Made by a program: the position numbers and the translations under genes | Notes under the pieces: generated by a model | What the model saw: only the letters and a program-made list of their open reading frames with translations | The model's database searches: none | Told to the model about the DNA's origin: nothing | Shown: in pieces, positions 1 through 64,000 of the stretch | Position numbering within the stretch: position 1 is the stretch's first letter | Layout: each line of letters begins with the position of its first letter | Assembly: GCA_021739765.1 (NCBI GenBank) | Contig: JAIPBD010000014.1 | Coordinates: 1 to 64,000 of the forward strand | Direction: 5' to 3' | From: Melioribacteraceae bacterium | Lineage (GTDB): Bacteria; Bacteroidota; Ignavibacteria; Ignavibacteriales; Melioribacteraceae | Length of the DNA stretch: 64,000 nt

Positions 1-1
1 T

Positions 2-1132
2 GAAAGAGGTTCGGTTGTTGAGTCTCAAACAATAATTACTTTTTCCGCAGAATCAATTAACGGATTGCTGGCGATTGGTTTTACGGATTTTAATCCCGAT
101 TTCCAGGCACAATATGACGTTGAATTGGTTAGAATCGTTTATAAAACTATCGACGCAAAAGACGAAATTGTATTTGCGTCGGGCGTTGTTGGCATTCCGA
201 AAAAAGTTGGCGCGTCCCCATTGATTAGTCTGCATCACGGCACTCAGACTAAAAAGAACCGAGTCGCGAGTCAAAATGTTAACGACGCTTACCAGAGTAT
301 TATAGCTGCTTCTGTAGGTTACGTCACCAGCGAACCGGATTATCTGGGGTTCGGGGTCTCAACGGGGGTTCACCCATATCTTCATGAAAAAACTTCTGCA
401 TCTTGCGCAATTGATATGATTCGAGCTACAAAAAGATATTGTGAACAAAAAAATATTTCAATCAATTCTCAGCTTTTTCTTGCCGGATATTCTCAGGGCG
501 GATATGTTACAATGGCAACGCATAAAGAGATTGAAACAAATTTAACGAATGAATTCCAAGTAACCGCCTCGGCACCAATGGCCGGTCCACACGATTTACT
601 TGGCACGGCACAATTTGTTCTCAGTGATGATGAATATCCCCGACCTTCTTTTATCTCCTTTATCGCTTATGCTTACAACGAAGTTTACGAGTGGAATAAG
701 CTGAGTGAAATCTTTAATGCACCATACAATTCTCTAATTCCTCAATTATATGATGGAAACTCAACAACAGCAGAAATTGATAACCAATTACCCAAAAGTT
801 TACGAACTCTTTTTAGTGATTCTTTTATCGATGGATTAAGAGATGGAACACTGGGCTATATCGTTAACGCGTTCGAGGAAAATAGTTTGCTTGATTGGAC
901 TCCTATCGCTCCAATAACTTTAATTCACGGTGATGCCGATACGTACGTTCCTTTTAGCAATGCCTCTGCAGCTCAAGCAAGTCTTCTAAGCAATGGTGCG
1001 ACTGAAGTGAACTTGGTTCCGATTGTTGGCGGAGATCATGATACTTCTGTTCTTCCGGCAATTGAATATACACTGAATTGGTTTTCAACTTTCTCAAGCG
1101 GTAATCTGGCCAAAATTAATTTGAGCAGATAA
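2..1132 (+). CDS. Secreted alpha/beta hydrolase (lipase/esterase-like), 5' end missing
   Basis: The frame is open to the left edge with no stop, so the N-terminus lies outside the window; a TTG at 65 is only an internal codon. The fold is alpha/beta hydrolase: the nucleophile elbow G-Y-S-Q-G-G has its serine at nt 491-493, a late acidic motif (HGDADTYVP) lies near nt 927-950, and the histidine is in GGDHD near nt 1030. This order and spacing fit secreted lipases and prolyl-peptidase-like esterases. The SHHGTQ and DYLGFG stretches resemble lipases of the LIP/secretory type. Substrate cannot be told. The protein ends without a type IX sorting tail, unlike the next genes. It converges with the GH3 gene and shares the hairpin between them. 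Confidence 0.8.
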   Translation, partial: ERGSVVESQTIITFSAESINGLLAIGFTDFNPDFQAQYDVELVRIVYKTIDAKDEIVFASGVVGIPKKVGASPLISLHHGTQTKKNRVASQNVNDAYQSIIAASVGYVTSEPDYLGFGVSTGVHPYLHEKTSASCAIDMIRATKRYCEQKNISINSQLFLAGYSQGGYVTMATHKEIETNLTNEFQVTASAPMAGPHDLLGTAQFVLSDDEYPRPSFISFIAYAYNEVYEWNKLSEIFNAPYNSLIPQLYDGNSTTAEIDNQLPKSLRTLFSDSFIDGLRDGTLGYIVNAFEENSLLDWTPIAPITLIHGDADTYVPFSNASAAQASLLSNGATEVNLVPIVGGDHDTSVLPAIEYTLNWFSTFSSGNLAKINLSR

Positions 1133-1199
1133 TAGAGTGATTTGTTAGTCATTTTGTAGATTATATCTATTACTCAAATCTTGAATTTTTAATCCTAGT

Positions 1200-1230
1200 G
1201 AAGTCCAACTTATTTGAAAAGTTGGACTTC
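1200..1230. terminator. Bidirectional terminator hairpin between convergent genes
   Basis: GAAGTCCAACTT pairs with AAGTTGGACTTC across a short loop. A T-rich stretch follows on the plus strand, which suits termination of the hydrolase gene. Near-identical CCAAC/GTTGG hairpins lie at the 3' ends of the sorted-protein genes at 4490 and 13508. Confidence 0.75.
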
Positions 1231-1236
1231 TTAGTT

Positions 1237-4077
1237 TTATTTCATCAATATCATTTTACGAATTTGATTGAATTCACCGGAGGTTAGTTTGTAGAAATAT
1301 ATTCCACTCGCCAATCTTGAAGCATCAAATTCAACAGAATGAAAACCGCTCTCTAATTCTTGGTTTAATAATTCGGCTACTTGTTCGCCGAGCGGGTTAA
1401 AAACTCTTAATGTTGTCTGCCCAGACTGATACATGCCTGCCGGTGAGGCATGGTCTGTGATTACAGGTATGTTGAATTTTATGGTTGTTGTTGGGTTGAA
1501 TGGATTTGGGTAGTTTTGATGTAATTCGAATTTATCGGGTAGTGATGCTATTCTTTCACTTATACTTGATGTTGTTCCGATTCCAAACCAGTTCAGCTTG
1601 AAAAATCCCTCTTCTGCGGTTATTCTCAATGTATAAGTTCCGGCGGGAAATCCTCCCACTTGCGTGGCAGTCTCCCAGAGATCAACTCCAAATGTGGGAG
1701 CAAGATTTCTCCGAAAGACATTTGTGCCCTCTCGCTGCATTGAAATTTTTGCTGAGCCTGAATTAGTTGAATATCTCAAATAAACCAGATAATTATTTCC
1801 GGTTGCTACATTTACTTCCGTTTCAATCCAATCTCCTGTTTCGAGCAAAACATAAGTACCATCCCCGCTTGATAATGAATCTATTTCAACTCCAAACATC
1901 TCATTAAAATCTTCCGCTTCAATAATCCCCGGTACTAATCGGGGAGCTTTTTTTGACTCATTCATTACTTTATAATCAACAAAAGATTGAACTATTCCCC
2001 CATCAATTGATTTAATATTTCCGGCTGTATAGTTCACCTTAACTTCCGTTTGCGGTGCTATTTTGTTATTTAGATTTAGAAGAATTGTTGTTGAATCTTG
2101 ATCTTTTAAGTCTGTAGAGTAATTGGTTTCAAATTTATTTCCATTAACAAAAATTGTAAATGTTGCGTCAGCTAATGAGTTTTTATCAATTGGTTTATTA
2201 AATGTTAATTCCAAACTTGTGCCACTCTCCGAAACAATCGCAGAGTAAAATATTGGGGTCGACCCGAACTGGGTATCATCCAACGATAAAATTCCGTATC
2301 CATATTCAAAAAGCGGATTGTAATCCAAATCGCCAAAATTTATCGGATTCTGTTCCCTCGTTTCCGGCCATGTCACAGACAATTTTCCGGTTGGGAAATA
2401 ATCGCCGAACAGTATATCCGTAACTCCGCTGCCTTCAGTTCCCGGCAGCCATGCAGCTATTATTATATCCGAATAGTGCAAAATGGATTTCAAAATCATT
2501 GGTCTTCCTGACATCAAAATTACTACTACCGGATTGCCGTACGACTTCATTTTTTTTATCAACGCAACATCGTCGCGAGAAATCGAAAGATCTTCCTTGT
2601 CGCCATCACCTTCGGCATAGGGTTTTTCCCCGATTACAACAATTGAATAATCAGCCAAAGGTTCGACGAAATCCCCTTCTTCGGAAAATTCAACGTTACC
2701 GGATTGTATTGCTTTTTGGATAGCTTGCCGAATAGTTGTACCCTCCGTAATATTCCCTGAACCACCTTGCCAATCAATTGTCCAACCGCCACATTGAAAA
2801 CCCAGATTATCTGCATGCGAACCTGCAAGTAATATTTTTGAAGGTGTTTTGGATAGTGGTAAAATTCCATCCTTCTTTTTTAACAATACTAAAGATTCTC
2901 TAACTGCCTGACGGCCAATTTCTCGGTGCGATTTCGATCCGAGTGAATCCATTAAATTCTTGTTGGTAAAAGGACTTTCAAATAATCCGAGTTCAAATTT
3001 TTTGATTAATATTCGTTTTACCGCATCATCGATTCTATCAATTGAAATATTATTAGAATTAACTTCTTCCTTCAATGCCGTTGTGAATGAGACGAAATCG
3101 TTCGGGACCATCACCATATCTATTCCCGCATTGATTGAAACAGCAACGTCTGAATTTAAATCACCGGAAAGTTGATCAATACCGGCCCAATCCGAAATTA
3201 CAAATCCTTTAAATCCTAATTCGTTTTTTAATACATCGGTAAGCAAATATTTGCTTCCATGAAGTTTATCACCATTCCAGCTACTGAATGAAGCCATTAC
3301 TGAGCCAACGCCCTTTTCAATCGCGGAAATATATCCGGGTAAATGAATTTGCCGCAGTTCGGATTCTGAAATCTGTGTATCGCCTTGATCCACTCCGCCC
3401 TGAGTGCCTCCGTCTCCGACAAAATGTTTCGCGCAAGCAAGAATAGAAGCGTGGTCGGCAAGGGAATCACCCTGTAAACCTTCGATCAAATAACTCCCCA
3501 GTTCGGCTAATTCCGGAGTTTCACCGAATCCTTCATAAGTTCGTCCCCATCGATCATCACGAGGTACCGCGATACAGGGTGCAAATGTCCAGTCAATTCC
3601 GGTCGCGGCAACTTCCAGAGCGGTAATTCTCCCAATCTCTTTTATTAAATCGGGATTTCTGGTACAGCCCAATCCAATGTTATGCGGGAATATTACCGCG
3701 CCGATAACATTGTTATGCCCATGAACTGCATCCACTCCGTAAATGATTGGAATTCCAAGTCGTGTTGATAATGCGTAAGATTGTAATTCATCGTATTTGT
3801 TAGCCCATGTTTCAGGATAATTGTCACTTGGATCTGAACTTCCCCCACTTAAGATAGAACCTAGCGAGTAGTTAATTATACTTTCCGGATTCGATAACGC
3901 GGCAAGGTCTACTTGCGTCATCTGACCAACTTTTTCGGCGAGAGTCATTCTCGCAAGCAAATCTTCCACTCTTTCAAAAACAGTTTTTGTGGAATCCTTA
4001 TAGATTTCATTCTGAGCAGATAAAGGAAATGCTGGAAAAAATAAAACCAATAACAAACATGAAAGGATATTTCTCAT
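1237..4077 (-). CDS. GH3 beta-glucosidase-type glycosidase with CBM6-like module and type IX sorting domain
   Basis: Secreted family 3 glycoside hydrolase. Residues 1-22 are a signal peptide. The TIM-barrel domain has the KHFVGDGG motif (near 218) and the catalytic nucleophile in FVISDW (D297 counting from 4080). The second GH3 domain carries the SHADNLGFQCGGW motif, followed by an Ig-like linker. A CBM6/35-like module starts at IEAEDF (near 725), and a Por sorting tail closes the protein. The architecture suggests cleavage of plant or algal beta-glucans outside the cell, though the exact sugar is inference. Two ATGs stand side by side (4080 and 4077); GGAGG at 4082-4086 is better spaced for 4077. 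The tail contains a 7-residue palindrome-encoded insert (HASPAGM). It is a close paralogue of the gene at 19519. Confidence 0.93.
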   Translation of the reverse strand: MRNILSCLLLVLFFPAFPLSAQNEIYKDSTKTVFERVEDLLARMTLAEKVGQMTQVDLAALSNPESIINYSLGSILSGGSSDPSDNYPETWANKYDELQSYALSTRLGIPIIYGVDAVHGHNNVIGAVIFPHNIGLGCTRNPDLIKEIGRITALEVAATGIDWTFAPCIAVPRDDRWGRTYEGFGETPELAELGSYLIEGLQGDSLADHASILACAKHFVGDGGTQGGVDQGDTQISESELRQIHLPGYISAIEKGVGSVMASFSSWNGDKLHGSKYLLTDVLKNELGFKGFVISDWAGIDQLSGDLNSDVAVSINAGIDMVMVPNDFVSFTTALKEEVNSNNISIDRIDDAVKRILIKKFELGLFESPFTNKNLMDSLGSKSHREIGRQAVRESLVLLKKKDGILPLSKTPSKILLAGSHADNLGFQCGGWTIDWQGGSGNITEGTTIRQAIQKAIQSGNVEFSEEGDFVEPLADYSIVVIGEKPYAEGDGDKEDLSISRDDVALIKKMKSYGNPVVVILMSGRPMILKSILHYSDIIIAAWLPGTEGSGVTDILFGDYFPTGKLSVTWPETREQNPINFGDLDYNPLFEYGYGILSLDDTQFGSTPIFYSAIVSESGTSLELTFNKPIDKNSLADATFTIFVNGNKFETNYSTDLKDQDSTTILLNLNNKIAPQTEVKVNYTAGNIKSIDGGIVQSFVDYKVMNESKKAPRLVPGIIEAEDFNEMFGVEIDSLSSGDGTYVLLETGDWIETEVNVATGNNYLVYLRYSTNSGSAKISMQREGTNVFRRNLAPTFGVDLWETATQVGGFPAGTYTLRITAEEGFFKLNWFGIGTTSSISERIASLPDKFELHQNYPNPFNPTTTIKFNIPVITDHASPAGMYQSGQTTLRVFNPLGEQVAELLNQELESGFHSVEFDASRLASGIYFYKLTSGEFNQIRKMILMK
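1415..1457. repeat. Palindromic element, copy A, in frame inside GH3 sorting domain
   Basis: A 43-nt element containing a perfect 7-bp inverted repeat (CATGCCT, 7-nt loop, AGGCATG at 1432-1452) with outer GTCTG/CAGAC arms. The 21-nt core adds HASPAGM to the sorting tail compared with the paralogues at 4526 and 13545, where the reading goes straight from Asp to Tyr-Gln-Ser. Two further copies lie at 10953 and 19697. Confidence 0.8.
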
Positions 4078-4080
4078 CAT

Positions 4081-4489
4081 TCCTCCAAAGAATGGCTAAA
4101 CTATTAGAGTCAACAGGTTTAATGCCAATATTTTTGATGACCAAAGGTCGGTAGAAAATGGGGATAGTGACATATTTTTTCGATTTCGGGTTATCAAGTT
4201 TGTAAAGAATTATTACTTTAATAATATTTTCTGCCGGTTGGTTTTCGATAATAACAGTATGATGAGGATTTAAATCACGCTAGTTGCGACTTTTGTTAAT
4301 TAAAGTTATTCCAGTTCAATTACTCAGTAGATAGAATTGTTTTTTCAGAAATCTAAAAGTCGAGCCCGATCAAAAAGTTTCAACTTATTCGTTGATCCAT
4401 ATTCATAATTAGTTTTGTAGAAACGTTGCGAGCAACGTCGTTACAAACTGATTTTTAAATTTTAGGTTTTATTATGTAGAATAAAAGAA
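4081..4489. other. Intergenic region, AT-rich, no gene seen
   Basis: About 400 bases upstream of the first GH3 gene and downstream of the FG-GAP/beta-helix gene. I see no coding frame with recognisable content. It should hold the GH3 promoter, but I could not fix a convincing one. The only clear structure is the palindrome at 4413-4448. Confidence 0.6.
4413..4448. repeat. REP-like palindrome
   Basis: TTTTGTAG then AACGTTGC, a GA centre, GCAACGT and TTACAAA. The inner 7-bp arms are perfect and the outer arms imperfect. It resembles the GTAGAGACGTTGC-type palindromes dispersed in Bacteroidota genomes. That likeness is from memory; only one copy is seen here. Confidence 0.6.
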
Positions 4490-4518
4490 AAGCCCAACTT
4501 CACTGAAAAGTTGGGCTA
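4490..4518 (-). terminator. Terminator of the FG-GAP/beta-helix gene
   Basis: AAGCCCAACTT pairs with AAGTTGGGCT over a short loop. On the minus strand the hairpin is followed by a T-rich stretch (TTTTCTTTTATT). It is a sequence relative of the hairpins at 1200 and 13508. Confidence 0.75.
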
Positions 4519-4525
4519 CTTAATT

Positions 4526-7500
4526 TTATTTCATCAGTATCATCTTACGAATTTGATTGAATTCACCGGAGGTTAGTTTGTAGAAATATATTCCACTCGC
4601 CAATCTTGAAGCATCAAATTCAATAATGTGGAGACCGGGTTCGAGTTGTGCGTTTAACAATTCAGCTACTTGCTCGCCGAGAACGTTAAAAATTCTTAGT
4701 GTTGTTTGTGCAGACTGATAATCAGTGGTTACAGGAATGTTGAATTTTATTGTTGTGCTTGGGTTAAACGGATTTGGGTAGTTTTGCATTAATTCAAAGT
4801 TATCCGGAGTTCCAAATGTTACTTCAACCACATCCGAATATTCATATTTACCATCAAAATCAATTTGTTTTAAGCGGTATTGAATTGCTCCATTAAAACC
4901 TTTGAGGTTTGCAAAAACCTCGAAGGTCTTTGTATCCACAAATGAATAAGATTGTGGGGAGTTTGTTGTGCCATGTCCTTCAACAAATCCTATATTCTCC
5001 CATCCGGACGCTGAGCTTGTCGAAGCGTCGTTCACTTGGATAAACTCAGTGAACTTAGAGCGTTGAATCTCAAATCCATAGTTATTCAATTCTGTTGCGG
5101 TTTGCCATTTAAGTGAAACTAAATTTGCTGAAACGGACGCAGTGAAAGTCGCTAGTTCAACCGGAAGAGGATCGTTTTCGTATTGGTATTCGTAAGCACC
5201 GATATCAATCGAACCGCCTGTTCTATTAGAAGCATCAACTCCCCTAGGGTAATCACTTCCTCTAATATCACCTTCTTCACTGTTTACACTATTATCTCCG
5301 GCATCTATACATGGAGAAGAGCTCGTTATAAGATATGGATGATCTCCCGAACCATCGAATAAAGGATCGGATTCAATGTTTCCACCGTTGTCGGTTGTGC
5401 TGCCGCCGTCTGCGCTTGCAATACCTCCGGCAATGCCGCCTTCAACGCAAGAATATGATAGTTCCATATCACTTTTAGTGTAGTTCCTAATTTGCGGACC
5501 AAATCCGCTATTGTTAACATTTCCCCATAAAATCGTATTTACTATTACCGGGTTCGAATTGTTATCGTTGTATATGCCGCCGCCCGAGCTATGGGAATAA
5601 TTATCGGCAATAGTGCAGTTTGTTAAAGTAGGAGATGAACCGTCATTCCAGATGCCGCCGCCGAATTCGTGTGCATGGTTTCCCCAAATCAAGCAGTTGG
5701 TTATCGTTGTATTTGCTCCATCAAAATTTCCCATTCCGCCGCCACGGTCGGTTGAATAATTTCTTGTGATTGTACAATTGGTAATAACTGCGGTGCTTCC
5801 GTTTACATTATAAATCCCACCCGAATTATCGGAGGCTCTGTTGCCGAAGATATAACAGTTTTTAATCGTGGGTGACGCACCATCGAGATTATAAATTCCA
5901 GCCCCGTCGTTCCAGGGATTTGAACTGCCGTTAGCGTTACCGCCGGTTATTGTAAATCCATCAAGAAGAGCCGAATTAGTTAAAGTATAACCTTCCGGAT
6001 GGTAAACAACATGATAACTATTATCACTGTTGTTGCTGAAAGACAAAGTTGAGCCAATCCCAGTAATTTCATCATCACCATTATGATCACCACTTAAGAT
6101 TGTTTCGTTTGCTCCGCCATATCCGAAATCTGTTCTGTCGGCTACAGAAGTCTCCGTTCCGGCAAAACCACCATAGATTTTTACGCCGTTGATCATTTTA
6201 AAACAATATTTCCTCTGTGTATCCGTTGTTCCGTCTTCTTCCTTTGAAGGATAATAGGTTCCTTTTGCTACCCAAATTTCATCTCCGTATGAAGCGTCTT
6301 CCAATGCTGATTGGAGTGAAACAAAAGCATTTTCCCAAGTTGTGCCGTTCTCACTTCCTGTTGCGCTTTTATCTATAAAAATACGTTTGATAGGATATCC
6401 ACCTTTAAGAGTGATTCCATCAAGTGAAGAGAAATCACTCAATACGTTTCCGTTGGCATCAGTAACAACATTGTAAACATTGTCCAATCTATTTAAAGTA
6501 TCACCATCAACAATAGCATCATCATTATTTAAATCGCCGTGTAAAATGGTTTCATTTGCTCCGCCGCTGCCATAATCTGTACGGTCATCGATAGTAGTTT
6601 CACTTCCTGAAAATCCACCATAGAGCTCTGTACCATTCGGAATAGAGAAAGTGTAATTTCGCGACCAGTTGGTAGCACCATCACTTTCTTTCATTGGGTA
6701 ATAAGTGCCTTTCGCTATCCAGATTTGATCAATGGAAGTAGCGGCATCAAGAGCAGAATGTAGAGAAGTATATGCATTGCTCCAACTGCTGCCATCATTA
6801 TTGCCGCTTGCATTAGCATTTACATAAATTGGGTCCGTTAGGAGATTGAATAAATAAACACTCCCCGTATTCGAAAGAGTTTGGCCTCCATCAGCGTTTT
6901 CATCTTCATTCTCAGCGCCAACAATAATACTTTTTCCACTTATTGAGACACTTGTTCCAAATTCATCGCTTCTGTCTCTGTCTGAAGCCACAATTTTTTG
7001 CATAAAATCCCATGTATCGGATCCATTGAATCTATATATATACGCACTACCTGCCTGAGAAACTGATCCCAAGTCATCATCGTTTGCATTATTATCTTCA
7101 CCAATAGCGCTTATAATTAATAAATCACCATCTATTGCAACATCGGATCCAAATTCATCGTTGACATATTGTTTGGGAGCTGTAATCTTTTGAAATTCGC
7201 TCCAATTATCTAAACCATCATTCTTAAAAATATATGCGCCACCAATATTTGTATAATCAGTCCCATCTTTCTCATTTGCCCCAATAATGGCATAATCACC
7301 CGATATTGCAACACTATTTCCGAAATAATCGTTATCAGCTCTATCGGATGCGACCAATTTTTTGACAAAATTCCAATTATCTGAGCCATCATTTTTAAAA
7401 ATATATGCACTTCCCGAGTTGATTAATTCATTATTTTCATTTTCATCACTATCTTCAGAAAAGGCACCAACAATTACATAATTTCCGCTAATCGAGACTG

Positions 7501-8170
7501 ATTCTCCAAAGTAATCATTATTATCTTTATCGGGTGCCCCGAGTTCATCGGCTTGGGTCCAATTATCAGAACCATTGTTCTTAAAAATATATGCCCGACC
7601 GATGCTATATTCGTCATTAAGCAAGTCACCATATCTTTCAGCCCCTATAATTGCGGTGCTCCCGCTAATTGCTACACTGCACCCAAAATAAGCACTCGAT
7701 ACTCTCTCACTAGGCACAATTTTTTGTATTTGATTCCAGTTTCCTGAATCGTCTTTTTTAAAAATATATGCACATCCGCTATTAGCATACCCCAAATCAT
7801 TTTGATCACCTTCAGCACCTACAATTGCGTAATCCCCGCTAATTGCTACACTGCCCCCAAAATAGTCATTCACAGCTCTATCAGACGCAACTATTCTCTG
7901 GTAATGTGCCCAATTACCGTCACCATCTTTTTTAAGAATATCGGCAGAACCGGCCTTGCTCAATAGATTTTGGAAACTAGCGTCAAAAGCATCCTTATAA
8001 TTACCAACAATTGCGTAATCTCCACTTATTGATACGCTATGCCCAAAATCACCATTTTCGACTCTGGCGGTTCCGGCAATCTTCGTAACCTCATTCCATG
8101 TCTGTGCTGAAAGGCTGGATGAATAAATTATTGATAATAGTAATGCTGATAGTAAGGTAAGTTTTTTCAT
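4526..8170 (-). CDS. Type IX-sorted surface protein: FG-GAP-like repeats plus tandem beta-helix (polymorphic-OMP-like) modules
   Basis: Start chosen at 8170, where MKKLTLLSALLL begins a clean signal peptide behind GAGGAAAAAA; an upstream in-frame ATG at 8203 adds only 11 residues. The N-terminal half carries seven units of the form FGxSVSISGDYAIVGA, each about 60 residues. Two tandem modules follow, each opening with a Gly/Asn-rich stretch and IWxAKGTYYP, typical of right-handed beta-helix proteins. Asn/Gly-rich repeats (ITNCTITxNYS, GGGIYN) come next. The end has a fibronectin-like segment and a Por sorting tail. Probably a surface adhesin or glycan-binding protein; function inferred. Three separate palindromes lie in frame in the linker near the C-terminus (4898-5054). 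Confidence 0.85.
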   Translation of the reverse strand: MKKLTLLSALLLSIIYSSSLSAQTWNEVTKIAGTARVENGDFGHSVSISGDYAIVGNYKDAFDASFQNLLSKAGSADILKKDGDGNWAHYQRIVASDRAVNDYFGGSVAISGDYAIVGAEGDQNDLGYANSGCAYIFKKDDSGNWNQIQKIVPSERVSSAYFGCSVAISGSTAIIGAERYGDLLNDEYSIGRAYIFKNNGSDNWTQADELGAPDKDNNDYFGESVSISGNYVIVGAFSEDSDENENNELINSGSAYIFKNDGSDNWNFVKKLVASDRADNDYFGNSVAISGDYAIIGANEKDGTDYTNIGGAYIFKNDGLDNWSEFQKITAPKQYVNDEFGSDVAIDGDLLIISAIGEDNNANDDDLGSVSQAGSAYIYRFNGSDTWDFMQKIVASDRDRSDEFGTSVSISGKSIIVGAENEDENADGGQTLSNTGSVYLFNLLTDPIYVNANASGNNDGSSWSNAYTSLHSALDAATSIDQIWIAKGTYYPMKESDGATNWSRNYTFSIPNGTELYGGFSGSETTIDDRTDYGSGGANETILHGDLNNDDAIVDGDTLNRLDNVYNVVTDANGNVLSDFSSLDGITLKGGYPIKRIFIDKSATGSENGTTWENAFVSLQSALEDASYGDEIWVAKGTYYPSKEEDGTTDTQRKYCFKMINGVKIYGGFAGTETSVADRTDFGYGGANETILSGDHNGDDEITGIGSTLSFSNNSDNSYHVVYHPEGYTLTNSALLDGFTITGGNANGSSNPWNDGAGIYNLDGASPTIKNCYIFGNRASDNSGGIYNVNGSTAVITNCTITRNYSTDRGGGMGNFDGANTTITNCLIWGNHAHEFGGGIWNDGSSPTLTNCTIADNYSHSSGGGIYNDNNSNPVIVNTILWGNVNNSGFGPQIRNYTKSDMELSYSCVEGGIAGGIASADGGSTTDNGGNIESDPLFDGSGDHPYLITSSSPCIDAGDNSVNSEEGDIRGSDYPRGVDASNRTGGSIDIGAYEYQYENDPLPVELATFTASVSANLVSLKWQTATELNNYGFEIQRSKFTEFIQVNDASTSSASGWENIGFVEGHGTTNSPQSYSFVDTKTFEVFANLKGFNGAIQYRLKQIDFDGKYEYSDVVEVTFGTPDNFELMQNYPNPFNPSTTIKFNIPVTTDYQSAQTTLRIFNVLGEQVAELLNAQLEPGLHIIEFDASRLASGIYFYKLTSGEFNQIRKMILMK
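4898..4927. repeat. Palindromic element in frame in coding sequence (CCTTTGAGGTTT type)
   Basis: ACCTTTGAGGTTT pairs with AAACCTCGAAGGT (12 of 13 positions) around a 4-nt centre. It encodes an extra segment (roughly TFEVFANLKGF) between SFVDT and the YRLKQIDFDG motif. The paralogue at 13545 has only a short SSPSPAK linker there. Confidence 0.7.
5007..5029. repeat. Palindromic element in frame (CGCTGAGCTTGTCGAAGCG type)
   Basis: GACGCT pairs with AGCGTC around GAGCTTGTCGA. The core matches a TTCGACAAGCTCAG-type repeat that I recall as very common in bacterial genomes. On the minus strand it encodes DASTSSAS ahead of GWENIGFVEGHG. The paralogue at 13545 lacks it. Confidence 0.7.
5030..5054. 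repeat. Palindromic element in frame (GTTCACT/AGTGAAC)
   Basis: A perfect 7-bp inverted repeat, GTTCACT and AGTGAAC, with an 11-nt centre, abutting the element at 5007-5029. It encodes FTEFIQVN in the minus-strand gene. The two adjacent palindromes together account for the longer linker relative to the paralogue. Confidence 0.65.
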
Positions 8171-8364
8171 TTTTTTCCTCATTCGATAATTGTTATAAAA
8201 CATTTTTCAAAAAATATAAAAGCTCTTTTGTCCTGTTATTGGTAAAATTATTTAATTAGCATTTCAATCAACATTTAACAGACTAACGTCAACCCCCGGA
8301 AACAAATATGATTTCTTATCGTTTTATCTGGCGTGCCAACCGTCGTATAAGATTTATGCAAGTA

Positions 8365-8673
8365 TCAAATCGATAATATCCTTAAAAACAAGGATTCATT
8401 GGATTTCAAACTCATTTTTATTCTAATATTGCGCCTTGTGTTTTCAATTGTGCTAAGGCTTCTATTCGTAATGTTTGCTATTTCTTGGGAGCTGCATTTA
8501 ATTCGTATCAGCGATATCACTTTTATCTCCGTTCTTGTTAAATCGGGGAATTCGCGCAACAATCTCACATAAAAATCTTTCAGCAATCCTTCCAATTGGA
8601 TTTCTAAGTTAAGTGAAGTGGATATGTTTCTAATAATTTTAGGCAATGATTTTAATATTCCCTTTAATAGCAA
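8365..8673 (-). pseudogene. C-terminal fragment of a TPR-LuxR regulator paralogue
   Basis: The 102-residue frame matches only the last part of the protein encoded at 8937. Shared blocks are LxREFPxLTxTExKVISxIR, EIAxxTNRSxSTIENTRxxIRxKM and KIIRN. That is the LuxR-type helix-turn-helix plus the stretch before it. The TPRs, signal peptide and membrane segment are absent, and the only start is a TTG with no good ribosome site. It reads as the leftover 3' end of a tandem duplicate. A short expressed DNA-binding protein is possible but less likely. Confidence 0.6.
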
Positions 8674-8936
8674 TATTCATTTCATGCTACAGATTCGATA
8701 TGTCAAATTTTATTTCGATAAAGCGAGTTAGTAATCTAATTTAATGTTGTTTTTTACACAAACGTGGTAACCCGAATCTACCACCTAATATCCACCTAAG
8801 GGGAAGAATTTGATCCTTTAACAGAATGTTTTATAGAATATTAATTTGGATGAATGGTCTGAAATAGATTAATGACCGGAAAACATGATAAAAGTTATTG
8901 TGAAAATTTTTTCAATCGAAAAACTGAAATGTGTTA

Positions 8937-10784
8937 TCAGTATGCCAAAATTTTAGTAGATAAATTTTCCTTTACATCAAGATTCATTTTCCGGCGAATA
9001 CTATTTCTGGTGTTTTCAATTGTGCTTACACTTCGGTTAGTTAGTTGAGCAATTTCTTTGGTGTTCATATTTAATCTGATGAAGGATATCACCTTTAGTT
9101 CAGTTGTGGTAAGATTGGGGAATTCTTGAATGAGTTTTGAATAAAGATCACCATGAGTTTCTTTGAACCGTAATTCAAACTCATTCCAAATTTCCGAATT
9201 CTCTTTAGATGAATCTAAATTTCTAATAATTTTCTTCAATTCCTTGTTTTTATCCAAATCGGTGTTTATTACTATATTTTCCAGTTTTAATTTTAGCAGC
9301 TCATTGTTATCCTCTAACTGAGCAACATTAATCGCTTTATGAATTAGTGACTGGTTTTTAATTTGAAGTTCAAGTTGTAACTTTTCCTCATTTAGTTGAA
9401 TTGATTTGTTTTTCTGACTGATCAATTTCGATCTCAGATAAAGCCAGAGGGCGAGGGCAAATAATAATAACACACCAACTATCAGATAAAGAATATATAA
9501 CCCTTGGCTATTTGTAATAGACTCCAATTTTAGAATTGAATTTTCCTTTAATGCGGTTTCATATTTAGTTTCAATTTCGAGAATTTTTTCTGCTTTCTCG
9601 CTCGTCATCAAACTATCGCTAATTACCTTTTGTTTTTTAAGGAAAGAAAGTGCTTCTTTGAAGTTATTGTGTTTTTCGTGAACCTCACTGTAAATTGAAT
9701 AAATCATTGATTTTTCCCAAACCAAATTCAGTTTTTCAGCATAGTGAAGCGAACTATCCAAACTTGTTAATGCTTGAGAATAATTACCCAGGTGGGAATA
9801 TGTTTGTCCCAGATTTACAAAAACAAATACATAACCGAAAACTATATTTGCTTCCCGACAGACTTCGAGTGATTTCTGATAATATTTTAGTGCTTCGGTA
9901 AAATCGTCTTTTGCTAAATAAACACTGGCAATATTCGAATATCCTTGAGCATAATAATATTCGGGATTCTCTAACTTTTTCGAATTTTCCAAACCTTTTT
10001 GATAATAAATAAGCGCCAGATCTAAAGAATCCAAATTTTTATAAGTAACTCCCAAATTTATATAATTCATTGTAAGAGCATTTTGATCTTGATTTTTTTC
10101 ATTCAACCGGATTGCCATTTTATAAAAACCAATCGCTTTTGAATGAAGGTTTAATGAACAATTTCTCGCTGCGATGTTATTGTAAGTAAGCGCTAAACTT
10201 TTCTCATCACCATATTTTGAAAATATTCTTGCTGCTTTTACAGCTTCTTCGATTGAGCGTGTATAATCACCTCTTTTGCTGTAAACTCCGGCTCTGGTAT
10301 TTACAATTTTGGCAAAAGTTAGATTTTCAACTCCTTTTAATAAAATTTCCGCCCTATCTAAAAATATCTTGGCCGAATCATATTCGCTCCGCTCGTAATA
10401 AATTACTCCTTTAGCCATTTCAACCTTTGCAAGGGTTGAATCATCATTTACTTTCCCACCGGTTTTTTCTAAAATTTTAATCGCTTCAGAGAATTTATTT
10501 TGTGTATTTAGCAAATAGGCAAATAAAATATTTGCATCAACAAGTCCCTTTTTATACCCAAGTTCTTCTGCGACAGATATTACTTCAGTTAGGTATTCCT
10601 TAGCAGAAGTTGTTTCAGTATCAATTATTTGCTCAACCAGCAGATTCATTCCGTCCACCCACTTATCATCCTTTTCCACTTGTGAGGACAAATCTTCAAT
10701 GGTAATATCTTCAGATTGGGCACGAAATGAATTGTTGATTACAAAAAGGAGTGAGGTGAGTATTAAAATGTACTGTCTATTCAT
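8937..10784 (-). CDS. Membrane-anchored TPR protein with C-terminal LuxR-type HTH
   Basis: Layout: signal peptide (about 1-22), a run of about eight tetratricopeptide repeats (roughly 50-390, e.g. ALTYNNIAARNCSLNLHSKA and NYINLGVTYKNL), and one membrane helix near 430-450 (LYILYLIVGVLLLFALALWL). A charged coiled coil (about 455-520) is followed by a LuxR/GerE-like helix-turn-helix at the end (ELKVISFIR, EIAQLTNRSVSTIENTR). This arrangement is common in Bacteroidota regulators, where the periplasmic TPR part is thought to sense a partner and the cytoplasmic HTH binds DNA. The target is unknown; the neighbouring sorted-protein genes are candidates by position only. A broken duplicate of its 3' end lies just downstream. 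Confidence 0.85.
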   Translation of the reverse strand: MNRQYILILTSLLFVINNSFRAQSEDITIEDLSSQVEKDDKWVDGMNLLVEQIIDTETTSAKEYLTEVISVAEELGYKKGLVDANILFAYLLNTQNKFSEAIKILEKTGGKVNDDSTLAKVEMAKGVIYYERSEYDSAKIFLDRAEILLKGVENLTFAKIVNTRAGVYSKRGDYTRSIEEAVKAARIFSKYGDEKSLALTYNNIAARNCSLNLHSKAIGFYKMAIRLNEKNQDQNALTMNYINLGVTYKNLDSLDLALIYYQKGLENSKKLENPEYYYAQGYSNIASVYLAKDDFTEALKYYQKSLEVCREANIVFGYVFVFVNLGQTYSHLGNYSQALTSLDSSLHYAEKLNLVWEKSMIYSIYSEVHEKHNNFKEALSFLKKQKVISDSLMTSEKAEKILEIETKYETALKENSILKLESITNSQGLYILYLIVGVLLLFALALWLYLRSKLISQKNKSIQLNEEKLQLELQIKNQSLIHKAINVAQLEDNNELLKLKLENIVINTDLDKNKELKKIIRNLDSSKENSEIWNEFELRFKETHGDLYSKLIQEFPNLTTTELKVISFIRLNMNTKEIAQLTNRSVSTIENTRNSIRRKMNLDVKENLSTKILAY

Positions 10785-10934
10785 TTTACTAAATCATATT
10801 TATATGAATAAAGTTACAAATAATTTTTTTCAATTAGGAAACACGGGAAATAAAAAAATTCGCCATTTATGGGTTATCTCAATTTCGCAAATGTTGGGCT
10901 TTAGATTAATCCGTCAGCTTTTTTATTGAGTAAA

Positions 10935-11075
10935 TTAAAACTTCGTAGTGATGTCTGCCCAGACTGATACCTGTCTGCCGGTGAGGCATGGTCTGGAGTA
11001 CATGCTTTTTCAATCCAGAAAGGAATAAGATTGTGGTGTGTTTGTGGCCTTTAACAAATCCAATTTACTCCCGGA
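10935..11075 (-). pseudogene. Relic of a type IX-sorted protein gene
   Basis: Two short blocks match the paralogues at DNA level. Bases 10940-10996 match the sorting-tail stretch, including the palindromic element. Bases 11015-11070 match the segment coding for ENIGFVEGHGTTNSPQSYSFVDT in the gene at 4526. The DNA between them is deleted and no reading frame survives. It is a decayed, internally deleted copy on the minus strand. Confidence 0.7.
10953..10995. repeat. Palindromic element, copy B, in a gene relic
   Basis: Same 43-nt element as at 1415 and 19697, with one stem change (CTGTCT for CTGCCT). Its position within the relic equals its position in the intact GH3 tails, so the parent gene already carried the element before decay. 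Confidence 0.75.
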
Positions 11076-11460
11076 ATAATAATTATTCCGTAGATATTTG
11101 AACTTCATTAAGAGTCATACTTTTCACTCATTTACTAGACATCACAAAGAACCATTTTGGCAAGAACAACAGTTCCACATTCGTTGTAAACACTACAAAC
11201 AATTATCTTGCTAATCATCTTTTTATTGAGGATGTTATCAGACAACAAAAGAGATCGCTGTGTCGGTTAATCTCGATAACACCTACATTTCCCCTACTTT
11301 TTCCAATAATCTAAGTCACCAATTAGAACTTCAACGGCTCGCGGATATACAGTAAAATCACTCTTTTAACGGATTTAATCCGTTTTAGAGTGAATGCTAT
11401 TTCCCAGGTTCCAGACTCATTCGTGCAAAATTTTATGAAGTTTTAATTAGAGGTGTCAAA
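11076..11460. other. Intergenic region upstream of the sorted propeller-like gene
   Basis: No gene recognised. It may contain further decayed sequence from the relic at 10935. An imperfect inverted repeat (TCACTCTTTTAACGGAT / ATCCGTTTTAGAGTGA) spans 11358-11392. It could be a terminator for the divergent side or an operator for the gene at 11461. No T-tract follows it. Confidence 0.45.
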
Positions 11461-12846
11461 GTGAAAACTACATTTACAATCTTACTCCTATTACAATCAT
11501 TCATGGTGAATCTACAAGCCGGATCAATTTCAGGCAACGTTTCGTACTCGGGAAACTCAACAGGCACAATTATAGTAGCCGCATTTACAAGTTATTCCTT
11601 TCAAACTGACCCAACCTCAGTAGTTACTTTAGATGGCCCTGGGGAATATAGATTGAATGATCTCGCAGATGGAAAGTATTATATTCTGTCGCTTCTAGCA
11701 AAAGATCTAAATTTTATAAAAGCAACCGATCCTTTTGGATTTTATGGTCTCTCAGAAAAACCGGATAGCATTCTAGTTCAAAACAACGATGTAAAAAATA
11801 TTAATTTTGTTTTGTATGATTGTACCGTAGAAAATCCGAATCCGTTTGCACAAGAATGGAAAGAGCCCGATTTAAGAATTAGTCTACCTAATTCAACAAT
11901 GAATGGAAGAGATCCATCACTCGCCTACGATGGAACTTATCTCTATTTGTGCAAGCACGATTCCATTAATTCCTCCGGTGAAAAAATTTACAAAATAAAT
12001 CCTGAGACCGGAAATGTTGCTGAAACAATATTTCTGAATTTAGAATCATCGCTGAATAGAATTTGTTGGATTGACCAATTGATATTTATGAACGGACAAT
12101 TTTGGATTAAAGGAGGATTCGGAACTCTCCCCCAGGTCGGGACACCCGGAATATTTAAAGCTGATCTTTATAGCGGTACATCTTCCCCTCAAATGGTTTT
12201 TCCCGATTCAGTTTATCGTTCTGTAAAAATGACGACTGACGGAGAAAACATTTTCTTAAGTATGGACTCCTCCGGTACGACTAAAATTGTAAAATTTAAT
12301 CCAAACAGTACTTTAACTATTCCATCAATCCCTTTTATTAATCTGGATAATCGAGTTCGACAAATGACATATGGCGATGGCTATTTGTGGGTTGGAATTG
12401 ACAAAATCAACAAATTTGATCCCACAACAGGAGATTTCCTCGGTTCCATTGATCTTCCCGGATTTGCCGCTGAAATTTATTTCGATAATAAATTTTGGTG
12501 TTATAATGAAGAGAGCAATAGTATCCTCGTCTACAATGCAAATGTTACAGGATTGGAAGAAGTTGTATTCCCCACAACCCTGACGCTATCTCAAAACTAT
12601 CCGAATCCTTTTAATCCAATTACAACAATCAGATACACCATCCCCAAAAATTTAGAGAAAACTCATGTAATTTTGAAAATATTTGATATTCTCGGAAGAG
12701 AGGTTCAAAATTTGGTGAGCGAAAAACAATCCGGTGGAGAATATGAAGTTCTGTTCAATGCGAATGGTTTGCCTTCAGGAATTTATTTATACAGACTATA
12801 CGCCGGTGATTTTACCGAAACCAAAAAATTGATTCTATTAAAATAA
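11461..12846 (+). CDS. Secreted protein with propeller-like repeats and type IX sorting domain
   Basis: The GTG start follows AGAGG and opens a signal peptide (cleavage after LQA, about residue 20). An early beta-sandwich of the prealbumin or carboxypeptidase-regulatory type (SISGNVSYSGNSTGTI, GEYRLNDLADGKYYIL) covers about 20-110. A central part of about 220 residues has weak propeller-like repeats (DPSLAYDGTYLYL, KMTTDGENIFLS, MTYGDGYLWVGIDKINKF). The end is a Por tail ([24 protein letters not shown]). This tail is clearly diverged from the near-identical tails of its neighbours and lacks inserts. No enzymatic motif seen; role unknown. Confidence 0.8.
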   Translation: MKTTFTILLLLQSFMVNLQAGSISGNVSYSGNSTGTIIVAAFTSYSFQTDPTSVVTLDGPGEYRLNDLADGKYYILSLLAKDLNFIKATDPFGFYGLSEKPDSILVQNNDVKNINFVLYDCTVENPNPFAQEWKEPDLRISLPNSTMNGRDPSLAYDGTYLYLCKHDSINSSGEKIYKINPETGNVAETIFLNLESSLNRICWIDQLIFMNGQFWIKGGFGTLPQVGTPGIFKADLYSGTSSPQMVFPDSVYRSVKMTTDGENIFLSMDSSGTTKIVKFNPNSTLTIPSIPFINLDNRVRQMTYGDGYLWVGIDKINKFDPTTGDFLGSIDLPGFAAEIYFDNKFWCYNEESNSILVYNANVTGLEEVVFPTTLTLSQNYPNPFNPITTIRYTIPKNLEKTHVILKIFDILGREVQNLVSEKQSGGEYEVLFNANGLPSGIYLYRLYAGDFTETKKLILLK

Positions 12847-12900
12847 TCACTGAAATAAATTCATTATGTTTAAGAATAAAAATAGAACCCCGAGTTAAAA

Positions 12901-13401
12901 TTGTCAGAAAATTTTCAAATACGACCAAGATTTAAGTTAGAAACCGCTTTACCTCCCGAAGAGATTATAGCGAAAATTAAAACCGGTTTTTCTTTGAATA
13001 ATTCCTCCATTACCGGTTGGGTTTCCGATAGAACCGCGCATGTTGAAGTTGCCGAGCATAAAACTATTTGGTCACCACAATTAACCATTTATGCGGAAGA
13101 GATAGAAAACGGTTCTGAACTCAGATGCGTAATTGGTCCGAATTCAACAGTTTGGACGACAATCATTTTTTTCTACGCAATTCTTGGAATGAGTGCGCTT
13201 TTAGGTTTAATGTGGGGTGCATCGCAAATGACTGTAGGTCAAACACCCCTTGCATTTTGGCTGATTCCAATCGCAATAATACTTAGCAGTGGAGTTTTTT
13301 TTGGCGCCAAAGTCGGACAAAAATTGAGCGCCGGACAGATGGTTATTTTAAGGGAATTTATTATCAAGTTGAGCGGCTCAGAACCTGATGAAATCCGGTA
13401 A
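12901..13401 (+). CDS. Hypothetical protein with two membrane helices
   Basis: 166 residues from a TTG at 12901 with a poor ribosome site; no better in-frame start is visible. The N-terminal 85 residues look like a soluble beta-rich domain (LPPEEIIAKIKTGF, HKTIWSPQLTIY). Two hydrophobic helices follow (near 83-103 and 118-138, TTIIFFYAILGMSALLGLMWG and FWLIPIAIILSSGVFFGA). I do not recognise a named family. The spacing from the previous gene allows co-transcription. Confidence 0.65.
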   Translation: MSENFQIRPRFKLETALPPEEIIAKIKTGFSLNNSSITGWVSDRTAHVEVAEHKTIWSPQLTIYAEEIENGSELRCVIGPNSTVWTTIIFFYAILGMSALLGLMWGASQMTVGQTPLAFWLIPIAIILSSGVFFGAKVGQKLSAGQMVILREFIIKLSGSEPDEIR

Positions 13402-13450
13402 TTATACTTCTGACTTGATTGAAGCTTCGAAACAATACGAGTAATAAAAA

Positions 13451-13494
13451 AGTCCAACATTTCTGGCTTAAGTCTATCACCCAAATGTTGGACT
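13451..13494. terminator. Terminator-like hairpin
   Basis: AGTCCAACATTT pairs perfectly over 12 bp with AAATGTTGGACT around a 20-nt loop, between convergent genes. On the minus strand a TTTTTTAT stretch follows. Confidence 0.7.
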
Positions 13495-13507
13495 GTTGAT
13501 TCATACC

Positions 13508-13538
13508 GAAGCCCAACTTTCTTGAAAAGTTGAGCTTC
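13508..13538. terminator. Second terminator hairpin between convergent genes
   Basis: GAAGCCCAACTTT pairs with AAAGTTGAGCTTC over a short loop. It sits immediately after the stop of the FG-GAP gene and is of the same hairpin family as those at 1200 and 4490. Confidence 0.7.
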
Positions 13539-13544
13539 ATAGTT

Positions 13545-16500
13545 TTATTTCATCAAAATCATTTTGCGGGTTTGTTGGAATTCACCGGATGATAATTTGT
13601 AGAAATAAATTCCACTTGCCAATCTTGAAGCATCAAATTCAATACTATGGAAACCGGGTTCGAGTTGTTGTTTAATAAGTTCAGCAACTTGTTCGCCGAG
13701 ACCGTTAAAAATTCTTAGTGTTGTCTGTGCAGACTGATAATCAGTGGTCACAGGAATATTGAATTTTATGGTTGTGCTTGGGTTAAAGGGATTTGGGTAG
13801 TTTTGCATTAGCTCAAATTTGTCCGGTCCGGTTATAACAATCTCAACAACTTCCGAATATTCAAACTTGCCATCAAAGTCGATTTGTTTTAATCTGTATT
13901 TAACTTTTGCGGGTGATGGAGATGAGTCAACATAAGAATAACTGTGCGGTGAATTTGTGGTTCCGTGCCCTTCAACGAATCCAACATTCTCCCATTCACT
14001 TTTATCTTTTGTCTTTTTCCTTTCTACTTGAAAACCGTAGTTATTTAGTTCCGTAGCGGTTTGCCATTTCAATTGAACCGAAGATCCAATTACAACAGCA
14101 GAAAATATTGAGAGCCGGACCGGTAGAGGATTAACATCATCTTTGCCCAATGAAAACTCGCTAAATTCTGTTTGTCCGTTTAACAAAAACTTTTTGTTAA
14201 CGAAATCATTTGTCGCTAAGGACGTTATATCTGTCCACGAGCTATTGGCATCAGCTCTTTTCAACAATCGCACATTGGTTTTACCGGGTTCGTATGAATC
14301 GATACCGCCGTATTCAAACTCGAGATTGGTCGTTACACTACCGTATTCTTGGATTCCCCAAATTACATCAAATCGTCCAGTAACGGTCGCTGGCCATGTT
14401 CCGATATCCGCAGATGATAATACAATATTCCCTTCCCCTAATTGGTAAATACACAAATAACTATTGGCATCTTGCAATGATTCATTTGTTACTGTTACCC
14501 GTCGACCTAATGACCCGCATGATACCGCAGAAGTGCTAGTTGCGATAATCGAATTCGTACCTAACTCCACATGAGATAAAACCCAATTTGAAGTTTCGCC
14601 GGATAACGTCATATTCGTTAATGTTCCTTGATTGCTACCTTTCGAATCAACAGCAACGTTATTTTCACCTTCATTTAACTTCCAGTAAGAAATTAAATCG
14701 GCATATTTAGGATGACTGTTTGAAATTTCCCGGTGCATGATTTCTTGAATTTCTGTTTGTGATAGTGCGGTACTCCACAATGATACTTCATCAATCTCTC
14801 CATCAAATCCTTGGGTTTGACCAACTCTGCCGCCGATTGTAACCGGTTGTGTATTTGCGGCTATATTTCCAGAGGCACTTGCTTCATCTTTTAGAATGCC
14901 GTTGATATATATTTTCACTTTTGAGCCGTCATAAACTCCTGCAACGTGCTGCCACGTGTTAGCAACCGTCAGTACGCTTGATTCATTTGTTGAGTATCCG
15001 GAAGTCCCGTTGAAAATACGGAAATAAATTTGCTGACTCTCACCACCTGTTGTATAACCCAATAAATACGGATAACTAGTATCAGTATTCTTTATTAAGA
15101 CTTTGGCCCAGTTATTCTGCGGCCCGTCAGGATTTATCCAAGCACAAACCGTTAAAGCATCTGTTATATTATTAAATGAAGCATCATGGGGTATGGTTAT
15201 ATAATCATTATCCCCGTCAAAATTAATTGCATAATTGTTACCTGAATTAATTGACTGAGGTCTTGGGGAGCCATAAAGATATGCTTTCCCATTTTCGGGA
15301 TATCCATCGGCTCCTATGATAATATTATTAATATTATTATCAGTAACATATCCGGCATATGATACTGAGCGCCCGAAATAATTGCCGGATCCTTCCCCGG
15401 TTAAAATAACATCAGCAGTATTATTCATACTGCTGCCGCCATAATAAATATAAACCCGGCCCTGATAGTTAGAATACCTTTCTGCTCCCACAATTACATC
15501 ATCATACGAATCATTATTAAAATCACCTGCGTATGAGACTGAGCATCCGAAGTAATTATCGGATCCTTCCCCGGTCATTGTAACATCAGCAATGTTATTC
15601 ATGCTGCCGCCGCCATAATAAATATATGCTCTGCCTCTATTAGCAGAATAACAATATGCACCAACAATTACATCGTCGTATGAATCATTATTTACATCTC
15701 CGGTATTTGATATTGATCGTCCGAAATAATTACCAGTTTCTTCTCCATCCATAGTAACATCAGCAATATTATCCATACTATTACTGCCATAATAAATATA
15801 AGTACGACCTGTATTCGAAGAATATCCACGTGCGCCCACAATTACATCAGCGTATAAATCATTATTTACATCTCCGGCATTTGAGACTGCGCATCCGAAA
15901 TAATTACCACTTCCTTCCCCGGTCAAAATAACATCAAAAGTATTTTCCATACTGCTGCCGCCATAATAAATATAAGCTCTACCCGTATTAGAAGAATAAC
16001 CCCATGCTCCCACAATTACATCAGCATATGAATCATTATTTACATCCCCGGCATTTGAGACTGCGCATCCGAAATAATCACCTGTTCCTTCACCATCCAT
16101 GATTACGTCAGCATAATTATCCATATTGCTGCCTCCATAGTAGATACAAGCTCGACCCTTATTAAAATCATATCCCCTTATTCCCACAATTACATCATCA
16201 TATGAATCATTATTTACATCTCCGGCATTTGAGACTGAAGATCCGAAGAAATAACCTGTGCCTCCTCCGGTTATAATAACATCAGCAGTATTGTCCATAC
16301 TGCTGCCGCCATAATATATATAAGCCCGGCCTTTATTTGAGGAATAACCTTCTGCACCGACAATTACGTCGTCGTATGAATCATTATTTACATCCCCGGA
16401 GTATGAGACTGATATTCCAAAATAATTATCAGGGATTCCCTCTATCATTACTTCGGCATTGCTATCCATGCTACTGCTACCACAATAGATATAAGCTCTG

Positions 16501-17777
16501 CCTTGATAGGAAGAGTACCCATATGCACCGACAATTACATCATCATTTGAATCATTATTTATATCTCCGGCATATGAAACCGAGTACCCAAAAAAATCAT
16601 TGGCTCCTTCTCCGTTAATAATTACATCAGCTGTAGTATTCATACTATACCCACCATTGCCGTAATAGATATAAATCCGACCCCGATTAGAAGAATACCC
16701 ATAAGTGCCCACAATTATATCGTCGTAGGAATCATTATTTACATCCCCAGCATTTGAGACCGAGTAGCCGAAAAAATTATTACCTCCTGACGGACCATTA
16801 AACGTTCTACTAGGATAATTATTCATATTGCTCCCTCCATAATAAAGATGAACCAGACCATTACAAGAAGAAAACTCACAATTACCCACAATTACATCAT
16901 CATACGAATCATTATTGACATCTCCAGCGTATGAGACAGAAGTTCCGAAATTATCATTATTCGGAGTTACTGCTCCATATAAAGTAATATCTGAAGAAGA
17001 ATCCATATTACTACCGCCAAAATATATATACGCCGAACTTGCAAAACCTGACGTAGAATAATTAGCGTATTTACCCACAATTACATCATCATACGAATCA
17101 TTATTTACATCTCCGGCATACGACACTGAACATCCGAAAGAATTACCTCCCCCAGTTATTACAACATCAGCGATATTATCCATGCCGCCGCCGCCATAAT
17201 AGATATAGACCCGACCATTATTCCAATTATAACCACTTGCACCTACAATTACATCGTCATAAGAATCAGTATTTACATCTCCAGCGTATGAGACTGACTT
17301 TCCGAAGAATCCTCCTTGCCCGGTCATTGTTACATCAGCAATATTATCCATGCTGCTGCCGCCATAATAGATATAAACTCGGCCTTTATTAGAAGAATAC
17401 CCATAAGCACCTACAATTACATCGTCATAAGAATCATTATTTACATCTCCGGCATATGAGACTGAACATCCGAAATAATTACCTAAGTCTCCTCCCGTCA
17501 TAATAACATCAGCAGAATTATCCATACTGCTGCCGCCAAAATAGATATAGGCTCTGCCTGTCCCGGATGAATAAGCTTCTGAGCCCACAATGACATCATC
17601 ATATGAATCGTTATTTACATCTCCAGCGCTTTTTACGGATTTACCAAAGCGTTCTCCTGTATCATTAATGTTTGCCTCCACAAAACTCTGTATCAATTCT
17701 TGAGAAAGTAATGTTTGAATATTACCAAATAGAGAGAAGAGCAAAAATATTAGGATAAAGCGAATTCTCGATTTCAT
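13545..17777 (-). CDS. Giant type IX-sorted surface protein: 14 FG-GAP repeats, LamG-like domain
   Basis: 1410 residues. Signal peptide 1-26. Then 14 consecutive repeats of about 58-62 residues with the core FGxSVSYAGDVNNDSYDDVI followed by GYSSNxGRxYIYYGG; the last is degenerate (AGYVTDNNINN). DVNNDSYDD fits the calcium-binding loop of integrin-type FG-GAP propellers, so 14 units could form two seven-bladed propellers. A concanavalin A/LamG-like domain follows (FDGDNDYITIPHDASFNN, near 860-1050), then a fibronectin-like part (LKWQTATELNNYGFQVERK) and a Por tail. GGAG precedes the ATG. A lipoprotein gene lies 15 nt upstream on the same strand, suggesting an operon. Probably adhesion or glycan binding; inferred. 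Confidence 0.88.
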   Translation of the reverse strand: MKSRIRFILIFLLFSLFGNIQTLLSQELIQSFVEANINDTGERFGKSVKSAGDVNNDSYDDVIVGSEAYSSGTGRAYIYFGGSSMDNSADVIMTGGDLGNYFGCSVSYAGDVNNDSYDDVIVGAYGYSSNKGRVYIYYGGSSMDNIADVTMTGQGGFFGKSVSYAGDVNTDSYDDVIVGASGYNWNNGRVYIYYGGGGMDNIADVVITGGGNSFGCSVSYAGDVNNDSYDDVIVGKYANYSTSGFASSAYIYFGGSNMDSSSDITLYGAVTPNNDNFGTSVSYAGDVNNDSYDDVIVGNCEFSSCNGLVHLYYGGSNMNNYPSRTFNGPSGGNNFFGYSVSNAGDVNNDSYDDIIVGTYGYSSNRGRIYIYYGNGGYSMNTTADVIINGEGANDFFGYSVSYAGDINNDSNDDVIVGAYGYSSYQGRAYIYCGSSSMDSNAEVMIEGIPDNYFGISVSYSGDVNNDSYDDVIVGAEGYSSNKGRAYIYYGGSSMDNTADVIITGGGTGYFFGSSVSNAGDVNNDSYDDVIVGIRGYDFNKGRACIYYGGSNMDNYADVIMDGEGTGDYFGCAVSNAGDVNNDSYADVIVGAWGYSSNTGRAYIYYGGSSMENTFDVILTGEGSGNYFGCAVSNAGDVNNDLYADVIVGARGYSSNTGRTYIYYGSNSMDNIADVTMDGEETGNYFGRSISNTGDVNNDSYDDVIVGAYCYSANRGRAYIYYGGGSMNNIADVTMTGEGSDNYFGCSVSYAGDFNNDSYDDVIVGAERYSNYQGRVYIYYGGSSMNNTADVILTGEGSGNYFGRSVSYAGYVTDNNINNIIIGADGYPENGKAYLYGSPRPQSINSGNNYAINFDGDNDYITIPHDASFNNITDALTVCAWINPDGPQNNWAKVLIKNTDTSYPYLLGYTTGGESQQIYFRIFNGTSGYSTNESSVLTVANTWQHVAGVYDGSKVKIYINGILKDEASASGNIAANTQPVTIGGRVGQTQGFDGEIDEVSLWSTALSQTEIQEIMHREISNSHPKYADLISYWKLNEGENNVAVDSKGSNQGTLTNMTLSGETSNWVLSHVELGTNSIIATSTSAVSCGSLGRRVTVTNESLQDANSYLCIYQLGEGNIVLSSADIGTWPATVTGRFDVIWGIQEYGSVTTNLEFEYGGIDSYEPGKTNVRLLKRADANSSWTDITSLATNDFVNKKFLLNGQTEFSEFSLGKDDVNPLPVRLSIFSAVVIGSSVQLKWQTATELNNYGFQVERKKTKDKSEWENVGFVEGHGTTNSPHSYSYVDSSPSPAKVKYRLKQIDFDGKFEYSEVVEIVITGPDKFELMQNYPNPFNPSTTIKFNIPVTTDYQSAQTTLRIFNGLGEQVAELIKQQLEPGFHSIEFDASRLASGIYFYKLSSGEFQQTRKMILMK
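15250..17650. repeat. Tandem array of about 175-nt FG-GAP coding repeats
   Basis: Units are strongly similar at the base level, for example recurrent ATTACATCATCATATGAATCATTA-like and CTGCTGCCGCCATAATA-like blocks. This points to recent repeat amplification or ongoing exchange between units rather than old divergence. Confidence 0.8.
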
Positions 17778-17792
17778 TTTTACTCCGCCATA

Positions 17793-18575
17793 TCAATTAT
17801 AATAAATTGTAAATTCTAACCAGAGATTTGAAGCATGGATGTTTTCTTCTTGCGTTTCAACTCTTTTCTTCCTTAAACCCCACTCCGCTAACAGCCCGGT
17901 TTCCAACCCATAAAGAAGATTACTTTTTAAGTAAATCACGTCCGGGACAATTAACTCTTGTGCGCCAAAGTAAACCAACTCATCACGTGAGATTGTTTGT
18001 TCATAGAGACAAAAATCGTCTTCAACATCATCGACAAATATTTTTCCCTCTTCCTTGAGCCGAATAACCGATTTTGTTTTCACACCCTTATCAAACTCAT
18101 TTTTATCTTCGTTCCATTTTTGCATAAGTGAGGTGGTTGAATCGATCGGCGTGTTTATATCCGACACAACAACAAGCGGGGGCGTGAATTTCGTATAATT
18201 TTTTACGAGGCCGGAAACAAAATAGCCGGTGAGATAGACGGAATTATTCTCGAATAAATATATTTCTTTTACATTGTGATTTCGGCTATTTGTAACAAGT
18301 TGATCAAATTTTCCGAACAAATTGTCGTGATAGTCTTTTGGCAGCGATTGATATCGAATTGTATCGGTTCTAATTCTAAGTGAGTCATGAGGGATATAAA
18401 TTTTCCCTATTCCATCCAGAAGTGTAAATATTCTCGAAGTATCTTCAAGTTGTAATTCATATACATCTGCACGCAATTCCGTGCCATTGGGTGCTCTAAG
18501 TTTATTATGATCAGAGCAGGCAGAAAACAACAGAACCAACTCAAGAATTGTCAAGAAACAGATATTCTTTAACAC
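17793..18575 (-). CDS. Hypothetical lipoprotein
   Basis: 260 residues from a GTG start. A lipobox-type signal (LLFSAC) places the lipidated cysteine at residue 20. The rest is soluble with no motif I recognise. It is rich in Asp/Thr and has a segment around IPHDSLRIRTDTIRY. It ends 15 nt before the giant FG-GAP gene on the same strand, so the two are probably one transcript. Membrane-anchored partner of that protein is a guess from position. Confidence 0.7.
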   Translation of the reverse strand: MLKNICFLTILELVLLFSACSDHNKLRAPNGTELRADVYELQLEDTSRIFTLLDGIGKIYIPHDSLRIRTDTIRYQSLPKDYHDNLFGKFDQLVTNSRNHNVKEIYLFENNSVYLTGYFVSGLVKNYTKFTPPLVVVSDINTPIDSTTSLMQKWNEDKNEFDKGVKTKSVIRLKEEGKIFVDDVEDDFCLYEQTISRDELVYFGAQELIVPDVIYLKSNLLYGLETGLLAEWGLRKKRVETQEENIHASNLWLEFTIYYN

Positions 18576-19175
18576 AATTTATATTGGGATTATTTTATTG
18601 ATCCACTTAAACGAAATCAAAACATAGCCCAACAATTCATCTCAACTCATCAATGCGCTAAATGAATTTTAATAGCATTAAGATCTGAAAAAAAATACGA
18701 ATATTTTGCTCAAAAAAAAAGAATCACAATAAAGTATTGTTACTTCTTTTCTGTATCACACCATGAATATATGTTTATTTGTAGCAATATTTTGACCCAT
18801 CTCAATGATCTATTTGATCAATCAAATCCAAGGTAAGGTAGGATTGAGTTTCAACAAACTCATGAAGTTGAAGAGGGTATGCCAATAGTAGTGAACGGAC
18901 ATTTTTATCATCGATATACTCAGAAATTTACATATAATTTCATAATATGTTGTTTAACATTATTTATAATGTAAAAATGCTTTTTTTTGAAATCGATCTT
19001 TGATGCACTTCATAACAATAAAAGAAATAATTACCCCAACCCAATAATTTTATTGGTAACAGAATAATCTTCAGCCGCACATTCATCGTTTGTGATTAAT
19101 CAGATTTTTTAGCTTAATGCGTTAAAAAGCTTATTTGGATTTTTCATGTGAAGAAGGAAAGAAAACTTCAGCGAT
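18576..19175. other. 600-base intergenic region, no protein gene seen
   Basis: AT-rich and without a convincing reading frame on either strand. It must include the promoter for the lipoprotein/FG-GAP pair. The one clear element is the minus-strand terminator at 18712-18750, which no annotated gene explains. Confidence 0.55.
18712..18750 (-). terminator. Orphan intrinsic terminator on the minus strand
   Basis: Stem ACAATA/TATTGT with a 3-nt loop, extended by AAAAGAA/TTCTTTT. On the minus strand it runs into nine T residues (A-tract at 712-720 on the plus strand). No minus-strand gene ends nearby; the GH3 gene at 19519 ends about 770 bases earlier. Confidence 0.6.
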
Positions 19176-19463
19176 TTGTTAAATCAGACCAAAATGTTTT
19201 ATAAAAATCTACTCAATAATGAATCCGCAAAAGAAGCTATATCAGAATTTGGGATTACTGTTGAAAAATTAAATGAGGGCAAGGCACTTATTGAAGCTGC
19301 TGAGGATGACAAAGTAAACAGGAAAAAAATGGGCGACGTGCAGCAAGCCACCAAAGACCGTGAAAAAAAGGTGGATGAATTATAAGATTTGTTCAGAAAT
19401 TTTATTGAAGTTGCAAGGATAGCCCTCGAAGAAAACCGCAATATCTTGAAATACTTGGCATAG
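19176..19463 (+). pseudogene. Small coiled-coil protein gene interrupted by a stop codon
   Basis: The frame reads 69 residues to a TAA at 19383. Without any shift it then continues DLFRNFIEVARIALEEN and on to a stop at 19461. Helical, charged content on both sides, and the ATKDREKKVDEL / RNFIEVARIALEEN pattern, recall a Bacteroidota family of about 200-residue uncharacterised proteins with ...QATKERDxALDEL...F...IARIAL. The N-terminal half of such a protein is missing. I therefore read this as a truncated gene with a nonsense mutation. Confidence 0.55.
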
Positions 19464-19485
19464 TGGTTAAATCATAATATTTTCC

Positions 19486-19509
19486 CACCCCTGCTTTTAA
19501 GCAGGGGTG
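19486..19509. terminator. Perfect 11-bp hairpin after the second GH3 gene
   Basis: CACCCCTGCTT, a TT centre, then AAGCAGGGGTG. It lies 10 bases past the GH3 stop on the minus strand. No T-tract follows, so it may stabilise mRNA rather than terminate. It is not of the CCAAC/GTTGG type seen at the other sorted genes. Confidence 0.6.
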
Positions 19510-19518
19510 AGTAACAGT

Positions 19519-22365
19519 CTACTTGATCAAAATGAGTTTTTTAGTCTGGAGAAAATCACCGGAAACCAATTTGTAGAAATACATTCCACTCGCAAGATTG
19601 CCCGCATTGAATTCAACTGTGTGGAAACCAGGTTCGAGTTGTTGGTTAATAAGTTCAGCAACTTGCTCACCGAGTGTGTTAAAAATTCTTAGTGTTGTCT
19701 GCCCAGATTGATACCTGCCTGCCGGTGAGGCATGGTCTGCGCTTACAGGAATGTTAAATTTTATAGTTGTTGTCGGGTTAAATGGATTCGGGTAATTCTG
19801 CAGAAGCACAAATTCATTCGGAGTAGAATTATCCGAAACGGTTGTTATTATCTCAACAAATTCAATCCAATTTAGGTTAAATCCTCCATCGGTTATTAAA
19901 ATTTTCAGAACTTGATTTCCTTCATTCAAAAAAACACCTTCAGTTACGGTCTCCCAATTCTGCCAACCACCTGTAACCGGAAATGTTTTAGTGGCAATTT
20001 CACTTTCGTCAATTAGAATTGAGATATCTCCCTCATTAGATTCACTCGCAATTCTGAATTTCATAATATAATTTCCCGTTTTAGGAACTGTAATGTTATA
20101 TGACAACCAATCACCCGCATCAGTCCAACCAACATTATCACCGGCACCAACGTCAGCGGTTTGTTCGGTTTCAATTCCCGACATATCCGCATAATCTTCG
20201 GCTTGAATTTTTGTTGGAATTGTGATGAACTGACTTCCTTTATTTATTGAGTTGTAGATGTTGAACGGTCCGAATGCTTCCACGCCAGCTCCATCTGAAG
20301 CTTGCAAACTTGTTCCGGAATATTCGATAGTTATAATATCGCTTGATGCAAGATCTTGAGAAAGGTAAAATTCAAGAATCGTTTCATCCCCCGGTTCATT
20401 AACTATTGATTGTACCGCACTTGAAAGACCATTAATTCTAATATTAAATTCATTCGAATTTATACCACTCGCTTTCATTTTACGGGAGAATGAAATACGT
20501 AAAAATTTTCCATCATCCGAAATATTACCGCCGTAAAATAAAGGAGCCGTTCCGGTTGCCCAATTATCAACGGAATTTATTCCATAACCGTAAGCGAAAA
20601 GAGGATCATAATCAGCATCGCCAAAATTCATTGGAATTTGTTCCATTGTTTTTGGCCATGTATTTGGCGATTTACCTGTGGGTTGATAATCGCCAAACAA
20701 AATATCAGCAATTCCGGCACCTTCTGTTCCCGGTAACCAAGCCGCAAAGATAGCATCAGCAAAAGGCAAAATTGAATCGATAATTAAAGGTCTTCCTGAT
20801 ACTAATATTACAACAACTTTTAGTCCATCGGCTTTCAAATTTTTAATTAATTTAATATCCGATTCATCCAAAGATAAATCCCGACTGTCTCCACCACCTT
20901 CGGCATAAGGTTCTTCACCTATTGCAACAACAGCAACATCAGCATCCCTTCCGGTTGTGGCGTCGATGCTGTACACAATTTCCGAACTGGTTTTTAGTTC
21001 TTGAATTCCTTCCAAAATTGTAGTTCCGGGAGTAATATCACCATCTCCGCCTTGCCAGTAAATACTCCAACCTCCACACTGGAAGCCCATATTATCGGCA
21101 TGAGAACCGGCGACCAATATTTTTTGACCTGATTTGTTTAAGGGTAAAACTCCATCTTTTTTTGTTAGTAGAACCATTGATTCACGAACGGCTTGTCGCC
21201 CGACAGTTCGGTGCGACGCGCTTCCGATAAGTGAAGTTAAACTTCTATCGGTTAACGGAGTTTCGAACAATCCGAGCGCAAATTTTTGATATAAAATTCT
21301 TCTTACGGCATCATCAATTCTGTCTTGGGAAACCTTATTTGTGTTAACAAGATTCGTAAGAATCGTTATAAAATCTTTGTAATTATTAGGAACCATCACC
21401 ATATCCACGCCGGCATTAATCGATTGTTCAACATCGGCGACATAATCACCGGGAAGTTGATCAATGCCCGCCCAATCAGATATTACGAATCCCTTAAAAC
21501 CAAGTTCCGTTTTTAACACATCGGTTAAAAGGTATTTTTGCCCGTGTAATTTTTCACCATTCCAACTGCTGTAAGACGCCATAATGGTTCCAACCCCTGA
21601 ATTAATTGCTTCTATATAACCCGGGAGATGAATTGCTCTAAGTGTTTCTTCGTCTAATTCAGTGTTTCCTTGATCGGTTCCGTTTGTTGTTCCACCGTCG
21701 CCAATATAATGTTTCGCGCAAGCGAGCACAGATTCAGGATCGGAAAGTGTGTCACCCTGTAAACCTTCCACTGCCGGCGAAGACATCATGACTTGTAATT
21801 CCGGAGTTTCTCCGAATCCCTCATAAGTTCTACCCCAACGAATATCTCTTGGAACCGCGATACAAGGTGCGAAAGTCCAATCAATTCCGGTTCCGGCAAC
21901 TTCAATTGCGGTAATTCTTGATACTTCTCTAATTAAATCAGGATTACGTGTTGCGCCGAGTCCGATATTATGAGGAAAAATCACTGCTCCTTTTACATTA
22001 TTATGCCCGTGAACAGCATCAACTCCGTAAATTATAGGAATACCTAATCGAGATTGAATGGCGACAGACTGATAACTATCGTACATATCAGCCCAACCTA
22101 CAGCGGTATTAAAATCCGGTCCGGAGCCACCGCCGCTTAGTAACGATCCTAAACGATAATCTTTAATATCATTTAGAGTTCCGAGTGCTTTGTGTTCGGC
22201 TTGAGTCATTTGCCCAATTTTTTCGGCAAGAGTCATTCTACCCAGAAGATCTTCAACCCTTTCAGTTATTGGTTTTGTGGGATCTTTGTAGGTTTCGTTT
22301 TGTGCAAAAAGCGAGGTTGTGACAAAAAGAATGATCAGAAACTTTGTGAAGGTGAAATTTCGCAT
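19519..22365 (-). CDS. GH3 beta-glucosidase-type glycosidase with CBM6-like module and type IX sorting domain (paralogue)
   Basis: Same architecture as the gene at 1237: signal peptide, GH3 barrel (AKHYIGDGG, nucleophile Asp in GFVISDW, residue 297 from the chosen start), GH3 C-terminal domain ([13 protein letters not shown]), Ig-like linker, CBM6-type module ([28 protein letters not shown]) and Por tail. The module here keeps the canonical CBM6 opening and [13 protein letters not shown] better than the paralogue does. ATG 22365 (MRNFTF) starts the signal peptide; ATG 22377 is also possible, and neither has a strong ribosome site. The tail has the same 7-residue palindromic insert, ending AGR. 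Likely extracellular beta-glucan breakdown. Confidence 0.93.
19697..19739. repeat. Palindromic element, copy C, in frame inside GH3 sorting domain
   Basis: Core at 19714-19734 (CCTGCCT, 7-nt centre, AGGCATG), one mismatch from the perfect arms of copy A. It encodes HASPAGR at the same place in the tail as copy A. Confidence 0.8.
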
Positions 22366-22621
22366 AAAAGCATCCATGTTAAATAAAAATCCAATGATAC
22401 GGATGTTAATAGAAATATAAAAGCCAGATTGGATTCGAGGGCTAAAAACCTTAAATCTGATGTGAAATGTCAGGGATCACGTTTCCTTTAATCACCGAAT
22501 TTTACCGGTGTTAAGCAATAAATTTTGCTCTAATTTAATCGATAAGAAAAACATTTTTTGAACATTCGTTCTTTATAAGCGTCTAAAATCGTTTCACTAT
22601 TAATAAATAATAAGGAGTAGT

Positions 22622-23974
22622 ATGAAGGGAAAATCTCTTATTGCGGTGTTCTTCATCCTCGCTGCATTTTCTAACCTCACAATTGCCGGTTCAAACGATA
22701 ACATTCTTCCTTATCCAATTCATCAAGAAAGATTGGAAAACGGATTAAATGTAGTTACAGTTCCTTTCGATAGCCCGGGGATTGCGTCTTTCTATATTGT
22801 GGTCAGAGTTGGGGCAAGAAATGAAGTTGAAGAAGGAGTTACGGGATTTGCACATTTCTTTGAACATATGATGTTCAGAGGAACAGATAAATATCCTAAG
22901 AAAAAATATCAAGCAGCTCTTAAATCAATCGGGGCCTCCGCTAACGCCAATACTTCGCAAGACCGCACAGTTTACCACATGACCGGTAATGCGAACAAAT
23001 TAGATTTGATGTTCGAATTGGAAGCCGACCGATTTCAAAATTTAAATTATTCCGAACCCGATTTTAAGGTAGAAGCAGGTGCTGTAAAGGGCGAGTATAC
23101 AAAAAATAATGCGAGTCCATATTCACAATTGTTCGAAAACTTGCAAAATACCGCATTTGACGAACACACATACAAACATACAACGATGGGATTTTTCGAC
23201 GATATTGTTGATATGCCTAATCAATATGAATATTCCAAAGAATTTTATGACCGCTACTATCGTCCCGAATATTGCACAATTGTTGTAGTTGGTGATGCTT
23301 CACACGAAAAAGTGATGGAACTGACCAAAAAGTATTTTGGAAATTGGGAGCGGGGTTCATACGTTTCTGAAGTTCCAACAGAGCCAAAACAAACTGAAAC
23401 GAGATATACACATTTGAAAAACGGTTCGATTCCTCCTTTTATGATGCTTGCCTTTAAAGGTCCCGCGTTTAATGATAAAGAAATTGATATGCCCGCATTG
23501 GATGTGTTGTCTACAATCGTTTTTTCATCAACAGGTGATTTGTATAAAAAATTAGTTTTGGAAGAGCGGAAAGTTCGATTTATTGGCGGAGGCGCATTCG
23601 ACTCACGTGATCCGAATATGTTCAACATACAAGCTTCATTGATAAATGTTGAAGATATACAATATGTAAAAGATGAAGTTATGAAGGCGATTGAAAAAGT
23701 GAAAAAAGAAGGTGTAGATGCTGAAACTCTTGTAAGAACAAAATCTAACTTGAAATACAGCTTTGCCATGCGAATCGATTCACCGGATAATATTGCGAAC
23801 TCTTTAGCTCATTATATTCAATTAACGGGTGACCCGGAATCGCTCAATCGTATTTACAAACTCTATGAAAAAGTAAGCGTTGATGATATAAAGATGGTTG
23901 CGGAAAAATATTTTGTACCCACCGGATTAACTATTGCAACAATTTCTCCACTTGAAACCGGAGGTGTAAAATGA
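22622..23974 (+). CDS. M16 zinc peptidase, catalytic subunit
   Basis: Signal peptide (about 1-22, ending TIAG), then the inverted zinc motif HFFEH (H78, E81, H82) and the third ligand E158 in VKGEY, at the spacing expected for M16 (pitrilysin/insulinase) enzymes. The C-terminal half is the second M16 fold without ligands. Probably degrades peptides in the periplasm. GGAG sits 8 bases before the ATG. The next gene overlaps by 4 bases (ATGA), as in two-gene M16 systems whose products pair as catalytic and structural subunits. Confidence 0.93.
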   Translation: MKGKSLIAVFFILAAFSNLTIAGSNDNILPYPIHQERLENGLNVVTVPFDSPGIASFYIVVRVGARNEVEEGVTGFAHFFEHMMFRGTDKYPKKKYQAALKSIGASANANTSQDRTVYHMTGNANKLDLMFELEADRFQNLNYSEPDFKVEAGAVKGEYTKNNASPYSQLFENLQNTAFDEHTYKHTTMGFFDDIVDMPNQYEYSKEFYDRYYRPEYCTIVVVGDASHEKVMELTKKYFGNWERGSYVSEVPTEPKQTETRYTHLKNGSIPPFMMLAFKGPAFNDKEIDMPALDVLSTIVFSSTGDLYKKLVLEERKVRFIGGGAFDSRDPNMFNIQASLINVEDIQYVKDEVMKAIEKVKKEGVDAETLVRTKSNLKYSFAMRIDSPDNIANSLAHYIQLTGDPESLNRIYKLYEKVSVDDIKMVAEKYFVPTGLTIATISPLETGGVK

Positions 23975-25527
23975 GAATATTCCTAATTTTATTATTATTT
24001 GCTGTTAGTATAAACGCACAAGAACTTGTTGAACTGCCGCTTGATAATGCCAGCACAGTTACGGTTAAATTTCGATTTCTAAATGGTTCAATTTGCGATC
24101 CCGAAGGAATGGAAGGATTAACGACCGCAACCGCGAATTTAATTACACAAGGCGGAACCGGTGAACTTTCATTCAGCGATATTCAGGATAAAATTTTCCC
24201 GATGGCCGCAGGATATTACGCGTCTGTTGATAAGGAAGTATCAACTTTTACATTCCAGGTGCATATCGATCATTTGAATGATTTTTATCCGGTTATGATT
24301 GGTTTGATTACAAATCCTTCCTTTGAAAAATCTGATTTTGAACGGGTGAAATTAAATCAACAAAATTTTGTTGATCAGGTAATCCGTGCTTCATCGGACG
24401 AAGATTACAGCAAAAAAGCCTTAGAGGATTTGTTATTCCGTGGTACTAATTACCAACACATGAAAGAAGGAACGTCGCAAGGTGTTGAAAACATAACCCT
24501 GGATGCGATTAAAGATCATTACAAGAAATATTTTACAACAGGTAATTTAACAATCGGAATTGCCGGTAAATATTCTCCCGAATTTGTTTCGATGTTAAAG
24601 AAAGATATTCAAAAATTATCGAATCTAAAGCCAAAGTTGCCAAAGCCTGCTAAACCAAATAAACCCGACGGTTTGGTAGTCGAAATAGTGCAAAAAGATA
24701 ATGCTTTTGGTTCAGCGATTTTTGCCGGATTTCCGTTGGATTTAACAAGAAAGGATGACGAGTTCGCGGCATTGATGGTCGCAAATTCCTATCTGGGCGA
24801 GCATAGAAAATCTTACTCTAAATTGTACCAAATGATACGCGAAGCTCGTTCGATGAATTATGGTGATTATTCATACATCGAATGGTATGAAAGCGGCGGT
24901 GGAAATATGCTTCCGCCATCAGGTGTTCCACGCTCATCAAACTATTTTTCGATTTGGATCAGACCGGTACAAATTGCCGATCAACTAAAAAAGCAATATG
25001 AAGAGCTAAAAGATATCGAAGTTGGTCACGCACACTTCGCATTCCGTATGGCTATGATGGAATTAGACCGATTAATTAATGATGGGTTAACCGAAGATGA
25101 ATTTGAAGCGACAAAAGACTTTTTGATCAGCTACACGAAGTTGTATGCACAATCCCCAACCGAAAGACTCGGTTATTTACTCGATTCAAAATTCTATGGA
25201 AGAGACAACTATATCGCCGAATTAGATCAGATATTAAAGAACCTAACTCTCGCCGATGTTAACAACGCAATAAAAAAGTATTGGCAGACAAAAAATATGT
25301 TTGTTACGATTATTACCGATAAAACTGAAGCGGGACCACTTGCGGAAAGTATCAAAGAGAATAAACCTTCACCAATGAGTTATTCAAATATTGTGAAAGA
25401 AGGGTTACCGGATGAAGTTCTTCAACAAGATGAAAAAGCTTCCGTATTTCCTTTAAATGTAAAAGAAGTTCGTATTATTGATTCGAAGGAAACATTTAAG
25501 AAAGACGGGAAAAAAGTATCTCTATAA
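23971..25527 (+). CDS. M16 peptidase-like partner subunit, zinc motif absent
   Basis: Signal peptide (about 1-16, ending INA) and M16-type folds. Where the zinc motif should be, the sequence reads EGLTTATANLITQGGT, so it cannot bind zinc the usual way. This is the pattern of the non-catalytic partner in M16B pairs, which helps form the closed chamber. The start codon overlaps the stop of the catalytic gene, implying coupled translation. A strong terminator follows. Confidence 0.9.
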   Translation: MRIFLILLLFAVSINAQELVELPLDNASTVTVKFRFLNGSICDPEGMEGLTTATANLITQGGTGELSFSDIQDKIFPMAAGYYASVDKEVSTFTFQVHIDHLNDFYPVMIGLITNPSFEKSDFERVKLNQQNFVDQVIRASSDEDYSKKALEDLLFRGTNYQHMKEGTSQGVENITLDAIKDHYKKYFTTGNLTIGIAGKYSPEFVSMLKKDIQKLSNLKPKLPKPAKPNKPDGLVVEIVQKDNAFGSAIFAGFPLDLTRKDDEFAALMVANSYLGEHRKSYSKLYQMIREARSMNYGDYSYIEWYESGGGNMLPPSGVPRSSNYFSIWIRPVQIADQLKKQYEELKDIEVGHAHFAFRMAMMELDRLINDGLTEDEFEATKDFLISYTKLYAQSPTERLGYLLDSKFYGRDNYIAELDQILKNLTLADVNNAIKKYWQTKNMFVTIITDKTEAGPLAESIKENKPSPMSYSNIVKEGLPDEVLQQDEKASVFPLNVKEVRIIDSKETFKKDGKKVSL

Positions 25528-25534
25528 TTATTCG

Positions 25535-25566
25535 AAAAAGGCAGTTCGTTGTGAACTGCCTTTTTT
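25535..25566 (+). terminator. Intrinsic terminator of the M16 operon
   Basis: AAAAAGGCAGTTC, a 5-nt loop, then GAACTGCC and six T residues. Confidence 0.9.
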
Positions 25567-25720
25567 AATCTTCACATAAATCTCCACCACTTTTCAATAC
25601 CAAAACAGATCAAAATTGGCATAGGAAATTTCAATCATTTTTATATCAAACACGTCATAATTATGGAAAAATAAATAACTTACGAACGTATCTATAAATA
25701 TTACTCCCAAGAAATGAAAT

Positions 25721-28183
25721 ATGACAAATAAATTAAAATTACTGATCCAACCAATTCTGCTAATACTCGTTGGCCTTTTACTCGCTTTCTTTTTCTATCC
25801 AAAAGTGCAGCCACTTTCTACAGTAAACCTGGAAAATGATCGTTCGGAAATTTTGCATACGGCCGATTCAATTGTTACCAAAATGGGAATCGCCCCGGAA
25901 GGATATCTCTCATATACCAGATTATTACAATCAGCTCCGTTGTTAAGACAAATTCAAACAGAGATGGGATTGGAAAAAAGTAATCAAGTGTTAAAAGAAG
26001 GGCTTTCCGCGCTGGTCTATGATGTGAGGTGGATAAAAAAAGATGCGCAGAAAATATTCAGCGGGAATGAAGAAAGAGAAAAAATAGCAAAAGCACTTGT
26101 TGGAGATTTTTCGCTTCAACTCGATCAGAACCTGGCATTAACCAAACTTGAGATTGAACTGGCCGACAGTATCGACTTCCCGATTATTGCAAAATCCGAG
26201 GCATTGAGAATTTCGAATAACTTCCTCGATCAATTTTGTCCTATAAAGAATTTAAGTCTTGATACAACTTCTAAAAGGTCGTTTGATAACCCGGATGCTA
26301 TAACTATGAGTCTGCAACAAGCTGAGATTGATACGAGCTATGTAGTTATACGTGAGGAAGAGCGTGCTGAATTTGTAATCAATTATTCTGGTGAAGAACC
26401 AACCACACGCAATAAAATTGATGTTAGAATTAAAACAAAAGGGACGAATATTGTTTCTTACGAAGTTGATTATATCGTACCTGAAAAATACAACAAACCC
26501 AACGGTTTTTGGAGCTCTGAAATTATTAAGGCAGTTATATATGTTATCTTTTTTATAACAATTATAATTTTTGCTTTCAAACGATTCCGAGATTTTGAAA
26601 TTGGATTCCAGGCAGCTCTTATTTTCGGAATTTTGGCATTTGTAAACTTTGCGATTTTTATCTATTTCCAATCACAAATGGAGTTTGAACCCCAACTTTT
26701 GCTTGCAATGTTTTTGGGCGGGTTATTTATCGGCGGCGGCGTTTTTATAACTTTCGCGGTTGGCGAATCGATGGGTCGTGAAGTTTTTAATGAAAAATTC
26801 ACAACTTTTGATCTAAAATTTAAAGGACATTTGTTTCATTCACGGATTGGTTTTGCGATTCTTAACTCTTTAGGATTCGGGATATTTATACTCGGCGCCT
26901 GGTTATTTTTTGTCTATCTGCTTAACCAAATTATTGATTTTAATATCCTACCAATTTCAGATGATGGCTTCTTTCTAAACTCAAAGCTGCCTGTAATTTC
27001 ATTAATTTCAACCGCGTTACAAAGTAATCTTTTTGAAATCACGATCTATTTTATGTTCGTGGGAGCAATACTTTATAATCGTACCAATTCAGCGCTATTG
27101 TTTATTGCGGTTATTGGAATCCTTTTCGCGTTCATCCGCGAATCGAATATTTCTCCCGGCTACATTGAATTAATAAGTCAACTTCCAATCGGATTATTGC
27201 TCGCATACGTTTTCTACAAATACGATGTAGCAACAACCTTGCTTTCATTGTTGATTTTTACAATTCTGCAAAATTCCTTTATGCTTTTTACCGGTTCTTA
27301 CATACCCGATAGCGGATTATATTTATTCACAATCGGGGCAATTCTTTTACTTTTGGGAATGATAGCCGTATTCACAAAAGATAAAATTTCAAATTTGGAT
27401 GAAATTAAACCGGCATTTGTTCAACATATCAACGAACGGCAAAGAATGCAAAGACAATTGGAAATTGCTCGGGATGTTCAAATGTCTTTTCTGCCCGCAA
27501 AAACACCAACTTTTAATAACCTTGATATTGCCGCTCATTGTTTACCGGCATTTGAAGTAGGCGGTGATTATTACGATTTCGTAAAAATCTCCGATACAAA
27601 ACTGGGAATTGCTATCGGAGATGTTTCGGGGAAAGGGACTCAAGCCGCGTTTTATATGACCCTGACAAAGGGATTTTTGAAAGCGCTCGGAAAGTCATTC
27701 GATTCTCCAGCGCAAGTATTAACGAAAATGAATGAATTGTTTTATGAAAATGTAGAGCGTGGTCATTTTATTTCGATGATTTATGCAATTTTTGATGTCG
27801 AATTAAACCAATTACAAATTGCAAGAGCCGGACACAATCCTATTATTATAAAAGCAGCCGGCAAAGATACTTGCGACATTTACAAACCCGCAGGCCTGGC
27901 ACTTGGATTGGAAAACGGTGTTGTATTTTCACGTACGATAAAAGATGAAATTATTCCCATTTCCGAAGGTGATCAAATAATATTTTACACCGATGGATTT
28001 ACCGAAGCTATGAATAATAAAAAGGAAGAGTTTGGAGAACAAAGTTTGATTAATTTGATTGCTGCAAAAAAGGAAAAGACAGCCTCCGACCTTTTGATGA
28101 ATATTACAAATGAAGTAAATAAATTTATCGGTAAAGAAAAACCGCATGATGATATGACTATGGTTTGTATCAGAATCAAATAA
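25721..28183 (+). CDS. Membrane SpoIIE/RsbU-type serine phosphatase
   Basis: 820 residues. A membrane helix near 9-27 precedes a periplasmic region of about 230 residues. A multi-helix membrane block (about 265-550) follows, then a linker (HINERQRMQRQLEIARDVQMSFLP) that leads into a C-terminal PP2C-like domain. The domain has GGDYYDF, GDVSGKGTQAAFYM, RAGHNP, FYTDGFTEA and PHDDMTMV, the metal-binding and core motifs of the SpoIIE/RsbU family. Such enzymes dephosphorylate anti-sigma-factor antagonists in partner-switching pathways. No antagonist or anti-sigma gene is nearby, so the partner is unknown. The AI-2E-family gene follows 6 bases later. Confidence 0.9.
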   Translation: MTNKLKLLIQPILLILVGLLLAFFFYPKVQPLSTVNLENDRSEILHTADSIVTKMGIAPEGYLSYTRLLQSAPLLRQIQTEMGLEKSNQVLKEGLSALVYDVRWIKKDAQKIFSGNEEREKIAKALVGDFSLQLDQNLALTKLEIELADSIDFPIIAKSEALRISNNFLDQFCPIKNLSLDTTSKRSFDNPDAITMSLQQAEIDTSYVVIREEERAEFVINYSGEEPTTRNKIDVRIKTKGTNIVSYEVDYIVPEKYNKPNGFWSSEIIKAVIYVIFFITIIIFAFKRFRDFEIGFQAALIFGILAFVNFAIFIYFQSQMEFEPQLLLAMFLGGLFIGGGVFITFAVGESMGREVFNEKFTTFDLKFKGHLFHSRIGFAILNSLGFGIFILGAWLFFVYLLNQIIDFNILPISDDGFFLNSKLPVISLISTALQSNLFEITIYFMFVGAILYNRTNSALLFIAVIGILFAFIRESNISPGYIELISQLPIGLLLAYVFYKYDVATTLLSLLIFTILQNSFMLFTGSYIPDSGLYLFTIGAILLLLGMIAVFTKDKISNLDEIKPAFVQHINERQRMQRQLEIARDVQMSFLPAKTPTFNNLDIAAHCLPAFEVGGDYYDFVKISDTKLGIAIGDVSGKGTQAAFYMTLTKGFLKALGKSFDSPAQVLTKMNELFYENVERGHFISMIYAIFDVELNQLQIARAGHNPIIIKAAGKDTCDIYKPAGLALGLENGVVFSRTIKDEIIPISEGDQIIFYTDGFTEAMNNKKEEFGEQSLINLIAAKKEKTASDLLMNITNEVNKFIGKEKPHDDMTMVCIRIK

Positions 28184-28189
28184 CCAATT

Positions 28190-29233
28190 ATGAAACCAGA
28201 TTACACAAAAAGATTATTTTTCCTTTTTACGGGCATGATTACAATTATTGCCCTCATCTATTTACAGAGTATTTTAATTCCTTTTGTATTTGCTTTTATT
28301 TTGTGGTTTCTGATTCGTGAAGTAAAAACTTATTTGAAAAAGATAAAATTCGTCCGCGAAAAATTTCCATCATGGTTATTAAGTTCAATCGCGTCAATAT
28401 TATTATTAAGTGCTCTCTCTTTAACTATCAAGCTTTTGACTGACAATATTCAAAGTCTCTCATCTTCCCTTCCCGTATACCAAAACACGATTTCAACTAT
28501 TACCGAAAAAATAAATGCCGCATTTGAAATCGATTTATTTGCATGGCTTAAAGATTTCTCCGGTGAATTTGATTTTGCGGGAATACTTTCCAGACTGTTT
28601 GCGACGCTAACTTCATTATTCGGAAACGCGTTTACCGTAATACTTTATCTAATTTTCTTAATACTCGAAGAATCCGGTTTTTCGAAAAAAATAAAGGCAA
28701 TTTATCCGCACCCGGATGAATATCAAAATGCATTACACTTAATTCGCAAGGTGGAAAAATCGATCGGGGATTATATTACTCTAAAAACTTTGGTGAGTGT
28801 TTTAACCGGATTTTTAAGTTACATCGTTTTGCTGATTATTGGATTGGACGCACCGATTTTCTGGGCATTTTTGATTTTCCTGCTTAACTATATTCCAACA
28901 ATCGGTTCGTTGATTGCCACAATTTTCCCGGCAACATTCGCCTTATTACAATTCGCCGAATTTACACCGGCGGTACTGATTTTACTTATCGTCGGTTCAA
29001 TTCAACTAATTATCGGAAATATTGTCGAACCGAAATTGATGGGAAACACTTTAAATATCAGCTCTTTGGTCGTACTTCTCGCCCTTTCATTTTGGGGTGC
29101 AATCTGGGGTGTTACCGGTATGATATTAAGCGTTCCCGTTACGGTTATTATCGTAATAATTTGTTCGGAATTTGAGAGTACCCGTTCGGTGGCAATAATG
29201 CTTTCAGAAAATGGTGAAATAAAAAAAAAGTAA
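28190..29233 (+). CDS. AI-2E/PerM family membrane transporter
   Basis: 347 residues with about seven to eight membrane helices in the family pattern: two at the N-terminus, a soluble stretch (about 90-140), then the conserved C-terminal block FLLNYIPTIGSLIATIFPA, GNIVEPKLMGNTLNISSLVVLLAL and WGVTGMILSVPV. Family members include TqsA (AI-2 export) and sodium or permease-like proteins, so the substrate is undetermined. It lies 6 bases after the SpoIIE-type phosphatase gene and is probably co-transcribed. Confidence 0.9.
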   Translation: MKPDYTKRLFFLFTGMITIIALIYLQSILIPFVFAFILWFLIREVKTYLKKIKFVREKFPSWLLSSIASILLLSALSLTIKLLTDNIQSLSSSLPVYQNTISTITEKINAAFEIDLFAWLKDFSGEFDFAGILSRLFATLTSLFGNAFTVILYLIFLILEESGFSKKIKAIYPHPDEYQNALHLIRKVEKSIGDYITLKTLVSVLTGFLSYIVLLIIGLDAPIFWAFLIFLLNYIPTIGSLIATIFPATFALLQFAEFTPAVLILLIVGSIQLIIGNIVEPKLMGNTLNISSLVVLLALSFWGAIWGVTGMILSVPVTVIIVIICSEFESTRSVAIMLSENGEIKKK

Positions 29234-29249
29234 TTAATTGTCAAATCTA

Positions 29250-29279
29250 TTGATAAAATTCTACTATTTGTCCTATATT
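29250..29279 (+). promoter_or_regulatory. Predicted promoter of the metZ sulfur operon
   Basis: TTGATA (29250-29255), 18-base spacer, TATATT (29274-29279). The same bases also approximate the Bacteroidota pattern of TTG followed about 20 bases later by TAnnTTTG (here TATATTGG). Transcription would begin near 29286, just ahead of the leader ATG. Confidence 0.5.
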
Positions 29280-29290
29280 GGCTTTCGAAA

Positions 29291-29347
29291 ATGAAAAACA
29301 AAAATTCAAATATTATTCTCTGTCTTTGTATGCGGTTACGAATGTGA
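29291..29347 (+). CDS. Putative leader peptide of the metZ operon (18 aa)
   Basis: Reads MKNKNSNIILCLCMRLRM then TGA. Two Cys and two Met codons lie in the last eight positions, as expected for a ribosome-stalling leader ahead of a sulfur amino acid operon. The Cys codons overlap segment 1 and the stop overlaps segment 2 of the attenuator. There is no clear Shine-Dalgarno, and the predicted transcript start is only a few bases upstream. That does not exclude translation in this group, where Shine-Dalgarno use is weak. Confidence 0.55.
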   Translation: MKNKNSNIILCLCMRLRM

Positions 29348-29414
29348 AAGACTAAGGATGATAACATTAAACTTAAATCAAAGGTCTTTCGCTAAAAGTG
29401 AAAGGCCTTTTTTT
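29322..29414 (+). promoter_or_regulatory. Transcription attenuator (antiterminator/terminator switch) before metZ
   Basis: Four segments can pair in exclusive ways: 1, GTCTTT (29322-29327); 2, GTGAAAGACT (29344-29353); 3, AAAGGTCTTTCGC (29380-29392); 4, GTGAAAGGCCTTT (29398-29410). 3:4 is a 13-bp hairpin with a 5-nt loop followed by T residues to 29414, an intrinsic terminator. 2:3 pairs over 10 bp and would prevent it. 1:2 pairs over 6 bp and would restore it. The terminator ends 8 bases before the metZ ribosome site, so metZ cannot be transcribed from the upstream promoter without read-through. Alternatively part of an uncharacterised riboswitch. Confidence 0.65.
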
Positions 29415-29431
29415 GTAAATTGGAGAAAGTA

Positions 29432-30601
29432 ATGAGAAAGGAAACGATTGCTGTTCGCGCTCAAGCCGAGAGAAGTCAAAATCGCGAACACGCAGTTCCA
29501 CTTTACCTGACTTCAAGTTTTCTTTTTGAAAACGCAGAACAAGGACGAGCACTATTTGCCGATGAAGTTGAAGGAAATATTTATTCACGTTTTTCAAATC
29601 CTAACTCTTCTGAATTAATTGACAAAATGGCTCAGCTTGAAAATTGTGAAGATGGTTTTGCTTTCGCCACCGGAATGGCTGCCGTTTTTTCAATCTTCGG
29701 CGGTTTACTGGAAAGCGGTGATCATATTGTGGCATCCCGTTCACTGTTTGGTTCAAGCCACCAAATTCTTACAAAAATTCTTCCGAAGTGGGGAATCACT
29801 CATACTTACGTTGATGCCGAAAACTATGACGGTTGGGAAAAGGCAATAACACCGAATACAAAAATGATTTTTATCGAAACTCCCTCCAACCCTGCCCTAG
29901 AAGTTATCGATCTTGAATTTTTGGGAGCACTCTCTAAAAAACATAATTTAATTTTCAGCGTTGATAATTGTTTCGCGACACCGTTTATTCAAACTCCAAA
30001 AGATTTTGGAGCAGACCTTGTAATTCATTCGGCAACCAAATTTATTGATGGACAAGGCAGAGTTTTGGGCGGTGTTGTAGTTGGCAGCAAAGAATTAATA
30101 AAAGAGATCCGGTTTTTCGCAAGGCAAACCGGTCCGGCAATTTCACCGTTTAACGCGTGGATTCTCTCCAAAAGTTTGGAAACTCTTTCGGTGCGGATAG
30201 AAAAACATTGCGCGAATGCATTAACAATAGCGAAAAAATTGAGCGAAAATCAAAATCTTGAGAATGTTAAATATCCCTTCCTTGAATCCCACCCACATTT
30301 TGAAATCGCAAAAAAACAAATGTTGATGGGCGGCGGAATTGTAACTTTCGTTATAAAAGGCGGTTATGAACGGGCGCAGAAATTTATTGACGCGTTGCAA
30401 ATCTGTTCAAGAACCGCAAATCTCGGTGATTCCAGAACAATCGTAACGCATCCGGCATCAACTACGCATTCGAAATTAAGTGAAGCGGAACGCCAAGCTG
30501 TTGGCATATTTCCGGGTTTAGTGCGAGTTTCTGTTGGACTTGAACATGTTGATGATATTTTAGAAGATCTTAAACAAGCTATTCTAAAATCGGAGGAATA
30601 A
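29432..30601 (+). CDS. metZ: O-succinylhomoserine sulfhydrylase (Cys/Met metabolism PLP enzyme)
   Basis: PLP-dependent enzyme of the cystathionine gamma-synthase family. The start is ATG 29432 with GGAG at 29422; a TTG at 29420 is less likely. Seen: YSRFSNPNSSELIDKMAQLE (YsRxxNPt motif), GMAAVFSIFGG, ETPSNPALEVIDL, SVDNCFATP, the lysine in IHSATKFIDGQGRVLGG, and the C-terminal GDSRTIVTHPASTTHSKL and VRVSVGLEHVDDI. The motifs favour MetZ, which makes homocysteine from O-succinylhomoserine and sulfide; MetB or MetY activity is not excluded. It is first in an operon with an OsmC-like gene (1-base TAATG overlap) and sulfur-transport genes. Confidence 0.85.
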   Translation: MRKETIAVRAQAERSQNREHAVPLYLTSSFLFENAEQGRALFADEVEGNIYSRFSNPNSSELIDKMAQLENCEDGFAFATGMAAVFSIFGGLLESGDHIVASRSLFGSSHQILTKILPKWGITHTYVDAENYDGWEKAITPNTKMIFIETPSNPALEVIDLEFLGALSKKHNLIFSVDNCFATPFIQTPKDFGADLVIHSATKFIDGQGRVLGGVVVGSKELIKEIRFFARQTGPAISPFNAWILSKSLETLSVRIEKHCANALTIAKKLSENQNLENVKYPFLESHPHFEIAKKQMLMGGGIVTFVIKGGYERAQKFIDALQICSRTANLGDSRTIVTHPASTTHSKLSEAERQAVGIFPGLVRVSVGLEHVDDILEDLKQAILKSEE

Positions 30602-31014
30602 TGAAAGTTGAATTAAAAAGAGTTGATAAAAATTTCCATTTCGAAGCGAGCGGAGTATCAAACGTAAAAGTGAATATCGACGGAGCCGAGTCAATCGGTG
30701 GAAGTAATTCGGGAGCGCGGCCGATGGAATTAATTTTAATGGGGCTCGGCGGGTGCAGTGCGATCGATATATTATCCATTCTGCGCAAACAAAAAATAGA
30801 ACCAACAAGTTTTGAAATTGAAATTAACGCCGTAAGGCGAGAAAAGATTCCTTCAATTTTCACAAAGATTGAGGTTGTTTATAAAGTTACCGGCGAAGTT
30901 GACGAATCCAAACTCAAACGCGCGATTGATTTATCGGTTGAGAAATATTGTTCGGTTTCTGAAATACTTAACAAAACAGCCGATATCACTTACACATATG
31001 AAATCAGTAAATAA
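30601..31014 (+). CDS. OsmC family protein
   Basis: 137 residues with the two conserved cysteines of the OsmC/Ohr fold, in LMGLGGCSAIDIL and VEKYCSVSEIL. Family members reduce organic peroxides or handle sulfur compounds. The YhfA-like subgroup is often found beside sulfur-transfer genes. Its start overlaps the metZ stop by one base (TAATG), so translation is coupled. Here the context favours a thiol or sulfane-sulfur role over general peroxide defence, but that is inference. Confidence 0.88.
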   Translation: MKVELKRVDKNFHFEASGVSNVKVNIDGAESIGGSNSGARPMELILMGLGGCSAIDILSILRKQKIEPTSFEIEINAVRREKIPSIFTKIEVVYKVTGEVDESKLKRAIDLSVEKYCSVSEILNKTADITYTYEISK

Positions 31015-31060
31015 TTATTTCAATTAAATATTTATAAATTTTTAATTAGTCGAGAATAAT

Positions 31061-31537
31061 ATGACTTCAATCTCAGGACTTTGGGAATGGTATATTGCCG
31101 GACCGCTTATCGGTTTATTTGTTCCACTTTCACTTTACTTCGGTAATAAAATGTTTGGAATTTCATCAACATTCACTCAAATTTGCTCTGCTTTTGCGCC
31201 TCGAAATCTCAAATCATTTTTCACGTACGATCATGAAAAGGATGGTTGGAAGGTATCTTTCGTTACCGGAATTTTGCTCGGCGGATATATCTCACAAAAT
31301 CTGCTTAATTACGAAACGGTACGTTTTTTACCTGATCATTATTATTCTCTCGAAGGTTATGTTACACTTTTCTTCGGTGGAATTTTAGTCGGATTCGGAA
31401 CACGTTACGCAAACGGCTGTACTTCCGGCCATTCAATCACCGGAATTTCAACGCTTCAATTATCCGGCTTAGTTGCGACAATTTCCTTTTTCATCGGCGG
31501 ACTTTTATTAACCTACGCTAAAATGTATCTGGGATAA
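31061..31537 (+). CDS. YeeE/YedE-family sulfur transporter, first half
   Basis: 158 residues with four to five membrane helices and the family motif GTRYANGCTSGHSITGIS, where the cysteine lies in the pore of TsuA-type thiosulfate transporters. Together with the next gene it makes the two-gene form of YeeE/YedE. The likely substrate is thiosulfate or a related sulfur compound feeding the sulfhydrylase. It follows the OsmC-like gene by 46 bases. Confidence 0.88.
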   Translation: MTSISGLWEWYIAGPLIGLFVPLSLYFGNKMFGISSTFTQICSAFAPRNLKSFFTYDHEKDGWKVSFVTGILLGGYISQNLLNYETVRFLPDHYYSLEGYVTLFFGGILVGFGTRYANGCTSGHSITGISTLQLSGLVATISFFIGGLLLTYAKMYLG

Positions 31538-31539
31538 TC

Positions 31540-31941
31540 ATGAAATTTAAATTTTTGTTTACCGGAATTTTATTTGGAATTATCATTACAAAATCTGAAG
31601 TGATAAGCTGGTTCAGAATTCAAGATATGTTTCTTTTCAACGAGTGGCACATGTATTTGGTTATCGGTTCCGCAATTTTCGTCGGAATGATTGGTTATTT
31701 GATCATCAATAAAATTGGCAAAACAATCGACGATGAGAATATCCAAATCAGTAAAAAACCTTTAAACAAAGGCGTTGTGATAGGGGGAATACTCTTCGGA
31801 TTGGGTTGGGCAATTACCGGTGCATGTCCGGGACCAATTTTCGCGCAAATTGGAGCCGGAGAATACGCCGCGATAGTAACGTTATTCGGAGCGCTTGTTG
31901 GAGCGTTTATTTTCAATTTGGTGAAGGATAAACTTCCTTAA
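31540..31941 (+). CDS. YeeE/YedE-family sulfur transporter, second half (DUF6691-type)
   Basis: 133 residues with about four membrane helices and the second-half signature GLGWAITGACPGPIFAQIGAG, whose cysteine matches the other pore cysteine. It starts 2 bases after the previous stop. The stop lies one base from the end of the convergent ATPase gene. Confidence 0.87.
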   Translation: MKFKFLFTGILFGIIITKSEVISWFRIQDMFLFNEWHMYLVIGSAIFVGMIGYLIINKIGKTIDDENIQISKKPLNKGVVIGGILFGLGWAITGACPGPIFAQIGAGEYAAIVTLFGALVGAFIFNLVKDKLP

Positions 31942-31942
31942 C

Positions 31943-33169
31943 TCACAATACGAAGTCAATCGGAACGGCAAAAAGCTTTTCGCCAAAAGGTACAACTCTA
32001 TCTCCGAGATAGAGTAAATATCCGTATTTCAAATCGTTTCCAATTTCTTCTGCCAGCGCCCTCATGTGGTTGAACATTTCCGCTTTCGGTGAATGAGTTG
32101 ATTTTACTTCAATAGCGATTGCCTCACCCAAATTATTTTCGATAATAAAGTCCACCTCTTGCGCGGATGCGGTACTGTAATGATAAAATCGGCATCGGTT
32201 TTCACTCCAGCTTGCTTCTTTTATCAACTCCATTAACACATAATTTTCAAGCAAAAATCCCGTAGCCACTTTCTCACTTTCAAATCTTTTCGAGGTTAGG
32301 CTTAACAAATGGGAAACAAATCCCGTATCATTGAAATAAATCTTGGGCGTTTTTATCAATCTTTTCGATTTATTTTTTGAATATGCCGGTAAAAAACGTA
32401 TTAAAAAAATCGATTCCAAAAGGGTCAAATATCTTTTTAAAGATGTTTGTGGTATGGCGGAAGAACGAGCCAATTCCGCGAAGTTTACCAATGCTCCAAC
32501 TCTTGCCGCTAAAATATTGAGCAGTTTCGGGATTATGTTCATTCCTTCAATATTGGAAATTTCCCGAATATCCCTTTTAATAATTGTCTCGGAATATGAC
32601 TCAAACCAAGTCCCGCGGCGTTCGTCAGTTTTTCGGCTAACCGCTTCCGGATATCCACCGCGTAATATTCTATTGTTAATTTCTTCACGGCGATCAACTT
32701 TCTTTCCGAGAGTAATATTTCTTTCGAAGAGATTTTTAATTGTATTTGCGTCTCTGTTTTCAATCTCGCTCAGAGAAAACGGATATAAATTCAACAATTC
32801 CATTCTTCCGGCCAACGATTCTGAAATTCCGGGGACAGTCAAAACATTTGCCGATCCGGTTAACAGATATTTACCAGGTTTTCTGTCGTTATCCACTTCC
32901 AACTTTATTGCACGCAAAAGCTCTGGTGCCAGTTGAATTTCATCCAAAACAACATTCCCTTCAAACCCTTTTATAAATCCATGCGGATCAGACTTTGCCG
33001 CCGACAAATAAACCGCGTCAACCAAACTTATATATTCCGCGGGATGAATTGACTTTGCGAACTCTTTCAATAATGTACTTTTACCGACTTGCCTTGCACC
33101 GTGAAACATTAATACCGGGCTATCCTCGCATGAAGCCAAGATATTTTTTACAAGTTTTCTTTTAATCAT
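31943..33169 (-). CDS. AAA+ ATPase with DUF4143 domain
   Basis: 408 residues. Walker A in FHGARQVGKSTLL (near residue 23-35), Walker B in GNVVLDEIQLAPELL, sensor motif in LLTGSANVL. The middle part has a winged-helix-like stretch (VNFAELARSSAIPQTSLKRYLTLLESIFLI). The C-terminal DUF4143 nuclease-like domain ends with EVDFIIENNLGEAIAIEVKS. The family is widespread in bacteria and archaea and often acquired horizontally; its role is unclear. It stands alone between the sulfur operon and bacterioferritin. Confidence 0.9.
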   Translation of the reverse strand: MIKRKLVKNILASCEDSPVLMFHGARQVGKSTLLKEFAKSIHPAEYISLVDAVYLSAAKSDPHGFIKGFEGNVVLDEIQLAPELLRAIKLEVDNDRKPGKYLLTGSANVLTVPGISESLAGRMELLNLYPFSLSEIENRDANTIKNLFERNITLGKKVDRREEINNRILRGGYPEAVSRKTDERRGTWFESYSETIIKRDIREISNIEGMNIIPKLLNILAARVGALVNFAELARSSAIPQTSLKRYLTLLESIFLIRFLPAYSKNKSKRLIKTPKIYFNDTGFVSHLLSLTSKRFESEKVATGFLLENYVLMELIKEASWSENRCRFYHYSTASAQEVDFIIENNLGEAIAIEVKSTHSPKAEMFNHMRALAEEIGNDLKYGYLLYLGDRVVPFGEKLFAVPIDFVL

Positions 33170-33231
33170 TTTCTTTTTTTATGCGACTATAACAAGCATG
33201 GATATGATAATCAGCCACAAATGATGAGAAT

Positions 33232-33263
33232 AAAAAAAGTCCGGTTAGTGATTAACCGGACTT
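33232..33263 (-). terminator. Intrinsic terminator of the bacterioferritin gene
   Basis: AAGTCCGGTTA (33237-33247), 5-nt loop, TAACCGGACTT. On the minus strand this runs into seven T residues. Confidence 0.88.
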
Positions 33264-33288
33264 ATAGTTGTAAATCAAGAAAATTTAA

Positions 33289-33783
33289 CTAAGCATTACC
33301 TCTTTGGGAGATTGTTTTACTTCTTTCGATTGATTGAAGCGCAAGATAATCTTTACCATGTTTGGCAATATTTTCCAATTCGGTATCATACTGATCGAAA
33401 TGTCTTTCTTCATCGGCAACGAGATCTTCGAATATCTTTTTAGTCACTGAATCCACAGCGGCGCTGGCTTCGTTTGCCCAGACGTTGTATTCGTGAGCGC
33501 TGTCTTCTTCCATTTTTGCCGCCATTTTTAACATATCCTGAACGTCTCTTAATTGCTCAACTTTGTTAAGCAATTCCATTTTTACATCGCCTTTTAAGAA
33601 AAGAATTCGTTCCGCTAAATGTTCAACGTGCATCATCTCTTCTACCGCGGTTTTTTTGAATAAACCGGCGAGTAAATCATATCCTTGATCATCACAATGA
33701 AAATGAAAATACATGTACTGATGAACGGCGTGAAGTTCATCGGCAACTGCTTTGTTTAACAATTCAATACTTTTTTCGTGCAT
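33289..33783 (-). CDS. bfr: Bacterioferritin
   Basis: 164 residues, four-helix ferritin-like protein. Di-iron ligands can be placed at E16, E49, H52, about E92, E125 and H128 (ELHAVHQY, EEMMHVEH, ADEERHFD). M50 sits where bacterioferritins have the haem-ligating methionine. Length is near the usual 155-160. It stores iron and protects DNA from Fenton chemistry. GGAGGGG lies directly upstream of the ATG, behind a TATCTTTG promoter element, with a terminator behind the gene: a single-gene unit. Confidence 0.9.
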   Translation of the reverse strand: MHEKSIELLNKAVADELHAVHQYMYFHFHCDDQGYDLLAGLFKKTAVEEMMHVEHLAERILFLKGDVKMELLNKVEQLRDVQDMLKMAAKMEEDSAHEYNVWANEASAAVDSVTKKIFEDLVADEERHFDQYDTELENIAKHGKDYLALQSIERSKTISQRGNA

Positions 33784-33811
33784 AACCCCTCCAAAATAGA
33801 ATTTTACCTCA

Positions 33812-33819
33812 CAAAGATA
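33812..33819 (-). promoter_or_regulatory. Bacteroidota-type -7 promoter element of bfr
   Basis: TATCTTTG on the minus strand matches the TAnnTTTG consensus of the Bacteroidota primary sigma factor. Its distance fits a 5' leader of about 20 bases. A matching TTG at -33 is not evident. Confidence 0.55.
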
Positions 33820-33956
33820 CTAAAATTGAAAACAGAAATTAAGAGAGCAAAATTGCTCCATTTAATGATGAGATATTTTTTGAGGAAGAAAATGGCACTG
33901 AACGAACTGATACTTTAATTATTCTCGACAGGAAATAGATTGTTGAGAATTGTATA

Positions 33957-34352
33957 TCAGAACTCTTTTAAATTTGTATGTTTGGCAATCAGATTGAAAT
34001 CAGAATCATTATGAAGAAGAACAAGATTATTTTCAATTGCGATTTGACAAATTAAGCAATCAATTGTACTTCGAATTGTGATTCCTTTTCTTCTTAACTG
34101 AAAATAAATTTTTGCTGCTTCCTCAAAAGACCCCATATGCGATTTTGGTTCATAAAACCTTTGTGTTGCGAGATAATCCTTTAGAATTTCGAATTCATTG
34201 TAATTAAGAGCACCTTGCAAAACTTCCTGATAAGTAAACGACGTTATTCCAAAATCAATGTTATTTTGAATCAGAGATTCAAATTTCCGGACTGAAGAAT
34301 TATTCACCCCTTTAAAGAAATCAATCAGAACTGATGTATCAACAAGAAACAT
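33957..34352 (-). CDS. vapC: PIN-domain ribonuclease toxin, VapC family
   Basis: 131 residues. PIN acidic residues are visible in FLVDTSVLIDFFKG (N-terminus), a mid Glu in TYQEVLQGAL, STIDCLICQIAIEN, and HNDSDFN near the end. VapC toxins cut tRNA or rRNA. Its ATG overlaps the antitoxin stop by one base (TAATG), so the pair is translationally coupled. Confidence 0.9.
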   Translation of the reverse strand: MFLVDTSVLIDFFKGVNNSSVRKFESLIQNNIDFGITSFTYQEVLQGALNYNEFEILKDYLATQRFYEPKSHMGSFEEAAKIYFQLRRKGITIRSTIDCLICQIAIENNLVLLHNDSDFNLIAKHTNLKEF

Positions 34353-34546
34353 TATTTTCTCATTGATTTATAATCGTAATCCTTTTCAAAAACCAATTTT
34401 CCGCGCAAATCACCAAGATTTTTTCGTTTTTTATTTTCAATAAATTCTTTTAAAGCCTGGTGAATTAAATCCTTTTTTGTTTTTACGTCGCTGTACTTGA
34501 ATGCTTCATCCATCAATTGATCGTCTAAATCAATATTAGTTCTCAT
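34352..34546 (-). CDS. vapB: VapB-family antitoxin
   Basis: 64 residues from ATG 34546 (MRTNIDLDDQLMDEA), behind GGGA; a longer frame to 34597 lacks a ribosome site. The N-terminus is a ribbon-helix-helix of the VapB type (NIDLDDQLMDEAFKYSDVKTKKDLIHQAL). The C-terminus (DLRGKLVFEKDYDYKSMR) is the usual toxin-wrapping tail. It likely represses its own operon. Confidence 0.88.
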   Translation of the reverse strand: MRTNIDLDDQLMDEAFKYSDVKTKKDLIHQALKEFIENKKRKNLGDLRGKLVFEKDYDYKSMRK

Positions 34547-34668
34547 AATACGTCCCTTTTTGTGTATAAGCATACACATAAATATTGGAAAATTCAATCA
34601 ACAAATAGCAAATGAAAATTCATACTTTCAAAAATACACCTTGAATTATCGTAATAACTTTGGAAAAA

Positions 34669-36837
34669 CTATTCTTTCATACTCAAACCAATTCTGCCTT
34701 TTGCTTTGTCGATTGTCATAATAGTAACATCAATAATATCGCCGACTTTCACAATATCAAGCGGATTTTTAACAAATCGGTTTGCCATTTGGGAGACATG
34801 AACCAGTCCATCGCTTTTTAATCCGATATCAACAAACGCACCGAAATCAACCACATTTCTGACCGTTCCTTTTAATTTCATTCCTTCACTCAGATCGTCA
34901 ATCGATAGAATATCAGATCGAAGAATTGGCTTTTGCATTTCATCCCGTGGATCACGTCCGGGTTTTTGGATATTTTCAATTATATCTTCGAGAGTCGGAA
35001 TTCCGACACCAATCTGTTCGGCAACTTTGCCAAGGTTATTTTGCGAAATGTATAATTTAATGCGGGCGTAGGAATTTCTAAAATCGTTAATATCCGCACC
35101 ACAAAGTTTGAACAATTTTTCGGTTGCTGAATAAGATTCGGGATGAATAAAGGTATTATCCAACGGATTTTCAGCTTGAGCGATTTTCAAAAACCCGGCG
35201 GCTTGTTCAAATAATTTTTCGCCCATCCCGGGAACATCGAGAAAATCATGGCGGGAAACAAACTTCCCTTTTTCATCACGAACTTTTACAATTCTGTTCG
35301 CTAAACTTTTATTTAATCCTGAGACATAAGTGAGTAATGAGGCTGAAGCAGTATTGACATCAACACCAACATAATTCACGCAGCTTTCAACAACGGCGTC
35401 TAGATTTTTCTGCAAAACTCTCTGGTTTACATCATGTTGATACAATCCGACCCCAATCGATTTCGCGTCAATTTTTACCAATTCCGCAAGTGGATCAAGA
35501 ACCCGGCGAGCAATTGAAATGTTTCCGCGCTGACTCGCTTCCAAATCCGGGAATTCTTCTTTCGCAATTTTTGATGCGGAATAAACAGACGCACCGGCTT
35601 CACTTACGATTAAATAGTGGCAATCAAGATTATTCTCCTTTATCAATTCCGCAACCATTTGCTCGGTTTCACGGCTCGCGGTTCCATTTCCGATTGCGAT
35701 CAAATCAACTTTATGTTTGGTTACAAAATCGGATATAATCTTCTTGGCTTCCTCAATTCTTTTTTGCGGAGGATGAGGATAAACGGTTGTCCCGGCTACG
35801 TATTTCCCGGTTGGATCAATAACAGCTACTTTTGAACCGCTTACAAATCCCGGATCAATTCCTAAAATCATTTTTCCGCTTACGGGAGGCTGTAATAAAA
35901 GCTGCCTTAAATTTGAGGCAAACACTTCAATTGCATGTTCTTCTGCCAATTCGGCTAATGCGGAACGGACTTCCCTCTCAATCGATGGATAAATTAATCT
36001 ATCGAATGAGTCTGCAACCAGTTCTTCGAAGATGTCGTTAAATACACTTTCGTTCGATTTAAAGTATTCTTTGTGAATTAAATATGTTATGTCTTCCTTT
36101 TCAAATCCGAGAGTTACCTTTAAAAACCTTTCCTTCTCACCTCTGTTCAAAGCCAGAATCTGATATGGTTTTATATGTTTAATATCGATCTGAAATTCAT
36201 GGTAAACATCGTAAACATCTTTTTTGCCTGCGGGAATATCTTCAGGTTTAGTTTTTGCTTTGGACGAAACAACCAGCGATTTTTCCATCAATTCTTCACG
36301 AACAACTTGGCGGACTTCAGCCGTTTCGCTTATCATTTCTGCGATAATATCTTTCGCACCTTGCAACGCTTCCTCGATCGACGCTACACCTAACTCTTCA
36401 TTAATAAATTCAGCTAATTTTTCATCGAAATTCCCATCAAAATTCGGATTTTCAAGCAGAAACAAAGCCAACGGTTCCAGTCCTTTTGCTTTAGCAACTG
36501 TTCCTCTGGTTTTTCGTTTTGGTTTGTAAGGAAGGTATAAATCTTCGAGTTCATTAAGCATCAAAGTTGCTTCAATTTTCTGTTTTAATTCAGGGGTCAG
36601 CTTCCCTTGTTCTTCAATGCTTTTTAATATTGTTGCTTTTCTTGCGATTAACACATCAAGATAATTTTTGCGCTCCTCAATTTCGCGTAAAACCTCTTCA
36701 TCCAATCCGCCTGTATGTTCTTTCCTGTAACGAGCGATAAAAGGAATTGTTGCGCCTTCATCGAATAATGAAATGACAGCATTTACTTGAAAATCTTTGA
36801 TTTGTAATTCTTGGCTGATAGTGGAGATGATATTCAT
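34669..36837 (-). CDS. tex: Tex family RNA-binding transcription accessory protein
   Basis: 722 residues, the normal Tex length. N-terminal helical region (QVNAVISLFDEGATIPFIARYRKE), then a YqgF/RNaseH-like domain (KMILGIDPGFVSGSKVAVID). Helix-hairpin-helix repeats follow (VGVDVNTASASLLTYVSGLNKSLA, HDFLDVPGMGEKLFEQAAGFL). The C-terminal S1 domain starts at GMKLKGTVRNVVDFGAFVDIG. Binds RNA and is thought to act in transcription or translation quality control. The VapBC pair lies downstream on the same strand, 120 bases away. Confidence 0.95.
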   Translation of the reverse strand: MNIISTISQELQIKDFQVNAVISLFDEGATIPFIARYRKEHTGGLDEEVLREIEERKNYLDVLIARKATILKSIEEQGKLTPELKQKIEATLMLNELEDLYLPYKPKRKTRGTVAKAKGLEPLALFLLENPNFDGNFDEKLAEFINEELGVASIEEALQGAKDIIAEMISETAEVRQVVREELMEKSLVVSSKAKTKPEDIPAGKKDVYDVYHEFQIDIKHIKPYQILALNRGEKERFLKVTLGFEKEDITYLIHKEYFKSNESVFNDIFEELVADSFDRLIYPSIEREVRSALAELAEEHAIEVFASNLRQLLLQPPVSGKMILGIDPGFVSGSKVAVIDPTGKYVAGTTVYPHPPQKRIEEAKKIISDFVTKHKVDLIAIGNGTASRETEQMVAELIKENNLDCHYLIVSEAGASVYSASKIAKEEFPDLEASQRGNISIARRVLDPLAELVKIDAKSIGVGLYQHDVNQRVLQKNLDAVVESCVNYVGVDVNTASASLLTYVSGLNKSLANRIVKVRDEKGKFVSRHDFLDVPGMGEKLFEQAAGFLKIAQAENPLDNTFIHPESYSATEKLFKLCGADINDFRNSYARIKLYISQNNLGKVAEQIGVGIPTLEDIIENIQKPGRDPRDEMQKPILRSDILSIDDLSEGMKLKGTVRNVVDFGAFVDIGLKSDGLVHVSQMANRFVKNPLDIVKVGDIIDVTIMTIDKAKGRIGLSMKE

Positions 36838-37239
36838 TGTTAATTGTCCCGTAAAATTGAAGAAGTGAATTAAATGGAATAATATATTTTATTCCACTTG
36901 TATTTTAATAAATCTTGATCTTAGTCTTAGTCATGATCTTGATCTTCTTTTCTGTGGAAAAGTATTAAGTCTTTTATGGAATTTTGGCGTTAAAATTTTG
37001 ACCGGATTTTCTTGCTTTACCGTTGGGTGAGACAGACTTTTTAACCCAAAAGAGAAGTTCTTGCTGTCAAGGTATCGAACTTTTAAACGAATCTGAAGAC
37101 CATGACAGCCGAGAAAAAAATAAACTTCATCTCATAAAAATTCTATTTCCCTGTTTTATCCTATCAATAAGGCAAACATAATTTTAAAAATTGTTATTAT
37201 ACTCAGCAAGCAAATCAAAAAAATAATTTTTATTAAAAT
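36838..37239. other. Intergenic region upstream of tex, no gene seen
   Basis: Low-complexity stretch near 36908-36950 with repeated GATCTT/TCTTAGT units. Otherwise no frame or structure I can name. Confidence 0.5.
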
Positions 37240-37371
37240 ATGATTGATCCCGACATTGGATGGAATTACAATGTACAATTAGAAGGTAGTAATTTACCAA
37301 GCGGTGATTATGTTTACACACTCTCAACCCCCAAATTTCACACTTCCAAGAAGATGTTATTAATCAAATAA
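37240..37371 (+). pseudogene. Orphan type IX sorting-domain tail
   Basis: A 43-codon open stretch ending LPSGDYVYTLSTPKFHTSKKML then LIK and stop. This is the last strand pair of a Por sorting domain, with SG-Y-Y-L and a KKMLLIK end. Nothing upstream encodes the rest of a secreted protein or even the YPNPFNP part. It is the leftover 3' end of a deleted sorted-protein gene. Confidence 0.65.
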
Positions 37372-37382
37372 TTAAAAACCGT

Positions 37383-37406
37383 GGCGCAGACTATCCAGTC
37401 TGCGCC
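37383..37406. terminator. Perfect 10-bp hairpin behind the orphan tail
   Basis: GGCGCAGACT, ATCC loop, AGTCTGCGCC. It starts 11 bases after the orphan tail's stop, where a gene's own terminator would sit. No T-tract follows; it could also be a REP-like element. Confidence 0.5.
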
Positions 37407-37528
37407 GCAGTGAATTAACCAATACCACAGACATTGAAAACAGCAAATCTTGATGTTTTTTGTTATCCCGATTTATACAACTTTTACAACGCTAACAAGT
37501 CTAAAGAAAAAACAAACCCGGGGGAGCT

Positions 37529-39718
37529 TTGCATAAATTTTTACTTCTTTGTCTGTTTTCAGTATTTATTTTCACTTCACTCTCAGCATTTCCAAGTTCC
37601 AATCAAAACAAAAAACTTACTTTAAATAAGATAGATTCTGAAATAAAAATTGATGGAATCATCGATCCGATTTGGGCTGCGGCGGATTCTATTTCAGATT
37701 TTTACCAACTACAACCTTATCCGAATACATTGGCATCCAAACGGACAGTCGCGAAATTACTAACTACCGATCAAGCCATTTACTGTTTGATGATTTGCTA
37801 CGATGATCCGAAAAATGTTACAATCCAAGCCGGAACTTTGGATGAATTTTCGGGGGATATCGTTTCCGTAATGTTTGATACATTTGGCGATAATAGAACC
37901 GCGTATAAATTCGCTGTAAGCGCTTCGGGGGTTCGAGGCGATTCAAGGCTTCTGGATGATGCCCGTAATCGCGACTATAATTGGGATGGAATTTGGTTCG
38001 CGGATTCGGAAATTTATGATTGGGGTTTTGTGGTTGAGATGGAAATACCTTATAAATCACTTCAATATGAAGAAACATTGACCGAATGGGGCTTAGATTT
38101 TGACCGCTGGGTTCCCAGTAACTCGGAAGATATTTATTGGATAAATTATGAAGAGAATGAAGGACAAAGAATCTCAAAATTTGGCAAACTCGATCTTAAC
38201 GGATTTACACCTCAAATTGATGGATTAAATTTAGAAATATTTCCCGTAGGAATTAGTTCTGCCACTTACGTTGGAAACAATGAATACGATTATGATGCGG
38301 ATATCGGACTTGATGTATTTTATAATCCATCTCCAAAATTGACTTTTCAGGCAACGGCTAATCCCGATTTTGCACAAATCGAAGCAGACCCATTTAGTTT
38401 TAATATCTCCCGCTTCGAATCTTATTTTTCCGAAAGACGACCATTTTTTGTTAAAGGGCAAGAAATTTTTACGGCATCTGGCAGACAAAGAAATACAGGA
38501 TTTTACAGACCAATGGAGCTTTTTTACCCGAGACGAATCGGTAAAAAATTGCCAGATGGAAGCGAAGTTCCATTAACATTCGGAGCAAAAGCTTTCGGAA
38601 GGGTGGATGATTGGGAATATGGAAGTTTGGTAGCAAGAACGGCGGAAGCAAAGTATACCGTTGATGGAGTTCAAGAAAGTGAGAAACAAGCAATTTTTGC
38701 AGTCGGAAGGGTTTCGAAACAAATATTCGAGAATTCCTCAATCGGAGTTCTTTATGCAGGAAAATATGAGGAAGGAAACAGTTACGGAATTTTGGATATC
38801 GATGGCGGATTGCGCGGTGATGATTGGCAGCTTGCTTACCAATTTGCCAGATCATTTAAAAATGCAGACGGTGATTTCGCCCTCTCGGCGGGATTCACTC
38901 AATTCAAGGAAAATTGGATGACTTTGGCGCGCACGCGATATGTCGGCTCCGACTTCGATGTAAGTCAAATCGGATTTGTACCCTGGCGTGGAAATTCGAG
39001 TACAGTTGCAATTGCGGGCCCGAGGTGGGTTTATGATGACGGCGCGATACGATCTATTCTGCTCTACGGCGGTCCTGCACTCAACTGGCAAAAGGAAGAT
39101 AATTTTACTGATTATTCCGCTGTATTCGGGTTCAACATGCAATTCCGCAATAATTGGGGATATGAAATTAATGTTGATTTCGGGAAATCGCGGGATTTAG
39201 ATGTTGAATATTCTTCGCATGAGTTTACGATCAGTTCTTGGTTCCCGAATCCAAATTGGAGTGGAAATCTTTATGGCGGTTATTCAAAAACTTACAATTT
39301 CTCGCGGGATTATTTGGCCTTTTATTCTTGGGTTGGTGCATATTTTAGCTGGAATATTACCTCAAATATTGATTTGGGAACCAGTTACGATATGTACGTT
39401 GAAGGAAATCCGGCTGGAAATGTTGAGGATATAACTTATAACGCGAGACCATTTTTCTCGATCACTCCCGTTAACGATCTGAATATCAGAATTTACGTTG
39501 ATAATCTTTATATCCGTTCTTCAAAAAGAATGGAAAGAATAATCGCCGGATTTTTATTTTCTTACAACTTTTCGCCGAAGAGCTGGATCTATTTGGCCAT
39601 CAATGAAATTCATGATCGTTCGGATGAGTACGATGCCTTGGGAAATTTACTTCCAAATTCACTACATCTTAAAAATAGGGCCGGTGTTGCGAAGGTAAGC
39701 TATTTGTATTATTTCTAA
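37529..39718 (+). CDS. DUF5916 outer-membrane protein with CBM9-like N-terminal domain
   Basis: 729 residues from a TTG behind GGGGGAG. Signal peptide about 1-20. A CBM9-like domain follows (KIDSEIKIDGIIDPIWAAADSI, FAVSASGVRGDSRL, EMEIPYKSLQY). The rest is a beta-barrel-like DUF5916 region (ATANPDFAQIEADPFSFNISRFESYFSERRPFFVKGQEIF, PRRIGKKLPDG) rich in alternating aromatic strands and ending in SYLYYF, an outer-membrane-type C-terminus. The function of the family is not established. It is a stand-alone gene. Confidence 0.85.
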   Translation: MHKFLLLCLFSVFIFTSLSAFPSSNQNKKLTLNKIDSEIKIDGIIDPIWAAADSISDFYQLQPYPNTLASKRTVAKLLTTDQAIYCLMICYDDPKNVTIQAGTLDEFSGDIVSVMFDTFGDNRTAYKFAVSASGVRGDSRLLDDARNRDYNWDGIWFADSEIYDWGFVVEMEIPYKSLQYEETLTEWGLDFDRWVPSNSEDIYWINYEENEGQRISKFGKLDLNGFTPQIDGLNLEIFPVGISSATYVGNNEYDYDADIGLDVFYNPSPKLTFQATANPDFAQIEADPFSFNISRFESYFSERRPFFVKGQEIFTASGRQRNTGFYRPMELFYPRRIGKKLPDGSEVPLTFGAKAFGRVDDWEYGSLVARTAEAKYTVDGVQESEKQAIFAVGRVSKQIFENSSIGVLYAGKYEEGNSYGILDIDGGLRGDDWQLAYQFARSFKNADGDFALSAGFTQFKENWMTLARTRYVGSDFDVSQIGFVPWRGNSSTVAIAGPRWVYDDGAIRSILLYGGPALNWQKEDNFTDYSAVFGFNMQFRNNWGYEINVDFGKSRDLDVEYSSHEFTISSWFPNPNWSGNLYGGYSKTYNFSRDYLAFYSWVGAYFSWNITSNIDLGTSYDMYVEGNPAGNVEDITYNARPFFSITPVNDLNIRIYVDNLYIRSSKRMERIIAGFLFSYNFSPKSWIYLAINEIHDRSDEYDALGNLLPNSLHLKNRAGVAKVSYLYYF

Positions 39719-40374
39719 GGAGCATAGGCATATTTAAGGAGGAAGTTAGGATCTTGCGAAACAGCTATCAGCTGTCTTGAGATTGATAGCTTGACCGGAC
39801 GCTTGTGGAATAAATCGAGAAATTTATTTAGGAATCGACCACAATTTTTTGAAGGATGAATTCATTGTTTTCGATAATCCATAATTCATCCTGAATAATA
39901 TTCGCAATGAACATTAAGAATATTTAAACAATTTCGCTGCCTTTAGAATCACCCAAAGAAACAAAATGCGCCCCTTCAACGAAAGGGAAATAATGATCTT
40001 GTGTAATGGAAGAAAAATTGGAATTGGGATAAGTTTTACTGCAGAGTATGAGTGGATTATTCACCTTTTTGTTATACCAAAACTCGGTTTTAAATAATTT
40101 TCATCTTCAAAATTTTTACGAAACCAAAAATCTTCCCTATTCTCCTTTTTGTTAATTTGTTAAGTCATGTTCCTAAATTCCCACTAATTTGGCGACTCCA
40201 CTTGTCAAATTCGACTTTGCTTCATCAGAAAAAATAACACTCAATCCGGCAAAGTGATTGAGTCATTCAGTTTCGTAAAATCCATTTTTAACAATTTCAA
40301 TCATCTCTTCGGTTCATTCAAAAAACAAGTCAATAATTTCGTAAGTTTAGCAGATTAAATTTCTAGAGGTGGAA
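39719..40374. other. 650-base intergenic region, no gene seen
   Basis: No recognisable frame. Small inverted repeats occur: AGCTATCA/TGATAGCT near 39760-39792 and AATAAAT/AAATTTATT near 39810-39832. The first could be the weak terminator of the DUF5916 gene. Confidence 0.5.
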
Positions 40375-41166
40375 ATGCAGCAACGAACTATCAACAGCCT
40401 TTCTGTTAAACTTTACGGGGATAAAAAGAACCCGCCAATAATTTTTGTCCACGGTTTTCCTTTCGATCATCGAATGTGGATTAATCAGCTGGAAAATCTT
40501 CAAAACGAATTTTACTGCGTCGCTTATGATGTTCGTGGTTTAGGCGATAGTTATATCGGTGATGGTCAGTATACAATGGAAGCATTTGTTCATGATTTGT
40601 TTTCAATTATTAATGAATTACATCTTAAAAATGTAACCGTTTGCGGGCTTTCGATGGGTGGATATATTGCGCTTAGAGCGGTTGAAATGAATCAAGATAA
40701 GATTAAAGCTTTAATTCTGCTGGATACAAAATCGGAAGCGGATGATAATCTTGGGAAATTAAAAAGAGCCGGCGCGGTTGATATTATTAACTTGCACGGA
40801 TTAAATCAATTTGTGGATCAAACGGTTCCATCATTATTCGCCGAAGAAACACTCAAAGATAACCAGGAACTGGTGGATAGAATTCTCGGACAATGTTACG
40901 ATCAAGATTCGCACGGAGTTAAAGGTTCGGTGCTGGCGATGGTAAGTCGAACCGATACAACTTCTTTTCTTGCTAGTATCAAAATACCAACTTTAGTGAT
41001 GGCGGGGTCATTTGACACCCTTACGCCGCCTGCAATGATGAGAAAGATGTCTGAAAAAATTCCGAACTCGGAATTTGCGATCGTTCCGAGAGGCGGACAC
41101 ATGGCTCCGCTCGAAAATCCGGATTTTGTAAATGATATGATCAGAGGGTTTTTGAAAAAAATCTAA
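40375..41166 (+). CDS. Alpha/beta-fold hydrolase
   Basis: Start ATG 40375 behind AGAGGTGG; a GTG at 40369 overlaps that site. Cytoplasmic: no signal peptide. The fold signature is complete: oxyanion HGFPFDHRMW, nucleophile CGLSMGGYIAL, acid AGSFDTLTPPAMM, histidine RGGHMAPLENPDFV. It resembles the 3-oxoadipate enol-lactonase / BioH-like esterase group; the substrate cannot be inferred. It ends at a hairpin shared with the Nudix gene. Confidence 0.88.
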   Translation: MQQRTINSLSVKLYGDKKNPPIIFVHGFPFDHRMWINQLENLQNEFYCVAYDVRGLGDSYIGDGQYTMEAFVHDLFSIINELHLKNVTVCGLSMGGYIALRAVEMNQDKIKALILLDTKSEADDNLGKLKRAGAVDIINLHGLNQFVDQTVPSLFAEETLKDNQELVDRILGQCYDQDSHGVKGSVLAMVSRTDTTSFLASIKIPTLVMAGSFDTLTPPAMMRKMSEKIPNSEFAIVPRGGHMAPLENPDFVNDMIRGFLKKI

Positions 41167-41185
41167 ATTGACGTAGAATTGGATT

Positions 41186-41245
41186 AAAAAGGAGTTTAGC
41201 TTATTCATAAAAATTTACGGAATAATCCTTAAACTCCTTTTTTTT
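41186..41245. terminator. Bidirectional terminator overlapping the Nudix 3' end
   Basis: AAAAAGGAGTTTA (41186-41198) pairs perfectly with TAAACTCCTTTTT (41230-41242) around a 31-base loop, with T residues to 41245. The right arm codes for Lys-Lys-Glu-Phe-Lys of the Nudix protein. Confidence 0.7.
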
Positions 41246-41662
41246 ATAAATAAATTTTGCGGAAAAAAACTTTTTCTCGAGAATCCATTTGAGGAAAATC
41301 CTATCGCCTTCCCAGAGGTTGAGATCGAATATTTTTTCATTCGGAATCCACTCCAGCGTACCTTCATCGGATATGATTTGCTCTCCTTCGAAATCCTCAG
41401 ATGTATAGAGAAACAAATGCCAATCCTGTTTTCCGTCAAAAAGTGGCTCGGTAATTAATCCGGCAAGTTTAAGATTTTGGATTTTATACCCGGATTCTTC
41501 CTCAACTTCACGAATCGCACATTCATCTGGTGATTCACCCGGCTCCATTTTTCCACCGAGTCCATTCCATTTCCCTTTATGGAAATCATTCTGCTTTTTA
41601 TTACGAAGAAGCATTAATGTCTTTCCTTTTTGCTGGAGATAAACAAGTGTAGCAAGAATCAT
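41201..41662 (-). CDS. Nudix hydrolase (MutT/8-oxo-dGTP diphosphatase-like)
   Basis: 153 residues. The Nudix box is complete: GGKMEPGESPDECAIREVEEESGY. The N-terminal LVYLQQKGKTLMLLRNKKQND and the WNGLGGK stretch resemble MutT/MTH1-type enzymes that clear oxidised nucleotides. It lies 4 bases downstream of hldD on the same strand, so it is likely the second gene of that operon. Confidence 0.9.
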   Translation of the reverse strand: MILATLVYLQQKGKTLMLLRNKKQNDFHKGKWNGLGGKMEPGESPDECAIREVEEESGYKIQNLKLAGLITEPLFDGKQDWHLFLYTSEDFEGEQIISDEGTLEWIPNEKIFDLNLWEGDRIFLKWILEKKFFSAKFIYKKKEFKDYSVNFYE

Positions 41663-41666
41663 AAGA

Positions 41667-42641
41667 TTAGTATCCTAAAAATTCTTTCTTCAGCAGGTAC
41701 TCTTTTACGTAATCCGTTATTCCTTCCTCTAAAGATGAGATCGGTTTTGTGTAACCGGCGCTTCGGATTTTATCCATATTAGCTTGTGTGAAATATTGAT
41801 ACTTCCCTCTTAACTGTTCCGGCATTTCGATGTATTCGATATTTACGGTTTTGTCCATCGCGTTAAACAAGGCGGTTACTAAATCATTCCAAGTTCTTGC
41901 GTTTCCCGTTCCAAGATTGAAGAGTCCGTTTATTTTTTTATTATCGAGGAAAAACAACGTCATATCAACAGCGTCTTTTACATAAATAAAATCTCTTTTT
42001 TGTTCACCGTCTCCATACTCCGGATGATATGACTTAAACAGATTCACTTTTCCGGTTTCATTTATTTGTCCAAATGCTTTGTGCACCACACTTCGCATAT
42101 CTCCTTTGTGGTATTCATTTGGTCCGTATACGTTAAAATATTTCACACCGACTACTTGATTAAGTAGTCCATTATTTTTCAACCAACTATCAAATAGATG
42201 TTTTGAATAACCGTACATATTTAGGGGACGTAATTTCCCCATTTCATTTTCGTTATCATCGTATCCAAAATCACCATCGCCGTAAGTTGCCGCTGACGAA
42301 GCGTATATAAATCTAATTCCCCTTTCCAGAGCATAAGAAGCAAGGATTTGTGAATACTTCACATTGTTATCCATCAAATAATCAGCGTCTTTTTCTGTTG
42401 TGGCCGAACATGCTCCAAGGTGAATTATTGCTTCGAGTTCAATATCAAACTCATTATTTGAAATCATTTCAAGGAAATCATCCTTGTGAAAAAATTCCGA
42501 GTATCGGAGTCCGACTAAATTTTTCCATTTTTCACCGGTTCTAAGTTCATCAACCAGTATCAAATCATCCCGGCCCATCTCATTCAAACGCCATGCAGCC
42601 GCGCTTCCAATAAATCCGGCCCCGCCTGTGATTACGATCAT
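41667..42641 (-). CDS. hldD: ADP-L-glycero-D-manno-heptose 6-epimerase
   Basis: Short-chain-dehydrogenase-type epimerase. Start ATG 42641 (MIVITGGAGFIG), with GGAG at proper spacing; the frame extends to 42653 but without a better site. Nucleotide-binding GGAGFIGS, ASSAATYG and catalytic YGYSK (Tyr-x3-Lys) are present, as are KYFNVYGPNEYHKGDM and QKRDFIYVKD of HldD. It makes the heptose for lipopolysaccharide inner core, so the cell is expected to have LPS. Confidence 0.92.
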   Translation of the reverse strand: MIVITGGAGFIGSAAAWRLNEMGRDDLILVDELRTGEKWKNLVGLRYSEFFHKDDFLEMISNNEFDIELEAIIHLGACSATTEKDADYLMDNNVKYSQILASYALERGIRFIYASSAATYGDGDFGYDDNENEMGKLRPLNMYGYSKHLFDSWLKNNGLLNQVVGVKYFNVYGPNEYHKGDMRSVVHKAFGQINETGKVNLFKSYHPEYGDGEQKRDFIYVKDAVDMTLFFLDNKKINGLFNLGTGNARTWNDLVTALFNAMDKTVNIEYIEMPEQLRGKYQYFTQANMDKIRSAGYTKPISSLEEGITDYVKEYLLKKEFLGY

Positions 42642-42724
42642 TTTTCGCTCCAAAAGGAAATATTAATTAAAAACTAATTTAAGTATCTTGCATGTCTTAT
42701 CAAAAATGAGTTAGAAAGAACAAA

Positions 42725-45700
42725 TTGGAAAATAAATTCGAACAAATACAAAACTTGTTACAAGAGAGAATCTTGATTCTCGATGGTGCGATGGGCACAA
42801 TGATTCAGCGGCACAAATTGGAAGAAAGTGATTTTCGAGGAGCTCGATTCGCGAATCATCCAAGTGATTTGAAAGGCAATAATGATCTGTTATCAATCAC
42901 TCAACCGGAGATTATAAAGGATATTCATCGCGAATATTTACGAGCCGGCGCGGATATAATTGAGACAAATACATTCAGCGGAACCGCGATTGCTCAAGCC
43001 GATTATGGTTTGGACAATATTGTATATGAATTAAATTTTGAAGCTGCGCGAATCGCTAAAGAAGCCACGAATGAATTCACCAAATTAGATCCGAGAAAGC
43101 CTCGATTTGTTGCAGGCGCTTTAGGTCCGACGAACAAAACCGGTTCACTATCACCCGATGTTAACAATCCCGGTTTTCGGGAAGCCTACTTTGATGATTT
43201 TGTAATCGCTTATAAAGAACAAGCGAAGGGTCTTATTGAGGGTGGCGTGGATATCCTTTTAGTTGAAACGATATTTGATACCCTTAATGCAAAAGCAGCA
43301 ATCTACGCAATTGAAACCCTGTTTGAAGAAATGGGTGTTTCACTTCCGATCATGTTATCCGGAACAATCGTTGACATGAGCGGAAGAACTCTATCCGGTC
43401 AAACCACAGAGGCGTTTTGGATATCGGTTTCACACACAAAAAATTTATTAAGTATTGGATTAAACTGCGCGCTCGGACCGCAGCAAATGCGTCCTTTTAT
43501 CGAAGAGCTATCCAATATCGCAAGTTGTTTTGTCAGCTTATATCCGAATGCCGGATTACCAAACGAATTTGGAGGTTACGACGAATCCCCCGATTCGATG
43601 ACGGAAACATTGAAAGAATATGCCGAGCAAGGTTTTTTTAATCTTCTCGGTGGATGTTGCGGAACAACTCCGGATCATATTAAAGCCTTCGCGGAAATGG
43701 CTGAAAATTTTACACCTCGTGAAATTCCTGATGTTGAACCCTATTTAAGACTCAGCGGATTAGAACCACTTGTACTGAGACCAAATACAAATTTTGTAAA
43801 TATCGGTGAACGGACTAACGTAACCGGTTCCAGAATGTTCGCCAGATTAATAAAAGAGGAAAAATTTGAAGAAGCGCTTTCTGTTGCTTTAGACCAAGTA
43901 AATGGCGGGGCGCAGGTAATTGATATCAATATGGACGAAGGTCTGATTGATTCGAAGGCTGTAATGGTAAAATTCTTAAATCTGCTGGCAGCCGAACCGG
44001 ATATCGCAAAGCTTCCAATCATGTTGGATTCTTCGAAATGGTCTGTGATTGAAGCAGGGCTCAAATGTTTGCAAGGCAAAGGGATTGTGAATTCAATCAG
44101 TATGAAGGAAGGTGAGCAGCAATTTAAAGATCAGGCAAGAGAAATTCTTAAGTATGGCGCCGCTGTAATTGTTATGGCCTTTGATGAAAAAGGACAAGCT
44201 GATTCATACGAAAGAAAAATTCAAATTTGTGAACGCGCTTACAAAATCCTTACTGAAGAGATAGGATTCCCCCCACAAGAAATTATTTTTGATCCGAATA
44301 TTTTTGCAGTCGCGACCGGAATTGAAGAGCATAATAATTATGCCCAAGATTACTTTAACGCCTGCAGATGGATAAAAGCAAACTTGCCCCTTGCCAAAAT
44401 TTCGGGTGGAGTCAGCAATGTCTCATTTTCATTCCGAGGCAACAATACTGTAAGAGAAGCGATTCATGCTTCCTTTTTGTATCACGGAATTAAATCCGGG
44501 ATGGACATGGGAATCGTTAATGCCGGACAGTTAGAAGTTTATGAAGAAGTCCCTAAAGATTTAATGAATCTGATAGAAGATGTTCTTTTAAATCGAAGAG
44601 ATGATTCAACTGAAAGATTGGTTGAGTTCGCGGAAACGATTAAAAACAAAGGGAAAAAAGAGGAAGTTACCGCAGAATGGCGCAATGATCCGGTTGAAGA
44701 AAGATTAAAACACGCCCTAATAAAAGGAATAGTTGAATTTGTCGAAGCCGATACTGAAGAAGCACGCCGGAAATACGATGAACCCATCGAAGTTATCGAA
44801 GGTCCTTTAATGGATGGAATGAATGTTGTCGGTGATCTTTTCGGTTCGGGCAAAATGTTTCTTCCCCAGGTTGTAAAAAGTGCAAGGGTTATGAAAAAAT
44901 CGGTCGCATATTTAATTCCATACATCGAAGCTTCGAAGAAAAAAGGTGAAAGGAAAAATAACGGTAAAGTTTTACTCGCGACAGTGAAAGGTGATGTTCA
45001 TGATATCGGTAAAAATATAGTTGGTGTAGTTCTCGGGTGCAATAATTATGAAGTTATAGATCTTGGTGTGATGGTGCATTCCGAAAAAATTCTGCAGACC
45101 GCAAAAAGCGAAAATGTCGATATTATCGGACTTTCCGGATTGATCACTCCGTCACTTGATGAAATGGTACACATCGCAAAAGAGATGGAACGATTAAAAT
45201 TTACTGTTCCGCTTTTGATTGGCGGAGCTACAACCTCACGTGTCCATACGGCGGTTAAAATCGAGCCTAATTATTCCGGTCCGGTTGTGCATGTTTTGGA
45301 TGCTTCCAGAAGCGTTCCTGTCGCCGGCGATTTGTTGAATAATAATCGTGATAATTTTGTTGAAAAAACGAAATCCGAATATGAGGATATAAGGGTCCAA
45401 CACGCAAATCGATCAAACACAAAGGAATTTTTGAGCTTAAAAGAAGCCCGCAAAAATTCATTAAATACCGATTGGGAAATGACAACTCCGGTTAAACCAA
45501 AAAAGATGGGAATTACAGAATTAATCGATTTCCCATTGGTAGAGTTAAAAGAGTACATCGACTGGACACCGTTTTTTAGAACTTGGGAATTAAAGGGTAA
45601 ATATCCTGAGATTTTAGAAAATAAGGATTATGGTGAGGAAGCCAAAAAACTATTTGCTGACGCAAATAATATGCTGAACTATTTGATTGAGAACAAAAGA

Positions 45701-46399
45701 ATAATAGCAAACGGAATTGTGGGATTATTCCCGGCAAATTCGGAGAATGATGATATCAACGTGTTCAATGAAACAAGAACTGAAATAAAAGCCCAACTTC
45801 ACACGATTCGGCAGCAGAGCAAAAAATCGGGCCAAAACCCCAATATTGCGTTATCTGATTTTATTGCACCCAAAGATTCAGATGTCCAAGATTATATCGG
45901 AATGTTCGCCGTTACAACCGGAATAGGCTTAGATGAAATAACTAAACAATTTGAAGCGGATCACGACGACTATTCGTCAATAATGGCAAAAGCTATTGCC
46001 GATAGACTTGCGGAAGCATTCGCGGAATATCTGCACGAGAAAGTGCGCGTGGAATTCTGGGGTTATTCGCAGAATGAAAAATTTTCCAAAATAGATTTGA
46101 TAAAAGAGAAATATGACGGTATTCGTCCTGCTCCCGGGTATCCCGCGCAGCCTGATCATACTGAAAAAACTATCATTTGGGATTTGTTAGATGTTGAACA
46201 GCGGACGGGAATTAAACTTACCGAAAGCATGGCAATGTATCCCACGGCCTCGGTTAGCGGGTTGTATTTTTCACATCCTTCATCAAGATATTTTACAACC
46301 GGAAAAATCACCAAGGATCAAGTTCAAGATTATGCCGAAAGAAAAGGTAAAAGTATGGACGAGATCGAAAGGTGGCTTTCCCCAATTCTGGCATATTAG
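42725..46399 (+). CDS. metH: Cobalamin-dependent methionine synthase
   Basis: 1224 residues, full length. Domain order: homocysteine-binding barrel with zinc cysteines ([18 protein letters not shown]), pterin-binding barrel ([26 protein letters not shown]), cobalamin cap and B12 domain ([22 protein letters not shown]) and the C-terminal SAM-binding activation domain ([29 protein letters not shown]). It transfers the methyl group of methyl-tetrahydrofolate to homocysteine. The start is TTG 42725. The 71-base upstream gap is too short for a cobalamin riboswitch and none is visible. Confidence 0.96.
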
Positions 46400-46450
46400 T
46401 TTTAATTTGTAATGCAGGTCACTTTGAGTAAACAGGTCGTTCAATTACGT

Positions 46451-46479
46451 TGATAAATAAGACATATTATACTATTATT
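46451..46479 (+). promoter_or_regulatory. Predicted promoter of the cytochrome/YceI/DUF5777 operon
   Basis: TTGATA, 17-base spacer, TATTAT. It would give a leader of about 37 bases before the ATG at 46523. Confidence 0.35.
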
Positions 46480-46522
46480 ATGCTCCAGTGTAAAACACTT
46501 AATCAAATTTACTGAGTAAAGA

Positions 46523-46981
46523 ATGAAATCATCTTATTATCAAGCGAACAACTTTAAGTCAAATTTGTTATGCTCCATTTTTATATTCTTAATTTTTACT
46601 TCCTGCGCTGATTCAATTGTAACCGAATGCGAAGTAAATACCGGAATATCGCCTACTTTACAATTAAGCAAATTCAGCAACATTCAAGCAGAAATTTTTG
46701 AGCCGAATTGTACTACTTCAGGTTGTCATTCGGGATCAAATCCGGCTGCTAATTTGGATTTGACAAATGTCAATTCATCTTATGCGGGTTTGGTTAATAT
46801 CAGTTCGACTTTACAAGGCGGCGCTCTTAGAGTTAAACCGGGTGACAGCCAAAACAGCTATTTAGTGAATGTGTTAAACGGAACGGGCGTTTTGGATATG
46901 CCGCTTGGCGGAGCATTACTTGATCAATCCTTGGTCGATTCAATTTCAGTTTGGATTGATAATGGAGCACAAAATAACTAA
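46523..46981 (+). CDS. Lipoprotein with CX4CH haem-binding motif
   Basis: 152 residues. Lipobox LIFTSC puts the lipid on C28. The motif C63-T-T-S-G-C68-H69 is a c-type haem site of the CX4CH spacing rather than the usual CX2CH. It is followed by SGSNPAANLDLT and a late MPLGG methionine that could be the sixth ligand. The arrangement matches small cytochromes of the planctomycete-type family. Expected at the periplasmic face. YceI and DUF5777 genes follow on the same strand. Confidence 0.75.
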   Translation: MKSSYYQANNFKSNLLCSIFIFLIFTSCADSIVTECEVNTGISPTLQLSKFSNIQAEIFEPNCTTSGCHSGSNPAANLDLTNVNSSYAGLVNISSTLQGGALRVKPGDSQNSYLVNVLNGTGVLDMPLGGALLDQSLVDSISVWIDNGAQNN

Positions 46982-46991
46982 GAGGAAAATC

Positions 46992-47555
46992 ATGAAGAAG
47001 ATCGGATTATTGTTACTTGTTTCACTTTGCGCGATAAGTATAAATGCGCAGGAATTTCATGTAGAAAAATCGGATGAAAATTTAGTAAAGTTTATTTCCG
47101 ATGCGCCTATTGAGGATTTTGAAGGCATAACCTCAACAATTGACGGTTACTTGTATTTTGAAGATGGCGATTACACGAATAACAGCGCGATTTATTTTGA
47201 AGTCGATCTTAGAACTCTTGATACAGGAATTGGTCTGCGTAACCGGCACATGCGCGAAAATTATCTCGAAACCGAAAATTTTCCCTTTGCGAAATATTCC
47301 GGTAAAATAGTCTCCACCAAAAAGTTATCGGATAATAAAATTGAAGTATCGGTTGAGGGGGAAATGGATGTTCACGGTGTAAAATTGCCTCAAAATATAA
47401 CAGGTACAATCACCGTAAACGGCGATGTTTTAACAATCGAATCTGAATTTATAGTTAAACTGTCGGATCATGAAATTGAAGTCCCAAGTTTAATGTTTAT
47501 GAAAATTGATGAAGATATGCAGTTGATCGTCTCATTCAAACTCAAAAAAGTTTAA
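46992..47555 (+). CDS. YceI family protein
   Basis: Start ATG 46992 (MKKIGLLLLVSLCAISINAQ) behind AGAGGAAA; the longer frame from 46905 overlaps the previous gene. Secreted lipocalin-like YceI domain: EIDLRTLDTGIGLRNRHMRENYLETENFPFAKYSG fits the family's conserved DxRDxHLRSxxFFDxxxFP pattern. The family binds isoprenoid or amide lipids. It is 11 bases from the previous gene and 16 from the next. Confidence 0.88.
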   Translation: MKKIGLLLLVSLCAISINAQEFHVEKSDENLVKFISDAPIEDFEGITSTIDGYLYFEDGDYTNNSAIYFEVDLRTLDTGIGLRNRHMRENYLETENFPFAKYSGKIVSTKKLSDNKIEVSVEGEMDVHGVKLPQNITGTITVNGDVLTIESEFIVKLSDHEIEVPSLMFMKIDEDMQLIVSFKLKKV

Positions 47556-47571
47556 TCTTATGGAAAACTCG

Positions 47572-48417
47572 ATGAAAAAGAATTCAAAACAAATAGTCTC
47601 TCTGTTATTGTTATTGTTCCCTATTGTTACTTTCGCTCAACCTAAATGGGAACGAAATGAAGAACCCAAAGAGATCAACCTTATGCTTTTTCATTCCACT
47701 CACGTGATAAATTTACCAACTTCGGAATCACTACAAAAAGGTGATTGGGAGTTTGAAATTTCTCACAGATTTCTGCCCCCCGTTTCTGACGGCGGTAAAA
47801 GTTTATACGGCTTTGACGGTCCGGTTAATATCAGGCTTGCGCTTGGTTATGCGTTGACAGATAAATCGATTCTTACACTAGGTCGTAGTAATGTTAATGA
47901 TAATGTCGATCTTGCGTATAAATATAAATTTCTCGAACTCGACCATGATACATTCCCGATATCAGCTGCTTTAAATGCCGGATTTGTTTGGAATACTGAA
48001 GTTGCAAATCGTGAAACAAGCGATAGTAAAAACTTTCAGTATTACGGTCAATTGGTTTTGAATACGCTCATCAATAAAAAACTGGGAATTGGAATCGTCC
48101 CGACATATTTATATAACGCGCATATTTATTGTGAAAATCCGGAATACGCATTTACAATCGGGGGTTACGCACAATATTACATATCAGATGTGTTCAGTGT
48201 GCTCGCGGAAACTAATTCAACCGTAACGGGCTGGAGAACTGGGCATAACAGCGCCGCGTTTGGGATTGAGCTCGAAACCGGAGGTCACTTTTTCAAGATT
48301 GTTTTATCGAACAACACTTATTTAAATACCAGCCAGTTTATTGAAGGAGCCGGCAGTTCATTTAACGATGGCGACTTACATATTGGATTTTTAATAACAC
48401 GATTACTTAAATTTTAA
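47572..48417 (+). CDS. DUF5777 family outer-membrane beta-barrel protein
   Basis: Start ATG 47572 (MKKNSKQIVSLLLLLFPIV), with GGAAAA upstream; ATG 47560 is an alternative. Signal peptide, then strand-rich sequence with alternating aromatics (GDWEFEISHRF, LALGYALTDKSILTLG, YYGQLVLNTLINKKLGIGIVP) ending in ITRLLKF. DUF5777 proteins are often found next to YceI and small cytochromes in Bacteroidota, as here. Function unknown. Confidence 0.78.
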   Translation: MKKNSKQIVSLLLLLFPIVTFAQPKWERNEEPKEINLMLFHSTHVINLPTSESLQKGDWEFEISHRFLPPVSDGGKSLYGFDGPVNIRLALGYALTDKSILTLGRSNVNDNVDLAYKYKFLELDHDTFPISAALNAGFVWNTEVANRETSDSKNFQYYGQLVLNTLINKKLGIGIVPTYLYNAHIYCENPEYAFTIGGYAQYYISDVFSVLAETNSTVTGWRTGHNSAAFGIELETGGHFFKIVLSNNTYLNTSQFIEGAGSSFNDGDLHIGFLITRLLKF

Positions 48418-49136
48418 TCTGACGGAATTTTAGAATATTCATTCCATTCAATTTTGATCTCTTTTTCATCAAGTCCATTTAGTGACAACGAATAATATTC
48501 CTTCTCGATGTTTGTAAAGATCTGTTTTCCAAAATCATCGAGCATACTAAAAGTTATTGTAGCCGAAACTTCGTCTATCAGATATAAATATTCGTCCATT
48601 TCATAACTGTCAACGAACTTTACTCTACCAAACGATCCATTTATGTTTTCTAAAAAAAATCCTTCTTCGGCTTTGTAAATTTCAATTTTGCGATAAAGGT
48701 CCGTGTTATTTTTAAAAACCATCAAAAAGGAAATTTCGTTTTGTTGATTAAAAGGCAAATTTTCATTCATGATGATATTTTCGTTTTCTTCGGCGAGAGT
48801 GAATTTGGTATATCTTTCCAAATATTCCTTTAATCTTAACAAATACATTTCATGGGTAAATCGTCTTTCGATAGCTTGTTTCCGAACAATCGCTAATATT
48901 ACCTTTGAGATAAGAGGAGTCGCATAAACGATTACGTCATCGGAAGTATATTCAGCTGAAATACTGATATTATTTTTCGAGAACGATTGGATAATCATGT
49001 TGCATTCATCGATGCTCCAATTTTCGGGATTTTTATTTGCCAACTGATTAACTTTCTCAATTCCGACATTGGGAATTCCGCTGCAGGAAAGCATCAGTGA
49101 ACAAATTAACAGAATAATAGTTTTTCTTTTGAACAT
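48414..49136 (-). CDS. Hypothetical lipoprotein
   Basis: 240 residues with a lipobox (LMLSCSG, lipid on C18). The rest is soluble, helical then beta-rich; no family recognised. The stop overlaps the end of the convergent DUF5777 gene by 4 bases. Confidence 0.68.
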   Translation of the reverse strand: MFKRKTIILLICSLMLSCSGIPNVGIEKVNQLANKNPENWSIDECNMIIQSFSKNNISISAEYTSDDVIVYATPLISKVILAIVRKQAIERRFTHEMYLLRLKEYLERYTKFTLAEENENIIMNENLPFNQQNEISFLMVFKNNTDLYRKIEIYKAEEGFFLENINGSFGRVKFVDSYEMDEYLYLIDEVSATITFSMLDDFGKQIFTNIEKEYYSLSLNGLDEKEIKIEWNEYSKIPSD

Positions 49137-49193
49137 ATCTATTTCTTAGTATTTTTCAGCTCATTTAATAAATGGGTTTCAATAAGATAATTT

Positions 49194-50450
49194 ATGCAAA
49201 AAATAAATATTGATGTAACTTCTGAAATTGGCAAATTAAATGCAGTACTAATCCACACACCCGGTCATGAAATAGAAAATGTTACACCAGAAAATGCTGA
49301 AAGAGCGTTATATAGTGACATATTAAATCTTTCTGTTGCATCCGGTGAATACAATGTTTTTCGTGCTGTACTAAAAAAGTTTTCAAATGTATATGAAGTC
49401 CGCTTATTGCTACAAGAGTTGATCGCTGATGTCGCTGCGAAAGATCGATTATTAAAAAAGATCTGTAAAAATGAAAGCATCGATTGTATTAAAAGCGATC
49501 TTGCAAAATTACCTGATGATGTTCTCGCCTCCCAGCTGATTGAAGGAGTTCCGATTGAAAAAAATACTCTCACAAAATTTCTAAGCAATGAACGCTACCA
49601 ACTACAGCCTTTGCACAATTTTTTCTTCACGCGCGATGCTTCAGTTTCAATAAACAATGAAATATTGATATCAAAAATGGCTAGTGTTGTCAGAGAAAGG
49701 GAATCAATAATTGTCGAATCAATTTTTAACGATCACCCATTATTCGAGGGCAATACTTTTAATCCGATTGATTCCCCGGGCAATATTTCGAATGTAACAA
49801 TTGAAGGTGGAGATGTGCTTATTGCCCGCGATAATATTTTGGTTATCGGGATTGGTGCAAGAACAACAACTCAAGGTGTTGATTATATTATTGAAGAATT
49901 TAAAAGAAAGAAAAAAACACATCACATTATTGTGCAAGAACTTCCGAGAACTCCTGAATCATTTATTCATTTAGACATGGTTTTTACTTTCCTCGATTAC
50001 GATCAGTGTATGATTTATGAGCCTGTTGTTTTAAATAAACACTCTTTTGAAACCGTGCATATCGAAATAGACAACGGAGCGGTAAAAGCAATCACCGAAT
50101 GTGCGAGCATAATTGATTGTCTCAGAAAATTAAAAGTTGATATTGAACCGATTAAATGCGGCGGCGATAATGAAGAATGGGTTCAAGAAAGGGAGCAGTG
50201 GCACAGCGGAACAAATTATTTTGCCCTGGCTCCGGGGAAAGTAATGGGATATGGTAGAAATAGTTATACAACAGAAGCTCTCAATAAAAAAGGATATGAG
50301 ATCATAAATGGTTCGGATGTAATAAAAGATAACATCAATATTCATGAAATTGAGAAGTGTGTAATAACTATTGATGGCGCTGAGTTATCCCGAGGTGGCG
50401 GTGGTTGCAGATGTATGACAATGCCTATCTCAAGAGAAAAACTTAGTTAA
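49194..50450 (+). CDS. arcA: Arginine deiminase
   Basis: 418 residues, normal for ADI. The guanidino-group hydrolase fold shows FFTRDAS, IEGGDVLI, the catalytic His in FIHLDMVFT and the nucleophile C407 in GGGGCRCMTMP; most family members have GGGGPRCM, so the extra Cys at the Pro position is unusual. Converts arginine to citrulline and ammonia. No ornithine carbamoyltransferase, carbamate kinase or ArcD antiporter gene is next to it, so it is not in a normal arc operon. Confidence 0.93.
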   Translation: MQKINIDVTSEIGKLNAVLIHTPGHEIENVTPENAERALYSDILNLSVASGEYNVFRAVLKKFSNVYEVRLLLQELIADVAAKDRLLKKICKNESIDCIKSDLAKLPDDVLASQLIEGVPIEKNTLTKFLSNERYQLQPLHNFFFTRDASVSINNEILISKMASVVRERESIIVESIFNDHPLFEGNTFNPIDSPGNISNVTIEGGDVLIARDNILVIGIGARTTTQGVDYIIEEFKRKKKTHHIIVQELPRTPESFIHLDMVFTFLDYDQCMIYEPVVLNKHSFETVHIEIDNGAVKAITECASIIDCLRKLKVDIEPIKCGGDNEEWVQEREQWHSGTNYFALAPGKVMGYGRNSYTTEALNKKGYEIINGSDVIKDNINIHEIEKCVITIDGAELSRGGGGCRCMTMPISREKLS

Positions 50451-50530
50451 TTTTTTTGTCTATTGTGCTCAATTTTTTTGCGACAAACACAAAACTTCAC
50501 TAATCACAAAGGAAGAAAAGTAGTCTAATT

Positions 50531-51364
50531 ATGGGAAAAGTAATTTCTGTGGCGATACCCAAAGGCGGTGTTGGCAAAACAACAACATCAGTGAACCTCG
50601 CCGCAAGCCTGGCGGTTATCGAAAGGAAAACTTTATTGATCGATATGGATCCTTCCGGTGCATGCGCGGTTTCTTTAGGATTTACTCCTGATAAAATTCA
50701 TGGTGACATATTCAACCTCCTTGCTTTTTCAAAATCCATAGATCAAATAACACACAAGACTTTTCTTGATCACCTCGATTTTATACCAGCCAACATCTTA
50801 AACTTTGAAGCCGAAGAACGACTCGAACGTTTAACGTATAATGTTTACTTATTTCGAAATATTTTGCAGACAATTATAAACAAATATGATTTTATAATTA
50901 TTGATTGTCCTCCTTATCTAAGGGGAATGACCAACTTCGCGCTTACAGCTTCGGATTCGATTTTGATTCCGGTTAAGGGTGGACACCTCTCTTTAATGGC
51001 GTTAAAAAAAATATTAAACCACATTGTTCATATTCGTAAAAACCAAAATCCCAAATTAGAGGTGGAAGGAATTCTTCTTTCAATGTATGAACCGAATACA
51101 AGAGCTTGGGAAATTACGGAAGGAAAGGTTTTTAAAAGTTTAGGGAAGTATGTGTTTAAGACTACTGTTCCCAAAAGTACATTTATCGCCGAAGCAACCT
51201 ATCTCGGAAAACCCGCTGTAATTTTTGACGCAAAATCCCGCGGCTCCATTTCATTTTTGAAATTAGCAAAAGAGTTAATTGTTCGGAATTCAATCTGCCC
51301 TTTGATAAAAAATCTCACTAATTCTGAAAAAGCAATCAACAAATCAGATCTATATGGAGTTTAA
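50531..51364 (+). CDS. ParA-family ATPase
   Basis: 277 residues. The deviant Walker A is KGGVGKTTTSVNLA, switch region DMDPSGACAVSLG, Walker B FIIIDCPPYL. The middle (PVKGGHLSLMALKKIL) and the KSTFIAEATYLGKPAVIF stretch fit Soj/ParA proteins. No ParB gene or parS-like site lies beside it, so the cargo is unknown; it could position a chromosomal or cellular structure. The next gene follows after 18 bases. Confidence 0.88.
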   Translation: MGKVISVAIPKGGVGKTTTSVNLAASLAVIERKTLLIDMDPSGACAVSLGFTPDKIHGDIFNLLAFSKSIDQITHKTFLDHLDFIPANILNFEAEERLERLTYNVYLFRNILQTIINKYDFIIIDCPPYLRGMTNFALTASDSILIPVKGGHLSLMALKKILNHIVHIRKNQNPKLEVEGILLSMYEPNTRAWEITEGKVFKSLGKYVFKTTVPKSTFIAEATYLGKPAVIFDAKSRGSISFLKLAKELIVRNSICPLIKNLTNSEKAINKSDLYGV

Positions 51365-51382
51365 AATTCCACCGGAGAAATC

Positions 51383-52375
51383 ATGAAAAATTATTCAATT
51401 ATCATCTGCCTTTTATTCTTTCACACGATTTTATTATCTCAATCTCAATTTCCAAAAGAACCGTTGGCACATACTTTTTCGATTGTCGCGATCGATAAAG
51501 AAAATGGAGAAATGGGAGTTGCCGTTCAATCTCATTGGTTTTCGGTAGGCTCTATCGTGGCTTGGGGAGAAGCAGGTGTGGGAGTGATCGCAACGCAGTC
51601 ATTCGTAAATGTTTCTCTCGGACCAAATGGATTGGACCTCATGAAAAACGGGATTCACGCCGAGCGGGCATTAGCTAAATTGCTATCGGAAGATGATGGT
51701 AGAGATTTTCGTCAAGTTTCATTCTTAGATGTAAAAGGAAATGTATCAGCCTATACAGGTCAAAAATGTATTAGTGAAGCAGATCATATTATCGGCAAGA
51801 ACTACTCGGTACAGGCGAATATGATGTTAAACGATTCCGTCGTTCCGGCAATGTCAAACGCGTTTGAGAAAAGTACGGGACCATTAGCCGAAAGGTTAAT
51901 GATTGCATTGGAAGCCGCACAAGCTTCGGGCGGTGATATTCGCGGGCAACAATCCGCCGCCATCCTTATAGTTAAAACAGAACCAACCGGAAAATTATGG
52001 GAAGATCGTTTGATTGATCTTCGAGTCGAAGACCATCCAAATGCAGTGAATGAAATGAGACGAATTTTAACGGTTCACAGAGCTTATGAGCATATGAATA
52101 AAGGTGATCTTGCCGTCGAACATAATAATATGGAGCTGGCTTTAAAGGAATATTCAGTAGCTCAAGACATGTTTCCCGAGAATTTGGAGATGAAATACTG
52201 GACTGCTGTTTCGCTTGCGAATGGTGGGGAACTTGAGAAAGCGCTTCCAATTTTTAAAACTGTTTTCCAATCAGATAAAAACTGGGTTACATTAACTCCA
52301 CGACTAATTCCAAACGGTCTTTTAACTGTAACCGAGGAAGACTTGGCTAAAATCATTAATTTGGTTGAAAATTAA
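51383..52375 (+). CDS. DUF1028 family secreted protein
   Basis: 330 residues. Signal peptide about 1-19, then the DUF1028 domain (HTFSIVAIDKENGEMGVAVQSHWFSVGSIV, GVGVIATQSFVN, ALAKLLSEDDGRDFRQV, RGQQSAAILIV). The fold belongs to the Ntn-hydrolase superfamily. About 100 C-terminal residues form TPR-like helices (AYEHMNKGDLAVEHNNMELALKEY). The substrate is not known. A good GGAG site precedes the ATG. Confidence 0.85.
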   Translation: MKNYSIIICLLFFHTILLSQSQFPKEPLAHTFSIVAIDKENGEMGVAVQSHWFSVGSIVAWGEAGVGVIATQSFVNVSLGPNGLDLMKNGIHAERALAKLLSEDDGRDFRQVSFLDVKGNVSAYTGQKCISEADHIIGKNYSVQANMMLNDSVVPAMSNAFEKSTGPLAERLMIALEAAQASGGDIRGQQSAAILIVKTEPTGKLWEDRLIDLRVEDHPNAVNEMRRILTVHRAYEHMNKGDLAVEHNNMELALKEYSVAQDMFPENLEMKYWTAVSLANGGELEKALPIFKTVFQSDKNWVTLTPRLIPNGLLTVTEEDLAKIINLVEN

Positions 52376-52384
52376 ACTCGGCTT

Positions 52385-53239
52385 TTACTCGAATTTAACA
52401 ATTTCCAATAACTCCAAATCATAGATCAAAGTTTGATTTGGACCGATCGCCATTCCGTTTCCTTCAATTCCATATCCTAATTGTGGTGGAATATATATCC
52501 GCCATTTGCTTCCGACATTCATCATTAAAAGCGCATCTGCCCATCCTTTAAATACCGTTGCTATCTGCTCAATAACTATTGTGTGAGGATTATTATCTGT
52601 GTAAGTACTCTCAAATTCAGTTCCATCAACATAACGGCCGGTATAATGGAGTTTCACCGCATCCGTAACTACAGGAATTTGTCCGGAACCTTCTTTCAGA
52701 ATTTTATATTGCATTCCGCTTGGCAATACGAATACATCTTCATTCTTCGCGTTTTCCATAAGAAATTTTGCGCCTTCCTTACCGTTATTTTTAGCTTCAT
52801 CAGAGAGCACAATAAATTTCTGCTGGAATAATTCTTTGGCTTCAGTCAGTTCCAAAGGACTTAATAGTTTTTCTCCGTTATTATATCCATCGCGAACACC
52901 TTTGCTTAAAATTCTTTTCTCAACCGCAACATTTTCATTAATGATCATTTGCCCGAAACTTGCACCGATGCCGTATAATTCTTCCGTCATTTTATCTTCA
53001 AATTCTGTTTCTAATATTCCACGATTTAGCCTTGTATTTAGTCCGTTTAGAACAATTTCAATATCAACGCTATCTGATTGACCACGAATATTGGCCCCAA
53101 AGTCGTTTCCGAGACCGTAACTGATTCGATCAATTTCTGTTTTGATATCTTCCCGCTCTACCTCGGGTTCCTGACAGTAAATCAAAAATATCGCTAAAGT
53201 AGAAATGACGGCAAAATTTAATTTTCTAAAAACTTTCAT
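52385..53239 (-). CDS. FKBP-type peptidyl-prolyl isomerase lipoprotein
   Basis: 284 residues. Lipidation at C22 (LIYCQE). An FKBP-N dimerisation domain (SYGLGNDFGANI, SFGQMIINENV, LLSPLELTEAKELFQQKF) is followed by an FKBP catalytic domain (VKLHYTGRYVDGTEFESTY, VFKGWADALLMMNVGSKWRIYIPPQLGYG, LIYDLELLEI). Catalyses proline isomerisation in envelope proteins; MIP/FkpA-like. Confidence 0.92.
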   Translation of the reverse strand: MKVFRKLNFAVISTLAIFLIYCQEPEVEREDIKTEIDRISYGLGNDFGANIRGQSDSVDIEIVLNGLNTRLNRGILETEFEDKMTEELYGIGASFGQMIINENVAVEKRILSKGVRDGYNNGEKLLSPLELTEAKELFQQKFIVLSDEAKNNGKEGAKFLMENAKNEDVFVLPSGMQYKILKEGSGQIPVVTDAVKLHYTGRYVDGTEFESTYTDNNPHTIVIEQIATVFKGWADALLMMNVGSKWRIYIPPQLGYGIEGNGMAIGPNQTLIYDLELLEIVKFE

Positions 53240-53366
53240 TAATCCTCATTGATTTGGCTTGGGAATGTAGTGATAAATTGTATTTCTTTAAACCTTGATA
53301 TCGATCTTTATTATTCGGTTATTGTCGTCACAAAATTAACAAATAATTATTTATAAACAGTTCACC

Positions 53367-54194
53367 ATGGCAAATAAGCAAGATTTAGTTCACCTCGTTA
53401 ATTTAATTGATGATGATACCACAGAAGTCAGAAATGAGGTATTAAAAGAACTGGCAAATTACGGTTCAACCCTCGAAGAGGATTTGCTGGAATATTCCGG
53501 CGTGCTTGATAAAAACATGTTAAAAATTTTGAAACCGGTTTTAGATAATAACAGAAAAAACTGGCTTTTGGATAATTGGTCGCTTTGGCAAAAAATCAGC
53601 GATGAAAAAAAGCAATTGGAAGAAGCACTGAATTTGATTATCCGATTTCAAGACGGCATTACTTCTCAATCCAGCTTACCGATTTTGCTCGATACATACG
53701 CGAATGAATTCAGGCAAAAAACTCCTTATGGTGATGAAATTGATCTCGCAAACTTTTTATTCGTAGAAAAAGGGATAAAAGGAAATACGAAAGATTATCA
53801 CAATCCGCAAAACAGTAATTTGGTTTTTGTAATTCAGAATAAAAAAGGACTGCCGATTTCTCTATCTCTTATTTATATCTTAATTGGATCCAGACTCGGC
53901 TTCCAAATCGAAGGTTGCAATTTTCCAGGCCATTTTCTTTCAAAAATATTTGTGGATGGTGAATTGATTTTGGTTGATGGATTCCACAAGGGTAGATTGC
54001 TTTACGAACGGGATATTGCCGAAAGAGTTGATACGGATTCTTTGGAAGCGGTCGGCAAACTGATAAATCTTGAAACCAGCTCTAAAATTATTATCCGCAG
54101 AGTACTAAATAATTTAGTAACGGCCTACAAGCATAAAAACGAAAATGATCTTTCGGAATTTTTTGCGAATTTATTAAGCATAACGCCTTGGTAA
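53367..54194 (+). CDS. SirB1-like transglutaminase-fold protein
   Basis: 275 residues, no signal peptide. The SirB1/transglutaminase-like segment is clear: DLANFLFVEKGIKGNTKDYHNPQNSNLVFVIQNKKGLPISLSLIYILIGSRLG followed by GCNFPGHFLSKI. The cysteine nucleophile expected of active transglutaminase folds is replaced, as is usual in SirB1. The N-terminus (about 1-100) resembles a HEAT-like helical region. Cellular role unknown. Confidence 0.78.
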   Translation: MANKQDLVHLVNLIDDDTTEVRNEVLKELANYGSTLEEDLLEYSGVLDKNMLKILKPVLDNNRKNWLLDNWSLWQKISDEKKQLEEALNLIIRFQDGITSQSSLPILLDTYANEFRQKTPYGDEIDLANFLFVEKGIKGNTKDYHNPQNSNLVFVIQNKKGLPISLSLIYILIGSRLGFQIEGCNFPGHFLSKIFVDGELILVDGFHKGRLLYERDIAERVDTDSLEAVGKLINLETSSKIIIRRVLNNLVTAYKHKNENDLSEFFANLLSITPW

Positions 54195-54196
54195 TT

Positions 54197-55039
54197 TTAA
54201 AGTGATAAAAGAACAATCGCGAATATCCCAACCACCAGAGCCAATATTCCTTCGTTATTTATCTTCTCCTTCCAAATTATTATGGCAAGTAAAGTCGTAA
54301 GCAATATTATCCCAATATTTACGATGGGAAATACAATTACAGCTTTAAATTCCGTTAAGGCGTTAATCAAAAAATAGGAAGAAAAGATGTTTGGAATACC
54401 CAAAAGAAGGCCAAGCGAAATTGTTTTTTGATCGAATTTTTTCCGTGAAATCAGACTAATGATCAATGTGTAGCAGAAGGCTGAACCAAAAATAGATAGT
54501 AGGAAAAGTGATTTTTCCGAATCAACAAATTGGCTCTCAAATATTTTCATGCAAAAATCACCTATTCCAATTCCAACCAAAACACCGAACAAGTAGAAAT
54601 AGGCTTTCCTGTTCTCTTTATTCCCCTTTTCATTTTTGAGCGAAAAATAAAAAAGAATTATTGTAACTAAAGCACCAAAAAGTCCAATAGTTTGTAAAAC
54701 GCCGGGCATTTCTTTTAAAACTAACATCGACAAGATTACCGGCACAATTACCGACAATCGTGAACTTGTAGTTGCCAATCCCGTTCCGGCATTACCAACC
54801 GCTCTTGAAAACGCAAAAAATGATATTACAAATAGTCCCCCGACTAAGCATCCAAATAAAATGATTGGAATCTCAAAATTTTCGGGGAGTTCATTGGATA
54901 GCATAAATAGACTAATTACCGTCGCAGCAAAGTAATTCGCGGTAAGAAGAACAATCGAGCTGCCAGATTTTACGGAATTCTGCTTTAGAATCAGTGCGAT
55001 TGAAGTGGAACAAAGAATGGTCAGGAGAATATTAATCAT
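54197..55039 (-). CDS. EamA/DMT-superfamily transporter
   Basis: 280 residues with about ten membrane helices in two EamA halves. The family junction GTGLATTSSRLSVIVPVILSMLVLKE ends the first half. The second half ends FPIVNIGIILLTTLLAIIIWKEKINNEG, with conserved Lys-Glu after helices 4 and 9. Substrate unknown. It converges with the SirB1-like gene, stops 2 bases apart. Confidence 0.87.
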   Translation of the reverse strand: MINILLTILCSTSIALILKQNSVKSGSSIVLLTANYFAATVISLFMLSNELPENFEIPIILFGCLVGGLFVISFFAFSRAVGNAGTGLATTSSRLSVIVPVILSMLVLKEMPGVLQTIGLFGALVTIILFYFSLKNEKGNKENRKAYFYLFGVLVGIGIGDFCMKIFESQFVDSEKSLFLLSIFGSAFCYTLIISLISRKKFDQKTISLGLLLGIPNIFSSYFLINALTEFKAVIVFPIVNIGIILLTTLLAIIIWKEKINNEGILALVVGIFAIVLLSL

Positions 55040-55128
55040 TACTTATCAGGTATTATGGATTCCGAAACTAAAGATTAATGGCACCTAAAACCAGAAAAAT
55101 TATGCTTTGAATTTCTTTAAAATGAAAA

Positions 55129-55146
55129 TGCCGGCGTTAACCGGCA
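55129..55146 (-). terminator. Hairpin behind the HEAT-like gene
   Basis: TGCCGG, 6-nt loop, CCGGCA; on the minus strand TTTTCATTTT follows. Confidence 0.6.
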
Positions 55147-55173
55147 CTTCCCAATACTTATCGAAATGAAAAA

Positions 55174-55587
55174 TTATGATTGAAGAGTTTCTCTTACATG
55201 TGCCAAGTAGAATTTTTCACACATACTTCTAACTCTTTCGTTATCCTCAAATTTTGCCATTTGTTTCAAGAGATACAATCCACGCTCATCTTTGATTTTC
55301 GAGAGTGATAATGCGGCCATTATTCTATCACAGCACTCATCGCCACTTCTTAATTTTGCCATTAATGGAATTACAGCCTTATCAGATTTGATTTCACCGA
55401 GATAATAGGCACAACTGTTGCTCAATCCTTTATTTCCCGAATTTAATCCAGCCAAAAGATTCGCTTCTACTTGTGCATAATTTTGTTTCGATTTTTCAAC
55501 AGGTGATTCTAAAATTCCACCACCTGCAAATAATGATGTGGTTAAGAAAAGAACGAATATTGCGGTTATTTTGTTTATCTTTTTCAT
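55174..55587 (-). CDS. Secreted HEAT-like repeat protein
   Basis: Start ATG 55587 (MKKINKITAIFVLF) with GGGGGG at ideal spacing; an upstream in-frame extension has no ribosome site. Signal peptide about 1-20, then helical repeats typical of HEAT/PBS-lyase-like units (SCAYYLGEIKSDKAVIPLMAKLRS, IMAALSLSKIKDERGLYLLKQM). Probably a protein-binding scaffold in the periplasm; partner unknown. Confidence 0.78.
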   Translation of the reverse strand: MKKINKITAIFVLFLTTSLFAGGGILESPVEKSKQNYAQVEANLLAGLNSGNKGLSNSCAYYLGEIKSDKAVIPLMAKLRSGDECCDRIMAALSLSKIKDERGLYLLKQMAKFEDNERVRSMCEKFYLAHVRETLQS

Positions 55588-55775
55588 ATGCCCCCCAGCT
55601 ATGAATGTGATTAAAAATTGTGATGTTCTCTTTTGCGAACTCACTATTTAAGACGAATAATGTTCCCAAATGTTCTGTAATAAATCATGGTGACGATTTA
55701 TTACCCTAATTATTTGTTAGATTAAATGAACATTGCTGAAAGGAATGATTTGAGAAACTTATTAAAAATAGATTT

Positions 55776-57860
55776 ATGAAAAATACAAACCGCTTAATTA
55801 ACGAGAAAAGCCCTTATTTATTGCAGCATGCGCACAACCCGGTCGATTGGTTCCCATGGAGCGATGAGGCATTTGAAAAAGCAATTGAGGAAAACAAACC
55901 GATTTTTCTATCAATCGGATATTCAACTTGTCATTGGTGTCACGTGATGGAACACGAATCATTTGAGGATAATGAAGTCGCGAAACTTATGAATGAAAAT
56001 TTTATATCAATTAAAGTTGATAGAGAAGAACGGCCCGACATCGACAGTATTTATATGAGCGTTTGCCAAATGATGACCGGCGGCGGCGGATGGCCATTAA
56101 CAATAGTGATGACACCGGAAAAGAAGCCATTTTTTTCCGGCACCTATTTCCCAAAGGAAAGTAGAAATAGGAGAATCGGGATGATTGATTTAATCAAAAA
56201 TATCAGTGATGCTTGGATTAATAAAAAAGAACAAATTGATAATTCGGCAAATTCGATTACTTCCCATTTAATAAGCACCGCGAATAAATCGCACGATTCC
56301 AAGTTTGATATAAATTCGATTCAGGATGCATATAAAACATTTTCCGGTAGGTTCGAGTCAGAATATGGCGGATTTGGTGATTCACCCAAATTCCCTTCTC
56401 CACATAATCTTATATTTTTGATTCGATATGGGCATCTGACGAGTGACACGGATGCGATACAAATGGTGGAAAAAACTCTTAAGGGAATGAGAAAAGGGGG
56501 AATTTTTGATCATGTCGGTTTTGGATTTCATCGTTATTCAACTGACAACAAATGGCTCTTGCCACATTTTGAAAAAATGCTTTATGATCAAGCAATGCTG
56601 ATTTTATGTTTTACCGAGGCATATCAAAAAACTAGAGATCAATTCTATAAAAATACCGCAGAAGAGATTATCGAATACGTATTAAGAGATATGGTTTCAC
56701 CTCAGGGTGGATTTTACTCAGCCGAAGACGCGGATAGTGAAGGGGTTGAAGGCAAATTCTATGTTTGGAGCGAAGCTGAATTGAAAGACATTCTCGGTGA
56801 AGATTTTGATCTTGCCAAATCTATTTACAATACTGTTGAAGGCGGTAATTTTATAGAAGAATCGACTCGTAATTTTACCGGCGAAAATATTCTGCATCAA
56901 ACTCAATCTGATGAGGAAATTGCTCAAAGATTTGATTTATCCGAAGCTGACTTAAAGGAAAGAATCGCATCAATTCGTCAAAGATTATTTGATCGAAGGG
57001 TCGAAAGAATACATCCCTTAAAGGATACAAAAATACTTACGGATTGGAATGGATTAATGATCGCAGCATTATCATTCGCCGGAAGGGTATTTAACAATGA
57101 AGATTTTATCGAAGCGGCTGAGAGATCTTTTAATTTTATTACCAATTATCTCAAAATAGATAGTGATAAATTGCTCCATCGTTTTAAGGATGGTGAATCT
57201 AAAATTCCGGGAATGCTGGATGACTATGCTTTCGTAATTTGGGGCTGTCTCGAATTATTTGAATCTACATTCAACACAAAATACTTAAAACTGGCAAATG
57301 AGCTAAGTATAACTTTAGTCAATGATTTTGGAGACGTTGGAAACGGTGCCTTTTTTATTTCATCAAAAGATACCGATGATGTTCCGGCAAGAACAAAAGA
57401 GATTTATGACGGAGCGATTCCATCCGGTAATTCTGTTGCAGCAATGAATTTTCTTAAATTATCCAGGATATTGGGAAAACCGGAATTCGAAGTGATCTCA
57501 GAAAAAATCTCTGATTATTTCTCGGAAAGCATTAAAAAATATCCGGCCGGTTATACACATTTGTTGGCTTCAAAATTATTCACACAATACGGCAGCAAGG
57601 AATTAATCTTAGTTGGGGACAATCACACAATTAATTTTAATGAAATCATCACCACTATCCGCGAAAAATATATTCCGAATAAAATTGTTATAAACCTCAA
57701 TAAAGAGAATATTGATGAACTTAGCGGATTAGCAGAATATTTGGCTAATTATCCATTGGAGGATAAAAATACAAAGCTATATATATGTGAGGATTACAAG
57801 TGCAACGCACCGTTGGAAAATTTAGAAGCTATTCAAAAGGAGATTAAAAAACTATTTTAA
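55776..57860 (+). CDS. Thioredoxin-domain (DUF255/YyaL, SPATA20-like) protein
   Basis: 694 residues. The N-terminal thioredoxin-like domain has [20 protein letters not shown] and the CHWC motif in [17 protein letters not shown]. The remainder is an alpha/alpha-barrel resembling sugar epimerases ([57 protein letters not shown]). Length fits the family. The biochemical function is not settled. It converges with the DUF4340 gene with a 4-base overlap. Confidence 0.93.
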
Positions 57861-58798
57861 TCTCCTTCTCCGAATAATTTTGATCGATCGAAAAATAACT
57901 TGCTGAAAATATCATTAGTAGACCCGTCGAAATACGATGTCTCGTTAATTGAACTGTTAAGCACAAAAGTAGAATCTTGTTGATATGCAAAAACCGAGTA
58001 TGAATCTTCTAAGTCATTTGTAACTGTTAATTTAACCAATGGTTCTTTGTCGGGAGTAAAATCATCTAGAAAGTCTGTTCCCTTCAAATTACCCGCTTTT
58101 TGTAAAGCTGATACGGTGCTCGCCGAATCTGTCAACGCGCCATCAAGGAACCAGCGGCCCTCTTCACTTTTTGAAAGAGTATATGTCTGTCCATCGGAAT
58201 AATTATACTCCAATTTTCGCCATCGTGTATAACCTTCTTTTGTTATACGATTATCCCTAAAAGTATTGGCTTCTCGGTTAAATGTTGCGTCCAAAAATCC
58301 ATCGACCTCATAAACATCAATATCATTGGCGATTCTTACAAAGGTTGTCATGCTTCTGGGTTGCTGCTGAAAGTTGAACTTGCCAATTATTAAATCAGCC
58401 GTTTTATTATCACCTTCAAAAACTTGTACCCGTGTTCCGGAAGAATCCACTTGATACTCATTCCAACGGGATTTTGATCTGGCTGCAAGCCTTTTCGATT
58501 TCATTTCGGCCAGTTGGTCAATAATTCCTTTAATATTGTTGTAAGGAACCGGAGCTAAAATTCCGCTTACAAGTTTGACTTTCCATCCGTTTTCGACCTT
58601 GGTAAATTCGAGTTCAGGTTTAGTCTTATCTTTAGGTTGAACTAATATTTTACTTACAGAAGTTGAATCGATTTTTACAAGGTCTTCTTTAAAGGAGCGC
58701 TCATTACCGTCCCCTTCAAAAAAATAAAGTGAAGCAAAAATAATTAGTAACCCGAGAAAAATAACTCCGAGCGTTTTGTTAGATACATTATTCAGCAT
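57857..58798 (-). CDS. DUF4340 domain protein, last gene of Gld-like ABC operon
   Basis: 313 residues. One N-terminal membrane helix ([18 protein letters not shown]), then repeated beta-rich DUF4340 segments ([35 protein letters not shown]). Usually found downstream of GldG-like genes, as here: its start overlaps the previous gene by 11 bases. Confidence 0.85.
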
Positions 58799-60314
58799 AA
58801 TCGATGTTCGCTAGTTTATTTCTCAAATTTCTTCTTACTTGGAATCTAAATATTCCGTAAATAATTATTAAGATAATCGGCAGAAGGAAATTTAAATATT
58901 TCAATAATGTTTTAGTTCCCTCCTCAAGATTCGGATCAATTGGGCGTGAAGTAATTCCTTTTGTTCTTAACTCTATCAATCCCGTGTCATCCGAAAGCCA
59001 GTCAATAGCGTTTACCATCATACTGATATTATCAGCCGATAATTGTTGCGCTTCCCGGCCTTCGCCGTTCACTACAAAATCGCCATCTCCAAAAAGCACC
59101 ATTTTGGATTCATTGTCACCGACTAATCTACCTTCGAAAGCTGCTCCGATTGTGATGTCTCTTGAATCAAAATCAGTTTGAGTCCAGTTTTTACTTACAT
59201 CGAAGAAAAGCGGTGCTTCTTTGATTCCGGCTTTCTCACTGGTCTGTGCAAGGCTTGTCATAAAAATTGAGGTATCCTTTGGTACGAAAGAAATCGGACT
59301 TGCAAACGGAAACACAACTGCTTCCAAACCGGATGTAATCGGATGATCGGCAAAAGTATTGATAATCGGAATGTACGGGAATTTAACAGGTGTTCTCATT
59401 CTGAACATACCTTGTTGTTGTTCAACCATTACATTGCTGCAATTTAAATCAATCAGAAACTTCTCTTCTATTTGAATCCCCCGTTTTGACAACCACTCGG
59501 ATACACCCGTCGAAAGTTTACTTCCTTGACCGGTTTGTAAATCAGCGGAAACAGCATTTATTGCCAGAAGTAATCTGCCACCGGTGCTTAAAAATTTATC
59601 CAATTTTGCGAGATTAATTTCTGAGATACTATCTTTCGGGGCAATCATAGCAACCGTTCTATATTCAAAAGGAATTTCAGCTTCAGTTACTAAATTAAGA
59701 GTATCGACCTGATACAATATTTCCAATGATTGCACAAGTTGCTGCATTTCCGATAGTTTTGGTTGACCGTGACCTTGAAGAATTGCCACTTTTGGTTTAT
59801 TCACTACCGCTATTTTTTTAATACTTGTCGAAAGTTCATACTCCATCGCCGTTCCAGGCTGCACAACCGGAATCACCTCTGTTCTATCCGCCAATTTTAT
59901 AACCGCACCCAGATAAGCTTTTTGCTGTTTTACTTGATCTTTTTCACGAACGTTAATCATCACAGGACGAATACCATTCTGCTGCGCATTCATTTCTTCC
60001 TGCTGATTTTCGTTCGGGTTAATGAATTCATAAACAACAAGCCCGCCGCTTCTGCTTGCGTATTCCGTGAGAAGATCGCGGAACTCCTGTCGCACTCTTG
60101 CAATATCGGGTGGCAAATCTTCCGAGAAGTACGCGGTAACGGTTACCGCATCGTCGAGGTTGGATAAAATATTAATTGTCGCATCACTTAAACTATATCT
60201 TTGATCTGCAGTAAAATCCAGACGTAAATAAAGTTTATCGCCGATAAGATTAACCAGCAGAAGGATACCAAATACAACTGCGACCGAGATTTGTAGTTTT
60301 CTTCTTGTTAACAT
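58788..60314 (-). CDS. GldG-like ABC transporter auxiliary protein
   Basis: 508 residues with membrane helices at each end (ISVAVVFGILLLVNLI and LNFLLPIILIIIYGIF) and a large periplasmic domain of the ABC-transporter-auxiliary type (DQRYSLSDATINILSNLDDAVTVTAYFS, KPKVAILQGHGQPKLSEM, MIAPKDSISEINLAKLDKFLSTGGRLLLAI). It matches GldG of gliding bacteria in arrangement, but such proteins are also present in non-gliders. It lies 9 bases after the permease gene. Confidence 0.85.
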   Translation of the reverse strand: MLTRRKLQISVAVVFGILLLVNLIGDKLYLRLDFTADQRYSLSDATINILSNLDDAVTVTAYFSEDLPPDIARVRQEFRDLLTEYASRSGGLVVYEFINPNENQQEEMNAQQNGIRPVMINVREKDQVKQQKAYLGAVIKLADRTEVIPVVQPGTAMEYELSTSIKKIAVVNKPKVAILQGHGQPKLSEMQQLVQSLEILYQVDTLNLVTEAEIPFEYRTVAMIAPKDSISEINLAKLDKFLSTGGRLLLAINAVSADLQTGQGSKLSTGVSEWLSKRGIQIEEKFLIDLNCSNVMVEQQQGMFRMRTPVKFPYIPIINTFADHPITSGLEAVVFPFASPISFVPKDTSIFMTSLAQTSEKAGIKEAPLFFDVSKNWTQTDFDSRDITIGAAFEGRLVGDNESKMVLFGDGDFVVNGEGREAQQLSADNISMMVNAIDWLSDDTGLIELRTKGITSRPIDPNLEEGTKTLLKYLNFLLPIILIIIYGIFRFQVRRNLRNKLANIDYAE

Positions 60315-60323
60315 AATCTTTTC

Positions 60324-61049
60324 TTACTCAACTATATTTCTTTTGGATAAAACTGATTCTGCGAGAAATAACCCGAAAAAGGTGATCGAAAGGAAGTAGA
60401 ATATATTCCTTGTATCAATTACACCTCTTGAAACAGAATCGTAATGGTACGATAGACTCAAATAATTAAATAACCCGCCTAAATAGCCGGTAAAGTTATT
60501 TGCCAGAATATCAAAAATTATCAGAAAAAAGACACCAACAAATAACGATAGTAAAAAAGCCACGATTTGATTATTTGTAATGCTGCTTGCAAATAATCCA
60601 ATGCTGATAAACGTCATGCTCATTAGCAGCATTCCGAAATATCCTGTTAATACAGCACCGTGATCAACCGGTCCTATCCCCCAAACGGTAAAATAATAAG
60701 GCAAGGTTAAAACCAAAGCAATTGCAATTAGGATAAGACAAGCTAAAAATTTACCGGTTACAACTTGCCAATCAGTAACAGATTTTGTGAGCAGCAGCTC
60801 AATTGTTCCGCTCCTTTTTTCCTCTGCCAGCATTTTCATTGTTAATGCCGGGATGAAGAAAAAGAGTGTCCAATAAGCAATGCTAAAAAACGGGGAAAGT
60901 GTTGCTTGGCCGATAAAAAACACATCGGAACCGAACAACCATGTAAAAAATCCGCTCAGCCCCAGAAAAACAATTAAAAGGATGTAGGCTATTAACGAAT
61001 CGAAAAATGATTTAAGTTCTCGTTTTGCGATAATCCAGGTAGTTTTCAT
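60324..61049 (-). CDS. ABC-2 type permease, GldF-like
   Basis: 241 residues, six membrane helices. Motifs of the family: IAKRELKSFFDSLIAYILL at the start, PALTMKMLAEEKRSGTIELLLTKSVTDWQVVTGKFLACL in the middle. It lies 2 bases downstream of the ATPase gene, forming a standard GldA-GldF pair. Confidence 0.9.
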   Translation of the reverse strand: MKTTWIIAKRELKSFFDSLIAYILLIVFLGLSGFFTWLFGSDVFFIGQATLSPFFSIAYWTLFFFIPALTMKMLAEEKRSGTIELLLTKSVTDWQVVTGKFLACLILIAIALVLTLPYYFTVWGIGPVDHGAVLTGYFGMLLMSMTFISIGLFASSITNNQIVAFLLSLFVGVFFLIIFDILANNFTGYLGGLFNYLSLSYHYDSVSRGVIDTRNIFYFLSITFFGLFLAESVLSKRNIVE

Positions 61050-61051
61050 AA

Positions 61052-61984
61052 TTAATTAGTCGTTAATTCTCTAAAAATATCTTCAAGTTTAGTCTCTATC
61101 GGTGTCATTTGAGTTAACACCCATTTTTTCTCGACACAAAGATTAAACACATTTCTACTTGATGAAAGGCCATCTTTGCTATTCAAAATAAAAGTATCGT
61201 CAACTCCCTCAATCGGATCAACCATTCCAACAGTTTCAATAGATTGAAGCGCGGTTATTAATTCATCCTTGCTCGAATAATCTGCTATTTGCACTTGTAA
61301 AACTTCTTGTCCGTGCGATTGTTTTCGTAACATTTCAGGTGAACCGTCGGCAACAATTTCACCGTTATTGATTATCAAAATTCGGTCGCTTATTGCTTCC
61401 ACTTCAGGGAGAATGTGTGTACTTAAAATCACGGTTTTTTCTTTACCTATTTCTCGTATGAGTTTACGAATCTCAACAATCTGATTTGGATCAAGCCCGG
61501 TTGTAGGCTCATCCAAAATTAATATTTCGGGGTCATGAATCAGGGCTTGAGCTAATCCGACTCTTTGTTTGTATCCTTTGGAGAGTTCGCCGATTATTTT
61601 ATGTTTTTCTTTGTTAAGTCCACAAACTTTAACCATCTCAGCAATTCTTAAAGGAATCTTGTCTCTCCTCACTCCTTGCAATTCCGCTACAAACTGTAAA
61701 TAATCCAATACAGGCATATCATAATAAAGAGGATTATTTTCCGGTAAATAGCCGATCAATCTTTTTATCTCATTCTGCTTTTCAAGCACCGAATGACCAC
61801 TCACTTTTACATCACCTTCAGAAGGCGCCATAAAACAAGTTATAATTTTCATAGTGGTGGTTTTTCCCGCGCCGTTGGGACCTAAAAATCCAACAATTTC
61901 TCCGGTTTCAACTTTGAAGGATATGTTGTTTACGGCTTTTTGTGTACCGTACTTTTTGGTAAGGTTTTCAACTACTATACTCAT
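61052..61984 (-). CDS. ABC transporter ATP-binding protein, GldA-like
   Basis: 310 residues. Walker A GFLGPNGAGKTTTMKI, signature LSKGYKQRVGLAQAL, Walker B ILILDEPTTGLDP, H-loop STHILPEV. The C-terminal 90 residues carry the extra domain typical of this group. First gene of the four-gene operon with GldF-, GldG-like and DUF4340 genes. The transported substrate is unknown. Confidence 0.93.
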   Translation of the reverse strand: MSIVVENLTKKYGTQKAVNNISFKVETGEIVGFLGPNGAGKTTTMKIITCFMAPSEGDVKVSGHSVLEKQNEIKRLIGYLPENNPLYYDMPVLDYLQFVAELQGVRRDKIPLRIAEMVKVCGLNKEKHKIIGELSKGYKQRVGLAQALIHDPEILILDEPTTGLDPNQIVEIRKLIREIGKEKTVILSTHILPEVEAISDRILIINNGEIVADGSPEMLRKQSHGQEVLQVQIADYSSKDELITALQSIETVGMVDPIEGVDDTFILNSKDGLSSSRNVFNLCVEKKWVLTQMTPIETKLEDIFRELTTN

Positions 61985-62130
61985 AATACTAACACAATTA
62001 TTCTATTGAAGATCGAAATTTATTTGAGAATTTATTTTTTATCAAGTTGCAATTGTAGATTTTAGCAACTTCCGCATTTTTACAAACCACTTTAAAAGAA
62101 GTTTCAAAAATGTTTATTTTTTTTGTGAAA

Positions 62131-62823
62131 TTATTTTTTAAGAATTTTACTGCCGCTTTCGGTAGCTACAATTACTTCAGTTGCCAATTGGTAAAAAATT
62201 CCATTTTCTACAATTCCGGCACGTGTGTTTATTTTGCTGTTAACTTCATCGGGACTTTTAATAATTCCAAAATCGCAATCCAAAATATAATTGCCCTCGT
62301 CAGTAACAAAATTGGCTCCGGAAGAATCTTTCCTTAAAGTGACCATCGCGCCTAAGGATTCAAGATATTTCTTTTCCAAGTTGGATGCGAATTGTAAAAC
62401 TTCCACCGGGACTTTGTGTTTTTCCCCCAGTAACTTGGAAATTTTAGATTCATCGACGATAATAATATTTTCGGCACTTGCTTGCGCGACAACCTTTTCG
62501 CGCAACAACGCTCCGTGTCCGCCTTTTATTAAATTCAAATCGTCATCAACTTCATCGGCTCCGTCTATTGTTAAATCCACGTAGGGATTTTTATCAAAAT
62601 CTGTCAGCAATATTCCCAACTCCTTAGCGAGATTGTAACTTTCATTCGATGTAGGAATACCCAAAATGTTTTTCAAAGTACCTTTTTGTATCAATTCGGC
62701 AATTGCGACTATTGCATGTCGGGCGGTTGTTCCCGTTCCTAAACCCACAACCATTCCTGATTTAATCTTTTCAACAGCCTTCAATGCTGCACGTTTCTTT
62801 AATTTATCTTGCTGATTTGTCAT
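62131..62823 (-). CDS. rpiA: Ribose-5-phosphate isomerase A
   Basis: 230 residues. Family motifs GLGTGTTARHAI, TIDGADEVDDDLNLIKGGHGALLREKVVA and VDESK are present, with the catalytic Asp and Lys in DGADE and KGG. Interconverts ribose-5-phosphate and ribulose-5-phosphate. It is divergent from the galactokinase-like gene. Confidence 0.95.
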   Translation of the reverse strand: MTNQQDKLKKRAALKAVEKIKSGMVVGLGTGTTARHAIVAIAELIQKGTLKNILGIPTSNESYNLAKELGILLTDFDKNPYVDLTIDGADEVDDDLNLIKGGHGALLREKVVAQASAENIIIVDESKISKLLGEKHKVPVEVLQFASNLEKKYLESLGAMVTLRKDSSGANFVTDEGNYILDCDFGIIKSPDEVNSKINTRAGIVENGIFYQLATEVIVATESGSKILKK

Positions 62824-63002
62824 TTATTAAATACCGAATTTTATTCAGACAATATTATTAATATAAATCGAAGTAACAAAATCGATTTTTTCTAAAAAGG
62901 ATATTGTGGACATTGTTCACCTATTTTATTAATTTATACGGGATAAAAAGCTTAATAGCTCTTATTAATCAGACTGCGTATCATCCTATTGGAATATATT
63001 TT

Positions 63003-64000
63003 ATGAACGATCATGCAAATACGGTTAAAGATTTTCAAACCTTGTTTCCGGATGCCGGGAAAACCGTTTATTCTATTGCTCCCGCGAGCATTGTTTTGCT
63101 CGGCGACCACACTCATTACAATGAAGGAATTCAGCTTACTTTCGCGTGTGATAGATACGTAAAACTTGGTGTTGGTAAAAGGAATAACAGTTTTATTAAA
63201 ATCAATTTTAGACAAAATAATTATGAGTTTGGAGTTGAAACTATTGAAACTGTTGGCTCTACAGGAATTTGGACAATTGATTACGCTGTTGGTCTGATTA
63301 AAGCCCTCAAGAATGATTTCGGATTTAATTCCGGTCTATACATTTTTCCTCAGATCGATGAACCGGAAAGTATCGGACTGGGAATGCGTGTAGCGTTTTT
63401 AGTTTCGCTTTTTAAATCCCTCAACGCTTTATTTAAGTTCAAAGTTTCTGTTAAAGAATCAATCCAATATTGCAGAGAGATTGAGTATAAGCTGATCGGG
63501 AAAATATCAAATCATGCACATTTTTTTACTGTAAACTACTCGCAAGCAAAATTACTTCAAATTGATCTGCGATCGATGCAGCATAAATCTATCAATGAAT
63601 TTTTTGGAGATTATGATATTGCCATTTGCGATACGGCACTTCCAATTATAAAACCAGAATTAACGTGTAACGAAAGAATAGAGGAATGTGCAATTGGAGT
63701 GCAAGGATTACGCTTATACATCTGGGGAATAAAAAGTTTACGTGATGTGAAAGAAGATTTCCTTAAGCGCCACATAAATATGTTGCCCAGAAGAATTTTC
63801 AATCGATGTATATACAATGTAAATGAAAGAGATAGAGTTCTGGACGCCGCGAGAGCTATTCGTAAGAAATCGACTAATTCAATTGGCGAGATAATGTTCA
63901 AATCACATGAAAGTTTATCAACCGATTACGAAATTTCTTCGCCTGAAGTTGATTTTGCAGTTAACTTTGCCATGAAATCAGATTATGTAATTGGTGCCAA
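63003..64000 (+). CDS. Galactokinase-like GHMP protein with eroded catalytic motifs, 3' end cut by the window
   Basis: Open from ATG 63003 to the right edge. It aligns by eye with galactokinases along its length: APASIVLLGDHTHYNEG in place of PGRVNLIGEHTDYNDG, IDLRSMQHK for the LDCRSLEY block, CDTALPIIKPELTCNERIEEC for the CDTGVKRxLxxSxYNxRRxEC block, and NERDRVLDAARAIR...MFKSHESLSTDYEISSPEVD near the end. However, the ATP loop GxGLSSSA reads ESIGLGMRVAF (near 123-132), and GIMDQ, which holds the catalytic Asp, reads KISNHAH (near 167-173). It is probably not a galactokinase; possibly a regulatory relative or a decaying gene. Confidence 0.7.
   Translation, partial: MNDHANTVKDFQTLFPDAGKTVYSIAPASIVLLGDHTHYNEGIQLTFACDRYVKLGVGKRNNSFIKINFRQNNYEFGVETIETVGSTGIWTIDYAVGLIKALKNDFGFNSGLYIFPQIDEPESIGLGMRVAFLVSLFKSLNALFKFKVSVKESIQYCREIEYKLIGKISNHAHFFTVNYSQAKLLQIDLRSMQHKSINEFFGDYDIAICDTALPIIKPELTCNERIEECAIGVQGLRLYIWGIKSLRDVKEDFLKRHINMLPRRIFNRCIYNVNERDRVLDAARAIRKKSTNSIGEIMFKSHESLSTDYEISSPEVDFAVNFAMKSDYVIGA

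Follow-up and report, generated by a model that had tools for sequence, protein, structure and literature searches.

What controls the metZ-osmC-yeeE operon in the window, by which we mean the whole stretch of 64,000 nucleotides analysed here, and which signal does this control read? A sequence-only reading had placed an attenuator with the logic of the trp and his operons before metZ. We find that a ribosome-mediated, chiefly Cys-responsive transcription attenuator of this type very probably controls metZ-osmC-yeeE. Judged by its codons, Cys is the main input.

The leader ORF has 18 codons, MKNKNSNIILCLCMRLRM, and extends from an ATG at 29291 to a TGA at 29345-29347. Its Cys codons are at 29321-29323 and 29327-29329 and its Met codons at 29330-29332 and 29342-29344, and the frame with two Cys and two Met codons near its end thus reads as it was first described. 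Four segments, see Table 1, can pair in alternative ways. In the predicted fold of 29250-29432 (183 nt), 29311-29327 pairs with 29347-29363 to form the 1:2 hairpin. This region folds at -42.8 kcal/mol, compared with -26.8 +/- 3.6 for shuffled sequences (z -4.5, with 0 of 200 as low). The 2:3 antiterminator pairs 29344-29353 with 29383-29392 over 10 bp and is mutually exclusive with the 3:4 terminator, a hairpin of 14 pairs at 29380-29410 followed by a T-run to 29414. Each cut out alone, the 2:3 and 3:4 hairpins have energies of -14.1 and -17.7 kcal/mol. The 1:2 and the 10-bp 2:3 pairings are borne out as claimed earlier, while the terminator stem has 14 pairs and not 13. Further, segment 1 does overlap both Cys codons and the leader stop codon does lie inside segment 2.

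Table 1. Positions of the leader elements and of the genes of the operon in the window.
Feature	Position	Strand	Basis
Candidate promoter region	29238..29279	+	TTG ... TACTATTTG; also sigma-70-like TTGATA-18-TATATT
Leader ORF	29291..29347	+	sequence; counterpart ending at segment 2 in 11/11 leaders
Segment 1 (partner of segment 2 when ribosome absent)	29311..29327	+	fold
Regulatory codons Cys-Leu-Cys (TGT CTT TGT)	29321..29329	+	29 and 23 nt 5' of the segment-2 GAC
Segment 2 (antiterminator strand, contains leader stop codon)	29344..29363	+	alignment, fold
Segment 3 (common to antiterminator and terminator)	29380..29392	+	alignment, fold
Segment 4 and T-run (intrinsic terminator with segment 3)	29398..29414	+	fold, pairing kept in relatives
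MetZ-like homoserine sulfhydrylase	29432..30601	+	NF006003, TIGR01325, PF01053
OsmC-like protein	30601..31014	+	PF02566
YeeE/TsuA-type sulfur transporter, C-terminal-part homologue	31061..31537	+	PF04143 profile 174-309 of 310
YeeE/TsuA-type sulfur transporter, N-terminal-part homologue	31540..31941	+	PF04143 profile 10-103 of 310

A GGAG at 29422 lies 7 nt after the end of the T-run and the metZ ATG at 29432 lies 17 nt after it; a gap of only 17 nt between terminator and metZ is too short to hold a promoter. The candidate region upstream of the leader has the look of a Bacteroidota-type promoter. Since promoter-like sites in 28900-32100 are close to the number expected by chance (10 vs 8.6), this assignment is only a guess.

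The MetZ-like protein scores 512.5 bits with NF006003 (cut-off 522) and 475.6 with TIGR01325 (cut-off 510.05), i.e. slightly under both curated NCBIfam cut-offs for O-succinylhomoserine sulfhydrylase. The YeeE-type transporter (31061-31941) is split in two ORFs with the C-part before the N-part, an order that is the same in relatives.

In the mechanism that we propose the input would be charged Cys-tRNA, possibly Met-tRNA too, and the output metZ-osmC-yeeE. With ample Cys-tRNA, the ribosome would reach the TGA at 29345 and cover segment 2; 3:4 would form and transcription would end at about 29414. With scarce Cys-tRNA, it would stall at a Cys codon (codon 11 or 13), occupying segment 1 without reaching segment 2; 2:3 would then pair, the terminator would be blocked and metZ-osmC-yeeE would be transcribed. 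If the leader were left untranslated, 1:2 would form and the terminator would win, which would be the basal setting. The transcription start, leader translation, stalling, termination and response to starvation are steps that we infer.

To place this leader among its relatives, MetZ homologues were searched for in 59 related genomes and in 392 genomes of the class, 35 of which have a close homologue (E<=1e-150). Further loci came from a scan of named genomes, among them the Ignavibacteria MAGs GD18-4 (L033), HGW-Ignavibacteriae-2 (L034), clean1190 (L035) and OS_PC_MetaG.mb.9 (L031). Some loci and class genomes are the same records: L033 is G031, L034 is G119, L031 is G020, L036 is G025 and L032 is G380. 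Leaders were inspected in 30 of the 35 metZ-bearing class genomes.

Eleven metZ leaders share the layout: those of the window, L033, L137, L034 and L031 (all family f1), that of L035, and those of L111, L112, L114, L115 and L117 (family f19). They represent six genus codes plus L035; L137 (G245) has the same genus code as L033. The eleven were picked by the three pairing segments, and Cys was no criterion. The leader peptides end in CLCMRLRM, CICEEDL, CMCMHRACEEDL, CMCKKET, CWCMNPF and CKCNNLNC, and in MCCLMLSSPS, AGCLRIFESP, SCCLKIFKPS, AGCLTIVDSP and PCRTGPLHR.

A short ORF (8-45 codons, with its stop at most 12 nt from the segment-2 GAC) ends at segment 2 in all eleven leaders, compared with a mean of 6.3 in shuffles, where 3 of 3000 reach eleven; in 8/11 the stop is at exactly -5 of the GAC. 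A Cys codon is found at -33..-21 of the segment-2 GAC in 10/11 leaders, and at exactly -29 in seven of them. In 3000 dinucleotide shuffles of the upstream part, the mean for this register is 1.19 and the maximum 6/11. Cys is also the most enriched of the 20 residues in the last ~10 codons (11/11 vs 2.6 expected, z 6.2), followed by Met (6/11 vs 1.5, z 4.0) and Pro (6/11 vs 2.0, z 3.3).

The signal is kept in a representative set of one leader per genus code plus L035 (n=7), where Cys is in register in 6/7, which 0/3000 shuffles reach, and Met is present in 5/7, reached by 2/3000. The identity of the leader ORFs between representatives is 0.51, and 0.52 for shuffled pairs; apart from the Cys codons the ORFs thus resemble each other no more than shuffles do, and the Cys register has persisted as the remaining ORF sequence drifted. 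The exception is L033, where Cys codons at -45, -42, -15 and -9 fall outside the register; its genus-mate G245 has Cys codons at -30 and -24 among others. The L117 leader has a single Cys codon. At the level of sequence, the ORF, its codons and the alternative pairings are conserved, and the register kept, across genera. The claim of a trp/his-type logic is upheld by the ORF, Cys register and alternative pairings that the eleven leaders keep.

Segments 2, 3 and 4 are near-repeats based on GAAAGAC / GTCTTTC / GAAAGAC, and are kept across the leaders. Pairing was analysed in ten leaders; L137, whose 36 letters are identical to those of L033, was omitted. Standard pairs make up 95.8% of the cells in 3:4 and 96.3% in 2:3, while slid controls are 35-76% and 28-65% paired. 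Compensatory change is thin: one column in 3:4 (A-U to G-C in 4/10 rows) and one in 2:3 (2/10 rows). In L033 and L035, it is seen jointly in segments 2, 3 and 4. The covariation score of 2:3 in the ten leaders is reached by 125/500 shuffles, as the segments themselves are conserved. A comparison of orthologous leaders had been proposed as a check on the attenuator; in it the short Cys ORF and the 2:3/3:4 pairing are retained, but there is little compensation.

Segment 1 is not conserved in place. In 7/11 leaders segment 2 is mostly paired with upstream sequence, via different stretches; L114 and L117 show this pairing in part, and L031 and L115 lack it. For L112, folding of segments 2-4 favours the antiterminator.

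The element seems specific to metZ. Over the 392 class genomes, the three-segment pattern has 8 matches in 8 genomes, all of which precede metZ (in one case the contig stops within this gene), and a reversed-pattern control has none. The pattern was written after the first leaders had been seen, so its value lies in the absence of matches elsewhere; it misses the known leaders L031 and L034 by one base each. A blunter scan for an ORF plus terminator with C>=2 (L129 and L130 left out) flags 7/11 loci of the metZ-yeeE type, compared with 1/18 trp, 3/17 his, 1/18 other metZ, 0/17 ilv and 0/18 cysK loci. Upstream of metZ in L132, a chance-looking short ORF, MRMAGAMMCMCMMYYIISGTD, is found near a hairpin; this locus is flagged by the blunt scan and has no three-segment match.

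Further, the leader accompanies metZ linked to yeeE, in 9/10 loci where both genes are visible. The exception is L036 (the same as L004), from the window's own family f1, which has metZ-osmC-yeeE and a terminator but neither segment 2 nor a Cys ORF; it may be an attenuator in decay or may work by antitermination of some other kind. The terminator of L036 is strong and lies ~60 nt before metZ. Among the 20 MetZ loci without yeeE in the examined stretch (L005, L113 and L118-L135; little of the contig is left downstream of metZ in L113 and L129) the pattern has no match, and the same layout was not seen upstream of metZ in those whose upstream stretches were inspected. In L130-L134 osmC lies directly upstream of metZ and not downstream, so a metZ-osmC linkage exists also without the leader.

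In a MetZ tree of 48 rows (G245, which is cut, was left out) the ten rows with a leader are split between two positions. The five f19 rows stand alone (99/95), and the other five share a group (97/96) with L004, which has a terminator only, and with L005 and L113, which have none. Other f19 MetZ proteins, without leader, sit elsewhere on the tree. This distribution is compatible with a single gain followed by losses and also with transfer of the operon together with its leader; the attenuator may have moved between families along with the operon. No MetZ relatives were found in viral contigs.

The specificity bears directly on other explanations of the hairpin. The gene upstream, an AI-2E transporter (28190-29233), is on the same strand as metZ and the 3:4 hairpin starts 147 nt later, which would suit a terminator of that gene, with the ORF there by chance. 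Against this, the three-segment pattern occurs only before metZ across the 392 genomes, the AI-2E protein is found only beside the window's own copy among the metZ loci inspected, and ORF and Cys register exceed shuffles. We consider this reading highly improbable and reject it, given that in the 392 genomes the pattern is found solely before metZ. The terminator could also be the expression platform of a metabolite riboswitch, for SAM or another ligand, and the short ORF fortuitous. Such elements do precede metZ in other bacteria, with RF00162 in Adhaeribacter aquaticus (L039) and Cecembia rubra (L090) and, according to part of one report, SAM-II in S. meliloti (PMC9373788), and the genome of the window carries an RF00162 copy elsewhere. 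However, the window and ten further metZ loci (L031, L033-L036, L111, L112, L114, L115 and L117) contain no Rfam match at gathering score, and the best sub-threshold rows in the window are weak (PyrR 23 bits vs 54; mir-71 18.8 vs 50). Unlike an aptamer, the leader ORF stretch upstream of segment 2 shows no sequence conservation, its identity being that of shuffles, while the Cys register is kept. A riboswitch is hard to credit and is rejected on the lack of any covariance model at gathering score in the loci scanned; a SAM-type aptamer had not been recognised by eye either, and on this point the two agree. The T-box (RF00230) gives no covariance model row in the window.

If the attenuator is real, it could still be a general sensor of sulfur amino acids that reads Met as well as Cys. 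The enrichment of Met codons described above and the position of the MetZ product, homocysteine, as Met precursor favour such a dual input; with Met codons also enriched, Cys may not be the sole input. On the other hand, the last ~10 codons include no Met in five leaders (L031, L112, L114, L115 and L117) but include Cys in all eleven, and the genome has a separate SAM riboswitch for its methionine branch. We regard a joint Cys and Met sensor as unlikely, though it keeps some weight; Met as the main input is rejected, being absent in 5/11 leaders. Both residues had been named earlier as stalling codons; of the two, the Met codons are less constant than the Cys codons. The reading that we prefer is still an attenuator that responds chiefly to Cys.

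Is such an attenuator out of place in this lineage? Peptide attenuators had been thought little described in the phylum, and for the relatives studied here this is wrong. Leaders with at least two Trp codons near the end, plus a terminator, precede trpE in 17/18 loci of relatives from the same family or order, and leaders with at least three His codons, plus a terminator, precede hisG in 15/17 (L203-L219). The scan covered the 18 full-length ones of 27 trpE matches, and 17 of 17 for hisG. The trpE leaders (L220-L237) often end in WWW or WWWW; the one from the window's genome (L237) reads MKSNTTYGKFYFFFWWWFTITFGQE. The hisG leader of the same genome (L216) is below the His threshold and reads THRTYHH. 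There is no cross-signal, with W>=2 at 0/17 his loci and H>=3 at 0/18 trp loci, and Rfam has no match in the six trpE and seven hisG loci scanned.

Leader-peptide attenuation thus looks, from these sequences, ordinary in the lineage and, with Trp and His leaders routine in relatives, Cys at metZ is one more reading of the same machinery. At the thresholds used, no branched-chain leader was found before ilvB (0/17 scanned of 22 matches); such leaders may sit before ilvD. Cys leaders were not found before cysE (0/6 scanned, a weaker match, L157, left out), cysK (0/18 scanned of 20 loci) or other yeeE loci (0/29 scanned of 30, the window's own left out).

The trp and his leader-peptide attenuators of enterobacteria, with trpL and hisL of E. 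coli, have the same parts: a short ORF with regulatory codons, segments 1-4, a stop at segment 2 and a terminator before the first structural gene. The differences are the Cys codons, the genes metZ-osmC-yeeE and the lineage, Ignavibacteria; the regulatory codons are also few (C-x-C, CC or a single one), in contrast to the long runs of trpL and hisL. The trpE and hisG leaders of same-order relatives share the layout of a pathway-codon ORF followed by a terminator, but have Trp or His codons and other terminator sequences. RF00162 precedes metY-metX in the window's genome, as it does the metZ relatives named above, while the metZ leader of the window has no aptamer.

Attenuation by Cys codons is a kind already known, and what is new here is the gene, metZ, and the lineage. 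In the open-access literature, we found no report of such a leader on metZ or in Ignavibacteria. In 2004, Vitreschak reportedly extended attenuators to Bacteroidetes/Chlorobi. To the knowledge of the authors of a 2010 study, Proteobacteria and Actinobacteria were the only groups with demonstrated leader peptides until their own Firmicutes case (PMC2965389). For B. thetaiotaomicron, PMC7366714 notes long 5' UTRs whose short ORFs are "reminiscent of leader peptides".

Close by description is uORFC-8-2 before cysS in Rhodobacterales, for which excerpts of PMC8632094 give two conserved Cys codons, an intrinsic terminator and predicted ribosome-mediated attenuation. Cys codons in an upstream ORF and an intrinsic terminator are common to both. 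However, in these alphaproteobacteria the gene downstream encodes Cys-tRNA synthetase and the Cys codons are in tandem, usually codons 14-15, while the window has C-L-C and metZ. Short ORFs with Cys codons near the stop are also found before sulfur genes of actinobacteria, namely the cys operons of Mycobacterium and Propionibacterium and cbs of Bifidobacterium. According to sections of PMC1262725, these leaders have no conserved terminators, and Rho or translation attenuation was proposed. The mycobacterial polycysteine ORFs (Canestrari 2020) are cited in passages of PMC13236596 and PMC9031893 as acting by translation attenuation. As far as these sources describe them, the actinobacterial leaders have runs of Cys and those of mycobacteria are Cys-responsive, leaderless ORFs; the window instead has a 14-pair terminator between leader ORF and gene. 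The metZ leaders are a comparative case of transcription attenuation by Cys codons with the full set of parts. They link Cys, as input, to a gene that is mostly classed as a methionine gene and is under SAM control elsewhere.

Why might cysteine govern metZ? The window's genome has one SAM riboswitch (RF00162, 88 bits, G000:C24:62245-62357, minus strand; L277, L281). It heads an operon of metY, metX, aspartokinase/homoserine dehydrogenase (thrA) and two genes that are probably asd and thrB. The threonine-branch genes are hereby placed under predicted SAM control. On contig C33 the genome has a cysteine-synthase-like gene, a CBS gene above cut-off and a CGL-like gene below the cut-offs. Serine acetyltransferase was not found in it; the best TIGR01172 match has E 5.3e-9 and covers only part of the profile.

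With no serine acetyltransferase found and with CBS and CGL genes present, we infer that MetZ feeds cysteine via homocysteine: MetZ and the YeeE importer would together bring reduced sulfur into homocysteine, from which CBS and CGL could make cysteine. We tentatively propose, with rather more doubt than confidence, that the two homocysteine synthases are split, with metY, metX and the threonine genes under SAM and MetZ and the importer under Cys-tRNA, and that MetZ-YeeE is the main cysteine supply. This is a direct physiological prediction on where these bacteria obtain cysteine, and if the split is true the "methionine gene" metZ is to be read as a cysteine gene in this organism.

The leader could in principle be tied to the loss of cysE. 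At E<=1e-15, neither the window's genome nor any of the five f19 genomes with the leader has a TIGR01172 match, but G031, G245, G119 and G020, which also bear the leader, do have one (the comparison covers the leader-bearing genomes apart from that of L035); leaderless genomes are on both sides. With four leader-bearing genomes that have a cysE match, cysE loss cannot be the general reason for the leader, and we reject it as a general rule.

Elsewhere in the window, on the minus strand at 33957-34597, two small adjoining ORFs look by eye like a putative PIN-domain toxin and its antitoxin (VapBC-like).
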